DNA of 64,000 bases from Salinisphaera sp. T31B1 (GTDB taxonomy: Bacteria; Pseudomonadota; Gammaproteobacteria; Nevskiales; Salinisphaeraceae), in the NCBI RefSeq assembly GCF_040361275.1, contig NZ_APNH01000001.1, positions 1 to 64,000 of the forward strand, given 5' to 3'. Position numbers and translations under genes: made by a program. This document shows, one piece after another, positions 1 to 64,000 of this stretch. Position 1 is the first letter of the stretch; every line of letters begins with the position of its first letter. The notes under the pieces are model-generated. The model did no database searches, was not told the origin of the DNA, and saw only the letters and a program-made list of their open reading frames with translations.

Positions 1-46
1 CGACGTTTACGTGCGGCTTGTTACGCTCGAATTTGGATTTGGACAC
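1..46 (-). CDS. tufA: Elongation factor Tu, N-terminal 15 codons (partial)
   Basis: This is the beginning of a second tuf gene, cut by the window edge. The fifteen visible codons give [15 protein letters not shown], the same N-terminus as the complete tuf gene at 15488-16678, and the codons after the start are identical at the nucleotide level. The start is GTG (46-44), while the other copy uses ATG. A GAGGAA ribosome-binding site lies at 53-58, six bases before the start, inside the 12-base gap after the fusA stop. Position as the last gene of the str operon (rpsL-rpsG-fusA-tufA) is the classical place for tufA. EF-Tu delivers aminoacyl-tRNA to the ribosome. Confidence 0.93.
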   Translation of the reverse strand, partial: MSKSKFERNKPHVNV

Positions 47-58
47 GATGCGTTCCTC

Positions 59-2167
59 TTAGGCCTGTTGATTTCGTGTGAGCGCTTCGACAATGTGCGA
101 TGGCGCTTGTGCATAGCTGTCGAACTGCATGGTGTAGGTTGCACGCCCCTGGCTCATCGAGCGCAGATCGGTCGCGTAACCGAACATCTCCGACAGCGGC
201 ACGGACGCAGACAACTGCTTGCCGGTCGGAATGTCTTCCATGCCCTTCAGGTTGCCGCGACGGCGATTCAGATCGCCCATCACGTCGCCCATGTAGTCTT
301 CGGGCGTCACCACCTCGACATCCATCATCGGCTCAAGCAGAACAGCCGACGCCTTGCGGGCGCCGTCCTTAAATGCCATCGAGCCGGCGATCTTGAACGC
401 GGACTCGTTGGAGTCGACGTCATGATAGGAGCCGTCGTAGAGAGTGACCTTGATATCGACCATCGGATACCCGGCGACCACGCCGTTCTGCATGGCCTCC
501 TGAATGCCCTTATCGACCGCGCCAATGTATTCCTTCGGCACGACGCCGCCCGTAATGGCGTTGACGAACTCGTAGCCCGCGCCGGCCTCTTCCTGCGGCG
601 CGATGCGCAGATAGACATGACCGTACTGACCGCGACCGCCGGACTGACGAACGAACTTGCCTTCCTGTTCGACTTCCTTGCGGATGGTTTCGCGGTAGGC
701 CACCTGAGGCGCACCGACATTGGCTTCGACGCCGAACTCACGCTTCATGCGGTCGACGATGATCTCGAGATGGAGCTCACCCATACCGGAGATGATCGTC
801 TGCGAGGTCTCTTCGTCGGTACGCACACGGAAGGACGGATCCTCCTGCGCGAGCTTCGACAGCGCCACGCCCATCTTCTCCTGGTCGGATTTCGTCTTGG
901 GCTCCACGGCGACGGCGATCACCGGCTCCGGGAACTCCATACGCTCGAGAATGACCTGCGAATCCGGGGCGCACAGCGTATAGCCGGTCGTAACGTTCTT
1001 GAGTCCCACGACCGCGGCGATATCGCCAGCGCGGATTTCCTTGATCTCTTCACGGGTGTTGGAGTGCATCTGCAACAGACGGCCGACGCGCTCCTTCTTG
1101 TTCTCGATCGGGTTGTACACCGCGTCACCCGACGACAGCACGCCGGAGTAGACACGAATGAACGACAGCGAACCGACGAACGGGTCCGTGGCGATCTTGA
1201 ACACCAGAGCCGCAAAAGGCTCTTCGTCACTCGCGCCGCGCTCGATCGCCTTGTCCGGATCGTTGGCATCAACGCCCTTGATCGCCGGCACTTCGGTCGG
1301 CGCGGGCAGATAATCGATGACCGCGTCGAGCATCGCCTGCACGCCTTTGTTCTTGAAGGCCGTGCCACAGATAGTCAGCGTGATCTCGTTGTTGATCGTA
1401 CGCTTGCGCAGACCCGCCTTGATCTCGTCGGTGGTCAGCTCACCGTTCTCGAGGTACTTCTCCATGAGCTCTTCGTCGGCTTCCGCCGCGGCTTCGATCA
1501 TTTCTTCGCGGTACTTCTCCGCGTCGGCCTGAAGATGCTCGGGGATGTCACGCGCCTCGAACGTCCGGCCCGCATCCTCTTCATTCCAGTAGATCGCCTG
1601 CATGCGAATCAGGTCGACCACGCCTTCGAATTCGTCTTCGGCGCCGATCGGCAGCTGGATCGTGATGGGCGTGGACGCCAGACGCGTACGCATCATTTCC
1701 AGACAGCGCCAGTAGTCGGCACCCAGCTTGTCCATCTTGTTGACGAACACGATCCGCGGCACGTGGTACTTGTTCGCCTGGCGCCACACCGTTTCAGTCT
1801 GCGGCTCGACGCCAGCGTTGGCGTCAAGCACGCACACCGCACCGTCGAGCACGCGCAGACTACGTTCGACCTCGATGGTGAAGTCGACGTGGCCGGGAGT
1901 ATCGATGATGTTGATCCGGTATTGCTCCGGATACTGTTGCTCCATACCCTGCCAGAAACAGGTGGTCGCGGCAGACGTGATGGTGATGCCGCGCTCCTGC
2001 TCCTGGGCCATCCAATCCATCACGGCGGCGCCGTCGTGCACTTCGCCCATCTTGTGGGAAATGCCCGTGTAGTACAGGACGCGTTCGGTCGTGGTCGTCT
2101 TGCCGGCATCGATATGCGCCATGATGCCGATGTTGCGATAACGCTCGAGGGGGTGTTTGCGGGCCAT
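59..2167 (-). CDS. fusA: Elongation factor G
   Basis: Translocation GTPase of 702 residues, the usual length for bacterial EF-G. The P-loop [13 protein letters not shown] lies at residues 17-29, the switch II DTPGH at 89-93 and the guanine-specificity NKMD at 143-146. It moves tRNA and mRNA through the ribosome after peptide transfer and, with RRF, recycles ribosomes. It sits between rpsG (56-base gap) and tufA (12-base gap) and is expected to be cotranscribed from the rpsL promoter. Nothing about the protein looks unusual. A long open frame on the opposite strand (11-2440) is a shadow of its GC-rich codons. Confidence 0.98.
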
Positions 2168-2223
2168 GTGAATGCTGTCTCTTTGGCTTCTTGCGAAATG
2201 GGTCGCGCGAAAAGGTCGCGCGG

Positions 2224-2697
2224 CTACCAGCGAAAGTGCGAGAAGGCCTTATTGGCGTCGGCCATGCGATGCGTGTCCTCACGCTTCTTGACGGCCGCAC
2301 CCCGATGCTCGGACGCATCGATGAGCTCGCCGGCCAGGCGCTGCGCCATGGAATGTTCGCCGCGCTTGCGCGCCGCATCGATCACCCAGCGCATGGCCAG
2401 CGTGGTACGACGTACCGCGCGCACCTCGATCGGCACCTGATAGGTCGCACCACCGACACGACGCGACTTGACCTCGACAGCCGGGCGCACGTTGTCCAGC
2501 GCCTCCTCGAGTACTTCCAGCGGCTCGTCCGTACCCTTTTTGGTACCGATCTGGGTCAGCGCGCCGTAGACGATCGCCTCGGCTTTCGACTTCTTGCCAT
2601 CTTCCATGATCATGTTCATGAACTTGGCCAGGAGCTCGCTGTGATAACGCGGATCGGGAAGGATTTCGCGACGCGGCGCGGATGCACGACGGGACAT
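2224..2697 (-). CDS. rpsG: 30S ribosomal protein S7
   Basis: Primary 16S rRNA-binding protein of the small-subunit head, 157 residues, beginning [20 protein letters not shown]. It nucleates assembly of the 3' major domain of 16S rRNA and contacts mRNA at the exit channel. It lies between rpsL (40-base gap) and fusA (56-base gap), the invariant str operon order. In E. coli S7 represses its own operon by binding the rpsL-rpsG junction. The short junction here was not examined for that structure. Length and gene order make the call secure. Confidence 0.97.
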
Positions 2698-2737
2698 AAG
2701 CTAGATTTCCGTATTCGTTTGGACGGGTGCGCGAGGT

Positions 2738-3112
2738 CTAGGACTTCGGCTTTTTGGCGCCGTACTTGGAACGACCCTGGCGACGCGCTTCGACGCCCGA
2801 GGCGTCCAGCGCACCACGCACCGTGTGATAGCGCACACCGGGCAAATCCTTGACACGACCGCCACGGATGAGCACGACCGAGTGCTCCTGAAGATTGTGG
2901 CCTTCGCCGCCGATATAGCTGGCGACCTCGTAGCCATTGGTCAGCCGCACGCGCGCGACCTTACGCAGCGCGGAGTTCGGCTTTTTCGGCGTCGTGGTGT
3001 ACACGCGCGTGCACACGCCGCGACGCTGAGGACAGCCCTGCAGCGCGGGGACGTCATTCTTCTGGCGCTTGTCTTTGCGGCCCTTGCGGACCAATTGGTT
3101 GACCGTAGACAC
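2738..3112 (-). CDS. rpsL: 30S ribosomal protein S12
   Basis: Decoding-centre protein of 124 residues, the same length as E. coli S12. The frame is open further upstream, but the start is placed at the GTG at 3112-3110 because [10 protein letters not shown] aligns with the universal S12 N-terminus and the upstream residues come from the terminator and leader. A weak CAGGGTG Shine-Dalgarno precedes it. Lys43 (in TTTPKKPNS) and Lys88 (GGRVKDL) are the wild-type residues whose substitution commonly gives streptomycin resistance, so this allele should be sensitive with respect to S12. It is the first gene of the str operon and has its own promoter at 3187-3215. Confidence 0.97.
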
Positions 3113-3135
3113 GTCGTCACCCTGCTCGATCGATG

Positions 3136-3171
3136 AAAAAAACAAGGCAGTCCGACACAAGCCGGACTGCC
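3136..3171 (-). terminator. Intrinsic terminator after rpoC, lying inside the rpsL leader
   Basis: On the minus strand a perfect nine-base-pair stem, GGCAGTCCG (3171-3163) with CGGACTGCC (3154-3146), closes an eight-base loop and is followed by TTGTTTTTTT. This is a textbook Rho-independent terminator. It lies downstream of both the rpoC stop (3238) and a consensus-like promoter at 3187-3215. It should therefore stop rpoBC read-through and also acts on transcripts started at the rpsL promoter, as a potential attenuator. Confidence 0.85.
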
Positions 3172-3186
3172 GATAGAGGACGGCGG

Positions 3187-3215
3187 ATACTAATGGTGGC
3201 AGACCCGGCTGTCAA
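3187..3215 (-). promoter_or_regulatory. Predicted sigma70 promoter of the str operon (rpsL-rpsG-fusA-tufA)
   Basis: On the minus strand a perfect -35 box TTGACA (3215-3210) is separated by 17 bases from TAGTAT (3192-3187). The discriminator CCGCCG is GC-rich, as in stringently controlled promoters. Transcription would start near 3180, about 70 bases before the rpsL start and about nine bases before the terminator stem at 3171. Confidence 0.65.
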
Positions 3216-3237
3216 GGCCGAGCCCGCCACCGCAGTA

Positions 3238-7464
<4,227 letters not shown>

Positions 7465-7522
7465 GTCCTACTCCGGATCGTGAGGGGCTACGCAGGTCAC
7501 ACGACGATGGGCACCGTCGCGA

Positions 7523-7545
7523 ACGGCCCGGCCAGGCCGGGCCGT
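7523..7545 (-). repeat. Perfect 23-bp palindrome in the rpoB-rpoC junction
   Basis: The sequence ACGGCCCGGCC, one central base, GGCCGGGCCGT forms an 11-base-pair inverted repeat 11 bases beyond the rpoB stop. No T-run follows on the minus strand, so it is unlikely to be a terminator. An RNA-processing or stability hairpin between rpoB and rpoC is possible, but its function is unknown. Confidence 0.6.
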
Positions 7546-7556
7546 CGCACCCGTCA

Positions 7557-11639
<4,083 letters not shown>

Positions 11640-11665
11640 GTCACTCAACCCTCTGGTTGGACTTA

Positions 11666-11794
11666 CCACGAAACGGCTTCAAGTTTTCGTGGCCGGATAG
11701 CGCGCGCGGCGAGCAGCGGCAACGGGAAAAGGCCGGCAGCGTTGCCGCTACCAGCCATTCTCCCAGATGCGTCAAGTTATTGCGTAATGCAATA
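11666..11794 (-). promoter_or_regulatory. Structured rplL-rpoB intergenic region with three hairpins
   Basis: Three inverted repeats occupy the 172-base gap. TATTGC/GCAATA spans 11778-11794. AGCGGCAACG/CGTTGCCGCT has ten base pairs and spans 11715-11749. CCACGAAA/TTTCGTGG has eight base pairs and spans 11666-11692. None has a good U-tract. In E. coli this gap holds a partial attenuator and an RNase III processing site that lower rpoBC expression relative to the L7/L12 gene. The same role is inferred here from position and structure only. Confidence 0.5.
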
Positions 11795-11811
11795 TCTTTT
11801 CGCTACCTGCC

Positions 11812-12192
11812 TTACTTGAGCTCGACCTTGGCGCCGGCTTCTTCAAGCTTGGTCTTCATCTCTTCGGCTTCGGCCTTGTCGACGCCTTCCTTCAGAGTGG
11901 CAGGCGCGGACTCGACCATTTCCTTGGCTTCCTTGAGGCCCAGACCGGTGATCGCACGGACCGCCTTAATCGCGGAGACCTTGTTGTCCCCGAAGCTGGC
12001 CAGCACGACATCGAACTCGGTCTGCTCTTCGGCAGCGGCGGCTTCGCCGCCGGCAGCGCCACCAGCGGCCACGGCCACCGGCGCAGCGGCGGACACGCCG
12101 AACTTCTCTTCCATCATCTCGACGAGCTCGACGACGTCCATCACGGACATCTCGGAGATCGCTTCGAGTACTTCTTCCTTGGTTGCAGCCAT
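11812..12192 (-). CDS. rplL: 50S ribosomal protein L7/L12
   Basis: Stalk protein of 126 residues that recruits translational GTPases to the ribosome. It shows an N-terminal dimerisation segment, an Ala/Gly-rich hinge at about residues 36-55 and the acidic C-terminal domain ending [10 protein letters not shown]. Two ATG codons are adjacent. The second (12192-12190) is chosen because AGGAG then lies six bases upstream, whereas the first leaves only three bases. It follows rplJ by 47 bases. L10 and L7/L12 form the pentameric or heptameric stalk complex, so tight linkage with rplJ is expected. Confidence 0.96.
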
Positions 12193-12239
12193 CATAGACT
12201 CCTAATACGTTTGGGGCCGACAGGCCCGATTCAAATACT

Positions 12240-12767
12240 TCAAGCAGCCTGCTTTTCGTCGCGGACTGCGGCCACGGTACGGCTGAGTTTGGCGACCGGC
12301 TCGCGGGTGGTGCGGGTCAGCTTCTCGATGGGTGCCTTCATGGCACGCATCAGCTGAGCCAGCGCCTCGTCACGAGTCGGCAGCTTGGCCAGGCGATCGA
12401 GCTGCTCGCCGGGCAGCAGCTGCCCGTTGAACGAAATCGCCGTAACCTTAAGGGCGTCGTTGGACTTGCGAAATTCGCTGACCACACGTGCCGCCGAACC
12501 CGGATCTTCCAGAGAGAACCCCAGAATCACCGGCCCGACGAACGCATCGCTCATGCATTCGTAGTCCGTGCCCTTCAATGCCAGCTTGGCCAGATTGTTC
12601 TTGATGACCTTCAAATACGCTCCGCCCTGGCGGGCGTTCACGCGAAGGGCATCCATCTGACCGGCCGTGAGACCGCGGTATTCCGCAAGCACTGCGGAAT
12701 GCGCGCGCGTCGCCACGTCACTGACTTCTGCCACCATGGCCTGCTTGGCTTGAAAACTCATGGCCAT
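12240..12767 (-). CDS. rplJ: 50S ribosomal protein L10
   Basis: Stalk-base protein of 175 residues that anchors L7/L12 dimers to 23S rRNA. The chosen ATG (12767-12765) gives MAMSFQAKQAMVAEVSDVA, which aligns residue for residue with E. coli L10 (MALNLQDKQ...), and an AGGAG lies eight bases upstream. Earlier GTG and ATG codons in the same frame are too close to that site. The C-terminal helix that carries L7/L12 is present, ending VRDEKQAA. A 272-base leader separates it from rplA. L10 or the L10-L12 complex represses translation through such a leader in E. coli. Confidence 0.95.
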   Translation of the reverse strand: MAMSFQAKQAMVAEVSDVATRAHSAVLAEYRGLTAGQMDALRVNARQGGAYLKVIKNNLAKLALKGTDYECMSDAFVGPVILGFSLEDPGSAARVVSEFRKSNDALKVTAISFNGQLLPGEQLDRLAKLPTRDEALAQLMRAMKAPIEKLTRTTREPVAKLSRTVAAVRDEKQAA

Positions 12768-13039
12768 AGTCATCACTCCTAGACATACCGACAGACAATC
12801 TGCCGGAGGATTGATCGGGCTCGCCGGAACGAACCCTTTCTCGACGACTGCCGCTCTCGCCGGCGAACCGGATCGAACGGCTTACGTCATCTGCGTAGGC
12901 TGGCGTCGTCGCCTTTAAGGGCCGAAACCTTCGGCCCGCCTAACGGTCTTTGACGACGCAGCCACCTAATGGAGCTGACTGCGCTGCAAAGAACTCGGTT
13001 GCCACGCCGGCACGCCTACGACGCGCCGGCAAATGTGGC
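12768..13039 (-). promoter_or_regulatory. rplJ leader region, candidate L10 autoregulatory leader
   Basis: A 272-base gene-free stretch precedes rplJ. It contains a strong hairpin GGGCCGAA/TTCGGCCC (12937-12919) and a second stem CCGGCAGA/TCTGTCGG, with one mismatch, directly upstream of the ribosome-binding site (about 12788-12807). A long structured leader at this position is the site of L10 translational feedback in many bacteria. The specific L10-binding fold was not modelled, and no clear promoter was found inside it. Confidence 0.5.
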
Positions 13040-13738
13040 TTATGCCGCAGTAGTCGCACCCGGATCCACGGCAAGGCCCGGACCCATGGTGGTCGACAGC
13101 GACACTTTCTTGAAATACACACCCTTGGCGTTGGCCGGCTTGGCCTTTTTCAGATCTGCGATCAGCGCATTCAGATTCTCGATCAACGCCTGGTTGTCGA
13201 AGCTCGTCTTGCCGATCGCACAATGAATGATGCCGGCCTTGTCGGTACGGTACTGCACCTGACCCGCCTTGGCATTGCGCACTGCGGTTTCGACATCGGC
13301 TGTGACCGTGCCTGTCTTCGGGTTCGGCATCAGGCCTTTCGGACCCAGAATCTGACCCAGACGGCCCACGACGGGCATAGCATCCGGCGTGGCCACGACC
13401 ACGTCGAAATTGATCTCACCAGCCTGGACCTGCTCGGCCAGGTCGTTCAGACCCACGACGTCGGCACCGGCGGCGGTTGCCTTGTCGGCGTTTTCACCCT
13501 GGGTGAACACGGCGACACGCACGCTCTTGCCGGTGCCATTGGGCATGACGGTCGAACCGCGAACGTTCTGATCCGATTTGCGCGCGTTCACGCCCAGGTT
13601 GACGGCAACTTCGACCGACTCCTGGAACTTCGCGCTGGCCAGCTTCTTCAGCAGTTCGAGCGCCTCCTCGACCGGATATACCTTGACCGGGTCGATCTGC
13701 TCGCGGATGGCCGCCTTGCGCTTGGACATTTTCGCCAT
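13040..13738 (-). CDS. rplA: 50S ribosomal protein L1
   Basis: L1 stalk protein of 232 residues, beginning [20 protein letters not shown]. The family signature [19 protein letters not shown] is intact in the middle of the protein. L1 binds helices 76-78 of 23S rRNA, helps release deacylated tRNA from the E site and represses the rplK-rplA mRNA in E. coli. The start lies three bases after the rplK stop, and its GGAGG ribosome-binding site is inside the end of rplK, so the two are translationally coupled. Confidence 0.98.
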
Positions 13739-13741
13739 GAC

Positions 13742-14170
13742 TTAGCCCTCCACCTTGATGCCCATGGAACGGGCACTGCCGGAAATGATGCGGACCGCTG
13801 CGTCCATATCGGCCGCATTGAGATCCGGCCATTTGGTCTCGGCGATCTCTTCGACCTGCGCACGGGTCACGGTACCGACCTTGTCTCGCAGCGGATCGGC
13901 CGCGCCGGACTTGATGTTCGCGGCCTTCTTGAGAAGGATCGCCGCCGGCGGGGTCTTCTTGATGAACGAGAAGCTGCGGTCTGAGAACACGGTGATCACC
14001 ACCGGCGTCGGCAGACCCGGCTCCATGTCCTGCGTCTCGGCGTTGAACGCCTTGCAGAACTCCATGATGTTGACGCCGTGCTGACCCAGGGCCGGACCCA
14101 CGGGCGGGCTCGGATTGGCCTTGCCGGCCGGGATCTGCAGCTTGATATAGCCTGCAATCTTCTTAGCCAT
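13742..14170 (-). CDS. rplK: 50S ribosomal protein L11
   Basis: L11 of 142 residues, the standard length. The N-terminal domain carries the proline-rich [19 protein letters not shown] that interacts with GTPase factors and is the target of thiostrepton-type antibiotics. The C-terminal domain binds the 23S GTPase-associated centre. L11 is also needed for RelA-dependent stringent response in enterics. It precedes rplA by three bases and follows nusG by a 114-base gap in which no clear regulatory element was identified. Confidence 0.98.
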
Positions 14171-14284
14171 GACTACTCCTTCAGGTTCTGACGCCGCGGG
14201 CCTGACCCGGGCTCCCTGTGATGATTGAAATCGCTACCCGCCGCACGACGGACAACGGCACACATGCAACGCGCTGACGCGACG

Positions 14285-14818
14285 CTAGCTTTTCTCGACC
14301 TGATCGAACTCCAGGTCGACGGGCGTCGAACGCCCGAAGATCGTGACCGCCACGCGCAGACGGTTCTTCTCGTAGTTGACTTCCTCGACCACGCCGTTGA
14401 AATCGGCGAACGGGCCGTCGATGACGCGCACTTCCTGGCCGGGCTCGAACACGGTCTTGGGCCGCGGCTTTTCGACAGATTCCTCGACCCGATTGAGAAT
14501 CTGGTCGGCCTCGGCATCGGAGATCGGCGCCGGCCGGTCAGCCGTTCCGCCGATGAAGCCGAGCACGCGCGGCACGCCCTTGACCAGATGCCAGGTGTCG
14601 TCGTTCATCTCCATGTGCACGAGCACATATCCGGGGAAGAACTTGCGTTCAGTCGTCCGGCGCTGGCCGTCCTTGATCTCGACGACCTCTTCGGTCGGCA
14701 CGAGAATGTCGCCGAAGTAGTCTTCCATGCCGTGGCGGGCAGCGTGCTCCTTGAGAGAGTCGCGCACCTTCTTCTCGTACTGCGAGAAGGCGTGAACCAC
14801 ATACCAATGCTTGGCCAT
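14285..14818 (-). CDS. nusG: Transcription termination/antitermination factor NusG
   Basis: NusG of 177 residues. The start is the ATG at 14818-14816, giving [18 protein letters not shown], which matches the conserved N-terminus. The open frame extends upstream into secE without family support. The NGN domain fills about residues 1-115 and the C-terminal KOW domain ([18 protein letters not shown]) about 122-177. NusG binds RNA polymerase, couples it to the ribosome through S10 and assists Rho. It follows secE by 19 bases, the conserved secE-nusG pair. Confidence 0.97.
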
Positions 14819-14837
14819 AAGTTTCTGCCTTGCGCGC

Positions 14838-15212
14838 CTAGACGCGACCGGTAAGCAAAGTGACAGCCCATGCCAGCACGATATCAAGCGCCCAGATGAA
14901 GATCGCCAGAATCAGCACGACCACCACGACCATGAGCGTTGTCTGCACGGTTTCGCGCCGCGTCGGCCAGACCATGCGACGCATCTCGGTGCGCGCGCCC
15001 AGACAGTAGGACCACGCCGATTTGCCGACAGCGGTCTGCAACGCGATGAGCACCGCCACCACGACGCCGCCCAGCAGACCCAGCACGCGCACCACGTCGG
15101 TGTGCGCGGTGAAGTAGTAGTAGCCGACCATGCTTGCCAGCAGCACGGCAATGGCGAGCCATAGCAGCGCCGTATCGAGCACTGAACTCGTACGTTGTTC
15201 TTGGGTTGCCAT
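14838..15212 (-). CDS. secE: Preprotein translocase subunit SecE
   Basis: SecE of 124 residues with three predicted membrane helices (about residues 16-36, 44-65 and 95-120). This is the gammaproteobacterial three-helix form rather than the single-helix form of other phyla. The conserved cytoplasmic segment [15 protein letters not shown] precedes the last helix. It clamps the SecY channel in the inner membrane. The start at 15212 gives [12 protein letters not shown] longer frame would run through the tRNA-Trp gene and is rejected. Expression is probably from the promoter upstream of tRNA-Trp. Confidence 0.94.
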
Positions 15213-15251
15213 CGACGATTCGACCGAAAAAAGGAACGATTTCGCTTCGCG

Positions 15252-15327
<76 letters not shown>

Positions 15328-15365
15328 AAGCGCGAAACTTTATCGCCCGCGAAAAAGGACGGCGG

Positions 15366-15393
15366 ATGTTATCACAGATTTGCCGTTTGACAA
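15366..15393 (-). promoter_or_regulatory. Predicted promoter for tRNA-Trp-secE-nusG
   Basis: Reading the minus strand, TTGTCA (15393-15388) is followed after 16 bases by TAACAT (15371-15366), and the initiation site would be about 30 bases before the tRNA. It lies just past the tufB terminator hairpins, so it would restart transcription for the downstream genes. Confidence 0.45.
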
Positions 15394-15398
15394 CTGCG

Positions 15399-15466
15399 TG
15401 CGACACCCATGTGTCGCAGACGACAAGGCCGCAGGCGTCATCGGCTGTGCCGATGACGCCTGCGGC
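15399..15466 (-). terminator. tufB terminator region with two perfect hairpins
   Basis: A perfect 19-base-pair inverted repeat with a three-base loop (15448-15466 with 15426-15444) starts 21 bases after the tufB stop. It is followed on the minus strand by TTGTC, a poor U-tract. A second perfect eight-base-pair hairpin, TGCGACAC/GTGTCGCA, follows at 15399-15418. Together they probably end tufB transcripts or protect their 3' end. Confidence 0.65.
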
Positions 15467-15487
15467 CCGATCGGACCCGCTACGATT

Positions 15488-16678
<1,191 letters not shown>

Positions 16679-16797
16679 TGCTCGCCTTTCGTCTTGGTTG
16701 CCGTGGATTATCGAGCCGCGCGCATCGCACGCTACGCCTCTTCGCCCGCGGCCTCGGCATGTTCGACCGCGACGCCGACCTTTCGATCGGCGAATAG

Positions 16798-16872
<75 letters not shown>

Positions 16873-16884
16873 CTAAATCGTCAA

Positions 16885-16900
16885 GCGCATCGCGATGCGC
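16885..16900 (-). repeat. 16-bp perfect palindrome between two tRNA genes
   Basis: GCGCATCGCGATGCGC is perfectly self-complementary and sits in the 32-base spacer between tRNA-Gly and tRNA-Thr(GGT). In a polycistronic tRNA precursor it could form a processing hairpin. There is no other evidence for function. Confidence 0.5.
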
Positions 16901-16904
16901 AAAC

Positions 16905-16978
<74 letters not shown>

Positions 16979-17091
16979 GCTGTCAACCGCTTAATTCTCG
17001 CCACACCCGGCGCTGCCTCGAAGAGCGCTGCCTGGGGTGGCGATGCACCCGCAAAACCGTGCCTATGCAAAGCCGCTCACGAGAACGCTCC

Positions 17092-17235
17092 AGGGAGGAG
17101 GATCATTCGGCGCTGCCGCCTCGTCGAACCCCTGTCGGCTCGGACACCTCCTACAACCCTCACGTACTCAAAACCGCCTGATGAAGCCGCTCGAATCTTG
17201 CGAGTTTCAGATTTTATGGTGGAGGGAGGAGGATT
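17092..17235 (-). repeat. Degenerate repeats of the tRNA-Tyr 3' end, rtT-like
   Basis: Between tRNA-Tyr and tRNA-Gly lie 418 bases without a gene. At 17216-17235 there is an exact 20-base copy of 17396-17415, which is the last 19 nt of tRNA-Tyr plus one base, 180 bases away. A shorter copy starts at 17092. The two downstream units also share a second block (17303-17335 and 17119-17152) that differs by four transitions and one inserted base. On the transcribed strand that block folds as CGAACC-N6-GGTTCG in one unit and CGAGCC-N6-GGTTCG in the other. The layout resembles the E. coli tyrT repeats that give rtT RNA. The remainder of 16979-17091 shows nothing recognisable. Confidence 0.8.
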
Positions 17236-17396
17236 ATTCGACGCTTCGCGTCTCACCCTGCGGGCCGGTCGCGTACCGCGACCCTTCTCGGTCGCTTCGC
17301 GCCCTCGTCGAACCTCTATCGGTTCGAACCCTCCTCGGTCCGGCTTTTCACTCGCCGCGACCACCAGTCCTTATCTTCCTGCTGCGATGTATCAAA

Positions 17397-17481
17397 TGGT
17401 GGAGGGAGGAGGATTCGAACCTCCGAAGGCTGAGCCGACAGATTTACAGTCTGTTCCCTTTGACCGCTTGGGTATCCCTCC
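17397..17481 (-). tRNA. tRNA-Tyr (anticodon GTA)
   Basis: An 85-base class II tRNA with a long variable arm. The acceptor stem is GGAGGGA/TCCCTCC, the anticodon stem ACAGA/TCTGT around loop CTGTAAA, the T-arm GGAGGTTCGAATCCTCC, and CCA is encoded. The anticodon GTA reads UAC and UAU. It is the first gene after the promoter at 17497-17525 and leads the tRNA-Tyr, tRNA-Gly, tRNA-Thr, tufB unit. Confidence 0.98.
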
Positions 17482-17496
17482 ACAATCGAGCCGCGC

Positions 17497-17525
17497 ATTG
17501 TTGGGAATCACGGGCCGAATGTCAA
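17497..17525 (-). promoter_or_regulatory. Predicted promoter of the tRNA-Tyr/Gly/Thr-tufB operon
   Basis: On the minus strand a perfect TTGACA (17525-17520) is followed after exactly 17 bases by AACAAT (17502-17497). A GC-rich discriminator (GCGCGG) of the type seen at stringently controlled stable-RNA promoters comes next. Initiation near 17490 would give a leader of about nine bases before tRNA-Tyr. Confidence 0.65.
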
Positions 17526-17611
17526 CCGCTAATCGACAACCGCAAGGTTGCGGATGCCCGTATCATGACTACAACCGACCCGCCCGTCACGAACGCCCAA
17601 GAGAAGGCGCC

Positions 17612-18529
17612 ATGGACATCAAGCAATTACAGTATCTTGTGGCGCTCGCCGAGGAACGCCACTTCACCCGCGCCGCCGAGCGCTGTCATGTCACGCAGCC
17701 CACGCTGTCCGGGCGCATACGCCAGCTCGAACAGGAGCTCGGCGTTCCGATCGTCGAGCGTGGCCAGCGCTATCACGATCTAACCCGCGAAGGGCATCGC
17801 GTGCTGCAGTGGGCACAGGCGATCCTGCGCGACTGCTCGGCCATGGAAGAAGAGCTCACCGCATTGAAAGGCGGCCTGGCCGGCCGCCTGGCACTCGGGG
17901 TCGTGCCTTCGGCGCTGCCCATGGCGGTCAGCCTGACCAGCCAGATGCGCGAGCGCTATCCGGATGTGACGTTTTCGGTTTACTCCCGCACGTCGGACGA
18001 GATCCTGCGCGAGATCCAGGAGTTCCAGCTGGATGCCGGCATCACCTATCTCGACAACGAGCCCGTACGGCACATGCACACCGCCGAGCTGTATATCGAG
18101 CGCTATTGCCTGTTCGTGCCCGACACACACCCCTGGCGCGCACGCGAGACGATCGGCTGGCATGAGGCGGCTGGCGAGCCGCTATGCCTGCTCACCCCAA
18201 ACATGCAGAACCGCCGGATCATCGACCATGCGTTCGAACTGGCGCAACGCCTGCCCGTGGTGCCGGTGGAAACGGATTCGATCATCAATGTCTGGGCCCA
18301 TATCAAGTTCGCCGGCCTGTGCAGCATCCTGCCCGCCTACTTCAGCGAACTGCTGGGCCCCGACGCCTCGATCCGCGCGGTGGACCTCGAAAACACCGAG
18401 CCGTCGTATCGCGTCGGGCTGGTTACCCTGGCACGCGAGCCGCTGTCGCCGCTGGTATCGGCGCTATTCGAGTTGTGTCGCGATAGCGAGCCGTTTCCAT
18501 TGACCCCGCGTTGCGGCGCGCGCGAGTGA
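17612..18529 (+). CDS. LysR-type transcriptional regulator, probably of the formate dehydrogenase genes
   Basis: A 305-residue LysR regulator. The N-terminal winged helix-turn-helix is MDIKQLQYLVALAEERHFTR followed by AAERCHVTQPTLSGRIRQLE, and a periplasmic-binding-like effector domain covers about residues 90-295. The ATG at 17612 is chosen over the much longer open frame because it begins exactly at the conserved LysR start. The gene faces fdsD tail to tail with only nine bases between them and is back to back with the tRNA-Tyr promoter. LysR genes next to fds clusters (fdsR in Cupriavidus) control formate dehydrogenase, so that role is inferred from context. OxyR or another LysR subgroup cannot be excluded. 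Confidence 0.9.
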   Translation: MDIKQLQYLVALAEERHFTRAAERCHVTQPTLSGRIRQLEQELGVPIVERGQRYHDLTREGHRVLQWAQAILRDCSAMEEELTALKGGLAGRLALGVVPSALPMAVSLTSQMRERYPDVTFSVYSRTSDEILREIQEFQLDAGITYLDNEPVRHMHTAELYIERYCLFVPDTHPWRARETIGWHEAAGEPLCLLTPNMQNRRIIDHAFELAQRLPVVPVETDSIINVWAHIKFAGLCSILPAYFSELLGPDASIRAVDLENTEPSYRVGLVTLAREPLSPLVSALFELCRDSEPFPLTPRCGARE

Positions 18530-18538
18530 TCTCTGCCG

Positions 18539-18769
18539 TCAGGCCGGTTCGCCCGTCTGGCTCGACCGGATCGAGTCGATCGCCGCAAGGACCAGTGGAT
18601 GCAAGCCTTCGCCGCCGGCCGCTGCGTAGGCCAGCAACTGAGCCTTCATGCGCGGCTCCCAGAATTTGCGGATATGGCCTTCCACGCCCTCCTCAGCCCG
18701 CTGCTGCGGATAAACCTTGAAATAGTCGGCGATCTGGTTGGCCTGACGCACCATTTTGTCGTCATCCAT
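18539..18769 (-). CDS. fdsD: NAD-dependent formate dehydrogenase, delta subunit
   Basis: A 76-residue protein starting MDDDKMVRQANQIADYFKVY, with GAGGAG eight bases upstream of the ATG at 18769. Small subunits of this type end fds operons and are needed for active formate dehydrogenase in Cupriavidus and Methylobacterium relatives. The frame is open further upstream but without family support. It follows fdsA by 122 bases. No fdsC (FdhD-type sulfurtransferase) gene lies between them, unlike the fdsGBACD order. Confidence 0.85.
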   Translation of the reverse strand: MDDDKMVRQANQIADYFKVYPQQRAEEGVEGHIRKFWEPRMKAQLLAYAAAGGEGLHPLVLAAIDSIRSSQTGEPA

Positions 18770-18891
18770 CGATAAGCTCCTCGTGTACTGCGAAAGACCC
18801 TGCGTCGGCCCCGGAAAAATCCACCAAAGCCCGCCGCCGGCGCGACGCCACCGAACGCGACGCCGCGCCGCGCGCCGAGGGCGCGCTGGCG

Positions 18892-21801
18892 CTACTCGGC
18901 TGGCTCCCAATCCGAGTCGCCTGCGCCCACGCCGGCCGCGACGCTGTCCGGGTCGCGTACCGGCTGATCGCCCTCGATCTGCTGCTGGCGTTCACGCGTG
19001 TCCAGATAACGCTGCTGCCACTCGGACAACGTGTTGCACGGGCGCACTTCAACGGCCGTGACCTTGTACTCCGGGCATTCGGTGGCCCAGTCGGAGAATT
19101 CGGTGGTCACGACGTTGGCCGCGGTCTCCGGAAAATGGAAGGTGGTATAGACCACGCCCGGCGTCATGCGCTCGCTGACCTTGGCACGCAGAGTGGTTTC
19201 ACCCATACGCGAGGCGACCGCCACGAGGGTGGCGTCCTTGATCCCTCGCAGTTCGGCGTCGGATGGATGGATCTCAAGCCAGTCTTCGGCATGCCACAAA
19301 CGATTGGCGGTCCGTCGGGTCTGGGCACCCACGTTGTACTGAGACAGGATGCGACCCGTGGTCAACAGCAGCGGGAAACGGCGGTTCGCGCGCTCCTCGG
19401 TCGGCTGGAACGGCGTGAGCATGAATTTGCCCTTCCCGCGCACAAAATTGTCCACGTGCATCACCGGCGTACCTTCCGGGTTGTCGTCGTTGCACGGCCA
19501 TTGCACGCTGCCCAGTGCGTCGATCTTGTCGAAGTTCACACCCTTGAAGGTCGGGGTGGTGCGTGCGATCTCATCCATGATCTCGGACGGATGGCTGTAA
19601 TTCATGGGATAACCCAGCCCCTGGGCCAGCAACTGGGTGATCTCCCAGTCGGCATAGCCGGCGGGTGCGGTCTTGATCTTGCGCACCCGATTGATACGCC
19701 GCTCGGCGTTGGTGAACGTGCCGTCCTTTTCAAGGAACGTTGAGCCCGGCAGGAACACATGAGCGTAGCTGGCGGTTTCGTTCAGAAAAATATCCTGAAT
19801 GATCACGCATTCCATGGCCGCCAGGCCCGCGGCGATATGCTTGATGTTGGGATCGGACTGGAGAATATCCTCGCCCTGTACATACAGCGCCTTGAACGTG
19901 CCGTCGGTGGCGGCGTCGATCATGTTGGGGATGCGCAGCCCCGGCTCCGCATCGATGGCCACGCCCCACTCCGCCTCGTAGATATCTCGAACGCTCTGGT
20001 CGGAGACATGCCGATAGCCGGGCAGTTCGTGCGGGAACGAGCCCATGTCGCAGGAGCCCTGCACGTTGTTCTGACCGCGCAGCGGGTTCACACCCATGCC
20101 GGGACGGCCGATGTTGCCGGTGGCCATCGCCAGATTGGCCATGCCCATCACCATGGTCGAACCCTGGCTGTGCTCGGTCACGCCCAAGCCGTAGTAGATC
20201 GCACCGTTGCCGCCGGTGGCGTAAAGCCGAGCGGCTTCGCGCAGAATCGATGCGGGCACGCCCGTATACTGCTCGGTGTTCTCTGGGCTGTTCTCTTCGC
20301 GCAGGATGAACTCGCGCCAGCCCTCGTACTCGTCGATATCGCAGCGCTGCTCGACGAATACGCGGTTCTCCAACCCTTCACTGAGAATGGTATGCGCCAT
20401 GGCATTGACCAGCGCGACGTTCGTGCCGGGCTTGAGCTGCAGGTGATAGTCGGCCTGGACATGCGGTGACCGCACCAGATCGATCGCACGTGGATCGACG
20501 ACGATCAGGCGTGCGCCTTCCCGCAGACGGCGTTTCATCTGCGAGCCGAACACCGGATGCGCATCGGTGGGGTTGGCGCCAATCACCAGGATCACGTCGC
20601 ATTGCTCGACAGACACGAAATCCTGGGTGCCGGCCGACGTGCCGAAGGTGGAATTCAACCCGTAGCCGGTCGGCGAGTGACAGACCCGGGCGCAGGTGTC
20701 GACGTTGTTGGTCCGGAACACGGCCCGTGCCAGCTTCTGGACCAGATATGTCTCTTCGTTCGTGCACCGCGACGAGGTGATGGCGCCCAGTGCCCCGCGC
20801 CCGTACTCGTCGCGGATCGCATTGATCTTGTCGACCGAGAAACCGATCGCCTCATCCCAGCTGACCTCCCGCCAGGGATCGGTGATCCGTTCTCGGATCA
20901 TGGGCTTGGTGATGCGATCCGGATGGTTGGTATAGCCCCAGGCGAAACGACCCTTGACACAGGAATGGCCCTGGTTTGCCTTGCCTTCCTTGGCCGGGAC
21001 CATGCGAACGACATCATCGCCCTTGAGCTCGGCGTTGAACGAACAGCCTACGCCGCAGTAGGCACAGGTCGTAGTGACCGACCGATCGGGCACGCCTTTC
21101 TCGATGACATCCTTCTCGACCAGCGCCTCGGTCGGACAGGCCTGCACACACGCGCCGCAGGACACGCATTCCGAATCCAGGAAGTTGTCGCTGTCGGTAC
21201 CTGCGCTGATCATCGAAGCGAAGCCGCGGCCGTCCACGGTGAGCGCGAAGGTGCCCTGGGTTTCGTTGCAGGCCCGCACACAGCGCGAGCACACAATGCA
21301 GCGGCTGGCGTCGAAATCGAAGTAGGGATTGGAATCGTCGACGACCGCGCCCTGATGGTTTCGACCGTTCTTGCCGTAGCGGTTCTCGGTGACCCCGAGA
21401 TCGCGGGCAAGCCCCAGCAATTCGTCGTCACCCACGCCGTCATCCGGCGTCTTGGTCGACCCAGCATGATCCGACATGTAGAGCTCGATCACGCCGCGGC
21501 GAATCTGGTTGAGCTTGTCGGTCTGAGTGGCGACCTTCATGCCCTCGGCGACCTGGGTGGTGCACGATGCCGGGTAGCCCTTGCGGCCGTCGATCTCCAC
21601 CAGACACAACCGACATGAGCCAAACGGTTCAAGCATGTCCGAAGCACAGAGCTTGGGCACATCGATCCCGGACTCGATGGCGGCCCGCATGACCGAAGTG
21701 CCCTCGGGCACGGTCACCGACTGGCCGTCGATCTCAAGCGTGATCTGGGTATCGGACGCGCGCTCGGGCGTGCCGTAGTTGATCGGATTCACAGATGCCA
21801 T
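18892..21801 (-). CDS. fdsA: NAD-dependent formate dehydrogenase, molybdenum-containing alpha subunit
   Basis: Catalytic subunit of 969 residues that oxidises formate to CO2 in the cytoplasm. The N-terminal [2Fe-2S] domain has Cys52, Cys63, Cys66 and Cys80. Two [4Fe-4S] ferredoxin motifs begin at Cys168 and Cys212. The cluster next to the cofactor uses Cys246, Cys249, Cys253 and Cys281. The bis-MGD domain follows, with the Mo ligand Cys374 in CARVCHSPTG. It is therefore a cysteine enzyme with no in-frame UGA. Architecture and length match FdsA of Cupriavidus. It lies 41 bases after fdsB. Electrons pass to NAD+ through FdsB and FdsG. Confidence 0.97.
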   Translation of the reverse strand: MASVNPINYGTPERASDTQITLEIDGQSVTVPEGTSVMRAAIESGIDVPKLCASDMLEPFGSCRLCLVEIDGRKGYPASCTTQVAEGMKVATQTDKLNQIRRGVIELYMSDHAGSTKTPDDGVGDDELLGLARDLGVTENRYGKNGRNHQGAVVDDSNPYFDFDASRCIVCSRCVRACNETQGTFALTVDGRGFASMISAGTDSDNFLDSECVSCGACVQACPTEALVEKDVIEKGVPDRSVTTTCAYCGVGCSFNAELKGDDVVRMVPAKEGKANQGHSCVKGRFAWGYTNHPDRITKPMIRERITDPWREVSWDEAIGFSVDKINAIRDEYGRGALGAITSSRCTNEETYLVQKLARAVFRTNNVDTCARVCHSPTGYGLNSTFGTSAGTQDFVSVEQCDVILVIGANPTDAHPVFGSQMKRRLREGARLIVVDPRAIDLVRSPHVQADYHLQLKPGTNVALVNAMAHTILSEGLENRVFVEQRCDIDEYEGWREFILREENSPENTEQYTGVPASILREAARLYATGGNGAIYYGLGVTEHSQGSTMVMGMANLAMATGNIGRPGMGVNPLRGQNNVQGSCDMGSFPHELPGYRHVSDQSVRDIYEAEWGVAIDAEPGLRIPNMIDAATDGTFKALYVQGEDILQSDPNIKHIAAGLAAMECVIIQDIFLNETASYAHVFLPGSTFLEKDGTFTNAERRINRVRKIKTAPAGYADWEITQLLAQGLGYPMNYSHPSEIMDEIARTTPTFKGVNFDKIDALGSVQWPCNDDNPEGTPVMHVDNFVRGKGKFMLTPFQPTEERANRRFPLLLTTGRILSQYNVGAQTRRTANRLWHAEDWLEIHPSDAELRGIKDATLVAVASRMGETTLRAKVSERMTPGVVYTTFHFPETAANVVTTEFSDWATECPEYKVTAVEVRPCNTLSEWQQRYLDTRERQQQIEGDQPVRDPDSVAAGVGAGDSDWEPAE

Positions 21802-21842
21802 GGCGACCTCCTGTTCGTGTCGTTATGGCCGAGCGGTTGACG

Positions 21843-23378
21843 CTAGGCGGTGACGGCGGGCTCGGCCACGCCGAAATCCTGCGGGAAATGGTTGAGCGCC
21901 GAGAGCACGGGGAACGGCGCCATGCCGCCGTGCGCGCACAGCGAACCGTTGATCATGGTGTCGCACAGCTCGCGCAACAGCGCGATATCGGCATCGGTAT
22001 CACGGGCTTCGATGATGCGATCGATGACTTCCTGTGCGCGCACCGAACCCACGCGACAGGGCGTGCACTTACCACAGGATTCGATATCGCAGAACTCCAT
22101 GGCGAAACGCGCCTGCTGGGCCATATCGACCGTATCGTCGAAGACCACAACGCCGCCATGGCCGATCATCGCCTTGACCTCGGCCATCTCTTCATAGCCC
22201 AGCTCCGTATCCAGATGGGCCACGGGCACATAGGCGCCCAACGGCCCGCCGACCTGAACTGCACGCACCGGACGACCACTGGCCGTGCCGCCGCCGATCG
22301 CGTTGATCAGATGATCGAGCGTCACGCCGAACGGCATTTCGTAGAGCCCGGGCCTGGCTACATTGCCGCAGAGCTGAATGGTCAGCGTCCCGCGCGACTT
22401 GTTGATGCCCAGATCCTGATAATTGGCCGCGCCCTGAGCCATGATGGCCGGGACGCTGGACAGCGTGATGACGTTGTTGATGACCGTGGGCTGGCCCATG
22501 AATCCCTGAATGGCCGGCAACGGCGGTTTGAAGCGCACCAACCCACGCTTGCCCTCCAGCGATTCCAGCAGCGAGGTCTCCTCCCCGCAGATATATGCGC
22601 CGGCGCCGATACGCACCTGTATATCGAACGCCTTGCCGGAGCCGAACACATCGTCGCCGAGCATGCCCTCGGCACGCGCGACTTCGAGCGCAGCCCTGAG
22701 CGTGCGTTCGGCGTCGGGATACTCCGAGCGCAGATAGATATAGCCGTGCTCGGCGCCCACCGCGATACCCGCTATCGCCATACCCTCGAACAGGGTGAAT
22801 GGGTCGCCTTCCATGATCATGCGATCGGCATAGGTGCCCGAGTCACCCTCGTCGGCGTTGCATACGACATATTTGGGCGAGCCCGGCGCATCGTGCACCG
22901 TCTGCCACTTGATACCGGTGGGGAAGCCGGCGCCACCGCGTCCGCGCAGGCTGGACTCCTTGACCGAATCCACGATCGCCTGACCGCTGTTGGCCAGCGC
23001 GGCACGCAGCCCCGCCGATCCGCCATGCGCCACGAACGCCGGCCAGTCCAGCGGGTCGATCACGCCGCAGCGGGCGAACGTCAAACGGCGCTGACCCTGC
23101 TCGCGCAACAGCGTATCGATGTCGCCCACATAGGCCGTATGCGACTCGAAGTCGCCGGCTTCGACGGCAGTAAGCACTGCACCTGCCTCGTCGGCCTGGA
23201 CCGGGCCGAAGCCGACACGACGGCCTTCGTGCTCGATCTCGACGAGCGGCTCGAGCCAATAGAACCCGCGTGAGCCGGTACGCACCACTTCAGCGCCGTC
23301 GGCACGTGCGATGGCCGCCGCCGTTTCCTCGGCGCCGATGGAAACCGCCGCACTGTCCTTGGACACGAAGTATTTCAT
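21843..23378 (-). CDS. fdsB: NAD-dependent formate dehydrogenase, beta (diaphorase) subunit
   Basis: NuoF-like flavoprotein of 511 residues that binds FMN and NAD(H) and passes electrons from FdsA to NAD+. The nucleotide/FMN motif GRGGAGFPTG lies near residue 180 and the [4Fe-4S] motif ESCGKCTPCR near the C-terminus. The N-terminal stretch of about 120 residues is thioredoxin-like in position. The start ATG at 23378 overlaps the fdsG stop as ATGA, so the two are translationally coupled. An in-frame upstream extension would overlap fdsG by 200 bases and is rejected. Confidence 0.96.
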   Translation of the reverse strand: MKYFVSKDSAAVSIGAEETAAAIARADGAEVVRTGSRGFYWLEPLVEIEHEGRRVGFGPVQADEAGAVLTAVEAGDFESHTAYVGDIDTLLREQGQRRLTFARCGVIDPLDWPAFVAHGGSAGLRAALANSGQAIVDSVKESSLRGRGGAGFPTGIKWQTVHDAPGSPKYVVCNADEGDSGTYADRMIMEGDPFTLFEGMAIAGIAVGAEHGYIYLRSEYPDAERTLRAALEVARAEGMLGDDVFGSGKAFDIQVRIGAGAYICGEETSLLESLEGKRGLVRFKPPLPAIQGFMGQPTVINNVITLSSVPAIMAQGAANYQDLGINKSRGTLTIQLCGNVARPGLYEMPFGVTLDHLINAIGGGTASGRPVRAVQVGGPLGAYVPVAHLDTELGYEEMAEVKAMIGHGGVVVFDDTVDMAQQARFAMEFCDIESCGKCTPCRVGSVRAQEVIDRIIEARDTDADIALLRELCDTMINGSLCAHGGMAPFPVLSALNHFPQDFGVAEPAVTA

Positions 23379-23839
23379 GACGGGGCCCCCGCGCGCTGAC
23401 CGCTGAACAAGCCAGCAACTCGCTCGGGGCTCATGCGCCCGATGGTGCGACCGTCCAGCTGGACAGACGGCGCGCAGGCACAGTTGCCCAGACAGTAGAC
23501 AGCCTCCAGCGCCACGTCGGCGTTGGCCTGCGAGGCCGTACTGGCCGCCGACCAGACCTCGCGCCCGCCGACCGACTGACATGCCTCGGCACGACAGACC
23601 TTGAGGGTATGCGTCGCCTGTGGCTTGCGATGGAAATCGTGATAGAACGTCACCACGCCATAGACCTCGGCGCGCGACAGATTCAGCTCGTCGGCAATCT
23701 GCTGGATCGCGTCATCGGGCACATGGCCGTAATGCGCCTGCACGTCGTGCAGAATCGGCAGCAGCGGACCATTGCTGGCCGCATGGATCGCACAGATCGC
23801 CGCGACCTGCGGATCGACCTTGCCGTTACTCCTCGCCAT
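23375..23839 (-). CDS. fdsG: NAD-dependent formate dehydrogenase, gamma subunit
   Basis: NuoE-like [2Fe-2S] protein of 154 residues. The thioredoxin-like fold carries the four-cysteine motif CRAEAC plus CLGNCACAP in the second half. Together with FdsB it forms the diaphorase part of the soluble formate dehydrogenase. It is the first gene of the fds unit, with AAAGG upstream of its ATG and a candidate promoter at 23908-23935. Confidence 0.95.
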   Translation of the reverse strand: MARSNGKVDPQVAAICAIHAASNGPLLPILHDVQAHYGHVPDDAIQQIADELNLSRAEVYGVVTFYHDFHRKPQATHTLKVCRAEACQSVGGREVWSAASTASQANADVALEAVYCLGNCACAPSVQLDGRTIGRMSPERVAGLFSGQRAGAPS

Positions 23840-24158
23840 CGTTTCGACCTTTTATCGGTGTTATGCACGGTAATCGGGCATGTCGCGACAACACGCCGTG
23901 AATCACAGCAATACACTTCGTCGAAACCCTGTCAAATCGCCGCCGTCGATGACGTGATCGGCGCTGGCTATGGTGCACCGCAACGATGCTGACGGGGCAA
24001 TGTGTGCACCGTGGCTGCACATCGCAACGCCCGGCGATCCTGCAGACACGCCGGGTCTCGGCGTACGCTGCCGGCGGATGAGAACGCGCCGCATCGCCCG
24101 ACCATCGTCACGCGACAGCCGTCGGGGCACCGGAGCACCGTCTACGAAAAAACAAGAG
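23840..24158. other. Intergenic region between fdsG and tRNA-Thr(TGT)
   Basis: A 319-base stretch with no credible gene. Near its fdsG side is a candidate fds promoter. Next to the tRNA 3' end it has a T-tract on the minus strand (TTGTTTTTT, about 24145-24153), which lacks a hairpin directly before it. The rest is GC-rich without recognisable structure. It is one boundary of the presumed fds insertion. Confidence 0.6.
23908..23935 (-). promoter_or_regulatory. Candidate promoter of fdsGBAD
   Basis: On the minus strand a perfect TTGACA (23935-23930) is followed after 16 bases by TATTGC (23913-23908), about 65 bases upstream of fdsG. The -10 box matches only half of the consensus, as is usual for activator-dependent promoters. 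No convincing LysR box was identified. Confidence 0.4.
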
Positions 24159-24234
24159 TGGAGCCGGCGACAGGAGTCGAACCCGCGACCTACTGATTAC
24201 AAATCAGTTGCTCTACCAACTGAGCTACGCCGGC
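24159..24234 (-). tRNA. tRNA-Thr (anticodon TGT)
   Basis: A 76-base cloverleaf with acceptor stem GCCGGCG/CGCCGGC, anticodon stem ACTGA/TCAGT around loop TTTGTAA, T-arm GCGGGTTCGACTCCTGT and encoded CCA. The anticodon TGT reads ACA and ACG. It matches thrU of E. coli, which is adjacent to tyrU. Here it is 6.7 kb away, with the fds cluster in between. It starts 45 bases after coaX and may share its transcript. Confidence 0.97.
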
Positions 24235-24279
24235 ATTTGAGGAGCGCGTGCTAGCAATGAAGATGAAGCACGCGAGGCG

Positions 24280-25026
24280 TTATTCTGAACGCTCGGCGAC
24301 GACATGGCCAGCCCGCGATGCCCGCTCGGCGTGCACGGCCAGACCTTCGAGCACCAGATGGGGGGCGACTTGCCAGGGCCGAGCCAGTCGCGGCGCGACC
24401 AGGGTCGCCTCGCCGCCTGTCAACAGCAGCCGCTCGGGGAGGAGTTCGGCTGCAGCCGCGTCCAGCAACGCGATCGCGCAGCGCAGCGTGCCCGCGGCGA
24501 TCGCGCTGTCGGTATCGCGAGCCAACCAGGCATGCTCGTCGGGCGTATGCGTCGGACGCAGCTGGGTCGCCCGGCGCAGCGCCACCCGCATGCTGTTCAC
24601 GCCCGGCGCGATCAGGCCCCCGCCATGCGCGCCGTCGGCGTCCACCCAGTCGAGGGTGAGTGCCGTGCCGACATCGGCGACCAGCACCGTGCCCTGGCCG
24701 CGCGCCTGTGCGGCGATGCAGGCCATCCAGCGGTCGACGCCCAAACGCTCGGGCTCGGCATAGCCGTTGACCAGATCACCCGAGCGGGCCTGGCTGGTGA
24801 CCCGATGGAGCGCCAGCCCCGAGCGCCGGGCGAACCCGGTCAGCGCTTCGAGCGCGCTGTCGTGAGCCACCGTGGCGACATAGATCGCGCGAATATCGGC
24901 CTGGGGCAACGCGGACGTCCAGTCCGGTGAGCCTTCACGCCAGATCGCGCCGGTATCGGCCAGCACACCATCCCGCGCCAGGCCCCATTTCACCCGTGTG
25001 TTGCCGATATCGACCAGCAGATTCAC
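24280..25026 (-). CDS. coaX: Type III pantothenate kinase
   Basis: A 248-residue CoaX that phosphorylates pantothenate in the first step of coenzyme A synthesis. The ASKHA-fold phosphate motif MNLLVDIGNTRVKWG opens the protein, and the second motif VADVGTALTLDWVDADG with GGGLIAPG lies in the middle. CoaX occupies the position that the unrelated coaA has in E. coli, next to birA and thrU. The start overlaps the birA stop as ATGA. CoaX enzymes are generally insensitive to CoA feedback and require a monovalent cation. Confidence 0.95.
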   Translation of the reverse strand: MNLLVDIGNTRVKWGLARDGVLADTGAIWREGSPDWTSALPQADIRAIYVATVAHDSALEALTGFARRSGLALHRVTSQARSGDLVNGYAEPERLGVDRWMACIAAQARGQGTVLVADVGTALTLDWVDADGAHGGGLIAPGVNSMRVALRRATQLRPTHTPDEHAWLARDTDSAIAAGTLRCAIALLDAAAAELLPERLLLTGGEATLVAPRLARPWQVAPHLVLEGLAVHAERASRAGHVVAERSE

Positions 25027-25988
25027 GAGGCCACCCGCAGGCTCACATCGCCCGAATAGACCGCAACCATTTGGCCGTCGATCTCGACCCGTAGCGCGCC
25101 GTCGTCGGCGATGCCGCGGGCCACCCCCTGCCGTTCGCCACGCGCCTCGATGACGCGCACCGGCCGGTCACGTACACGATCGTATGTCGCCCAGCGCTCA
25201 CGGAACACCGCAAAGCCATCTGCTTCGAATTCGATCATCGCGGTCAGCACGGCCTCGAGCATCGCCGCGGCCAGGCGATTGCGCTCGGGCAGAACCTCGC
25301 AGTGATCGGCCAGCCGCGTCCAGGGTTGATCGATAGCGCTCGCCTGGGCCGGCTCCATGGCCACGTTCAAGCCCAGACCGACGATCAGCCGCGCGCCGCC
25401 GCCCACCTCGCCGCGGTGTTCTATGAGAATGCCGCCGAGCTTGCGCTCGCCGGCCCACAGATCGTTCGGCCACTTGAGCGCGATGTCGGTCGCGCCCAGG
25501 GCTTCCAGCGCCTCGGCGACGCGGGCGCCTACCGCCAGGCTCAACGCGCCGAGCGCGGCCGGCGCGGCGTGCATCTCACGCGCCACCGACAGATAGAGAT
25601 TCGCCGCGAACGGCGAGGCCCAGGCACGCTGAGCGCGCCCCCGTCCAGCCGACTGGTACTCGGCCAGACACGCCCGCGTGACCCCGCCCGGCCGCCGGGC
25701 CAGTTCCGCGTTGGTCGAGTCCAGCCGTTCGGCGACCACCAGCTCATCGAGTGCGGCAGCGCAGGCGCCGCTCAACCCACGCCGGATACGCGTGGCATCG
25801 AGCAGTTCGATCGGCATCCGCAGCCGATAGCCCCGCCCGGCCACCGAATAGATATCCAGACCCATGGCGCGCAGATCGGCGACCCGCGCCGATACGGCGG
25901 CCCGGCTGACGCCCAGGTGCGCTGCCAGCGCCGGCCCGGCATGCCATTGTCCGTCGGCCAGCAGCCTCACCAGGCTCGCGACGGTCAT
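25023..25988 (-). CDS. birA: Biotin-[acetyl-CoA-carboxylase] ligase and biotin operon repressor
   Basis: Bifunctional BirA of 321 residues. An N-terminal winged helix (about residues 1-60, LAAHLGVSRAAVSARVADLR) is present, so repression of biotin genes is possible. The ligase core has GRGRAQRAW, which binds biotinyl-AMP, and LKWPNDLW with the catalytic lysine region, followed by a small SH3-like C-terminal domain. The ATG at 25988 overlaps the plsY stop (ATGA) and the gene's stop overlaps coaX, giving a coupled plsY-birA-coaX unit. The longer open frame upstream overlaps plsY and is rejected. Confidence 0.95.
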   Translation of the reverse strand: MTVASLVRLLADGQWHAGPALAAHLGVSRAAVSARVADLRAMGLDIYSVAGRGYRLRMPIELLDATRIRRGLSGACAAALDELVVAERLDSTNAELARRPGGVTRACLAEYQSAGRGRAQRAWASPFAANLYLSVAREMHAAPAALGALSLAVGARVAEALEALGATDIALKWPNDLWAGERKLGGILIEHRGEVGGGARLIVGLGLNVAMEPAQASAIDQPWTRLADHCEVLPERNRLAAAMLEAVLTAMIEFEADGFAVFRERWATYDRVRDRPVRVIEARGERQGVARGIADDGALRVEIDGQMVAVYSGDVSLRVAS

Positions 25989-26605
25989 CGACGCCGCCGC
26001 AGCATGGCCCGAGCGAACCGATTCTCGTTGCCCGCCCGCATACGCCGTATGTTCTCGCGGTGGGTGTAGACGATCACGACCGTCATTGCCACGACGAACC
26101 ACTTCGCCGCCACCGTAGCCGCCGGCGCGACCAGCACGGCCAAGGCCACGGCCAGCATGCCGAGCATCGTCGCCAGGCCGACGAACCCGCTGGCCACGAG
26201 CGTAGTCACCCATACCGCGAACCCGACCAGCAGTGCGCCGGGCAGGAGCACGAGCAGGACACCGATCAGCGTAGCGGCGCCCTTACCGCCACGAAAGCCG
26301 AAAAACACCGGGTAGACATGGCCGATCACCGCCGCCGCCCCGCAGGCCAGTGCCACCGCCGGGGAAACACCCGCAATCAACGGGAGCAGCCCGCCGGCAA
26401 CCATGCCCTTGACCAGATCGAACACCAGTACGGCCCCACCGAAGCCGCGGCCGCCGGTCCGCAACGCGTTGGTCGCGCCGGCGTTGCCGCTGCCCAGCGT
26501 ACGCGGATCGGCCTGACCGAAGGCGCGCGCCAGCAGCAGGCTTCCCGACAGGGAGCCGATCAGATAAGCGCCCGCAATCACGAACGCGACGAGCAGCGTA
26601 TGCAT
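25985..26605 (-). CDS. plsY: Acyl-phosphate glycerol-3-phosphate acyltransferase
   Basis: Inner-membrane enzyme of 206 residues with about five to six hydrophobic helices. It transfers the acyl group of acyl-phosphate to glycerol-3-phosphate to make lysophosphatidate. The three cytoplasmic motifs of the family are visible: GSGNAGATNALR, GHVYPVFFGFRGGKGAA and the final basic motif THRENIRRMRAG. The start is the internal ATG at 26605 because AGGAG lies six bases upstream. It overlaps birA by four bases. Confidence 0.95.
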   Translation of the reverse strand: MHTLLVAFVIAGAYLIGSLSGSLLLARAFGQADPRTLGSGNAGATNALRTGGRGFGGAVLVFDLVKGMVAGGLLPLIAGVSPAVALACGAAAVIGHVYPVFFGFRGGKGAATLIGVLLVLLPGALLVGFAVWVTTLVASGFVGLATMLGMLAVALAVLVAPAATVAAKWFVVAMTVVIVYTHRENIRRMRAGNENRFARAMLRRRR

Positions 26606-26680
26606 GCCGTTCTCCTGCAAACTTCGACCCGACGCCGGGCGCCGGTCACCCCCGGCCCGAGGCGTCCGGTGTGTCTCGTC

Positions 26681-28531
26681 CTACCCCAGATTCGTGTTCT
26701 GCGACACGTCGGTCTTCTCCCCCGGCGCACGCCGCCCGTACAGGCGGTTGATATCGCGAGCATAACAGCGCGCCACGCGCCGGCGCCGGGTCTTGTCGGT
26801 GGCCGTGACCAGGCCGTTGTCCTGGCTCCAGCGGTCGGTGGTGATTGCGACCCGCCGAATCTGTGCATGGGCCGGGTAGGCGGCCAGCAGGCGGGCAAAA
26901 CGCTCGATGAAGAAGTTCTCCAGCCGGCTGCTGGCCAGACTCGCCGGCGCGGCCGGGTCCAGTGACAGTCGCCGCATCACCGGCACAAGCACATCGGCCG
27001 GACAGCTCACGATCGCCGCCAGCACCGGGCGCGCCTCGCCGACGACCACCGCCCGTTCGACCAGCTCGTCCAGGCATAACGCCTGCTCGATCGGCTCGGG
27101 CGACGCTTTCTCGCCCGTGGTCATCACGATGACCTCCTTCATACGGCCGGTCAGATACAGCCGCTTCTTGTCCAGCCGGCTGACCTTGTCGCCGGTATGC
27201 AGCCACCCCCCGGCCGAGATCGTCTTGTCGGTGGCCTGTTCGTCGCGCCAGTAGCCGCGCATCACGCCCGGCCCGCGCACCAGCAGCTCATTGTCCGGTC
27301 CGATCTTGGTCTCGACACCGTCGAGCACGATACCGACACTGTCGAGTTCGTTGTCGTGGATTCGATTGACGCTGACCACCGGCCCGGCTTCGGTCAGCCC
27401 GTAGCCCTGCAGCACCGGCACCCCCAGACCGACCAGCGTGCGTGCCACCGGGTAAGGCAGCGCCGCCGCTCCCGAGATCGCGACCTGCATATCGGCCCCG
27501 AACAGGCTCAGACACCGCCGCGCAACCAGGCGCTCCAGGATCGGCCACAGCAGATGCCGCAGATGCCGGCGCGTGCGGCCCTGGCGCCGCTCGTGCACCG
27601 ATTCGCCCAGGTCGATGGTGAACCGCACCAGACGCTGCAGCCATCGAGGTCGACGCGCCAGCCATCGGCCGAGCTCAACATAGAACCGTTCATAGACCCG
27701 CGGTACGCCGACCAGTGTCGTCACCGGCGTACGCGCCAGCGTCAACCCCAGAAACCGAGGATGCCGGCAGAACGTGATCGTGCCGCCAGTGATCATCGCC
27801 CGATAGGCGTTGACCACCCGCTCGTAGCTGTGCGGAAGCGGCACATACGACAACGCATGCTCGTCTTCGATGATCGGCAGCGCCGCCGCACAGGCATGCG
27901 CGTTGGACAACAGGTTGGCATGGGTGAGCATCGCACCCTTGGCGCGCCCAGACGAGCCGGAGGTATAGACCAGGCTCGCCAGATCCCCGGCGCCGACATC
28001 GCAGCCGTGGTCAATCCGCCCCTGTGCGGCGGCCAGGGCCGTATCCGCACTGCGGATACGCGCTTCGTCGCCGGGCTCGCCGGTGAACACCAAAGCGCCC
28101 TCCAGCTCGGGACAACGGTCGGCGGCCACGATCCGATGTACCCAGTGCGCCTTGACCGCGATCAGCAGTCGCGCGCCGCTGTGGTGGATGAGGCGCGCGT
28201 TGGCGGCGGGGGTATCGGCACAGAACAAACCGACGGTGATCGCTCCCAGCGACATCACCGCCTGATCGACGCACAGCCACTCCGGACTGTTGCGCAGCAT
28301 GATGGCCACGCGATCGCCGTGGCGGATACCTTGGGCGATCAGCACCGCGCGCCAGGCCGCTACGCGGTCGCCGGCCTGACGCCAGCTCAGTTCGATCCAC
28401 TCGTGCCGCCGCGGCGAATAGAATCGATAGGCCGGAGCATCCGGGCTGGCCGCTACCCGCGCGGCGAACAGCGCGCACAGCGTATCGGCCGCGTCCGGTG
28501 CGACCCAGTGATCAGGGCTGTGAAACGTCAT
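26681..28531 (-). CDS. Long-chain acyl-CoA synthetase (AMP-forming)
   Basis: An ANL-superfamily ligase of 616 residues that activates a fatty acid to acyl-AMP and then acyl-CoA. The P-loop-like YTSGSSGRAKGAMLTHANL lies near residue 185, the A5 motif GYGLTEAGPVVSVNR near 360 and the A8 region TGDKVSRLDKKRLYLTGR near 440. The closing domain has the catalytic lysine region KEVIVMTTGEK. The start at 28531 overlaps the M61 peptidase gene by 20 bases. It most resembles FadD15-type long-chain ligases, but the substrate is not visible from sequence. Confidence 0.9.
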   Translation of the reverse strand: MTFHSPDHWVAPDAADTLCALFAARVAASPDAPAYRFYSPRRHEWIELSWRQAGDRVAAWRAVLIAQGIRHGDRVAIMLRNSPEWLCVDQAVMSLGAITVGLFCADTPAANARLIHHSGARLLIAVKAHWVHRIVAADRCPELEGALVFTGEPGDEARIRSADTALAAAQGRIDHGCDVGAGDLASLVYTSGSSGRAKGAMLTHANLLSNAHACAAALPIIEDEHALSYVPLPHSYERVVNAYRAMITGGTITFCRHPRFLGLTLARTPVTTLVGVPRVYERFYVELGRWLARRPRWLQRLVRFTIDLGESVHERRQGRTRRHLRHLLWPILERLVARRCLSLFGADMQVAISGAAALPYPVARTLVGLGVPVLQGYGLTEAGPVVSVNRIHDNELDSVGIVLDGVETKIGPDNELLVRGPGVMRGYWRDEQATDKTISAGGWLHTGDKVSRLDKKRLYLTGRMKEVIVMTTGEKASPEPIEQALCLDELVERAVVVGEARPVLAAIVSCPADVLVPVMRRLSLDPAAPASLASSRLENFFIERFARLLAAYPAHAQIRRVAITTDRWSQDNGLVTATDKTRRRRVARCYARDINRLYGRRAPGEKTDVSQNTNLG

Positions 28532-30296
28532 GGTGCAACCAGCGCGCTCGCCGCGCATGGGCCGCCGGGTCGGCGGATTCGTCGATGCTCAGCTGCCAGA
28601 CCGGAGCCGCCGCGTCGCCCAGCGTGAGAGTGCGCACCAGCAGCTCGTCGCCGCGGAACAGATGCACGCGAACCGCCGCCCCGGCCGGATACCGGGCGAG
28701 TCGGCCAGCCAGGCCGGTCCCGACTTCCAGTTCGTCGAAGGCGACCAGGCGATCGCCTGCCGCCAAGCCCGCGGCCCGGGCGGGCGTGTCGTCCAGCACG
28801 TTCTGCACCCGCGGCAGCAACTCCGAGCCCAGCCGGACGCCCAGCCGCCCCAGCAGCACGGCCGCGTCGTCGCCGGCGGGCGCGCACGAGGCGACGAGGC
28901 CGAAGTCGGCGAGCCAGTCGGCCCAGGGCGCTTCGGCAGTGGTATGCAGATGACGTTCGAAGAAATCATCCAGTGCCAGTCCACTCAGCTGACCGGCGAT
29001 CGCCGCCAGGCCGTGCTCGGGCACGGGCCGGTCGTACTGACCGTAATCGAGCCAGATCTGTCGCATCACGTCGTCGAGGGTGATGCGCTCGCCGGTCTCG
29101 ACACGCAGCTTGTGATCCAGCGCCAGCGCCAACTGGGCACCCTTGCCGTAATAGCTGACCACCGCGTTGGGCGTGTTCTCGTCGGGACGATAGAACTTCA
29201 GCCAGGCATCGAAGCTGGATTGCGCCAGACTCTGACGGTGACGGCCTGGAGTTCGATCGATCCGGGTGGCGAGTTTGGCCAACCGGTCGAGGTACCCCTG
29301 CTCGCTGAGCAGCCCGGCACGCACCAGCCCCAGATCGTCGTAGTAGGACGTCACCCCTTCATAGGCCCAGAGATCGTCGAAATAGGCCTCTTCGGCCAGA
29401 TCGCTTGCCGCGACCGCGGCCGGACGTATCCGCTTGACGTTCCAGAGATGGAAGTATTCGTGGCTGCACAGCCCGAGCAGCGTCTCATAGGCCTCGCGGC
29501 GCGTGGCCGCATCGGCCACGGCACTGGGCAGCGCATCGCGCGGGACCTGAAGCACGCTCGATTCGCGATGCTCGAGCCCACCGAACCCCTTCGGCGTGAC
29601 CTGCGCGAAGAACAGGTATTGACCGGCCGGCAACGCATCGAATACGGCTGCCTGTGCTTCGCAGACCGCGGCCAGATCGACAGCCAGACGACGGGTGTCG
29701 GCATCGTGGTGACCCAGAAGCACGAACGCGTGGGGCACCCCGCGCACCTCGAAATCGACCCGCTCGATCGCACGCCCCATGGCTACGGGATGATCGATCA
29801 GATCCCAGTAGCTGGCGGCCACGTAGCGTCCGAAACCGCGCGCATCGACCGACTCGGCGGCCAGCGTGGTCACCAGTTGCCAGTCGTCGATGCCCGTCGG
29901 CGGCTCGATCGTGACCGCACAGGGGGCATTGCCCATGGCCTCCGCCCTAAGCGCCAGCGATGTGAAATTGAAAAATCCACGCCGGTCGTCAAGGAACGCC
30001 GCCCGGACCGATTCGTCGCGGGCATGGAACTCGCAGATCACGGTCAGCCGTGTCCCCGACGGCGTGCACGTCCAGGCCTGACGCGACACCGGGTCAACGG
30101 CTACCGCCCCCCCGTCGCAGTACGCCTCGATAGACAGCAGGTGGCGGGCGAAATCGCGGATCACGTAGCTGCCGGGAATCCAGGTCGCGAGATTCAGACG
30201 CAACGGCCGGCCAGCGCGCACCTCTGCGCGCATCTCGACCCGGAACCGATGCGCCGCCGCGTTCACGGGCGTCACGGTGTATTCGACTGTTGCCAT
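28512..30296 (-). CDS. M61 family metallopeptidase with PDZ domain
   Basis: A 594-residue M61 (glycyl aminopeptidase-like) protein. The zinc motif HEYFH is at residues 279-283, followed by LWNVKRIRP, a hallmark of the family. A PDZ domain occupies about 475-570 (DTPARAAGLAAGDRLVAFDE). The start at 30296 (MATVEYTVTP) is chosen because the family begins with this beta-sandwich segment. The longer frame runs into the divergent gene. No signal peptide is visible, suggesting a cytoplasmic enzyme. The gene overlaps the downstream acyl-CoA synthetase by 20 bases. Its natural substrates are unknown. Confidence 0.92.
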   Translation of the reverse strand: MATVEYTVTPVNAAAHRFRVEMRAEVRAGRPLRLNLATWIPGSYVIRDFARHLLSIEAYCDGGAVAVDPVSRQAWTCTPSGTRLTVICEFHARDESVRAAFLDDRRGFFNFTSLALRAEAMGNAPCAVTIEPPTGIDDWQLVTTLAAESVDARGFGRYVAASYWDLIDHPVAMGRAIERVDFEVRGVPHAFVLLGHHDADTRRLAVDLAAVCEAQAAVFDALPAGQYLFFAQVTPKGFGGLEHRESSVLQVPRDALPSAVADAATRREAYETLLGLCSHEYFHLWNVKRIRPAAVAASDLAEEAYFDDLWAYEGVTSYYDDLGLVRAGLLSEQGYLDRLAKLATRIDRTPGRHRQSLAQSSFDAWLKFYRPDENTPNAVVSYYGKGAQLALALDHKLRVETGERITLDDVMRQIWLDYGQYDRPVPEHGLAAIAGQLSGLALDDFFERHLHTTAEAPWADWLADFGLVASCAPAGDDAAVLLGRLGVRLGSELLPRVQNVLDDTPARAAGLAAGDRLVAFDELEVGTGLAGRLARYPAGAAVRVHLFRGDELLVRTLTLGDAAAPVWQLSIDESADPAAHARRARWLHHDVSQP

Positions 30297-30375
30297 GCCG
30301 TCAAAGTCTGTACGAAGCCGCGCAAGTCTACGCGCTGGAATCGCTCGTGCACATACGCCGTATTCAGAACCGGCG

Positions 30376-32181
30376 ATGAACGCCGATAGCTTACGAGTAG
30401 CCCCGACACATGCCGCGCCCGCCGGCCAGCGACTGCGAAGCCCGCTCGACGTGACTGCCCGCTCGCCATCCCGACCTTCGCGCCAACGCGGCGCGATCCT
30501 GATCATGACCGCCGCGTTCATCGTGGCGGCCGTGGCGTTGCTGGCGCTGGTGGTGGACACGGGCCGGCTCTATGCCGCCCAGGCGAAACTGCAGTCGGCC
30601 GCCAATCTTGCGGCGCTGGATGCGGCGCGACAGGTCAGCGGCTGCCGAACGGACCTGAATGTCGACAGTGGGCGCGCCGCGGCCCAAGCCAGCGTTGCCA
30701 ACAATTACAACGCGCTCGATCCGTCCGCGGCCCCTGACATAGCGCGCTTTGAACAGGCCAGCCTGATCAGCGATTCAGCGACCGGCCTGCGGACCATCCA
30801 GCCGATTCAGAACGCGAACACCAAAGCCGACGCCGTGCGGCTGACGCTGACTCAGAACTTTACACCGTTGTTCTCGCTTTTCTCGGGCACCACCGAGTTG
30901 GCCGCAACGGCCGGTGCAGCGGCCCATGCCAGAGCCCAGATCGGTATCGGCACGACGCTGGCAGGCATCGATCCGCCTTTACTGGCACAGCTTCTGCCGA
31001 TCGATATCGGTGCCGCGCAGAAGGGCGATCTGGCGAACGTCTTCGTCAGCCTCGCCGATCTGCTCGACATAGATGCCGGTGTAGCGACCCATCAGCAGTT
31101 GCTAGAGACCAGCCTGAACGAGGCACTGAAAAATCTCGGCGGCACCGTCAGCAATCAGGTGTCCGGACTGGTTGACAGCCTGGCGGATCTGTTTCCGTCC
31201 GATGCAAATGCGGCATCCCTGCTGAGCATTCTCGATATCGCGGACGACGTCGGTACAGATCTCAGGCTGAATGCCGGACAGATCGTCAACGCGGCCGCAC
31301 AGCTGGCGGCCTCCCAGCGCGACTCGGCCGTCAATCTGCCGCTGGCTTTGAACGTGCCCGGCATTGCCAGCGTGAGCGCTCAAGTCCGGCTGCTCGAGTC
31401 CGGCAAGATCGCCGAAGGTCCGGCTGGGCGGCGCGCGGACGGCGGTTATCGCACCGAGGCCAAATCCGCCCAGGTGGCTGTCGCCGTGAAGATAAAGTTA
31501 CTCGATATAAATATCGGCATCCTAAGCCTGCGGCTTCTCAATCTTCCGCTGATCGTCCAGGCGGCACCGGGGATCGCGCATCTCGAATCCATCGAATGCC
31601 CGACACCCGACCGGCGTAGCTACCGCGTCGAGATTTCCACCGACACTTCGGCATTGAGAGCCACCGCGGGCGAATTCGACGATATCGACAACGACGGCGA
31701 CCAGGATGTTCGCGCGACCCAGATTGGCTTGATCGACGACCTCAGCCTGCTTTTCCTGCCCATACCCGCCAATGCACTGGTCGGCGTCAGAGCGGATACC
31801 CAGGTACTGCGCGACGGAGGGCGCCGCACTTTCGAAGTCCGCGATCTCGAGAACGACTTGCCGACACCGCCGCTCGCGGTGGGTTCGGTGCTCGATACCC
31901 AGTCTCTGCTCCAGGGTTTGCTCTCCGATGTCGATCTCGATGTCGATATCGTCGGCATCAACCTCCTGCCTGTCGGCAGAATTCTGGATCCGGTAAATGC
32001 TCTGCTTTCAGGTCCGCTTGCCGCCGCGCTCGCTCCGGTGCTCGACCCGGTACTCAATGCGCTCGGTGTGTCCCTCGGGAACGCCGATGTGCAACTGTTG
32101 GCTATCGATGCGGCGAGGCCGGAACTGGTGTGCACCTCACGCGAGGATTGCGGCTTCGACAACCCGGCGCCGACCAGCTGA
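30376..32181 (+). CDS. TadG-like secreted protein with N-terminal Tad/pilin-type helix
   Basis: A 601-residue protein whose N-terminus has a basic stretch ending RQRGAILIMTAAFIVAA, then a hydrophobic helix and VVDTGRLYAAQAKLQSAANL. This is the pattern of TadG/TadE pseudopilin-like proteins (putative Flp pilus-assembly domain). The remaining 500 residues are soluble and unusual, rich in repeated hydrophobic-Asp segments (LLSDVDLDVDIVG), and include DIDNDGDQDV at 436-445, a possible Ca2+ loop. No other tad genes are nearby. The start is uncertain because no good ribosome-binding site precedes it. Confidence 0.75.
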   Translation: MNADSLRVAPTHAAPAGQRLRSPLDVTARSPSRPSRQRGAILIMTAAFIVAAVALLALVVDTGRLYAAQAKLQSAANLAALDAARQVSGCRTDLNVDSGRAAAQASVANNYNALDPSAAPDIARFEQASLISDSATGLRTIQPIQNANTKADAVRLTLTQNFTPLFSLFSGTTELAATAGAAAHARAQIGIGTTLAGIDPPLLAQLLPIDIGAAQKGDLANVFVSLADLLDIDAGVATHQQLLETSLNEALKNLGGTVSNQVSGLVDSLADLFPSDANAASLLSILDIADDVGTDLRLNAGQIVNAAAQLAASQRDSAVNLPLALNVPGIASVSAQVRLLESGKIAEGPAGRRADGGYRTEAKSAQVAVAVKIKLLDINIGILSLRLLNLPLIVQAAPGIAHLESIECPTPDRRSYRVEISTDTSALRATAGEFDDIDNDGDQDVRATQIGLIDDLSLLFLPIPANALVGVRADTQVLRDGGRRTFEVRDLENDLPTPPLAVGSVLDTQSLLQGLLSDVDLDVDIVGINLLPVGRILDPVNALLSGPLAAALAPVLDPVLNALGVSLGNADVQLLAIDAARPELVCTSREDCGFDNPAPTS

Positions 32182-32321
32182 CGTTTTCCATGGCTCCAGC
32201 AACATCGCGGCAAGCCAGCCGCGACCTGCATGAGCGCCGCTGAGCGTCGCCACCGGCAAGGTGATGATCCGATCTGAATTTGTCCGATCGGCACTCTACC
32301 GAGCGACGTCGGGCGTCGTTT

Positions 32322-32732
32322 CTATCCTTGACGCGACTGCGCCACCAGCGCTACACCGAGCATGATCAGCCCGGTGCCCGCGAGGCGATACGGGCCAATC
32401 GGCTCGTCCAGCGCCGGCCAGAAGGCAGCGCCGATATACACGGCGATATAGCTCAGGCTCATCATGGGGAACGCCAGGCTCAGTGCCATGCGCGAGAGCA
32501 CCTGTAGCCAGACCATCACGGCGGCGGCGTAGACGATCATGCCGGCCCAGACGTAGGCGATGGTCGAGGGCGCGGCCAGCCCGCTCCACACCAGATTGAC
32601 GAACGCTGCGAAAGAGTCGATCTGCCCGAATTCGAGCATGCCGCGGCGCATGAGCAACTGGCCGGCGGCGATCAGCGTCACCGACACCAGCAGCAGCGCG
32701 ACGCTGATCAGCGAGCGGCGTTCAAGCGCCAT
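32322..32732 (-). CDS. Small DMT/SMR-type membrane protein (partner 1)
   Basis: A 136-residue protein with four hydrophobic helices (about residues 8-28, 45-65, 73-95 and 113-131), in the range of EmrE/ArnE/ArnF-type transporters. It contains LSLAFPMMSLSYIAVYIGAA, similar to the third helix of these families. It overlaps the second small protein by 11 bases, and both follow a HAD phosphatase gene. A heterodimeric flippase or efflux pump is inferred, with the substrate unknown. Confidence 0.8.
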   Translation of the reverse strand: MALERRSLISVALLLVSVTLIAAGQLLMRRGMLEFGQIDSFAAFVNLVWSGLAAPSTIAYVWAGMIVYAAAVMVWLQVLSRMALSLAFPMMSLSYIAVYIGAAFWPALDEPIGPYRLAGTGLIMLGVALVAQSRQG

Positions 32733-33075
32733 AAGCCAGTACGCCGACGCCCAGCACGATCAACAACACCCCGCACCAACGGCGCAGCCCGACCGCGTCG
32801 CCCAGAAACAGCCCGGAATACACGAGCACTGCGACATAGCTCAGCGCCAGCACGGGAAAAGCCAGGCTGACATCGATATGCGACAGCACGACCAGCCAGA
32901 AACAGGTCAGAACCACCTGCACGCTCATGCCGAGCAGCACCAGCGGCTCGCGCAAGGGTCGCAGCCAGGGGTGGCCGGGACGTTCGGCGGCGGCGGTCAT
33001 GCCGTGCTTGAGCAGGATCTGCGCCACGCTGGCCAGTACCACGGACACCGCCAGCAGCACGGCCGAGGCACTCAC
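32722..33075 (-). CDS. Small DMT/SMR-type membrane protein (partner 2)
   Basis: A 117-residue protein with four hydrophobic helices. The GTG at 33075-33073 overlaps the stop of the HAD gene as GTGA and starts the protein at VSASAVLLAVSVVLASVAQI, so this short form is preferred to a longer open frame. VSLAFPVLALSYVAVLVYSG parallels the third helix of partner 1, so the pair probably arose by duplication and may act as an asymmetric dimer like ArnE/ArnF. Confidence 0.8.
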   Translation of the reverse strand: MSASAVLLAVSVVLASVAQILLKHGMTAAAERPGHPWLRPLREPLVLLGMSVQVVLTCFWLVVLSHIDVSLAFPVLALSYVAVLVYSGLFLGDAVGLRRWCGVLLIVLGVGVLAYGA

Positions 33076-33728
33076 CAGCGCGCGACCTCGATTCCCAACC
33101 CGCCGACCTGATGAAACAGCCGCTTGGAAGGACAGACCGCAACCCCGTTCTCCGCCCACGACAGCAGCGGCAGATCCGCATGCGAATCCGAATAGGCCGT
33201 GACCCCGACGCCGTTGTCGGGCACGTCATCCAGGGCCTGGATACGGCGCAGCTTTTCATCGTCCCGGCAATTCTCGCCGTCCATGCCCACCAGCCGGTCA
33301 CGCGCGCTCCACGCGGTGCGGGTGGCCAGAACCTCATCGATACCCAGACGCGCGCCGAGGCGTTTGACATAAATATCGAAGCTGGCCGAGGCCAGGATCA
33401 CGCGTGCGCCGTCGCTCTGATGCCGACGCAACTGCTCGAGGCCCTGTTCGCGCATGGCATCTTCCATGAGTTCCTCGACGAATCGATCCGCCCAGGCCTC
33501 CAGCCGGGCTCTGGGCTGGCCGCCGACGAAGGCACGCAGCACCTGCGTCTTGACCCAGGTGCGATCGCCCCAGCGCCAGAACTTGAGCAGCGAGGCCAGC
33601 CGCCAGAGCGACAGGCTGCGTCGCTTGCGCTGGTAACGCAGATAGCCGATCACAAACGGCAGGAACGTGTCGTAGCGGGTGAGCGTGACGTCGAGATCGA
33701 ATACGACGATGCGCTGCGGTTCAGGCAA
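33072..33728 (-). CDS. HAD-IB family phosphatase
   Basis: A 218-residue haloacid dehalogenase-superfamily phosphatase of the phosphoserine phosphatase-like IB type. Motif I is FDLDVTLT (residues 10-17) with both aspartates intact but Val where Gly is usual. A helical cap follows, then motif II ILASAS and motif III/IV YSDSHADLPLL. The stop overlaps the start of the small membrane protein gene, so the three are one coupled unit. The substrate is unknown. A phospholipid or polyprenyl-phosphate role is only a guess from its membrane partners. Confidence 0.87.
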   Translation of the reverse strand: MPEPQRIVVFDLDVTLTRYDTFLPFVIGYLRYQRKRRSLSLWRLASLLKFWRWGDRTWVKTQVLRAFVGGQPRARLEAWADRFVEELMEDAMREQGLEQLRRHQSDGARVILASASFDIYVKRLGARLGIDEVLATRTAWSARDRLVGMDGENCRDDEKLRRIQALDDVPDNGVGVTAYSDSHADLPLLSWAENGVAVCPSKRLFHQVGGLGIEVARW

Positions 33729-33892
33729 AACGGGTCTCTCGGACGAACATGGCTGATCGCAGCTTACGCCAAACCGTCACAACGCGGCAGCGATCGCCGG
33801 TGGCTCGACACCATGCCGCATGCTTGTAATCGCCCGCGCACACCCCGAGTATTACGCCCGAATCGATCGCCCACGCAGTAGCTCGACCGCCG

Positions 33893-34906
33893 ATGCGCAA
33901 ACCCCGTACGCCCACCCTCGCCCAGCAGCGTGCGCTGGCCCGCCGCCTGGGCGCAGCGCTGCAGCGTGACGTGCCCTTGGCCGCGCGCACGAGTTTTCGT
34001 ATCGGCGGCCCGGCCGCATTATATGTGGAGGCGCGCACGGCCGAAGCGCTGGCCACGGCCGTGCGCGCCGCACGCGAACTCGATATCGATTATTTCCTGC
34101 TCGGCCGCGGTGCCAACATCCTGATCGGCGATCGCGGCTTTGCCGGGCTGGTGATCGCCAACCAGGCCCGGACGATCACCGCGCGCGGCACCTGTATCAC
34201 CGCTGACAGCGGCGTGCTGGTCTATCCCGACCTGATCGACGCGGCGGTGGCGCGGGGGCTGTCGGGGCTGGAACATTATGTGGGCATTCCGTCGACCGTC
34301 GGCGGCGCACTCTGGCAGAACCTGCATTTCCTGTCCCCGGCCCCGGCACGCGAACGGACCATGTTCATCGGCGAAGTGCTCGAGTCCGCGGAGCTGCTGA
34401 CCGCAGACAACCAGCGCCGGCGCGTGGACGTGGACTACTTCGAATTCGGCTACGACCAGTCGGTCCTGCACGCTCGCGACGATGTCGTGCTGAGCGCCAC
34501 GTTCGAACTGGAACCCGCGCCGGCGGCGACGCTGACCCGAATCATGGAGGAAAATCTGCGCTGGCGGGCCGAACGCCATCCGCCGCTGGATAGCGAGCCT
34601 TCCGCGGGCTCGATCTTCCGCAAGATCGAGGGCATCGGTGCCGGCCGCTTGATTGACGAATGTGGTCTCAAGGGCCTGGCCTGTGGCGATGCCCAGATAT
34701 CACCCCGGCATGCGAACATCATCGTCAACCACGGCGCAGCCCGTGCGGCCGATGTCTGCGCACTCATCATGCATGTCCAGCAGCGGGTGCAGCGCGAGAC
34801 CGGGTACTGGTTGACCCCGGAGATATCGTTCGTGGGCGAGTTCGCCCCCGTGACCCGACTGCCGACCGATACCGCGGCACCGACCGCCTCGGCGCCGGTC
34901 CGATGA
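33893..34906 (+). CDS. murB: UDP-N-acetylenolpyruvoylglucosamine reductase
   Basis: FAD-dependent MurB of 337 residues that reduces enolpyruvyl-UDP-GlcNAc to UDP-MurNAc in peptidoglycan synthesis. TSFRIGGPAALYVEA at about residues 33-47 and LLGRGANILIGDRGFAG near 77 bind FAD. The general-acid serine is in AGSIFRKIEG, followed by AGRLIDECGLKG and HANIIVNHG. The glutamate in LTPEISFVGEF is near the C-terminus. FRKIEG replaces the common F(K/R)NP. It is divergent from the HAD gene and is not linked to birA as in E. coli. Confidence 0.92.
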   Translation: MRKPRTPTLAQQRALARRLGAALQRDVPLAARTSFRIGGPAALYVEARTAEALATAVRAARELDIDYFLLGRGANILIGDRGFAGLVIANQARTITARGTCITADSGVLVYPDLIDAAVARGLSGLEHYVGIPSTVGGALWQNLHFLSPAPARERTMFIGEVLESAELLTADNQRRRVDVDYFEFGYDQSVLHARDDVVLSATFELEPAPAATLTRIMEENLRWRAERHPPLDSEPSAGSIFRKIEGIGAGRLIDECGLKGLACGDAQISPRHANIIVNHGAARAADVCALIMHVQQRVQRETGYWLTPEISFVGEFAPVTRLPTDTAAPTASAPVR

Positions 34907-34943
34907 ACGGCCTTCGCAGCGACGCGTCGACACGGAGCCGCCC

Positions 34944-36020
34944 ATGAGCCGGTCCGTCGGCACGGTGCATGTCGCGCTTTTGAGCCTGATCGCCCTGGTC
35001 GGAATCGGCTTGGCCGGCTGCGAGGCGCGCGACGCCGGATCGAGCGCCCAGGCGTATTCCCGCGAACAGATGCGCATCGTCGGTTCCTCGACCGTGTATC
35101 CGTTTTCCGCCTACGTGGCCGAGGAGCTGGGCGCCACCACGGACCTGCGTACGCCGGTCGTCGAGGCCACGGGGTCGGGAGGCGGCTTCAAGCTGTTCTG
35201 TGCAGGCGTCGCTGAAAACAGCCCGGACATCACTAACGCCTCGCGTACGATGAAGCCCTCAGAACTGGCCATGTGCCAGGCCAACGGCGTGACCGACATC
35301 ACCCAGATCATGTTCGGCTACGACGGCATCGTGATCGGGGAAAAACGCGGCAACCCGCCGCTTGCACTGACGCGCGAACAGCTGACCCGGGCCGTGGCGG
35401 CCAGGGTACCGGTCGACGGCAAACTCGTGGCCAATCCTTACCAACGCTGGAACCAGATCGACCCTTCGCTGCCCGACCGCGAGATCCTCATCTACGGCCC
35501 GCCGACCTCCTCGGGAACGCGTGACGCGTTCGACGAACTGGTCGTCGGCTACGGCGCGGCCCATATCGACGGCTATGGGGAGGCGGTGCCCACCATCCGG
35601 CAGGATGGCAAGTTCGTGCCTTCCGGCGAGAACGACAATCTGATCGTACAGAAGCTGGCTCAGAATCCGACGGCGCTGGGTATTTTCGGCTTTTCCTTTC
35701 TCGAGGAGAATCGGGACAAGATCCAGACCGCGAGTATCGATGGCGTTGAGCCGGAGCGTGAACTGATCTCGTCCGGGCGGTATCCGATCTCACGGTCGCT
35801 TTTCTTCTATGTCAAGAACGCGCACGTCGGCAAGGTGCCGGGCATGGACGAATACGTGCAGCTGTTCTTGTCCGATCCCATGGCCAGCCCGCGCGGCTGG
35901 CTCAAGACGCTCGGACTGATTCCCTTGCCGGCCGACCAGCTCGCTGCCATGCGCGACCAATGGCAGCAACGCAGACCCGTCACAAAAGATTCACTCGAAA
36001 GCGCCCACGCGCGCGATTAG
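34944..36020 (+). CDS. PstS-like phosphate-binding lipoprotein
   Basis: A 358-residue substrate-binding protein. The signal sequence ends in the lipobox LAGC at residues 24-27, so it should be a lipoprotein. The mature part begins a PBP-like domain with IVGSSTVYPFSAYVAEELG, ATGSGGGFKLFC and GPPTSSGTRDAFDELV, the phosphate-contact loops of PstS-family proteins. No pstC, pstA, pstB or phoU gene is adjacent, and a terminator follows at 36097. Phosphate scavenging with a transporter encoded elsewhere, or a sensor or phosphate-storage role, are alternatives. Confidence 0.9.
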   Translation: MSRSVGTVHVALLSLIALVGIGLAGCEARDAGSSAQAYSREQMRIVGSSTVYPFSAYVAEELGATTDLRTPVVEATGSGGGFKLFCAGVAENSPDITNASRTMKPSELAMCQANGVTDITQIMFGYDGIVIGEKRGNPPLALTREQLTRAVAARVPVDGKLVANPYQRWNQIDPSLPDREILIYGPPTSSGTRDAFDELVVGYGAAHIDGYGEAVPTIRQDGKFVPSGENDNLIVQKLAQNPTALGIFGFSFLEENRDKIQTASIDGVEPERELISSGRYPISRSLFFYVKNAHVGKVPGMDEYVQLFLSDPMASPRGWLKTLGLIPLPADQLAAMRDQWQQRRPVTKDSLESAHARD

Positions 36021-36096
36021 ACTGCTGCCCAGGCAGTCGACATGAGCACCGTCTGCACCAGTATCGAGTGGCTTCGGGGGTATGCCCCGTGTCACG

Positions 36097-36122
36097 GCCG
36101 GCCCGAGGGTCGGCTTTTTTTT
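36097..36122 (+). terminator. Intrinsic terminator after the PstS-like gene
   Basis: GCCGGCC (36097-36103), a four-base loop CGAG and GGTCGGC (36108-36114) form a seven-base-pair stem including one G-U pair, followed by eight T residues. It lies 77 bases after the stop codon and separates this gene from the acyl-CoA dehydrogenase. Confidence 0.85.
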
Positions 36123-36219
36123 GCGCGGCATCGGCGATTCCGGTAATCGCGCTTTTCCTTTAGCTCGTGCGCGGAGCTGCGGCACAATGCGGCGATCGAT
36201 CCCCGATCGCGTGATCGCC

Positions 36220-37878
36220 ATGACTGCCAGCCCCTATCGCCCGCGTACCCGGCTCGTCACCCACGACGTCACCAACCAGCCGCCGCCGCTGGTCGGTTAC
36301 AACGCTTACACCACCGACCCTGCGCTGATCGAAGCCGTGGCCCGCGAGGGCGGCGAATGGGGCAGCGATCGGCTGCGAGCCTACGGCGCGATTGCCGGTG
36401 ATGAACTGATCGAGATCGGCTTCGAGGCCAACGAGAACCCGCCGCAATTCAAGCCGTTCGATCGCTATGGACATCGGATCGACGAGGTCGAGTTCCATCC
36501 GGCCTATCACCGCAGCATGCAGCTGGCCAAGGAACACGGCCTGCACGGGCTGACCTGGACCGCCGATCGCGCCGGCGCCCAGGTGGTGCGCTCGGCGCTG
36601 GTCTACCAACACAACCAGATGGAAGCGGGCACCATGTGCCCGATCACCATGACGCACGCAGCCGTGCCGGCCCTGCGTCATGCCCCGGATCTGGCCGCGC
36701 GCTGGCTGCCCGGTATTCTCGCCAACGAATACGATCCGAGCAGCCGGCCGGCCGCAGACAAACGCGGTCTGACCATCGGCATGGGCATGACCGAGAAACA
36801 AGGCGGCTCGGACGTCCGCAGCAACACCACGCAGGCGATCGCCGCCGGCGACGGCGTCCACCACGTCACCGGGCACAAATGGTTCTTCTCCGCCCCGATG
36901 TGCGATGCGTTTCTGGTGCTTGCACAGGAGGCCGATTTTGGGCTGTCCTGTTTCCTGCTGCCTCGCTGGCGGCGCGACGGCCAGCGCAATACGCTGGCCA
37001 TTCAGCGGCTCAAGGACAAGCTCGGAGACCGCTCGAACGCGTCGTCCGAGGTCGAGTTCGTGGAAGCCGAGGCCTACCGCGTAGGCGAGCCCGGCCGCGG
37101 CGTGGCCACGATCATCGAAATGGTCTCGCAGACGCGCCTGGACTGCATGCTCGGCTCGGCCGGGCTGATGCGCCAGGCATTGATCCAGGCGATTCATCAC
37201 TGCCGTTATCGAAAGGCCTTCGGCACGCACCTGATCGATGCGCCGCTGATGCAGCACGTATTGGCCGACATGGCGCTCGAATCCGAAGCGGCCATGGCGC
37301 TGTCGATGCGCCTGGCTCATGCGTTCGAGTCGACACAAGATCATGAGCGTCGTCTGGCGCGTGTCGCCACCCCAGTGGGCAAGTACCTCATCTGCAAGGC
37401 GGCCCCACCGCTGGTGAACGAGGCCCAGGAATGCCTGGGCGGCGCCGGCTATGTGGAAGAATCGATGCTGGCCCGACTGTTCCGCCAGTCGCCGCTCAAT
37501 TCGATCTGGGAAGGCTCGGGCAACGTGCAGTGCCTGGACATGCTGCGTGCGCTGGCGCGCAGTCCAGACAGTCTGGATGCGCTGGCCAGCGAACTTGAAC
37601 GCGCACGCGGCCGGCACCCGGCCTACGATCGCCACTGCGATGAGCTCGACGCCCGGCTGCGCGACCGGCCGACCGATCCGGTCGCTGCGCGGCGGCTTGC
37701 CGAAGCCATAGCGCGCGGGCTGCAGGCGGCCATTCTGCTCACCGGCCAGACGCCCTGGGTCGGCGAAGCGTTCTGTAGCGCACGCCTGACCGGCGACCGG
37801 GGCCTGGCCTATGGCACGGTCGCCGCGCCTCTGGATTACCCGGCGCTGATCGAGCGTGCCTTCCCGGCTGATGGGTGA
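36220..37878 (+). CDS. AidB-like acyl-CoA dehydrogenase
   Basis: A 552-residue flavoprotein of the acyl-CoA dehydrogenase superfamily. The size and the motifs MTEKQGGSDVRSNTTQA, SQTRLDCMLGSAGLMRQAL and CLGGAGYVEESMLARLFRQS place it with AidB and related isovaleryl-CoA dehydrogenase-like proteins. AidB of E. coli is induced during alkylation stress and binds DNA through a C-terminal domain. Whether this one is an enzyme or an AidB-type protein is not resolved. The start at 36220 (MTASPYRPRTR) is chosen because earlier codons lie in the terminator of the preceding gene. Confidence 0.9.
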   Translation: MTASPYRPRTRLVTHDVTNQPPPLVGYNAYTTDPALIEAVAREGGEWGSDRLRAYGAIAGDELIEIGFEANENPPQFKPFDRYGHRIDEVEFHPAYHRSMQLAKEHGLHGLTWTADRAGAQVVRSALVYQHNQMEAGTMCPITMTHAAVPALRHAPDLAARWLPGILANEYDPSSRPAADKRGLTIGMGMTEKQGGSDVRSNTTQAIAAGDGVHHVTGHKWFFSAPMCDAFLVLAQEADFGLSCFLLPRWRRDGQRNTLAIQRLKDKLGDRSNASSEVEFVEAEAYRVGEPGRGVATIIEMVSQTRLDCMLGSAGLMRQALIQAIHHCRYRKAFGTHLIDAPLMQHVLADMALESEAAMALSMRLAHAFESTQDHERRLARVATPVGKYLICKAAPPLVNEAQECLGGAGYVEESMLARLFRQSPLNSIWEGSGNVQCLDMLRALARSPDSLDALASELERARGRHPAYDRHCDELDARLRDRPTDPVAARRLAEAIARGLQAAILLTGQTPWVGEAFCSARLTGDRGLAYGTVAAPLDYPALIERAFPADG

Positions 37879-38011
37879 CCGTCTCTGCCGTCACGCGATT
37901 AGGCACGCGCGTCCTGGAGGCTGGCTCGAAGTCCACGGGCCAGCGTCGGACTCGCGGGCGGCCATCGGCCGACCGCGGATCTGTCAAACATGATCAGTCA
38001 AAAAAATAGTA

Positions 38012-38043
38012 TTGACTGCTGATTATTGTTAATTACAATAATC
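38012..38043 (+). promoter_or_regulatory. Promoter and MarR-type operator of the efflux operon
   Basis: TTGACT (38012-38017) and TACAAT (38034-38039) are separated by 16 bases. A perfect inverted repeat GATTATTGT-N5-ACAATAATC (38021-38043) covers the spacer and the -10 box. AT-rich palindromes of this size are typical MarR operators. The regulator gene follows 28 bases later, so autorepression of the whole operon is the natural reading. Confidence 0.75.
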
Positions 38044-38071
38044 GCCATACAGGCCATGGAGGGTCCTGCGC

Positions 38072-38503
38072 ATGGCGGTTTTTCTGCCGGAGTCGATACG
38101 CTGCCGATTGGGTTATCTATTGGCCAAGTCGCACCAGCGTCAACTGGCGCTGTTCGACAAACATACCGCCGAGCTGTCGGTCTCGGGCCGCGAGTACGCG
38201 GCGCTGCTGGCGCTGGAAGCCAATGCAGGCCTGCGCCAGAGCGATATCGCCGAACTACTCGGCGTCGACCGCACCACCACGACCTATCTCATCGACGCCA
38301 TGGAACAGCGCGGCTGGCTGACCCGCGAACGCGACCCGGCGGATCGACGCGCCCACCGTGTGGTGTTGACTGCGGACGGGCTCTCGGCGCTGGAGGTCAT
38401 CCGTCCCGCGGCCCGGGCCTCGACCGAAGAATTGCTGACCGCGCTGAACGAGTCTGAACGCGTCCTGCTCAAGGACCTGCTGACGCGAGTGATCGAATCA
38501 TGA
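38072..38503 (+). CDS. MarR family transcriptional regulator
   Basis: A 143-residue MarR protein. The winged helix-turn-helix spans about residues 35-95 (LRQSDIAELLGVDRTTTTYL) with the wing ERDPADRRAHRVVLTADG. The ATG at 38072 has GGAGGG eight bases upstream. The stop overlaps the next gene as ATGA, giving one transcript with the channel, adaptor and pump genes. MarR repressors of EmrAB-type pumps are released by phenolic or lipophilic ligands. The palindrome at 38021-38043 is its likely binding site. Confidence 0.93.
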   Translation: MAVFLPESIRCRLGYLLAKSHQRQLALFDKHTAELSVSGREYAALLALEANAGLRQSDIAELLGVDRTTTTYLIDAMEQRGWLTRERDPADRRAHRVVLTADGLSALEVIRPAARASTEELLTALNESERVLLKDLLTRVIES

Positions 38504-39897
38504 TCCATCCCCGCCATCCGATCGTCGCGCTGTTATGCGGCGCAGTGCTTGTCTTCGCGGCGGGCCCGGGCCGGGCGCAGCCGGTCACCGCCGACAGCGC
38601 CTATTCGCTGTCGTTGCAACAGGCCATCGACGGCGCGTTGGCAACCAATGTACAGACATTGCTGGCCGATGCCCGGCGCGACGAAGCCGCCGGCAGCCGG
38701 GCCGAAGCCCGCTCGGCGTTCCTACCGCATGTGTCGGCCGATGTCAGCCAGTCCCGTCGTCAGACCAATCTTGCCGCCCAGGGCATCGACTTCGGTTCGG
38801 CGTTGTCGGGCAGCGGCAACGCAGCCGCCGCCGGCGGGCTGGCCTTTCCCAGCGTGGTCACCTACAACAGCTTCGATGCCCGCGCGACGCTGCGCCAGAG
38901 CCTGTTCGACTACAGTGCGTGGCAGCAGTACCAGGGCGCAAAGATCGGCGAGGAGATCGCGGACGACCAGCTCGCCGTTGCCCGTGAGCAGGTCGCCACC
39001 CAGGCCGCGCTCGACTATGTACAGGCGCTGGCTGCGCGCGAGTCGGTCACCGCCGCACAGGCCGATCTCGATCTGTCCAGGACACTGACCGATCTGGCCA
39101 CCGACCAGGAGAACGTCGGCATTGCCACGGGAGTCGACGTCACCCGGGCCCAGACCCGTCAGGCGCGGGCGCGGGCACGGCTGGCGCAGGCCCGAACCGA
39201 TCAGACACGGGCCGATATCCGGCTGGCGCGAACGGTCGGGCTGCCGCTCAACGCCCCGCTGGCATTATCCGACCGTCTGGCCTTTCGCGCGGTGGCCGAC
39301 GGCGATATCTCCGACGCACTCGGGCGCGCACTGGCTGCGCGCCCGGAGATTCGCCTGGCCGCACGGCAGATCCACCAGCGCGAAAAGCTGTTGGCCGCCG
39401 CTCGCGGTCAGCGGCTGCCCACCCTGTCGGCCATGGCGGACTACGGCGAATCCGGCAACACCTATCGCGAAAACGACGAAGACACCTACACCGTGGGCGC
39501 GCAGATTCAGATTCCCATCTTCGACGGGGGCGCGATCGGTGCCCGGATAGACAGTGCCGCCAGCCGCCTGGCTCAGCAGCGCATCCAGTATCGAGATACC
39601 CGCCAGCAGGTCGAACAGGACGTTCGCCTTGCCCGGCGTACGCTGACCACGCTGGCCGATCAGGTCGATGCCGCCCAGGCGGCGCTCGGTCTGGCCGAAC
39701 GCGAATTGAACCTGTCACGCGACCGGTTCGCCAACGGGCTGACCGACAACATCGAGGTGGTCGACGCGCAGGCTTCGCTGGCCGACGCGCGCAACACCCA
39801 GGTAGCTGCGCTGGCCGACTACACGCGCGCCCGTATCAATCTCGCCGCGGCTCTCGGCGCGGCCCAGCAGTTCCGACTCGAGTCCAGCGCACCATGA
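38500..39897 (+). CDS. TolC-family outer-membrane efflux protein
   Basis: A 465-residue outer-membrane factor. A signal peptide (about residues 1-26, ending AGPGRA) leads into two repeated OEP halves with long coiled-coil helices rich in Ala, Arg and Gln, the pattern of TolC channels. YSLSLQQAIDGALATN opens the first repeat. It is translationally coupled to the MarR gene upstream and to the EmrA-like gene downstream (both four-base overlaps). It would form the trimeric exit duct of the tripartite pump. Confidence 0.93.
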   Translation: MIHPRHPIVALLCGAVLVFAAGPGRAQPVTADSAYSLSLQQAIDGALATNVQTLLADARRDEAAGSRAEARSAFLPHVSADVSQSRRQTNLAAQGIDFGSALSGSGNAAAAGGLAFPSVVTYNSFDARATLRQSLFDYSAWQQYQGAKIGEEIADDQLAVAREQVATQAALDYVQALAARESVTAAQADLDLSRTLTDLATDQENVGIATGVDVTRAQTRQARARARLAQARTDQTRADIRLARTVGLPLNAPLALSDRLAFRAVADGDISDALGRALAARPEIRLAARQIHQREKLLAAARGQRLPTLSAMADYGESGNTYRENDEDTYTVGAQIQIPIFDGGAIGARIDSAASRLAQQRIQYRDTRQQVEQDVRLARRTLTTLADQVDAAQAALGLAERELNLSRDRFANGLTDNIEVVDAQASLADARNTQVAALADYTRARINLAAALGAAQQFRLESSAP

Positions 39898-41069
39898 GCC
39901 AAACCAGCACCGCCGAACCCACGGACACCGCACAGGCCGCGCCGGCGCCGTCGTCGGGCAAGGGCCGGAAGGTCGCGATCATCGCGGTCCTCGTGGCGCT
40001 GGTCTGTGCGCTCGCCGCCGGCCTCTATTGGTGGCTGACCCGCAATCAGGTCAGCACCGACGACGCCTATGTACAAGCCGATATCGTCCAGATCGCGCCA
40101 CGGGTAACCGGGACGGCCATCGACGTGTTCGTGCGCGACAATCAGCACGTCGAAGCCGGAGATGCGCTGTTCACGCTCGATCCTGCCGACTATCAGGCCG
40201 CGCTGGCCAGCGCGGAAGCCAGCCTGCAGGCTGCGCGCGCGTCCTACAACGCCAGCCAACGCGAACTGTCGGTGACCCGCCAGACCAGCGATGCCGATAT
40301 CGAATCCGCCCGCGCCGGGCTGCAGACCGCCCGCGCCGAGGCCAGCCGGGCCGCGGCCGATGCCAAACGCTATCGGTCGCTGTATGCCAAGCGCGAGGTC
40401 TCCCGCCAGCAGCTGGATCAGGCCAACACCACGGCGACATCGGCGCAGGCGCGCGTCAGCCAGGCGCAGGCGCAGCTGGCTCAGGCGCAGTCGGCACCCG
40501 ACCAGATCGCGCTCAAGCAGTCGCAGGCCTCGACCGCCAAGGCGCGGGTCGCCCAGGCCGAGGCCGAGCTCGAACGCGCCCGGCTCAATCTGTCGTACAC
40601 CGAGGTACGGGCCCCGCAGGCCGGCAAGGTCGCGCAGAAATCAGTGCTGGTCGGCAGTCACATGAGTGCCGGCCAGGCCGCGCTCGCGATCGTTGCCGAC
40701 GACCCGTGGGTGGTGGCCAATTTCAAGGAGACCCAGCTGGCCCGCCTGAGGCCCGGTCAACCGGTTGATATCGAGGTCGACGCCTTCCCCGGCCGCACAC
40801 TTCACGGGCGCGTCGAGTCCATCCAGCCCGGCTCGGGGGTGACGTTCTCGCTGCTGCCGCCGCAAAACGCGACCGGCAACTTCGTCAAGATCGTCCAGCG
40901 CGTGCCGGTCAAGATCGTGTTCGATGACCCGGCCGCCGTCGACGATATCGGCCTGACGCCGGGCATGTCGGTGGTGCCGACCGTCAACGTCGCCGCCCAG
41001 CCGCGGCCGATCGATCATGCGGCCCATCCGGCGACCGAGACTGCGGCGACGGCCGACGCCCGGCCGTGA
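39894..41069 (+). CDS. emrA: EmrA-type membrane-fusion (adaptor) protein
   Basis: A 391-residue HlyD/EmrA adaptor. It has one N-terminal membrane helix (about residues 24-46), then the lipoyl half-motif STDDAYVQADIVQIAPRVTG, a long coiled-coil hairpin (about 95-215) and the second lipoyl/beta-barrel part beginning YTEVRAPQAGKVAQKSVLVG. It links the inner-membrane pump to the TolC-type channel encoded just upstream. Both ends overlap neighbouring genes by four bases (ATGA and GTGA). Confidence 0.93.
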   Translation: MSQTSTAEPTDTAQAAPAPSSGKGRKVAIIAVLVALVCALAAGLYWWLTRNQVSTDDAYVQADIVQIAPRVTGTAIDVFVRDNQHVEAGDALFTLDPADYQAALASAEASLQAARASYNASQRELSVTRQTSDADIESARAGLQTARAEASRAAADAKRYRSLYAKREVSRQQLDQANTTATSAQARVSQAQAQLAQAQSAPDQIALKQSQASTAKARVAQAEAELERARLNLSYTEVRAPQAGKVAQKSVLVGSHMSAGQAALAIVADDPWVVANFKETQLARLRPGQPVDIEVDAFPGRTLHGRVESIQPGSGVTFSLLPPQNATGNFVKIVQRVPVKIVFDDPAAVDDIGLTPGMSVVPTVNVAAQPRPIDHAAHPATETAATADARP

Positions 41070-42679
41070 GCGCCACCGGCCCGGCCCAGCCGGCTGACAT
41101 GGCCGCGTCGCCGCAATATCCGGCCAACCGCTGGCTGATCGCCGCGGTGGTCGGCCTGGCCGCGTTCATGGAGGTGCTCGATATCTCCATCGCCAACGTG
41201 TCGCTGTCACATATCGCCGGCTCGCTGTCGGCCAGTCAGGAGGAGGCCACCTGGGTACTGACTTCCTATCTGGTCTCCAACGCCATCGTCCTGCCGATTT
41301 CCGGCTGGTTTTCACAGGTATTGGGCCGTAAGCGGTTTTTCATCATCTCGATCGTGATCTTCTCGATCGCCTCGCTGGCCTGCGGGCTGGCGCCCTCGCT
41401 GGGCTGGCTGATCGTCTTTCGTATTCTCCAGGGAGCCGGCGGCGGCGGTCTCCAGCCGGTCTCGCAAGCGATCCTCGCCGATTCGTTCCCGCCGGCCCAG
41501 CGCGGCATGGCCTTTGCGATATACGGCGTGGCGGTGGTCTTTGCTCCGGCCATCGGCCCGACGCTGGGCGGCTATATCACCGATCACGCGTCCTGGCATT
41601 GGATCTTTCTGCTCAACGTGCCGGTGGGCATCGTGCTGCTGGCGCTGGCCATCCCGCTGGTCAAGGACACCGCGGCCTACGAGGCAGCCCGCCGGGCCAA
41701 GATGGCCGATGGCTTCACCATCGACTATATCGGCTTCGCCCTGCTCGCACTCGGCCTGGGCTGTCTGCAGATCATGCTCGACAAGGGTCAGCAGAATGAT
41801 TGGTTCGATTCGTCGTTCATCCTGGCGATGGCCGTGATCGCGGTGTCCTGTCTGAGCGCGCTGGTGCTCTGGGAACTGTTCCATCGGCACCCGATCATGG
41901 ATTTCAGGCTGTTCCGCTACTTCAATTTCGCGGTCGCCAATCTGCTGATGTTCATGCTCGGCTTCGTCCTGCTGGGCTCGACGCTGCTGATTCCGCAATT
42001 CGTGCAGGCCGTGCTCGGCTATACCTCGACCCTGGCCGGACTGGTGATCTCGCCCGGCGGCTTTGCCATTGTCGTGATGATGCCGGTGGTCGGTTATCTG
42101 TCGGGGCGGATCGAGGCCCGCTGGATGGTGGCCTTCGGGCTGATCACGGTCGGTTTGTCGATGTTCCATATCGCCGGCTTCAACGCCGACGTGACCTTCG
42201 ACCAGCTGGTCACGGCCCGTATTTTCCAGACGCTCGGGATCGCGTTCCTGTTCATCCCGCTGACCAACGTGGCCTATATCGGTGTGCCCGCCGACAAGAC
42301 CGATCAGATCTCGGCGTTCGTCAATCTGGCCCGCAATATCGGCGGCAGCGTGGGCATCTCGCTGGTCACCACCTGGCTGGCTCGGCGCGCCCAGTATCAC
42401 CAGAGCGTGCTGGTCGAGCATGTCACCCCCTACGATCCGCAGTATGCCTCACTGGTCGATTCACTGACCCGGCATTTCACCGAGATGGGTGCCGGGCTGG
42501 ATGCGGCGCGTCATCAGGCGGTGGCCGCCATCGCGCAACTGGTCGGCGAGCAGGCTCAGCTGATGTCGTACCTGGACGACTTCTGGCTGCTGGGGGTGAT
42601 CTTCATCGGTCTGACACCCGTCATACTGCTGCTCGGCAGTACCCGCGAGGCCTCGGCGCCGCCGGGTGCCGGCCACTAA
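41066..42679 (+). CDS. emrB: EmrB-type DHA2 multidrug transporter
   Basis: A 537-residue major-facilitator pump of the 14-helix DHA2 family. The first helix has the family motif AAFMEVLDISIANVSLSHIA. Motif A-like LGRKRFF and the motif C-like GPTLGGYITD follow. It would export lipophilic drugs by proton antiport through EmrA and the TolC-type protein. The GTG at 41066 overlaps the emrA stop. A second possible start is the ATG at 41099. Confidence 0.94.
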   Translation: MSATGPAQPADMAASPQYPANRWLIAAVVGLAAFMEVLDISIANVSLSHIAGSLSASQEEATWVLTSYLVSNAIVLPISGWFSQVLGRKRFFIISIVIFSIASLACGLAPSLGWLIVFRILQGAGGGGLQPVSQAILADSFPPAQRGMAFAIYGVAVVFAPAIGPTLGGYITDHASWHWIFLLNVPVGIVLLALAIPLVKDTAAYEAARRAKMADGFTIDYIGFALLALGLGCLQIMLDKGQQNDWFDSSFILAMAVIAVSCLSALVLWELFHRHPIMDFRLFRYFNFAVANLLMFMLGFVLLGSTLLIPQFVQAVLGYTSTLAGLVISPGGFAIVVMMPVVGYLSGRIEARWMVAFGLITVGLSMFHIAGFNADVTFDQLVTARIFQTLGIAFLFIPLTNVAYIGVPADKTDQISAFVNLARNIGGSVGISLVTTWLARRAQYHQSVLVEHVTPYDPQYASLVDSLTRHFTEMGAGLDAARHQAVAAIAQLVGEQAQLMSYLDDFWLLGVIFIGLTPVILLLGSTREASAPPGAGH

Positions 42680-42753
42680 ACGCGCCCGGGCGCTCGCCCG
42701 GCCCCGCCGTTTGCGATACCGTCCAACGATCACTCGCGCCGACCGTCGATGTC

Positions 42754-43542
42754 ATGTATCGCTTCGCTTTCTGCCTGTTCGTGCTTATCGCGCTGACTTC
42801 GGCGCTGCCTGCCTCTGCGGCCATCCATACCGAAGCGGTGGACTATAGCGTCGACGGCGTGCCGCATATCGGCTATCTGGCCTACGACGACGCCAGTCAA
42901 GACCCACGGCCGGGCGTGCTGGTGGTGCCCGAATGGTGGGGGCTCAACGACTATGCCAAACAGCGTGCACGCCAGCTCGCCGAGGCCGGCTATGTCGCGT
43001 TCGCTGCCGACATGTATGGCAATCGCCGTACCACCGACCAGCCCGACGAGGCCGCTCGATGGTCGCAGGCGGCCAAACCCCAGCTGCGCAACCTGGGGCG
43101 CGCCGCACTCGACGTACTGGCCGCCCGTGCGCAGGTCGATGCGGATCATCTGGGCGCGATCGGTTTCTGTTTCGGCGGCACCAGCGTGCTGGAGCTGGCC
43201 TATAGCGGCGCGCCCCTGGACGCGGTGGTCAGCCTGCATGGCCACCTGCCGCCGCCCGGCGACGACGACACGCCCGGTGCCGCAATCCTGGTACTCCACG
43301 GTGCGGCGGATCCGATGGTTCCGCTGGCCGATGTCAGCCGTTTTGCCCAGGCGCTGAACGCCCGCCCGGGGCTCGACTGGCGTCTGACCATGTACGGTCA
43401 TGCCGAGCACGCATTCACCAACCCGGCTGCCGATGCCTATGGGATCGAAGGCGTGGCCTACGACGAAACCGCCGCACGACGTGCCTGGGCGGCCACCCAG
43501 GGTTTTCTTGATGACACACTGCGCGCTGCGCCTACCGACTGA
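42754..43542 (+). CDS. Exported dienelactone hydrolase family protein
   Basis: A 262-residue alpha/beta hydrolase with a clear signal peptide (about residues 1-22, ending LPASA). The dienelactone hydrolase triad is Cys139 in GFCFGG, Asp186 in HGAADPMVP and His219 in GHAEHAF. The cysteine nucleophile is characteristic of this family. Most dienelactone hydrolases act in the cytoplasm on aromatic degradation intermediates, so a periplasmic form with an unknown ester or lactone substrate is notable. It starts 74 bases after emrB with no terminator seen, so read-through from the efflux operon is possible. Confidence 0.9.
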   Translation: MYRFAFCLFVLIALTSALPASAAIHTEAVDYSVDGVPHIGYLAYDDASQDPRPGVLVVPEWWGLNDYAKQRARQLAEAGYVAFAADMYGNRRTTDQPDEAARWSQAAKPQLRNLGRAALDVLAARAQVDADHLGAIGFCFGGTSVLELAYSGAPLDAVVSLHGHLPPPGDDDTPGAAILVLHGAADPMVPLADVSRFAQALNARPGLDWRLTMYGHAEHAFTNPAADAYGIEGVAYDETAARRAWAATQGFLDDTLRAAPTD

Positions 43543-43548
43543 CCAACG

Positions 43549-44097
43549 ATGAATGACCTCGCCCGCCCCGGCGACGTGCTCGAGTTCTGGTTCGAGTCTC
43601 TAGAGCGGCGCCAGTGGTTCCGTGCCGATGCCGCGCTGGATCGTCGGATCGCTCGAACCTTCGGCCCTACCCTGACCGCGGCATCCGCCTGCGAACTGTG
43701 GCGCTGGCGGGACACGCCGACCGGCCGTGTGGCCGAGATTGTGGTACTGGACCAGTTCTCTCGCAATATCCATCGCGCAACCGCACAGGCCTTCGCCCAG
43801 GATCCACTGGCCTTGGCTCTGGCTCAGACGCTGGTGGCAGATGGCCACGACCGTTGCTTGGACACCGACCACCGCCATTTCGCCTATATGCCGTTCATGC
43901 ACAGTGAGTCGCTGACGATCCACGACCAGGCACTGCGCTTGTATTCACAGCCGGGCCTGGAAATCCCGCTCGGCCACGAGCGTAACCATCGTGCGGTGCT
44001 CGAACGCTTTGGCCGCTATCCGCAGCGCAACGTCGCGCTCGGCCGCAGCACTACCGACGCCGAACACGAATACCTGGCCGGAAAGCCCGGGTTCTAG
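43549..44097 (+). CDS. DUF924 family protein
   Basis: A 182-residue protein of the DUF924 family. It begins with VLEFWFE, and the family motifs VLDQFSRNIHRATAQAFAQD and RHFAYMPFMHSESL are present. The fold is helical and TPR-like in solved members, and the biochemical role is unknown. It follows the hydrolase gene by six bases and probably shares its transcript. It is convergent with the metallo-beta-lactamase gene. Confidence 0.92.
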   Translation: MNDLARPGDVLEFWFESLERRQWFRADAALDRRIARTFGPTLTAASACELWRWRDTPTGRVAEIVVLDQFSRNIHRATAQAFAQDPLALALAQTLVADGHDRCLDTDHRHFAYMPFMHSESLTIHDQALRLYSQPGLEIPLGHERNHRAVLERFGRYPQRNVALGRSTTDAEHEYLAGKPGF

Positions 44098-44106
44098 CCG
44101 GTCCAG

Positions 44107-44934
44107 TCAGGCCGTCCGACGCCAGCCGTGGTCATCGGCCACGGCCTCTCCGTGCTCGGCCAGACGGATCAGATGCGCTTCGACCTGCGTGGCCGCCATC
44201 CCGGCCAGCCGCGGGTCGATATCCGGATAGAGAACGGCGGCAATCGCGCGGGCCGTGGTGGGGCCGCGGGCGAGCGCGCGACGGACCTGGTCTTCCCGGT
44301 CCAGTCGATGGCCCACGATATGTGCCAGCACCGCTGCCGGATCGTCCAGCAGATGGCCGTGGGCCGGCGCAATGGTATCGATGTCCATCGCACGCAGCCG
44401 GGCAAGGCTGTCCAGATACGCACTCATCGAGCCGTCGGGCGGCAGGATAACCACCGTCACGTCGGCCATGACCGTATCGCCAGCGAACAGCCAGCGGGCT
44501 TCACGCGCATAAAGGCATAGATGATCGGCCGCATGGCCGGGCGTATGCAGCACATCGAGCGTCATGCCACCCAAGGCGATGGCGTCGCCGTCGTTCAGCG
44601 GCTCGTCCACAATCAGCGGCGCATCGTAGGCACCGTGATTGTGATGGCCGAAGGCACGTATCGGCGCGCCGGTGCTCTCAGCCAGCCGGGCCGCCCCACC
44701 GACATGATCGGGATGGCGATGAGTGATGACGATAGCGGCGATCACGCCGGGCGCTGCCGCCCGCAAGGCGGCCAGATGATCGGCGTCGTCCACCCCCGGG
44801 TCGACGATCACACAAGGCCCGCTGCCGAGTACGTAGCTATTGGTGCCCGGGCCCGTCATGGGACTGGGGTTGGGCGCGGTTACCCGCACGATGCCGGGTG
44901 CCAATTCGCACCGTTGGCCGGTCAAATCACTCAT
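44107..44934 (-). CDS. Metallo-beta-lactamase-fold hydrolase
   Basis: A 275-residue MBL-fold protein. The metal motif THRHPDHVGG (HxHxDH) is present, followed by histidine in HTPGHAADH and aspartate in LFAGDTVM. A C-terminal winged-helix-like segment (RALARGPTTARAIAAVLYPD) places it with LACTB2-like hydrolases, some of which are endoribonucleases and others thioesterases. The start at 44934 overlaps the Nudix gene stop as ATGA. The substrate is not known. Confidence 0.91.
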   Translation of the reverse strand: MSDLTGQRCELAPGIVRVTAPNPSPMTGPGTNSYVLGSGPCVIVDPGVDDADHLAALRAAAPGVIAAIVITHRHPDHVGGAARLAESTGAPIRAFGHHNHGAYDAPLIVDEPLNDGDAIALGGMTLDVLHTPGHAADHLCLYAREARWLFAGDTVMADVTVVILPPDGSMSAYLDSLARLRAMDIDTIAPAHGHLLDDPAAVLAHIVGHRLDREDQVRRALARGPTTARAIAAVLYPDIDPRLAGMAATQVEAHLIRLAEHGEAVADDHGWRRTA

Positions 44935-45626
44935 GCCTGTACGGTGATCCGCTCGGCGAGACCGTCCAGTGCGGCCGAGGCATCGGCATAGCCGGCCAGC
45001 CGGCGCAGCGTGGCGCGCGTGGGTGTCATCAGATGAATCTCGCCGCGTTCGCAGGCGGCTAGGGCATCGGCCGGACGCGCCCACCAAGCCTGAATGGTCT
45101 CGCTACCATCGCACAAGGCCTGTTGGCCAACCGGCGCATGGGCTGCGAAAAAACGGGTCGAATAGCGCTTGGGCGCGCCCGCCGGGGTCGTCCAGTGCGA
45201 GAAATACACCAGCCTCTCCAGATGAAACGTCAGATCCAGCGCGTCGATGACGGCCGCCCAGGGCATGTCACCGTTGTTGAGCGCATCGCGCAGCCGGCGA
45301 TGACGATCGGCCTCGACATGCCCGGCCTCGCAGGCGATCAGCATGCCGGCCTCCTCGAAGCATTCCCGAATCGCGGCCGTCCAGTAGGCGGTCGGCGCCC
45401 CGGTATCGCCCAGACACGCCTCGGCGTACTCCAGCCCACCGGCCACACGGGCCGCCAGGCCGGCATCGCCGTCGGCACGGTCCACGGCGCCGCCCGGGAA
45501 CACATAGGCGTTGGCTGCGAATACATGCGCCGAATGGCGTCTCAGCAGCAGAACTTCCAGTTGTGCGCAGCGATCGCGCAGCAACGCGACCGTGGCCGCT
45601 TCCCGAATTGTCACCGGTGTGCTCAT
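44931..45626 (-). CDS. Nudix hydrolase, NUDT19-like
   Basis: A 231-residue Nudix protein. The Nudix box is spread as in NUDT7/NUDT19 relatives: VFPGGAVDRADG, an insert of about 40 residues, then AAIRECFEEAGMLI with the RExxEE metal ligands. Members with this long insert often cleave CoA derivatives, which would fit the lipid-metabolism context, but no CoA motif was checked. It is translationally coupled to the MBL hydrolase gene. Confidence 0.88.
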   Translation of the reverse strand: MSTPVTIREAATVALLRDRCAQLEVLLLRRHSAHVFAANAYVFPGGAVDRADGDAGLAARVAGGLEYAEACLGDTGAPTAYWTAAIRECFEEAGMLIACEAGHVEADRHRRLRDALNNGDMPWAAVIDALDLTFHLERLVYFSHWTTPAGAPKRYSTRFFAAHAPVGQQALCDGSETIQAWWARPADALAACERGEIHLMTPTRATLRRLAGYADASAALDGLAERITVQA

Positions 45627-45690
45627 CGCGCTGTTGTCAGGCCGGACATGTCGGCTAGCATACCCCGATGGAACGACCGCGATCGATCCC

Positions 45691-46038
45691 GTGAACCGGG
45701 TCTTCGTCTACGGCACGCTGCGGCCCGGCGAACGAAATCATCATTACCTGGCAACCGCGATGCATCGGGGTGCGTATATCACGCCGCCGGCCTACACGTT
45801 GCTGGATACGGGGCCCTATCCGGCCGCGCTCGATACAGGCGATACCGCGCTCACCGGCGATGTGTTCGACGTCGACGACGAGACGTTCGCCGCGCTCGAC
45901 GTGCTCGAGGATTACCCGATCCACTACACGCGTCGATATATCGCCACCGACCACGGCAGCGCCTGGATCTATCTGTGGATTGCGCGGCGCGACCCGCGCT
46001 GGCCGACGATCGGACACGGCGACTGGTGTCGGCGCTAG
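45691..46038 (+). CDS. Gamma-glutamylcyclotransferase-like (AIG2/GGCT) protein
   Basis: A 115-residue protein with the family opening VFVYGTLRPGERNH, which forms the substrate loop, and the acidic segment LDVLEDYPIHYTRR. GTG at 45691 is the most plausible start because it is directly before the conserved strand, but no ribosome-binding site is visible. Related proteins release 5-oxoproline from gamma-glutamyl compounds or act as YtfP-like proteins. The exact activity is not predictable. Confidence 0.8.
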   Translation: MNRVFVYGTLRPGERNHHYLATAMHRGAYITPPAYTLLDTGPYPAALDTGDTALTGDVFDVDDETFAALDVLEDYPIHYTRRYIATDHGSAWIYLWIARRDPRWPTIGHGDWCRR

Positions 46039-46104
46039 AACTCGACTGATGCCTTGGAAAGGCTCGGCCGACCGCTGAACGAACACTATCGACAAGGAGC
46101 GCCG

Positions 46105-47445
46105 ATGAGCGCAGCACGGCCATCCGCCACCCCCGACGAGAGCGCGGTGCGCGATCTGTATGACCTGGTGACCGGCGACGAGAATGCGCGCGTTTGCACC
46201 GATATCTCGGCTACGGCCTGCCGCGAACAGCCGACAAACTTCTTCATCCATCTGATCGCCCTGCTGGCCAACAAGACAGGCGATCTGGTGGCCAGCCCGA
46301 AGCTGGTGCTGCCCTGGCTGATGGGCGCTATCGGCGCCCCGGTGTGGATGACCGGCCTGCTGGTGCCGATCCGCGAGTCGCTGGCGCTGCTACCGCAATT
46401 GGCCGTGGCCGGCTGGATGCGCGCCCGCCCACGGCGCAAGGGGTTCTGGGTTGCCGGGGCCGCCATCCAGGGCACGAGCGTGATCGCGATGATCGTCGCA
46501 GCGCTGGCACTGCCGGCGGTCGCGGCCGGCGCGGCGGTCCTGCTTCTGCTCGCGCTGTTTTCGCTGGGCCGTGGCGTCTGCTCGGTGTCCTACAAGGATG
46601 TCCAGGGCAAGACCATTGCCAAGACACGACGCGGCACGCTGTCCGGATATGCCGCCAGTGCGGCCGGTGGGGTGGCCATGGCACTCGGCGCGGTGCTGTG
46701 GTTTTCGCCGGTCGATACCGGTTCGCTTGCTCCGATATTGCTACTACTCGGGTTTGCAGGCGTCGCATGGCTGTTCGCCGCGGTCGTATTCGCGAGCCTG
46801 CGCGAACAGCCCGGTGCAACCGAGGGCGGTGGCAACGCCCTGAAAACGGCCTGGCGCAGTCTGGGACTCGTTCGCCGCGAACCGGCGTTTGCGCGTTTCA
46901 TCGCGGTTCGCGGCCTGCTCGTGGCCACCGCGCTGGCCGCGCCCTACTACGCCGAACTGGCACGCAGCAGCGGCGGCAATGCTATTGGCAATCTCGCCGT
47001 TCTGCTGGCGCTGTCGGGCTTGGCGTCGCTGGTTTCAGCGCCGGTATGGGGCCGTTTTTCCGATCGCTCGGCCCGCAGCGTACTGATACTCACTGGCGTT
47101 CTGGCCGCAATCCTGAATCTGGCGGTCGCAGTCTGCGCGGCGTTCGAACTGGGTGCGGCGTTCGGCGTCTGGCCCTATGCCATCGGCTATTTTCTGCTGG
47201 CCGGTCTGCACGCCGGCGTTCGCCTGGGCCGCAAGACCTATCTCACCGACCTGGGAGACGAAGACAACCGCGCTCAGCTCACCGCGGTCGCCAACACCAC
47301 CATCGGCATCATCCTGCTGGCCGGCGGCGGCGCGGTCGCAGGACTGGGCTCGCTCGGCGCCTGGGTGGCAGTGGCTGCGCTGACCCTGCCGAGCCTGCTG
47401 GCAGCCGGGCTCGCCGTCGGCCTGCCGGAACTCGAGCGGGCGTGA
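46105..47445 (+). CDS. MFS family transporter
   Basis: A 446-residue membrane protein with about 12 hydrophobic helices and a soluble N-terminal segment of about 45 residues containing CTDISATACREQPTNFF. AAGGAG lies five bases before the ATG at 46105. The second half has WGRFSDRSARSVL, a motif A-like loop, and GRKTYLTDL. The substrate is unknown. It stands alone between the GGCT-like gene and msrA. Confidence 0.85.
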   Translation: MSAARPSATPDESAVRDLYDLVTGDENARVCTDISATACREQPTNFFIHLIALLANKTGDLVASPKLVLPWLMGAIGAPVWMTGLLVPIRESLALLPQLAVAGWMRARPRRKGFWVAGAAIQGTSVIAMIVAALALPAVAAGAAVLLLLALFSLGRGVCSVSYKDVQGKTIAKTRRGTLSGYAASAAGGVAMALGAVLWFSPVDTGSLAPILLLLGFAGVAWLFAAVVFASLREQPGATEGGGNALKTAWRSLGLVRREPAFARFIAVRGLLVATALAAPYYAELARSSGGNAIGNLAVLLALSGLASLVSAPVWGRFSDRSARSVLILTGVLAAILNLAVAVCAAFELGAAFGVWPYAIGYFLLAGLHAGVRLGRKTYLTDLGDEDNRAQLTAVANTTIGIILLAGGGAVAGLGSLGAWVAVAALTLPSLLAAGLAVGLPELERA

Positions 47446-47490
47446 CCGATCCGTGATGTTTGTGCGTACCGACCGAACTAGGATAACGCC

Positions 47491-48183
47491 ATGAAAACCA
47501 TGAACGCTCTATCCCACACCGTTGCCAGCCGACAGCCGGTCCGCCGTCTACTGGCGGTGCTGATGCTTGCGCTGACCGCCATGGCTGCCGTGGCCGCACC
47601 GGCCGGTCCGCAGCAACCGTTCGTATCCGATGCCGGAGACGGCGAAGCGGTCGCGATCTTCGCCGGCGGTTGTTTCTGGTGTATGGAGGCGGCCTTCGAC
47701 CCGGTGCCGGGCGTGGTTTCGACCACCTCGGGCTATACCGGCGGCCACGTGGACGACCCGAGCTACGGCGACGTCACCGCCGAGACCAGCGGCCATTCAG
47801 AGGCGGTCAAGATCGTCTACAAGACAGCCGAAACGGACTACGACACCCTGCTCGACGTGTTCTGGCACAACGTGGATCCGACCGACGACGGCGGCCAGTT
47901 CTGCGACCGCGGCGATTCCTATCGCAGCAAGATATTCGTCGTCGACGACGCTCAGGCCAAAGCGGCCGAGGCATCGAAGACCGCCCTAGAGAACGACCCC
48001 GACGCGCCCAGCCCGATTGTCACCGAAATCGTGCCGGCAACCACATTCTATGCCGCCGAGGATTACCACCAGAACTACTATCGGAAGAATCCGCTTCGCT
48101 ACAAGTTCTATCGCGCATCCTGTCGCCGTGACGCGATCCTGGAGAAACGCTGGGGCGATGCGGCCGGCGGCCACGCCGACTGA
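47491..48183 (+). CDS. msrA: Peptide methionine-S-sulfoxide reductase, exported
   Basis: MsrA of 230 residues that reduces methionine-S-sulfoxide. The catalytic Cys61 lies in GGCFWCMEAAF, and a resolving Cys211 is near the C-terminus (YRASCRRD). Unlike the cytoplasmic enzyme, the first 36 residues have a basic start and a hydrophobic core ending AVAA, a probable signal peptide, so it should repair periplasmic proteins. The source of reductant outside the cytoplasm is not encoded nearby. Confidence 0.94.
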   Translation: MKTMNALSHTVASRQPVRRLLAVLMLALTAMAAVAAPAGPQQPFVSDAGDGEAVAIFAGGCFWCMEAAFDPVPGVVSTTSGYTGGHVDDPSYGDVTAETSGHSEAVKIVYKTAETDYDTLLDVFWHNVDPTDDGGQFCDRGDSYRSKIFVVDDAQAKAAEASKTALENDPDAPSPIVTEIVPATTFYAAEDYHQNYYRKNPLRYKFYRASCRRDAILEKRWGDAAGGHAD

Positions 48184-48259
48184 GTCCGCATCGCCGCCAG
48201 ACACGGGCTCCGGCGGCGCCGGTCACCGCCAGGCCGTGTATCTGCCCGTCGGATGCGAT

Positions 48260-48844
48260 TTAGCTCGCGGCCAGCGGGTCGAAGCCAACGGCGGCCAGCA
48301 GTTCGCCCAGTTCGAACAACGGCAGCCCCATGACGGCTGAGTAACTGCCCTCCAACTGCTGCACGAACAACGCGCCGCGGCCTTGAATGGCATAGGCGCC
48401 AGCCTTGCCAAACGGTTCACCGCTGGCGATATAGGCTGCGATGTCGGCATCGGTCAGCGCCCGCAGGGTCACCGAACTGCGCCGGATATGACTATGCAAC
48501 CGGCCACAGGAAAGCACCGCCACGCCGCTGTACACCTCGTGTGTCGCCGCCGAAAGCCGCGTCAGCATCGCCCCGGCTTCGGCGGCATCGCCCGGCTTGC
48601 CGAATATCGATCCACCGTGGGCCACCACGGTGTCAGAACCGATGATCAGCGCTTGCGGGTAAGCCGCAGACAACGCCTCGGCCTTGGTTCGCGCCAGCCG
48701 TTCGGCCAGCGCCGGGGCGGGCTCATCCACGCGCGGTGTTTCATCGATATCGGCCGGCACGGCGGTATGGGCCACGCCCAGTTGGTCGAGCAGGCGGGTG
48801 CGTTGCGGTGAGGCCGAGGCCAGGATCACGCGGGTACGGGTCAT
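48260..48844 (-). CDS. maf: Maf-family nucleoside triphosphate pyrophosphatase (YhdE type)
   Basis: A 194-residue Maf protein. ILASASPQRTRLL is the N-terminal substrate loop, SDTVV supplies the general base aspartate and GKAGAYAIQG is close to the dTTP/UTP-type (YhdE) signature rather than the 7-methyl-GTP type. It would remove non-canonical or excess nucleotides, and Maf overexpression affects septum formation. It overlaps the patatin-like gene by four bases. Confidence 0.93.
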   Translation of the reverse strand: MTRTRVILASASPQRTRLLDQLGVAHTAVPADIDETPRVDEPAPALAERLARTKAEALSAAYPQALIIGSDTVVAHGGSIFGKPGDAAEAGAMLTRLSAATHEVYSGVAVLSCGRLHSHIRRSSVTLRALTDADIAAYIASGEPFGKAGAYAIQGRGALFVQQLEGSYSAVMGLPLFELGELLAAVGFDPLAAS

Positions 48845-49917
48845 AGCGGCTTGACGAATCGAACGGGGTCGTCGACGGCGGCGAACTCGGCGAACGCATC
48901 GCGCATCCAGCGGCCGGCGTCGATGGCCTGTCGCCAGGCCGCCAGCCGGCCCGCGTCGTCCTCGGCATAGCGGTAGAAATCCTTGCGATCGGGGACCCGC
49001 CCGTCGACCAGACGTTCACGCAGTTTGGGACCCGGGCCAATCAGCAGGGTATTGTCGGCATGGCGCGGGCCGCGCCAGGGCAGGCTCTTGTCGAACCAGC
49101 CGGGCACCAGCCGTTCGTCGAAATGCGGCATGAGCACGATCGGCGCGGCGCTGGACGGTTTCACGATCGGCTGATCGAGATGGTAGTCGGTGATACCGCC
49201 ATCACGATAGATGCCGGGCGGCGCGCCCCCTGGATCGACGACGCCGCGCATCATCAACGGAATATTGCCGCTGGCATAGACCGCGTCGCGGCCGTTCGCC
49301 GGCGTCAATGCCACCGTCCGCGCACCCAGCCCGTCGTCCGCCCAGCGAATCGTGCCCCGCTGGCGCGAGAAGATCACGCGCTCGAAGAACCAGCGCAGCG
49401 TACGCCGCGAGCCGGCGTTGGCCAGCGCGCCCAGTGCCGACCCCACCGACAACAGGCCGCGGTGTTCGCTGGCCGTGAGCGCGCGGGAACGCACGGTGAC
49501 CACGTGCAGCCGATAGCGGGGATGGGTGAGAACGCCCTCCAGGACATCGTCGCTGAAAAAGCGATCGAACACGCGCCGGACCGTTCCGCTGATCTCGTTT
49601 CGATCGGCGCGGCGGCTGTAGCACTGGCCGATATAGGCTCGCTCCAGCGCATCGATCGCGCCGACCGGATCGTTGGGGTGGCAGGCAGCGGCGAACCGCC
49701 AAGCCCCGATAGACGAGCCGAGCAGCTCGATCGGCTGACGGGCATCTGCCAGCCACTCACCGAACAGAAAGCGATCCAGGGCCCCGAGGATCAGCCATTT
49801 CGGCCCGCCGGCGGCACCGGCCAGCGCCCCGATACGATCGGGCGACAGGCCGTATTCGGACAGCGCGCTGCGCGCGTTCCTGCCAGCCCGGATTGTCAGA
49901 ACATCCTGAAACAACAT
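48841..49917 (-). CDS. Patatin-like phospholipase
   Basis: A 358-residue patatin-like acyl hydrolase. The oxyanion loop GAAGGPKW lies at about residues 34-41, the nucleophile elbow GSSIG with Ser69 follows, and the catalytic aspartate is in YRDGGITDY. No signal peptide is seen. It probably hydrolyses phospholipid or other acyl esters in the cytoplasm or at the inner membrane. The stop overlaps the maf start, so the two are cotranscribed. Confidence 0.9.
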   Translation of the reverse strand: MLFQDVLTIRAGRNARSALSEYGLSPDRIGALAGAAGGPKWLILGALDRFLFGEWLADARQPIELLGSSIGAWRFAAACHPNDPVGAIDALERAYIGQCYSRRADRNEISGTVRRVFDRFFSDDVLEGVLTHPRYRLHVVTVRSRALTASEHRGLLSVGSALGALANAGSRRTLRWFFERVIFSRQRGTIRWADDGLGARTVALTPANGRDAVYASGNIPLMMRGVVDPGGAPPGIYRDGGITDYHLDQPIVKPSSAAPIVLMPHFDERLVPGWFDKSLPWRGPRHADNTLLIGPGPKLRERLVDGRVPDRKDFYRYAEDDAGRLAAWRQAIDAGRWMRDAFAEFAAVDDPVRFVKPL

Positions 49918-50025
49918 GGCAATCTAAATGACCTAAACGCTTGCGATACGCGATCCGGCTCTATTCGAGACCGCTTCGGGCCGGTCGAAACGATAGCCCG
50001 CCGGGGTCAGGTAGGCCCGGGCGCG

Positions 50026-51447
50026 TCAATCGACCGTGATGATCTTCATGGCGTTGGTGCCGCCCGGGCCGGTGAAGTCGCCCTTGGTGAGCAGTACACG
50101 GTCGCCGGCGGCCAGCTCACCGCGGCGCTTGAGGCAATCGACAGCCTCGGCGACCGGCACTACGCCGTTGAGTTCGGACGGACGGAAAGCGACCGGGAAC
50201 ACGTTACGGCACAATGCCAGATATCGCTCGGTCACCGGATACTGGGTCAGAGCGAAGATCGGGATATGCGTGTCCTGGCGCGACATCAGCATCGCGGTGG
50301 TGCCCGATTCGGTGAGCGCGATGATGGCGTCGGCATGCATGTGCCGCGCGGTGTACATGGTGGCCATGGCGATGGCCTCGTCGGTGCGCTCGAAATGCGC
50401 GGCCAGCCCGCTGGCCGGCCGGTCGGCCGTGGCCTCGCGCTCGGCGCCCACACAGATCCGGCTCATCGCGGCGACCGTCTGTACCGGATAGCGTCCGACC
50501 GCAGTTTCGGCCGAGAGCATGACCGCATCCGTGCCGTCGAGCGTGGCATTGGCCACGTCCAGTACCTCGGCGCGGGTCGGCGTCGGATTCTCGATCATGG
50601 ATTCCATCATCTGGGTGGCCGTGATCACCAACCGGTTCATCTCGCGGGCCTGGGCTATGATGCGCTTTTGCACCCCAGGTAATTCGGGGTCACCGATCTC
50701 GACCCCCAGATCACCGCGGGCGACCATGACCGCATCGGAGGCGGCGATGATCTCGTCGAGGGCAGCAATCGCCTCTGCGCGTTCGATCTTGGCACACAGA
50801 CGCGCCTTGCCTCCGGCCTCGCGGACCATGCGACGGGCGGCGTGCATGTCGGCTGCGCCGCGCACGAACGAGACCGCCAGATAGTCGGCTTCGAGTTCGG
50901 CGGCCACACGGATGTCCTCGGCATCCTTGTCGGTCAGCCCGCCGGCCGAAAGCCCGCCGCCGCGCAGGTTCACGCCCTTGCGGCCGGACAGCGTGCCGCC
51001 GACCTCTACCGTGCACACGATACGATGGTCGTCGACCGAATCCACGGCCAAGGAAATCGCACCGTCGTTGATCAACAGGTGACTGCCAGCCCGGACATCC
51101 TCGAGCAGCGGGGGATAGTGAATCGCGACCTGGTCGACGGTTCCGGCATCGGCCGCCAGCTGGGTATCGAGGGTAAAGGTCTGGCCGTTCTCGAGCTCCA
51201 CGCTGCCCTCGACGAACGATTCGATTCGGATCTTGGGCCCTTGCAGATCGGCCAGCACGGCCACCGGCAGACCCAGATCCGCGGCTGCCTCGCGTACGCG
51301 TGCAACCCGTGCCCGATGATCGTCGGCGCTGCCGTGGGAGAAGTTGATCCGGACCACATTCACCCCGGCCTCGAACAACCGCGCGAGCACCTCGGGCGAG
51401 TCGGACGCCGGGCCTAGAGTGGCGACGATCTTGGTCTTTCTGTTCAT
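50026..51447 (-). CDS. pyk: Pyruvate kinase
   Basis: A 473-residue pyruvate kinase that converts phosphoenolpyruvate and ADP to pyruvate and ATP. KTKIVATLGPAS opens the barrel, ADLQGPKIRI follows, and CAKIERAEAI with the catalytic lysine precedes the metal-binding VMVARGDLGVEI. ITATQMMESMIENPTPTRAE is the C-terminal barrel motif. The allosteric C domain is complete and ends with DFTGPGGTNAMKI. No other glycolytic gene is adjacent, and no clear terminator was found in the 108 bases before the patatin-like gene. Confidence 0.97.
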   Translation of the reverse strand: MNRKTKIVATLGPASDSPEVLARLFEAGVNVVRINFSHGSADDHRARVARVREAAADLGLPVAVLADLQGPKIRIESFVEGSVELENGQTFTLDTQLAADAGTVDQVAIHYPPLLEDVRAGSHLLINDGAISLAVDSVDDHRIVCTVEVGGTLSGRKGVNLRGGGLSAGGLTDKDAEDIRVAAELEADYLAVSFVRGAADMHAARRMVREAGGKARLCAKIERAEAIAALDEIIAASDAVMVARGDLGVEIGDPELPGVQKRIIAQAREMNRLVITATQMMESMIENPTPTRAEVLDVANATLDGTDAVMLSAETAVGRYPVQTVAAMSRICVGAEREATADRPASGLAAHFERTDEAIAMATMYTARHMHADAIIALTESGTTAMLMSRQDTHIPIFALTQYPVTERYLALCRNVFPVAFRPSELNGVVPVAEAVDCLKRRGELAAGDRVLLTKGDFTGPGGTNAMKIITVD

Positions 51448-51650
51448 GGACGCGCAGTGGCCTTTTAGCTGATGGATTCAAACTCGCTCGGCAGGCGGGT
51501 CACGGCCCTTGGGCACGACCCGGTTGGGCCGCCAATCGCTCAAACCCTAGCATGGGCGATCGATAGTCGATGTGACAGGCGGCCCGACCCCGGCTAGGTT
51601 AGACACGCCTCAACACGCGACCATCAGCCCCACCCATCGGATACTTGCCC

Positions 51651-54257
51651 ATGTCTTCGGATTCCCTACCGTCCGATCGCCCGGATTCTCACGCAGCCTT
51701 GAGCTTGCTGCGCCGTGCCGCGCCGCTGGTACTACTGGCGATCGTCGCCGCGGTGCTGATCGTCGATGCACGCCACGTGGACCTGCGCGAAATCCAGCGC
51801 GCGCTTGCTTCGGTTCCGCCCGTACAGCTTCTCGGTCTGGCCGTGGGCGGCATGGTCGCAGTCGCGGCGATGAGCGGCTACGACATGCTGGCTTCGGCCG
51901 TGCTCGGGCTGCGCCGGCGCGCCACGGCCAGCCTGCGTACCGCGCTCGTGGCGTCGGGCATCAGCAACATCGCAGGCCTGTCCGGCGTGACCGGCTCGGG
52001 CCTGCGCGTATTGATGCTGGTTCGCGGCGGCACGGATACGCGCGAGGCGGTGCGCTATGCCGGCCTGGTCACGTTATCGGGCCCGCTCGGTCTGGCGACG
52101 CTGTGCCTGGCGATACTGGTGGTGCGCCCCGACCTGACCCAGGTCGGCGCGCTGCCAGCATGGCTGATCACGCTCGTGCTCGTGGCCGTTGCCTGCTACC
52201 TACCGGTGTATGCGCTGCTAACGGGCACGAAATACCTGCGGCGGGGCCGCCTGGCCGCGCTGCCAGGCTTGTCGCCACGCTATATCGCCGCCTTTCTGAG
52301 CGCCTCGCTGGTCGAGTGGCTGATGGCCGGGCTGCTGCTCTGGGCCTGCCTGGCGGCCGTGGGCATCAGCCTCGCACCGACGGTCGTGCTTGGCGCCTTC
52401 GCTCTGGCCGCCGCGGTCGGCGTGGCGAGTTTTCTACCGGGCGGCCTGGGCGTGTTCGATATCGCCCTGGCCAGCCTGCTGGTGGCCCAGGGCGCGGACG
52501 CCAACCAGAGCATCGCGGCCATCGTGGTGTTTCGCTGCAGCTACTATCTGGTGCCGCTGTTGCTGGCGATTCTGCTCGGCCTCGATCTGCTGCGCAGCAG
52601 CCGTCTGGCCACGACGATCCGTGCTCACCCGGTCGTCGATCTGCTGCAGTGGCCGCTGGCTCGCATCGGCGAGCTCGGCATCCGTGTGCTGGCCGGTCTG
52701 ACTGGTCTTGCCGGCATCGTGCTGCTTGGCGGGGCGGCCTTTCCCAACCTGATCGAGCGGACCCGGGTGCTGCGCGACTGGGTGCCGCTGGCCGCGGTCG
52801 AGGCCAGTCATCTGGCCAGTGTGGCGGTGGGTCTGACGCTGATCGCCGCGGCGCGCGGGCTGTCGTTGCGCCTTCGGCGCGCACTGTGGCTGGCTATTGC
52901 GCTGCTGTTGGCCGGCGCGGCCGCCGGGCTGCTGCGCGGGTTGGACTGGGGCACGAGCCTGCTGCTCATCGCGATCGCCGTGTTGCTGTTCGCCGCCCGC
53001 GGCGCGTTCGATCAACAGGGCAGTCTGGGCCGACAACTCGGCGCCTGGCAATGGACCGCTGCGCTGGTCGTTGCGCTGCTGATCTATCTGCTGCTCGGCC
53101 AGGCGCTCTATGGCGGCCAGGGCTGGGCTGTCTTGTCGTTCGCTTTCGGCCAGCACGACGCGCGCTTTGCACGTGGTGCGCTCGTGGCCGTGATCAGCCT
53201 GATCGTGCTCGTGGTCTGGACGTGGCCGCGCTGGCCGCGCCCGGCGTTCGAGCTGCCCGACTCCGCCCGCCTGGATCGATTGGGCCAGTGGCTGGAGGCC
53301 CACGGTTCGAACGGGTATTCCCACCTGCTCATGATCGGCGACAAGGCCTTGTTTCACACCGCCGACGAGCAGGCGCTGATCGGCTATGCGCCGGTCCGAG
53401 ATCGGCTCGTGGCACTGGGCGACCCGGTCGGCGAGCCGGAGGCGCTGCGGCGCGCGGTGACCGAATTCCGCCGCTTCGCCGAAGCCGCACACTGCACGCC
53501 CGTGTTCTATCAGGTCGAGCCGGCGCATCTGTCGCTGTATCTGGACAGTGGGTTTTCGCTGTTCAAGCTCGGCGAGATCGCGCGCGTGGACCTGCGGCAA
53601 TTCTCCATGACCGGCAAAGCCAACCAGGACAAGCGGGGTGCAATCAATCGCGCCGCACGGCTGGGCCTGACGTTCGAATTGCTCGAGCCGCCGTTCGATA
53701 CAGCCACGCTGACCGCGTTGCAGCGGGTATCCGACGACTGGCTGGGCGACCGGCCGGCCGAGAAGCGTTTCTCGCTCGGACGTTTTGACGCCGCCTATCT
53801 GCAGCGAGCGCCGGTCGCTGTCGTGCACGACACCCACGGCGAGCTCAAGGCGTTCGCATCGATTCTGCCCAGCTACGGTCACCGACAGGAATATTCCATC
53901 GATCTGATGCGCCATACGATCGATGCGCCGGGCGGCACGATGGATTTTCTATTCGTGAGTCTGATGCAGAAGGCCGCCGCTGAGGGCTATGAATGGTTTT
54001 CACTGGGCATGGCGCCGTTGGCCGGCGTCGGCGATACCCCATGGGCGAACACGGCCGAACAGATCGCACGGCTGGCCTTCGAGCACGGCAACCGGCTTTA
54101 CAACTACAAGGGCCTGCGTGCATTCAAGGACAAATGGAATCCGGAATGGCAGTCGATGTACCTGGCCTATCCGCCGCAGGCCAATCTCGCCCGCATCCAG
54201 CTCGATATCGCGGCCCTCATCGCTGGCGGCTACCGACGTATCGTCTCACCCGGATGA
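51651..54257 (+). CDS. mprF: MprF-like lysylphosphatidylglycerol synthase/flippase
   Basis: An 868-residue protein with an N-terminal membrane part of about 14 helices (to about residue 525) and a C-terminal soluble DUF2156/GNAT-like aminoacyltransferase domain (about 545-855). HLLMIGDKALFHTADEQALI and the segment from TMDFLFVSLMQKAAAEGYEW to GLRAFKDKWNPEWQSMYLAY are typical of MprF. It transfers an amino acid, usually lysine or alanine, from aminoacyl-tRNA to phosphatidylglycerol and flips the product, lowering surface negative charge. Which amino acid is used cannot be read. The ATG at 51651 is preferred to an upstream TTG. Confidence 0.92.
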   Translation: MSSDSLPSDRPDSHAALSLLRRAAPLVLLAIVAAVLIVDARHVDLREIQRALASVPPVQLLGLAVGGMVAVAAMSGYDMLASAVLGLRRRATASLRTALVASGISNIAGLSGVTGSGLRVLMLVRGGTDTREAVRYAGLVTLSGPLGLATLCLAILVVRPDLTQVGALPAWLITLVLVAVACYLPVYALLTGTKYLRRGRLAALPGLSPRYIAAFLSASLVEWLMAGLLLWACLAAVGISLAPTVVLGAFALAAAVGVASFLPGGLGVFDIALASLLVAQGADANQSIAAIVVFRCSYYLVPLLLAILLGLDLLRSSRLATTIRAHPVVDLLQWPLARIGELGIRVLAGLTGLAGIVLLGGAAFPNLIERTRVLRDWVPLAAVEASHLASVAVGLTLIAAARGLSLRLRRALWLAIALLLAGAAAGLLRGLDWGTSLLLIAIAVLLFAARGAFDQQGSLGRQLGAWQWTAALVVALLIYLLLGQALYGGQGWAVLSFAFGQHDARFARGALVAVISLIVLVVWTWPRWPRPAFELPDSARLDRLGQWLEAHGSNGYSHLLMIGDKALFHTADEQALIGYAPVRDRLVALGDPVGEPEALRRAVTEFRRFAEAAHCTPVFYQVEPAHLSLYLDSGFSLFKLGEIARVDLRQFSMTGKANQDKRGAINRAARLGLTFELLEPPFDTATLTALQRVSDDWLGDRPAEKRFSLGRFDAAYLQRAPVAVVHDTHGELKAFASILPSYGHRQEYSIDLMRHTIDAPGGTMDFLFVSLMQKAAAEGYEWFSLGMAPLAGVGDTPWANTAEQIARLAFEHGNRLYNYKGLRAFKDKWNPEWQSMYLAYPPQANLARIQLDIAALIAGGYRRIVSPG

Positions 54258-54269
54258 GAACCACGGCGA

Positions 54270-54716
54270 CTACCGATCCGGCGGCTGCCGCGAGCGCTCG
54301 TCGCGGCGATCATTGCTGGGCGGGCTCGGCTGTTGGTGGCGCCGCCATTCCTCCAGCGTTTCGCTGTGCTTCTTCGGCCGCGGGGCGAACAGTCCGGACA
54401 CCGTCCGGCCGATGCTTCGATTGACCCCGCGAATGCTGTCGTAGACCTTAGCCCCCTGGTTGCGGTCGCCTCCGAACAAACCGGATAGCGAGCGGTGGGC
54501 CGCCTGCACACCGGTGGCCCCGGTATCGACCACGGTCTCGACCCGCTGCTGGCGTTTGCGCAGACGCTGGCGCGCCTCGACCAGCAATCCGGCGTCGCCA
54601 TAGCCGCCGACCAGCACTCGCAGCCTGCGTCGGGCGGCATCGATGGCCGCGGTCAGCCGCAGTGCGGTGACGATGACCGCCAGCAGTGCGATGAATACGC
54701 CGGCTGTGATGATCAT
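54270..54716 (-). CDS. Small membrane-anchored protein of unknown function
   Basis: A 148-residue protein not recognised. It starts with one hydrophobic helix (MIITAGVFIALLAVIVTALR), followed by an Arg-rich coiled-coil-like stretch (RQRLRKRQQRVETVVD) and a disordered, basic tail ending RRDERSRQPPDR. It overlaps the stop of the upstream small membrane protein by four bases. The tail is convergent with mprF, 12 bases apart. Confidence 0.7.
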   Translation of the reverse strand: MIITAGVFIALLAVIVTALRLTAAIDAARRRLRVLVGGYGDAGLLVEARQRLRKRQQRVETVVDTGATGVQAAHRSLSGLFGGDRNQGAKVYDSIRGVNRSIGRTVSGLFAPRPKKHSETLEEWRRHQQPSPPSNDRRDERSRQPPDR

Positions 54717-55084
54717 GAGCCGGTCGGGTGGAAAATATCGAGGTGGGCTTCCACGCCTTGATCACCGAGCTGTTGCTTCATCTCGCGGGCGACGATTTCA
54801 TAGACACGTCGGCGAATCAGCCGAGGCGCCACGCCGACCAGCGCACCGCCCCAGCGCGAACGCGCCCGAGCCAGCGTCATCGGGTTGATGATCTCGACGA
54901 GGATACGGCTGCCGCTGACCTCGGCGAGTACGCCGGCCAGTTCTTCGTTGGCGTTCGCCAGGTCATGGGCGAGCGTGGCCATTTCGCCCTCCAGTGCCTC
55001 GAGGCGTTGATAGGCCCGCCACAGCAGATAGAGCGCGACGGCTGCCATCGCAGCAAAGAGTCCGCATATGAGTATCAGCGCCAT
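54713..55084 (-). CDS. Small membrane-anchored protein of unknown function
   Basis: A 123-residue protein not recognised. It starts with one membrane helix (ALILICGLFAAMAAVALYLL), has a short coiled coil (LEALEGEMATLAHDLANANE) and a conserved-looking soluble part with SRILVEIINPMTLARARSRW. AAGGAG lies five bases before the ATG at 55084, deciding this start over an upstream one. It is coupled to the next small membrane protein gene and is divergent from the HemD-like gene. Confidence 0.78.
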   Translation of the reverse strand: MALILICGLFAAMAAVALYLLWRAYQRLEALEGEMATLAHDLANANEELAGVLAEVSGSRILVEIINPMTLARARSRWGGALVGVAPRLIRRRVYEIVAREMKQQLGDQGVEAHLDIFHPTGS

Positions 55085-55227
55085 GATCGCTCCTTGGATA
55101 TGTCGATCCTGACAGTGTTCGATGACAGTTTGCCGCAGTGCAGCATGCGCTGCAAACACACAGCGTCCACGACGATCGTTACACTGACCTGTATCCCGTT
55201 TTATACCGCGACCCGGGTAGTCCCGTC

Positions 55228-56085
55228 ATGGCCGAATCGTCACAGGGTGTGTCTTTCCAGGGCCGTCGTATCGGCATACCGGAATCCCGTCAGCTCGATC
55301 TGTTTGCCGACATGCTCGAACGTCGCGGTGCCCGCGTATACCGATGCCCGTTGGTGGATATCCGCGACAGCCCGGATTCCGACGGCGTGAACGCCTGGAT
55401 CGACGACGTCATTGCGCATGGCCTGGACGACATGATCTGGCTGACCGGCGAAGGGGTACGCCGCCTCACCGATCTGGCCGGCCGTGAAGACGCGCGACGG
55501 CTCACCCGGCTGATCGAACGGTTCGATGGCGCTCGTGCCATCACGCGCGGGCCCAAGCCCGGGCGTGAGTTGCGCGGCTATGGCCTGGGCTCGGATCTGT
55601 CGGCAACCACACCGACCACCGCCGGTGTGATCGACGCGCTGGCCGGCGAGACTCTAGCCGGCCGACGTATGGGCGTACAGCTCTACGGCACCGATCCCAA
55701 TCGTCCGCTGATGGATTTTCTCGCCGCGCGCGGCGCGCACGCGCTGCCGGTGGCGCCGTATGTGTATGCCGACGAGGCCGAGGAGCCTCAGGTGCTGGCA
55801 TTCGTCGAGCGCTTGGTCGCCGGAGAGCTCGATGCCGTGGCCTTCACCAGTTCCCCCCAGGTCAAACGACTGCTCAAGGTGGCATCGCGCCACGATCGGC
55901 ACCACGCGCTCGTGGCTGCCATGAACCGGCTGTGCGTAGCGGCCGTTGGGCCGCTCGTGGCCGAGCGGCTGCGCGAGGCCGGTATTCACGTCACCCTCAT
56001 GCCGACCGACAACTATTTCATGAAACCGCTGGTTCGGGCGCTGCTTGCGCACTTTGCCAGCCCGGCTTCCGCCCACCTGCAATGA
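55228..56085 (+). CDS. hemD: Uroporphyrinogen-III synthase (HemD-like)
   Basis: A 285-residue HemD-family protein with two Rossmann-like lobes. The N-terminal GRRIGIPESRQLDLFADMLE and the C-terminal DAVAFTSSPQVKRLLKVA plus CVAAVGPLVAERLREAGI are typical of the family. It closes and inverts hydroxymethylbilane to uroporphyrinogen III. The gene is not next to hemC, so it could be a second or specialised copy. It overlaps the DUF3429 gene by four bases. Confidence 0.85.
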   Translation: MAESSQGVSFQGRRIGIPESRQLDLFADMLERRGARVYRCPLVDIRDSPDSDGVNAWIDDVIAHGLDDMIWLTGEGVRRLTDLAGREDARRLTRLIERFDGARAITRGPKPGRELRGYGLGSDLSATTPTTAGVIDALAGETLAGRRMGVQLYGTDPNRPLMDFLAARGAHALPVAPYVYADEAEEPQVLAFVERLVAGELDAVAFTSSPQVKRLLKVASRHDRHHALVAAMNRLCVAAVGPLVAERLREAGIHVTLMPTDNYFMKPLVRALLAHFASPASAHLQ

Positions 56086-56540
56086 ATTCATCCATGGCCC
56101 AGAATCGTTCTCCGATGACCCTCGCCGCCCTGCTCGGGCTGGCCGCGCTGCTGCCATTCCTGGCCGGCGTCACATACGCCTATACCGGTTCCACGCTCGA
56201 TGCGGGTACCGCATTACGCTGGCTCATGCCCTATCTGGCCACGATCGTGGGTTTTATCGGCGGCGTGCAGTGGGGGCGGCTGCTGTCGCGCAACAAGGCC
56301 GGCTGGCCAGACATGATCTGGCCGGTGATCCCGGCGTTGATCGCCTGGGCCGCGCTGCTGACCGCCAACCCTTGGCGCATCCTGCTGTTGCTGGGCGCCC
56401 TGTTGCTGGCCTGGCTGGTCGACGAGTACGGCGCGCGCCGCGGCTGGCAGTCGCGCACGTTCTTGCAGCTGCGCCGGCTGCTGACCGCCGGGGTGAGCGC
56501 CTGTGTGATCGCGATCGTCTGGCGCGTGGTTCGCGGCTGA
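56082..56540 (+). CDS. DUF3429 domain-containing membrane protein
   Basis: A 152-residue protein with about four hydrophobic helices. The segment ATIVGFIGGVQWGRLL is characteristic of the DUF3429 family, whose function is unknown. The ATG at 56082 overlaps the hemD stop (ATGA). It is seven bases upstream of the alpha/beta hydrolase gene, so all three are probably cotranscribed. Confidence 0.85.
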   Translation: MNSSMAQNRSPMTLAALLGLAALLPFLAGVTYAYTGSTLDAGTALRWLMPYLATIVGFIGGVQWGRLLSRNKAGWPDMIWPVIPALIAWAALLTANPWRILLLLGALLLAWLVDEYGARRGWQSRTFLQLRRLLTAGVSACVIAIVWRVVRG

Positions 56541-56547
56541 GCGGCCC

Positions 56548-57393
56548 ATGCGCTCCGAGACACATACGATTGCGGCCGGCGACGGTGGTGGCTGTGCACT
56601 GACATCGGTGGCCGGGCCCGGGATGGCGCGCCGGCCACCCGTCGTGCTGGTGCCCGGCATGTTCACGGGGCGGCGTTTCTGGTTGTCGGATCGCGGCGTC
56701 GGCCTGGCCGCCTATCTGGCCGAACGGGGGCATCCGGTATTCATCGTGCAGCGGCGCGGGCTGTCCGATTCGCCGCCCAGCCGCGGCCGTGCAGGTCTTT
56801 CGGAACACGTCGAACACGATCTGCCGGCGGTCCAGCAATGGGTATGGACACGGCACCCGGTACCGGCGTTCTGGGTCGGCCATTCATTCGGCGGCGTCAT
56901 GTGCGCGCTGGCCTGTGCCGACTATCTGTGCACGGCACGGATGGCCGGTCTGGTGCTACTGGCCAGCCAGTTCGAAGTCGGCAAACGCATGCTCGACTGG
57001 CCGGCGAATCGCCTCACCCGAGGGCTGGCGCGTCTTCGCGGCCATTTCCCGGCGCGTGCAGCCGGGCTGGGGCCCGAGAACGAACCGCTCGCAGCGATCA
57101 TCGACGCCACCCGCTGGGTCGAAAGCGGGCGACGCAGGCCCGATATCCGACAAGCGTTGTCGACGATCGATATACCGGTTCTTGCGCTGTCCGGCGCCGC
57201 CGACCGCGTGGACCCGAGCGAGGGCTGTCGACGGTTCGTCGACCATTTCGCCAGCACCGACCGGACCTTCGAACGGCTCGGTCGAGCGACCGGGTATCCG
57301 GAGGATTTCGACCACCCCGGACTGGTGGTGAGCCGGCCGGCGCGAGAGCGGGTCTGGCCACGGATTGCCGGCTGGATGAGCGAGCGCACATGA
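56548..57393 (+). CDS. Alpha/beta hydrolase
   Basis: A 281-residue alpha/beta-hydrolase. The oxyanion region VVLVPGMFTGRRFW and nucleophile elbow GHSFGG (Ser113) are clear. The acid is probably Asp in SGAADRVDP and the base His in EDFDHPGLV. The insert LDWPANRLTRGLARLRGHFP could be a lipid-binding cap, and the family is related to lipase/PHA-type esterases. No signal peptide is present. The substrate is unknown. Confidence 0.87.
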   Translation: MRSETHTIAAGDGGGCALTSVAGPGMARRPPVVLVPGMFTGRRFWLSDRGVGLAAYLAERGHPVFIVQRRGLSDSPPSRGRAGLSEHVEHDLPAVQQWVWTRHPVPAFWVGHSFGGVMCALACADYLCTARMAGLVLLASQFEVGKRMLDWPANRLTRGLARLRGHFPARAAGLGPENEPLAAIIDATRWVESGRRRPDIRQALSTIDIPVLALSGAADRVDPSEGCRRFVDHFASTDRTFERLGRATGYPEDFDHPGLVVSRPARERVWPRIAGWMSERT

Positions 57394-57424
57394 AAAAGGC
57401 CGGTCGTGTCTACCAGGACCGGCC
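57393..57424 (-). terminator. Intrinsic terminator after the FabG-like gene
   Basis: On the minus strand GGCCGGTC (57424-57417) pairs with GACCGGCC (57405-57398) across an 11-base loop and is followed by TTTTT. It lies 60 bases after the stop of the FabG-like gene, at the end of the convergent hydrolase gene. Confidence 0.75.
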
Positions 57425-57484
57425 CGGACAAGGCCTCTTCGAGGCGACCCGCCGCAACGGGATCGCCACCCGACGACGCGCCGA

Positions 57485-58849
57485 CTAGGCCCCGATCAGA
57501 CTCTGGCCACAGACGCGCAATACATTTGCCGACACGCCGCCGGCCCCCGGAGTGACCAGGAACGTGATCGCTTCGGCCACATCGCGCGGCTCGCCGCCTT
57601 GAGACAGCGACGACAGACGCCGGCCGCCTTCGCGCACGCCAAACGGCATTTCGGCGGTCATGCGGGTTTCGATGAAGCCCGGCGCAACGGCGTTGACGGT
57701 CACCCCGCGCTCGCGCTCGGTGACCCCACGCCGCTCGACGAAGCCGATCAGGCCCGCCTTGGTCGCGCCGTAGTTGGTCTGGCCACGGTTGCCGGCGATG
57801 CCGCCGATCGAACACAGACACACCACTCGGCCATGCTCGTTGATGACCTGCTCGCCGGTGAGCACCGCATCCACCTTCACGATTGCAGCCAGATTGATCG
57901 ACAAAACCATGTCCCAGTAATGCTCGGGCATGTTGGCCAGCGTCTTGTCGCGGGTCACACCGGCATTGTGAATGACGATATCCACGCCACCGAATTTCTC
58001 GGTGAGGAAATCGGCGATCTGACGCGGCGCGTTGTCGTCGGTGATATCCAGTGCCAGGGCTGTACCGCCGAACTCGCCGACCGTCGCCTCCAGGGTTTCC
58101 GCATCCTGCGGGATGTCCAGGCAGACCACGTGAGCGCCTTCGCGGGCCAGGCGGTTGGCAGTGGCCGCACCAATACCGCGCGCGCCGCCGGTCACCAGTG
58201 CGACCTTGTTCTGAAGCGGCTGAGTCGTGGGCACGGCCTCGGGCATGGGGCCCCCGGCCGTCACGGTCAGTGGCTGTCCATCCACGAACGTACTGTAGTC
58301 GGACAGGAAAAAGCGCAGCGGCGCGGCAATGCGCGACTCTGCACCCGGCTCGACATAGAGCATGTTGACCGTTGAACCGAAGCCGCCGATCTCCTTGGCC
58401 AACGATCGGACGAACCCTTCGACCGCACGTGCAGCGACCGCGGCCTGGAGGTTGTCCATGGCCGACGGCAGGCTCGCGAGCACCACTACCCGTGCGTTGC
58501 GGGTCAGCTTGCGAGCCACCGGATGGAAGAACTCGTAGAGAGCGGTGAGCTCGGCGACGTCGTCCATGCCCGTGGCGTCGAAGACCAGCGCATCGTACTT
58601 GGCATCGTCGCGCGGCCGCGGGCGATCCGAGCGCTCCACGGTCGCGCCCGTGGTCTTGAGCGTCTTTTCGACTTCGTTGAATGCGCTCGCTCGCCCACCA
58701 GCGCCGACCAGCACGGTCTGGGCATCCAGAAAACGGTCCTGATAAGGGCCTTCCGCACGCGCCAACTCGGCCGGCGTGGGCAGCCCGACCGTCTTGATCA
58801 CGTTGCGCAGCGTCGGATTGGATGCCGCTCGAACCAGATAGTCACTCAT
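57485..58849 (-). CDS. High-molecular-weight FabG-like 3-oxoacyl reductase
   Basis: A 454-residue short-chain dehydrogenase, about twice the length of ordinary FabG. The C-terminal catalytic domain has TGGARGIG (220-227), HNAG (294-297), Ser347, Tyr360 and Lys364. The N-terminal 200 residues form a second, degenerate Rossmann-like domain without the glycine motif. The architecture equals the HMW FabG (FabG4) group, which reduces 3-oxoacyl-CoA or 3-oxoacyl-ACP, preferring NADH in studied members. The start at 58849 gives MSDYLVRAASN. It has its own promoter and terminator. Confidence 0.92.
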   Translation of the reverse strand: MSDYLVRAASNPTLRNVIKTVGLPTPAELARAEGPYQDRFLDAQTVLVGAGGRASAFNEVEKTLKTTGATVERSDRPRPRDDAKYDALVFDATGMDDVAELTALYEFFHPVARKLTRNARVVVLASLPSAMDNLQAAVAARAVEGFVRSLAKEIGGFGSTVNMLYVEPGAESRIAAPLRFFLSDYSTFVDGQPLTVTAGGPMPEAVPTTQPLQNKVALVTGGARGIGAATANRLAREGAHVVCLDIPQDAETLEATVGEFGGTALALDITDDNAPRQIADFLTEKFGGVDIVIHNAGVTRDKTLANMPEHYWDMVLSINLAAIVKVDAVLTGEQVINEHGRVVCLCSIGGIAGNRGQTNYGATKAGLIGFVERRGVTERERGVTVNAVAPGFIETRMTAEMPFGVREGGRRLSSLSQGGEPRDVAEAITFLVTPGAGGVSANVLRVCGQSLIGA

Positions 58850-58909
58850 GTTGATTCCTCGAATTGGCATTAGACGATGGCCGTCGGGGCGATCGTCGTG
58901 CAGTGCAAC

Positions 58910-58939
58910 ATGATTGAATTAAAGCGGGTCGAATGTCAA
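58910..58939 (-). promoter_or_regulatory. Candidate promoter of the FabG-like gene
   Basis: On the minus strand a perfect TTGACA (58939-58934) is followed after 18 bases by AATCAT (58915-58910), about 60 bases before the start codon. The surrounding 150 bases are clearly more AT-rich than the coding DNA. A regulator site in this AT-rich region is possible, but none was recognised. Confidence 0.4.
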
Positions 58940-59100
58940 AGACTTCGTCAGACGTGCATTTTTGAAGAACAGATTTATTTTCCGAATTTGGAAATAGCCC
59001 GAATAAGACGCTGCGATGGCGGCGGCTTTGATGTAGCATCGCTTCCGTCTCACGGGGCACCGGCGCCGTGCATGCGTCACCGGTGCCGAGGAACGAGTAC

Positions 59101-59310
59101 ATGAGCCAGGATCAGGACAGCCTACCGATCGACTCGCGAACGCGGGCAATCATCGACGGCCTGCCGCCGGACGAGCGCGAGCAGCTAGAACGCATGATGC
59201 GCCATGCCGCGGCCCGTCAGCGGCACATGCTCGAGACCGCACTCGAGGATGCGGTACGCATGGTGCCCGCGCCGTTTCGAAAACGCGTCCAGAAGTTGTT
59301 CCTCGGATGA
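59101..59310 (+). CDS. Small helical protein of unknown function
   Basis: A 69-residue protein not recognised. It is charged and probably helical, with LPPDEREQLERMMRHAAARQ in the middle. GAGGAA precedes the ATG at 59101. Its stop overlaps the start of the 43-residue-repeat protein as ATGA, so the two are translationally coupled and may work together. Confidence 0.75.
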   Translation: MSQDQDSLPIDSRTRAIIDGLPPDEREQLERMMRHAAARQRHMLETALEDAVRMVPAPFRKRVQKLFLG

Positions 59311-60425
59311 AGGACGCCGCGACCCGCGCCGAACTGGTCAAACTAGCGCGCATTCTGGATACGGATGTCGAGGACGTCGAATATCTGGCGTATCTGGAAG
59401 CCGGCCGCCTGCGGGCACTGCGTGAAGGCATCACCGATGCGCTGTTCGAAAAGTTCCGCTCAAGCTTCAGTGGCTTCGCTCGCCTGTCGTCGTTCTTGCC
59501 GCTGGCCATCAGCGCACGCATATCGGAACGGGTGCTCGGCCCGACGCTGTCCGGACGCATCGCCGGGGAAATGCCCACCGACCGGGCCATCGAGATGGCC
59601 GACCGGCTGTCGGATACGTTCCTTGCCGAGACCTGCCTGCAACTCGACCCGGTCCGCGCCCGGCCGATCATTGCTGGGTTCCCTGTGGACCGAGCCGTCG
59701 CGATCACCCGTATTCTGTTGCAACGCCGGGAATACATCACGATGGGTCGATTCGTGGACGTGCTGCCGACGAAAACCCTGTTCGCTGCCACCGACGCGAT
59801 CGCCGACGAGGCCGATCTACTCGAGATCAGTTTTTTCGTGGAAAGCAGCGAACAGCTCGACCGGGTCATTGAATATCTGGACATCGAGCGGCGCGAAGCC
59901 GTGATCCGGGCAGCCGCGGCACAGGATCTCTGGCCGGAAGTCATCTCGACATTGCTGCGCATTGGACCGATATCGCGACGGGCCCTGGCCGAGCTGGCCC
60001 TGGCCCAGGATGCGGCCACGCTGGATTCGCTCATCCGCGCCGCCGCCGAGAACGATCTATGGCCGGCACTGCTCCAACTGGCCGACGATCTGCCCGACGA
60101 TGCGATCGCCAGCCTGTCGCACCAGCCGGCCTTTGACGAGACCGTGATCGTGCGCAGCGTGATCGATTCGGTGGTAACCAATGATCTGTGGGCCGCGTTG
60201 CGCAATCAGCTGCCGGGCATGGGCGCCGAGCGCTGCCGGCGCATGATCGACGTCGCGGCACACGAGCGCGCGCCGTTTCTGTCCGAACTGGATGTCCGCC
60301 TGCAAAGCGACGATGCCGCAATGGCCCCGTTGCAACAGGCCGCACGAACGCTCGACAACGACACGCGCACACGCGCGCGTGCCGCCTGTGGGTCCGGCGC
60401 ACTCGCCCGTGCACTCGCAGCCTGA
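59307..60425 (+). CDS. Helical-repeat protein of unknown function with 43-residue repeats
   Basis: A 372-residue protein not recognised. Three units of exactly 43 residues begin at Ile200, Ile243 and Ile286, each opening with IRAAAAQDLW, IRAAAENDLW or IDSVVTNDLW. Looser units of about 37-40 residues precede them (for example GEMPTDRAIEMADRL and GFPVDRAVAITRILL). No signal peptide, membrane helix or catalytic motif is seen. The repeats suggest an alpha-helical solenoid, perhaps related to MgtE-N or HEAT-like scaffolds. The last third is Arg- and Ala-rich. It is coupled to the small gene upstream. Confidence 0.82.
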   Translation: MKDAATRAELVKLARILDTDVEDVEYLAYLEAGRLRALREGITDALFEKFRSSFSGFARLSSFLPLAISARISERVLGPTLSGRIAGEMPTDRAIEMADRLSDTFLAETCLQLDPVRARPIIAGFPVDRAVAITRILLQRREYITMGRFVDVLPTKTLFAATDAIADEADLLEISFFVESSEQLDRVIEYLDIERREAVIRAAAAQDLWPEVISTLLRIGPISRRALAELALAQDAATLDSLIRAAAENDLWPALLQLADDLPDDAIASLSHQPAFDETVIVRSVIDSVVTNDLWAALRNQLPGMGAERCRRMIDVAAHERAPFLSELDVRLQSDDAAMAPLQQAARTLDNDTRTRARAACGSGALARALAA

Positions 60426-60451
60426 GCGCACGGACTGGCTCGGGGCCCGAA

Positions 60452-60730
60452 CTAACCGTACTGCGCTTCGACCTTGTCGACTTCGGCGACGTACTCGCTC
60501 ATCGCCTCCTCGCGATCCATCCCCTTGACGTCATGCCAGGCCTGCCATTTGTAGCGGGCGATCGGATTCAGCATACCCGGCTTCTTTCCCGACACGTCAC
60601 CGTCGGTCGCCTGTCGGTATAGCGCGTACATCTTGAGCTTGTACTCGTTGGACGGCTTGAAATCGCCGTCTTCAGGCGCGTTGTTGACCTTGTGGACGGC
60701 CTGCTTGAAGCGTTCTTCCAGATCGGACAT
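60452..60730 (-). CDS. Acyl-CoA-binding protein
   Basis: A 92-residue ACBP, the usual length for this four-helix protein. LKMYALYRQATDGD is the core of helix 2, and YKWQAWHDVKGMDREEAMSE holds the Lys and Tyr/Trp residues that bind the CoA head group. It would carry or buffer medium- and long-chain acyl-CoA in the cytoplasm. ACBP is common in eukaryotes and patchy in bacteria. Its neighbours (lipase-like, FadE, FabG-like) fit acyl-CoA handling. Confidence 0.95.
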   Translation of the reverse strand: MSDLEERFKQAVHKVNNAPEDGDFKPSNEYKLKMYALYRQATDGDVSGKKPGMLNPIARYKWQAWHDVKGMDREEAMSEYVAEVDKVEAQYG

Positions 60731-60778
60731 GGGCTAGGGCTCCCTTGTTGAATGGTCGGATGCAATCGTTGCCGGCGG

Positions 60779-62122
60779 TCACGCACGCGGCGATTCGAGC
60801 GTGGACGGGCCGCGTCCGGCGGCGCGTTCCACCCGCGGCGAGAGCCAGTCGAGAATCGCACCATAGACACTGTCGTGATGCAGCAGAGCAAAGTGATTCA
60901 TGCCATAAAACACGCGGCCGTCCTGATCGCGGGCGGGTAGCCGACGACTGGGAATCTCGGAGTGGCCCACGGCGCTGGTCACCGGCACGAGCAGATCTCC
61001 CAGCCAGCGACCGACCGGATCATCGCTCCGCCGGCCGAGCGTGGCCGCGACCAGGAAATGGCCCACATGGTCGGGCGTCGGGGTTGCTGCCGACGGCACG
61101 CTTTCAGCGCTGTTGGCCGTGTTCTTCTGCCAGTCCTCATCGCGCAGGTAGCCGTGGCTGAGATCCTTCACACCGGCGCTGCGGATATCGCCGAGCGCTG
61201 CAAATGGCCGCGTGTAGGACAGCCGCGTCAGCGAGAACGTCACACGATGGCCCAGACGCTCCAGCGGCGCCCCGAGATGCGGCGAACCCAGGCACACGAC
61301 ATCGGCCAGACAGTCGACCCAGCGCAGCCTGGCCAGAGCTCCGTAATGACAGGCACTACGGGCAACCAGCCCACCCATGCTGTGGCCGATGAGCGTCAGT
61401 CGTTCGATGGGTATCGGATAGGCGGCGACCAGACGTTCCAGCAGATCGGCCAGCTCGCGCCCGTTTTCGGAAATATGGCGCCCACTGTTGTAGCGCAGGC
61501 GCAGCGCGCTGTAGCCGAGATCGTGGCCTAGGCGCGTGCCGAAGTCCGCGCGCTCGCCCTGTTGCCACTGGCGATCGTTCAGGCCCAGGCCGTGAATCAG
61601 CACGACCAGCCGCGGTGAGGGCTCGTCCATCGCCACCGACAGGCCGTTAGCGGTCGGCGAGATGGGCCGCCCCTGGCTGTCCACCAGTGTCATCGACAGC
61701 GCCAGTTCATTGTCGCTGCGCTCCAGATAATCGCCAAACGCGCCATTGAGCGCGCTATGAAACCCGAGTGACAGACGCTCCGGCAGCTCTCGCTTGCGCG
61801 CGGGTATGAGTGCTTCGACCAGACCGACGCTCTGGCTCAAGCCGAAAAAACTCAGCCGGCCGATATCGCGCACCCGGTCGTATACGAAGTCGCTGCCACG
61901 ACCGATCGGCGTGGCTGCGGGATTCAACCGTGCCACGGTGCGCGTGACCGCCTGATGTACGCCGTTGACGATGTTCACACTGCCCAGGAACACATCGGAG
62001 GCCAGCGCCATCCCGCCGCGCACCCAGACCCGTCGGCTGCCGGCATCGTTCGGAGTGACCGGGCGCGCCGCCGACGCAGAACGACGATCGGGCAGGTGTC
62101 GGGTGTTCAGCTGTTTCGACAT
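60779..62122 (-). CDS. Lipase-like alpha/beta hydrolase
   Basis: A 447-residue hydrolase. VVLIHGLGLNDRQW is the oxyanion region and LIGHSMGGLVARSA the nucleophile elbow with Ser248. The fold after the elbow (CLGSPHLGAPLERLG) is like PGAP1/triacylglycerol lipases. About 165 residues precede the hydrolase core and may associate with membranes or an acyl chain. The active His is likely in FYGMNHFALLHHDSVY. It overlaps the next serine hydrolase gene by 16 bases. No signal peptide is visible. Confidence 0.88.
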   Translation of the reverse strand: MSKQLNTRHLPDRRSASAARPVTPNDAGSRRVWVRGGMALASDVFLGSVNIVNGVHQAVTRTVARLNPAATPIGRGSDFVYDRVRDIGRLSFFGLSQSVGLVEALIPARKRELPERLSLGFHSALNGAFGDYLERSDNELALSMTLVDSQGRPISPTANGLSVAMDEPSPRLVVLIHGLGLNDRQWQQGERADFGTRLGHDLGYSALRLRYNSGRHISENGRELADLLERLVAAYPIPIERLTLIGHSMGGLVARSACHYGALARLRWVDCLADVVCLGSPHLGAPLERLGHRVTFSLTRLSYTRPFAALGDIRSAGVKDLSHGYLRDEDWQKNTANSAESVPSAATPTPDHVGHFLVAATLGRRSDDPVGRWLGDLLVPVTSAVGHSEIPSRRLPARDQDGRVFYGMNHFALLHHDSVYGAILDWLSPRVERAAGRGPSTLESPRA

Positions 62123-63372
62123 TGCCAGGAGATACTGCTGAGCAGCTGGCCGAGCGCCAGGAGATGGCCGCCGAGAATAGCCTTGCCGGTGACCAGCAGG
62201 CCGGCGGTGATCTCGCGGGCCGGGTCGGCCCAGCCGAGAATGTTCATGAACCCGAGGTGGCCGAAGGCCTGCCCGGTCATCGGCCCGTACAGGCCGAATG
62301 GGTTGACGCCGAGCATCATGCCCTCGCTGTAGCGCATCGGGATTTTGAGCGTATGGTCATAGCGCAAGCGCACGGCCGGACGCACCGCGCGTGCAACGGT
62401 TTCGCGCTCCATCACCCGCCGATCGTTCCATAGGCCGCCATCGAGCAGCATCTGATAGAACCGGGAGAGTTCTTCGGCGGTCGCATACAAGTTGCCGGCC
62501 GGCACCACCGCATCCATGAAGAAATCGCGGTTGGACACATCGACGACCTCTTCGAAGCCCGCCGACAGCGCGTTTCGGGCGATGACCGATAGTGGGAACC
62601 GCACTGGCTGGCCGGCCGTGTAATTGCGTGCCACACGGCCGCGAGAACGTCCGTCCAGACCGAAAGTGAAATACCGCATGCCCAGCGGTTGGCGGAGCCG
62701 GCTATCCAGATAGTGCGTGAACGCCTCGCCGGTAACCCGCCGGATCACCTCCGCCAGAATGAACCCGCCGGTGATCGCGTGGTAGGACAGCCGCTTGCCT
62801 GCCTTTTCCGCGGGCGCGGCACAGATCAGCTCGATACAGCGATCCCAATCCATCAACGTCTCCGCTCCCTGCTCGGAGGCATCCACGTTGAACATGGGAA
62901 AACCGCCGCGATGGGAGAGCACCTGGGCAATGGTGGTCCGCGACTTGCCGCCGCCGGTGAATTCGGGCACGTAGCGCGATACCGGCGCATCCAGATCGAT
63001 CCCGCCTTCCTCGGCGAGCTTGTGCACCAGCACGGAGGTGATTGCCTTGCTCGCGGAGAACAGACAGATAGGCGTGTCGGGCTCGGCCAGGCGTGCATAC
63101 ACGCCCGGCTGCTCGCCCGGGCCGCCGCCGCGGGCATAACCGATGGAACGATTGAGCACGATCTCGCCACGCCGGCGCAGACAGAAGGTGATCGCCGGGT
63201 AGGCGCCAGTGCGATACATCGCCTCGACGCCGCCCCAGATCGAATCCAGCGCAGACGCCGACAACCCGACCGAGCGCGGCGCGACTTCGCCCCCGGCGTC
63301 CACGCCAGTGAGGTGGGCAAGCCCGCCTTCGTCGACGTCGACCAGGCGGGCACCGAGCAGTGAGCGGGTCAT
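62107..63372 (-). CDS. Class C beta-lactamase-like serine hydrolase
   Basis: A 421-residue serine hydrolase of the beta-lactamase/EstB family. The SxxK motif is SASK (106-109), the second motif is Tyr in RLSYHAITGG, and a FGHLGF segment takes the place of KTG. Those features fit esterases (EstB, LACTB-like) better than antibiotic-hydrolysing AmpC, and no signal peptide is present. The start overlaps the fadE stop as ATGA. Confidence 0.87.
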   Translation of the reverse strand: MTRSLLGARLVDVDEGGLAHLTGVDAGGEVAPRSVGLSASALDSIWGGVEAMYRTGAYPAITFCLRRRGEIVLNRSIGYARGGGPGEQPGVYARLAEPDTPICLFSASKAITSVLVHKLAEEGGIDLDAPVSRYVPEFTGGGKSRTTIAQVLSHRGGFPMFNVDASEQGAETLMDWDRCIELICAAPAEKAGKRLSYHAITGGFILAEVIRRVTGEAFTHYLDSRLRQPLGMRYFTFGLDGRSRGRVARNYTAGQPVRFPLSVIARNALSAGFEEVVDVSNRDFFMDAVVPAGNLYATAEELSRFYQMLLDGGLWNDRRVMERETVARAVRPAVRLRYDHTLKIPMRYSEGMMLGVNPFGLYGPMTGQAFGHLGFMNILGWADPAREITAGLLVTGKAILGGHLLALGQLLSSISWQCRNS

Positions 63373-64000
63373 GAGGCCTTGCGAAGGTCGACGGGCCGGC
63401 CCTCGGCCTCGCGGGCGGACTCGGACATCGGGTTGAGCAGGTACTCCTTGCTGAAGTCGTCGGTCAGCAGGACATCGTAGCGCAGCTTGTCATACTCGGC
63501 GATCGCATCCGCCTGGGCCTGCGTGAGCGTGCCGTTATCGACCGCGCTGGCCAGCTGCTCGGCAACAGTCTCGCCGGTGACCTCCCCGTGCTTGATCGCA
63601 CGCAGAAACGCACTGTACTCGGCATCCACGGCCTGCAGCTTCTCGAACGCGTTGATCAGGCGGCCGGTCGGGTCGTTCTCGCCGCGACCGATATAGATGT
63701 CATAGCTCATGCGCTTGCCGAACGGCGTGTCGAGTTTCATGTTCAGCATCATGTCGCAGAGTGCGCTATTCATGTCGTCGGTCGGACCGGCAAACCGTCG
63801 GCCTGTGGGCAGCGCGACCAGCTTGAGGATCGGGCGGGCCGCCTTGACCGGGAAATTGCGCACGAAGTCGTGGAACGCGTTTTCGATCTCGTGCAGATGG
63901 TACTCCAGCGCCCAGGTCGCATGAACCTTATCCTCGTCGGTGTCCTGGTGCTCGGCGTAACCCTTGAGCGTCGCCGAGGCCATATACAGGTGCGACAACA
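63369..64000 (-). CDS. fadE: Acyl-CoA dehydrogenase FadE, C-terminal part (partial)
   Basis: The frame is open to the window edge, giving the last 210 or so residues. The segment HATWALEYHLHEIENAFHDF followed by VRNFPVKAARPILKLVALPTG is typical of the extra C-terminal domain (DUF1974) of FadE, the first enzyme of aerobic beta-oxidation in gammaproteobacteria. No start codon is visible, because the first methionine-like codon is an internal TTG. It overlaps the serine hydrolase gene by four bases, so the FadE, serine hydrolase and lipase genes form one coupled unit. Confidence 0.92.
   Translation of the reverse strand, partial: LSHLYMASATLKGYAEHQDTDEDKVHATWALEYHLHEIENAFHDFVRNFPVKAARPILKLVALPTGRRFAGPTDDMNSALCDMMLNMKLDTPFGKRMSYDIYIGRGENDPTGRLINAFEKLQAVDAEYSAFLRAIKHGEVTGETVAEQLASAVDNGTLTQAQADAIAEYDKLRYDVLLTDDFSKEYLLNPMSESAREAEGRPVDLRKAS

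Follow-up and report, generated by a model that had tools for sequence, protein, structure and literature searches.

We found that the tRNA-Tyr gene in the window, a 64,000-nucleotide stretch of DNA from Salinisphaera sp. T31B1, is followed by an element that, judged from its sequence, is an rtT element of the RF00391 family. The same anatomy recurs at tRNAs for ten amino acids (nine with exact tails) and at one tmRNA; the genomes concerned are gammaproteobacteria and members of a single family that lies outside the window's class. These findings raise the general question of why an element behind a tRNA carries that tRNA's tail. The element is best explained as a transcribed trailer that would be matured like a tRNA 3' end; its conservation relative to the spacer, its matched tail and the 3' end of E. 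coli RttR argue for this reading, to which we give slightly better than even chances.

The original prediction had likened the region to rtT on the basis of its repeats. A covariance search with the Rfam RtT model (RF00391) matched positions 17217-17350 on the minus strand with a score of 64.4 bits (E 1.2e-11, model positions 1-130 of 130), above the curated gathering cut-off of 45 bits. This region, referred to here as unit 1, comprises a closing strand, hairpins and a copy of the tRNA tail with a CCA end, as delineated by the RF00391 match and the fold. The source of the copied tail is tRNA-Tyr(gta), which ARAGORN placed at 17397-17481 on the minus strand (Rfam tRNA, 60.7 bits). As had been claimed, the last 19 nt of this gene, including the CCA, recur exactly at 17217-17235, and base 17216 is also common to both, so that 20 nt (17216-17235, minus strand) are identical. 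The identity runs 16 nt upward from the discriminator and 4 nt onward from the start of the CCA, and the CCA of the copy ends 180 bp past the CCA of tRNA-Tyr; an exact 20-nt match at such a short distance is not due to chance. Both the position of the element, just downstream of tRNA-Tyr on the same strand, and its 20 exact bases at 180 bp agree with the description of RtT, a repeat of about 178 bp with the last 19 bp of the tRNA.

Read along the minus strand, unit 1 contains the upstream strand GAGGAGGGTTCGAACC at 17321-17336, which was delineated by sequence reading, the fold and complement tests; it is complementary (with one G-U pair) to the tRNA-Tyr 3' arm and partly also to the tail copy. 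In the fold, it is followed by a hairpin, CGAACC/GGTTCG, at 17309-17326, which contains the T-arm-like strand GGTTCGA. Next come the hairpin GCCC(GCA)GGGT at 17255-17265, which includes a G-U base pair, and the last hairpin GACGC(GAA)GCGTC at 17240-17252, whose stem varies among relatives by paired changes. The CCC(GNA)GGG form was the most regular hairpin of the rtT family. The fold of unit 1 on the tRNA strand was clearly better than that of dinucleotide shuffles (z -3.96, with 0 of 200 shuffles as good), and on the opposite strand the z-score was -2.29, with 5 of 200 shuffles as good.

A second unit is located at 17092-17154 on the minus strand and contains the hairpin CGAGCC/GGTTCG and a truncated tail relic at 17092-17103. 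The predicted shorter tail copy was indeed found here, 131 bp further on (offsets 177 and 308), with 2 mismatches in 14. The two units share a second block, TTCGAACCGATAGAGGTTCGACGAGG in the first and TCCGAGCCGACAGGGGTTCGACGAGG in the other, which differ by four transitions as counted by eye; the hairpin CGAACC/GGTTCG of unit 1 thereby becomes CGAGCC/GGTTCG with a G-U pair, as originally described. Unit 2 folded no better than its shuffles (z -0.05) and had lost the middle hairpins and the CCA end. Of the repeat array initially proposed, only unit 1 is thus intact, and the array in the window amounts to one good unit and one decayed relic.

The location of the element between tRNA-Tyr and tRNA-Gly in the tuf operon, which had also been claimed, was borne out by ARAGORN and by the surrounding frames, whose proteins were named by recognition of their translations. 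The minus strand carries, in this order, tRNA-Tyr, the element, tRNA-Gly(tcc) at 16905-16978, tRNA-Thr(ggt) at 16798-16872, tuf, tRNA-Trp and ribosomal protein genes. A further gene, tRNA-Thr(tgt), lies at 24159-24234, far from tRNA-Tyr and with genes intervening, and stands directly before tRNA-Tyr in two other genomes of the genus (L012 and L013). Three RtT matches were present in the window's genome at E 1, all directly behind tRNAs identified by ARAGORN. The other two were located behind tRNA-Gln(ttg), at 43.2 bits, and tRNA-Arg(cct), at 23.1 bits; both scores were below the cut-off, and each of these elements ended in an exact 14-base copy of its own tRNA's tail. The rtT element is not peculiar to tRNA-Tyr, as these weaker matches in the same genome make evident.

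An arginine-rich frame of 95 aa (17077-17364, minus strand) crosses the element, and the original prediction had compared it with the E. coli Tpr frame. A similar frame of 60 aa continues through the element in L012, and part of it is kept in L011. In the other seven of the nine further genomes of the genus, the frame was shifted, shortened or lost through the element, and its starts and ends varied throughout. The frame itself is therefore real in the window, but the Tpr-like protein was rejected, as the frame through the element was kept in only one of the nine further genomes; unlike E. coli Tpr, it is not generally conserved in the genus. An element that encodes a small basic protein like Tpr is largely contradicted by these broken frames, and we regard it as extremely improbable.

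The distribution of the element was then established across genomes. The comparison of relatives that the original prediction had called for did not reveal random sequence; 14 of the 31 genomes (the window's own included) contained RtT matches at E 0.01, and 10 of these exceeded the cut-off. Within the class, RtT matches at E 0.001 occurred in 66 of 369 genomes, counting the window's genus, and in 56 of 271 genera; 24 of these genomes were over the cut-off. In the phylum, matches were found in 47 of 398 genomes, with 30 over the cut-off; 24 of the 47 fall in a single family that is not part of the window's class and that may be Mariprofundaceae, as inferred solely from one Mariprofundus record. 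Among 14 control genomes, E. coli alone had an RtT match. The named records listed placed the core pattern in at least Escherichia, Enterobacter, Pantoea, Serratia, Yersinia and Photorhabdus, as well as in Alteromonas, Rheinheimera, Marinobacter, Thioalkalivibrio and Salinisphaera. L161, which is labelled Endozoicomonas sp. G2_2, was the nearest among the matches listed, with 86% identity over 3.9 kb of the neighbourhood. Among plasmids, 4 of 72,556 records matched, the best with 74% identity.

Elements similar to rtT were also found behind tRNAs for Gln, Ser, Arg, Lys, Glu, Pro, Val, Thr and Asp, many of them with scores below the cut-off. In L064, an RtT match at 701-839 (minus strand, 42.6 bits, just below the cut-off) lies behind a tmRNA at 869-1227, and the tail of this element is the tmRNA's own tail. 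The hosts of 196 distinct first units were Arg in 51 cases, Tyr in 47, Ser in 42, Gln in 39, Lys in 6, Glu in 4, Val, Pro and Thr in 2 each, and Asp in 1. These 196 units are the 201 found minus 5 without the central hairpin motif: the motif is varied in L158, L165 and L170, L110 is built shorter, and L065 is artefactual. All 14 tail bases before the CCA were identical to those of the host in 175 of the 196 units, a fraction that is conditional because a unit had to match the tail with at most two mismatches to be counted. The exact copies comprise 56 distinct tails of nine amino acids; the tail of the Asp unit was not exact. As the loci L139-L259 were found by a pattern that fixes AATCC, 3 of the 14 tested tail letters were set by the search there, and the Rfam RtT model likewise favours AUCC. 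The sequences in all of these counts are related, and they are thus not independent events.

The identity between tail and copy had well-defined borders. All 18 bases including the CCA were identical in 171 of the 196 units, and the base after the CCA agreed in 165 (about 0.46 expected from composition), or in 129 of the 160 units in which the run-on of identity was shorter than 30 bases. In the other direction, 174 of the 175 exact units had an abrupt end of the identity within the T-loop, at 15 or 16 bases above the discriminator. In L307, an operon with two tRNA-Ser genes of different tails, each gene is followed by its own tail. A sample from the phylum scan revealed a tRNA and a copy at 18 of 19 loci, with 17 of the 19 units exact. 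A less conditioned count was obtained from the class-scan Rfam matches, from which further units of arrays, the rows of G000, G003, G013 and G020 and one edge fragment were left out. Of these 101 matches, 70 had a tRNA and a copy with no more than 3 mismatches in 14; the others comprised 10 with a tRNA and no clear copy, 8 at contig edges and 13 for which no tRNA was found. The last group includes L064, which follows the tmRNA, and L048, L083, L095 and L120, which are tRNA-like with the core in the T-loop. L095 also contained three tandem RtT matches, 213 bp apart. Within the window's genus, the tRNA-Tyr copies were decayed in L013, L022 and L161 and had one or two mismatches in L012 and L009. 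A rule by which a cassette stands behind many tRNAs and usually bears its host's tail was not found in the literature searched; neither rtT behind other tRNAs nor tail matching appeared among the matches listed, which consist of titles, abstract starts and passages and include few subscription journals.

The upstream strand was also found to be fitted to the tail. Among 159 units with a locatable GTTYG landmark, the own 12-nt acceptor/T-stem strand fitted the upstream strand better than the mean of other amino acids in 136; this preference was clear for Gln, Tyr, Lys, Glu and Val and weak for Ser and Arg, and Pro and Thr showed none. A comparison with different tails of the same amino acid was possible for 149 units with the landmark, and the own tail gave the better fit in 118, the poorer fit in 26 and a tie in 5. 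It was better in 44 of 44 Tyr units, 35 of 38 Gln units, 4 of 4 Lys units and 24 of 40 Ser units, and there was no effect among the 23 Arg units (11 better, 12 worse). The upstream strand thus tends to complement the tail, clearly for Tyr, Gln and Lys and weakly for Ser, but not for Arg.

We compared the conservation of the element with that of the adjoining spacer in two sets defined by their tails, in which the titled loci (12 of 14 for Arg and 14 of 23 for Tyr) were all enterobacterial. For tRNA-Arg(acg), with 28 units from 14 loci, the mean majority identity was 0.63 in the spacer, 0.90 at unpaired positions inside the element, 0.97 at paired positions and 0.99 in the tail. The corresponding values for tRNA-Tyr, with 30 units from 23 loci, were 0.45, 0.80, 0.92 and 0.97. 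The paired columns were picked by a fold of the same alignment, and the unpaired columns are therefore the fairer comparison with the spacer. Relatives of the window at tRNA-Tyr likewise had an element that is more conserved than the spacer next to it; across 11 rows, taken from the window's genus plus L161 and with L022 and L161 identical, the values were 0.72 for the spacer, 0.83 for the element and 0.87 for the tail. Two-sided Watson-Crick changes were present at 4 of 19 pairs in the Arg set and 5 of 24 pairs in the Tyr set. Conservation above the spacer speaks for function, not for strand.

The original prediction had taken the G-U change between the two units as an indicator of the transcribed strand, and this argument failed. 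With the tRNA-strand fold of the two sets, departures to G-U outnumbered those to A-C by 32 to 13 (p 0.007), and with the mirrored fold, on the opposite strand, the counts were 31 and 4. Folds of either strand thus give an equal excess, which comes from the folding method. Core hairpins located without a folding program in 97 units contained 27 G-U, 10 A-C and 1822 Watson-Crick pairs. The next pair outward from these hairpins was G-U in 27 cases and A-C in 14, which are thin counts, and the outer pair of CCC(GNA)GGG was G-T in 26 cases and A-C in 6, in columns where G and T are simply common. Core hairpins with nearly pure Watson-Crick pairing and very few G-U pairs count against a plain RNA reading. 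C(GNA)G triloops, which are notably stable in DNA, cap 137 of the 318 core hairpins. Some other loops hold AGGA or GGGA; CsrA-like GGA loops were considered as a candidate and set aside, as they occur in some hairpins and are absent from the E. coli units that were read. RtT also appears in a passage of a covariation study, where it is used for a tandem GA motif (PMC7657543).

The rtT element is known from E. coli tyrT, where it has an effect on the stringent response. In MG1655, we found four RtT units with scores of 132.9-137.5 bits, one between tyrT and tyrV and three behind tyrV. RttR is annotated behind tyrV at 1287066-1287236 (171 nt), and its 3' end falls exactly at the CCA of the tail copy. 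The match between tyrT and tyrV (L261, 1364-1495, 132.9 bits) carries no annotation in the MG1655 record examined, and two more matches lie behind the annotated RttR. The window element resembles E. coli rtT/RttR in its position behind tRNA-Tyr, its tail repeat, its closing stem and its hairpins. In contrast to tyrT-tyrV, the window contains one good unit and a relic with a lower score, and the element is located between tRNA-Tyr and tRNA-Gly of the tuf operon. Salmonella serovars are reported to have a 175-bp VNTR in rtT (PMC2658671), and in Thioalkalivibrio RtT is reported to be expressed, with upregulation when the temperature is low (PMC8092127).

The spacers behind E. coli argV, argZ and argQ contain a shorter element with a copy of the tRNA-Arg tail. 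Like rtT, these elements have their own tRNA-Arg tail, a closing stem such as GGGAGGAT/ATCCTCCC and a GGCCCGAAGGGC hairpin, GAGTAATCC or GAGTCATCC; unlike rtT, they are shorter and lack the GGTTCGA strand. Two of them scored 31.0 and 29.2 bits with the RtT model, below the cut-off, and the element behind argQ in MG1655 gave no match at E 1. No rtT feature is annotated at the tRNA-Arg spacers in two E. coli records. A 186-base query that comprised the tRNA-Arg element and the tRNA end was at least 80% covered in 5212 of 5426 E. coli genomes and had any match in 5375. In strain DX6, four tRNA-Arg genes are evenly spaced at 197-198 bp. Between argY and argZ of MG1655 (L262, 1137-1198), the unit is missing exactly between two tail copies and the neighbouring spacers keep theirs; argY is directly followed by the flank that normally comes after the copy, which fits a precise loss between two tails. 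As E. coli K-12 has units at both tyrTV and argVZQ, the question of the tail is testable there.

These spacers also bear on a purely structural reading, in which the element would keep neighbouring tRNAs apart for processing and would yield no stable product. Elements fill spacers of polycistronic tRNA operons both in the window and among the E. coli tRNA-Arg and tRNA-Tyr genes, as such a reading expects. However, a spacer of this kind does not call for an exact tail copy, the argY-argZ spacer of MG1655 does without an element, and RttR of E. coli carries a small-RNA annotation; we consider this reading very unlikely.

In the trailer reading, which we prefer, the folded transcript would be a closed RNA with several hairpins, its 3' strand being the copy of the host tRNA tail, from A58 of the T-loop to the CCA. 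The trailer would be cut free together with the tRNA, and its CCA end would be trimmed and protected as a tRNA 3' end, yielding a stable RNA like E. coli RttR. Maturation of this kind is suggested because the annotated end of RttR falls at the CCA of the tail copy. The RNA would probably influence how its own tRNA is matured or turned over, and its effect may perhaps reach further. With an exact copy, deletion or expansion between tails would leave the tRNA intact, and units could be lost or multiplied harmlessly. A related case is the 3'ETS of leuZ, a tRNA-derived trailer/linker RNA, and rtT RNA would also leave a tRNA transcript; to our knowledge, tRNA-derived trailers such as the leuZ 3'ETS lack a copy of the tRNA tail. 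Between the tRNA and the element, 53 of the 196 units contained a terminator-like hairpin followed by a T run, compared with 6 of 980 shuffles, and at such loci the trailer would need read-through. None of the 47 tRNA-Tyr units had such a hairpin. These hairpins occur within the first 75 bases after the tRNA and are often bidirectional, as in L016, L046 and L076. The patchy occurrence of the element (66 of 369 genomes of the class) and the presence of similar cores away from tRNAs count against the trailer, as do the weak or missing fit of the upstream strand at Ser, Arg, Pro and Thr and the imperfect tRNA-Tyr copies elsewhere in the window's genus.

The cores away from tRNAs are the starting point of the main rival, in which the element is a mobile module that is useful in some lineages. 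In its selfish or neutral form, a REP- or MITE-like hairpin module would settle at GA^ATCC sites; T-loops (TTCGA^ATCC) would be the commonest site and dispersed palindromes (GGA^ATCCA) another, and the tail copy would keep the tRNA whole. Two MAG genomes, G396 and G397, contained REP-like palindromes CGTCATTCCCGCGNAAGCGGGAATCCAG into which the core GAAC-hairpin-GGCCCGNAGGGYGAG-hairpin-GAGTA, or a form of it, is inserted; unlike rtT, these palindromes have neither a tRNA nor a tail copy. The exact pattern of core-bearing palindromes was found in 6 and 7 copies (among them L269, L275, L281, L284 and L287 in G396; L265, L272, L276, L279, L285 and L288 in G397), and empty palindromes were present in 33 and 55 copies with at most two mismatches. 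In 12 of the 13 palindromes, the core stands between GGA and ATCCA, and L278 lacks the left part. RF00391, however, found none of the five dispersed palindrome cores tested at E 0.5, and their kinship with rtT thus rests on motif and position. In the window's genome, the three RtT matches at E 1 all followed tRNAs, unlike the many dispersed intergenic copies of a REP or MITE, and the REP-like palindrome pattern had 0 copies.

The identity of the cores was informative in the same respect. Across genomes, it was 0.671 for the same amino acid and 0.676 for different ones, and within one genome, cores behind tRNAs of different amino acids were 0.736 identical, as would be expected of a core that moves between hosts. 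In the window's genus, by contrast, the cores tracked the tRNA (0.791 for the same amino acid, 0.726 for different ones), as in plain inheritance. Sequences that resemble tRNAs and hold the core in their T-loop (L196, L210, L236, L239 and L245, as well as L048, L083, L095 and L120) would represent insertions, but most of them are explicable by a deletion between two copies of GGTTCGA. In L245, a tRNA-Gln-like 5' part is fused to a tRNA-Ser-like tail, and this requires recombination between units. The almost purely Watson-Crick hairpins of the 97 units also favour a module of this kind, whereas conservation above the spacer in the tRNA-Arg and tRNA-Tyr sets and the coverage of the tRNA-Arg element query across the E. 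coli genomes (at least 80% in 5212 of 5426) speak against a merely selfish or neutral one. We regard such a module as a possible explanation that is nevertheless doubtful. The trailer and mobile readings need not exclude each other. A combined form, which we put forward tentatively, is a portable cassette whose core would move among tRNA and tmRNA genes and some REP-like palindromes, always at GA^ATCC, would gain a tail and often a fitted complement, and would become a tRNA-matured trailer acting on its own tRNA.

The repeat spans the T-loop to the end of the tRNA, which is the usual place for tRNA-directed integrases, and the tail copy could accordingly be a duplicated attachment site that remained after a phage or island had made use of the tRNA. 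In the viral contig L259, an array with the tRNA-Ser tail does lie near a phage integrase gene. Nevertheless, we know of no attachment sites with conserved hairpins or a fitted upstream strand. No integrase gene or island adjoins the repeat in the window, which has tRNAs, tuf and a LysR-type regulator frame around it, all frames being named by recognition. The array of L259 follows a tRNA-Ser 3' half and is interpretable as host DNA next to a prophage. An integration relic therefore appears unlikely, and a phage origin was set aside, as L259, one of three viral contigs, is readable as a host tRNA-Ser array beside a prophage end. In that contig, the array occupies 9680-11060, between a phage portal-like frame (by recognition) and the integrase gene. 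The second viral contig, L258, has three units with a tRNA-Lys-like tail near the end of the stretch, together with a Mu-like transposase and a repressor, and the third, L257, contains a tRNA-Thr unit.
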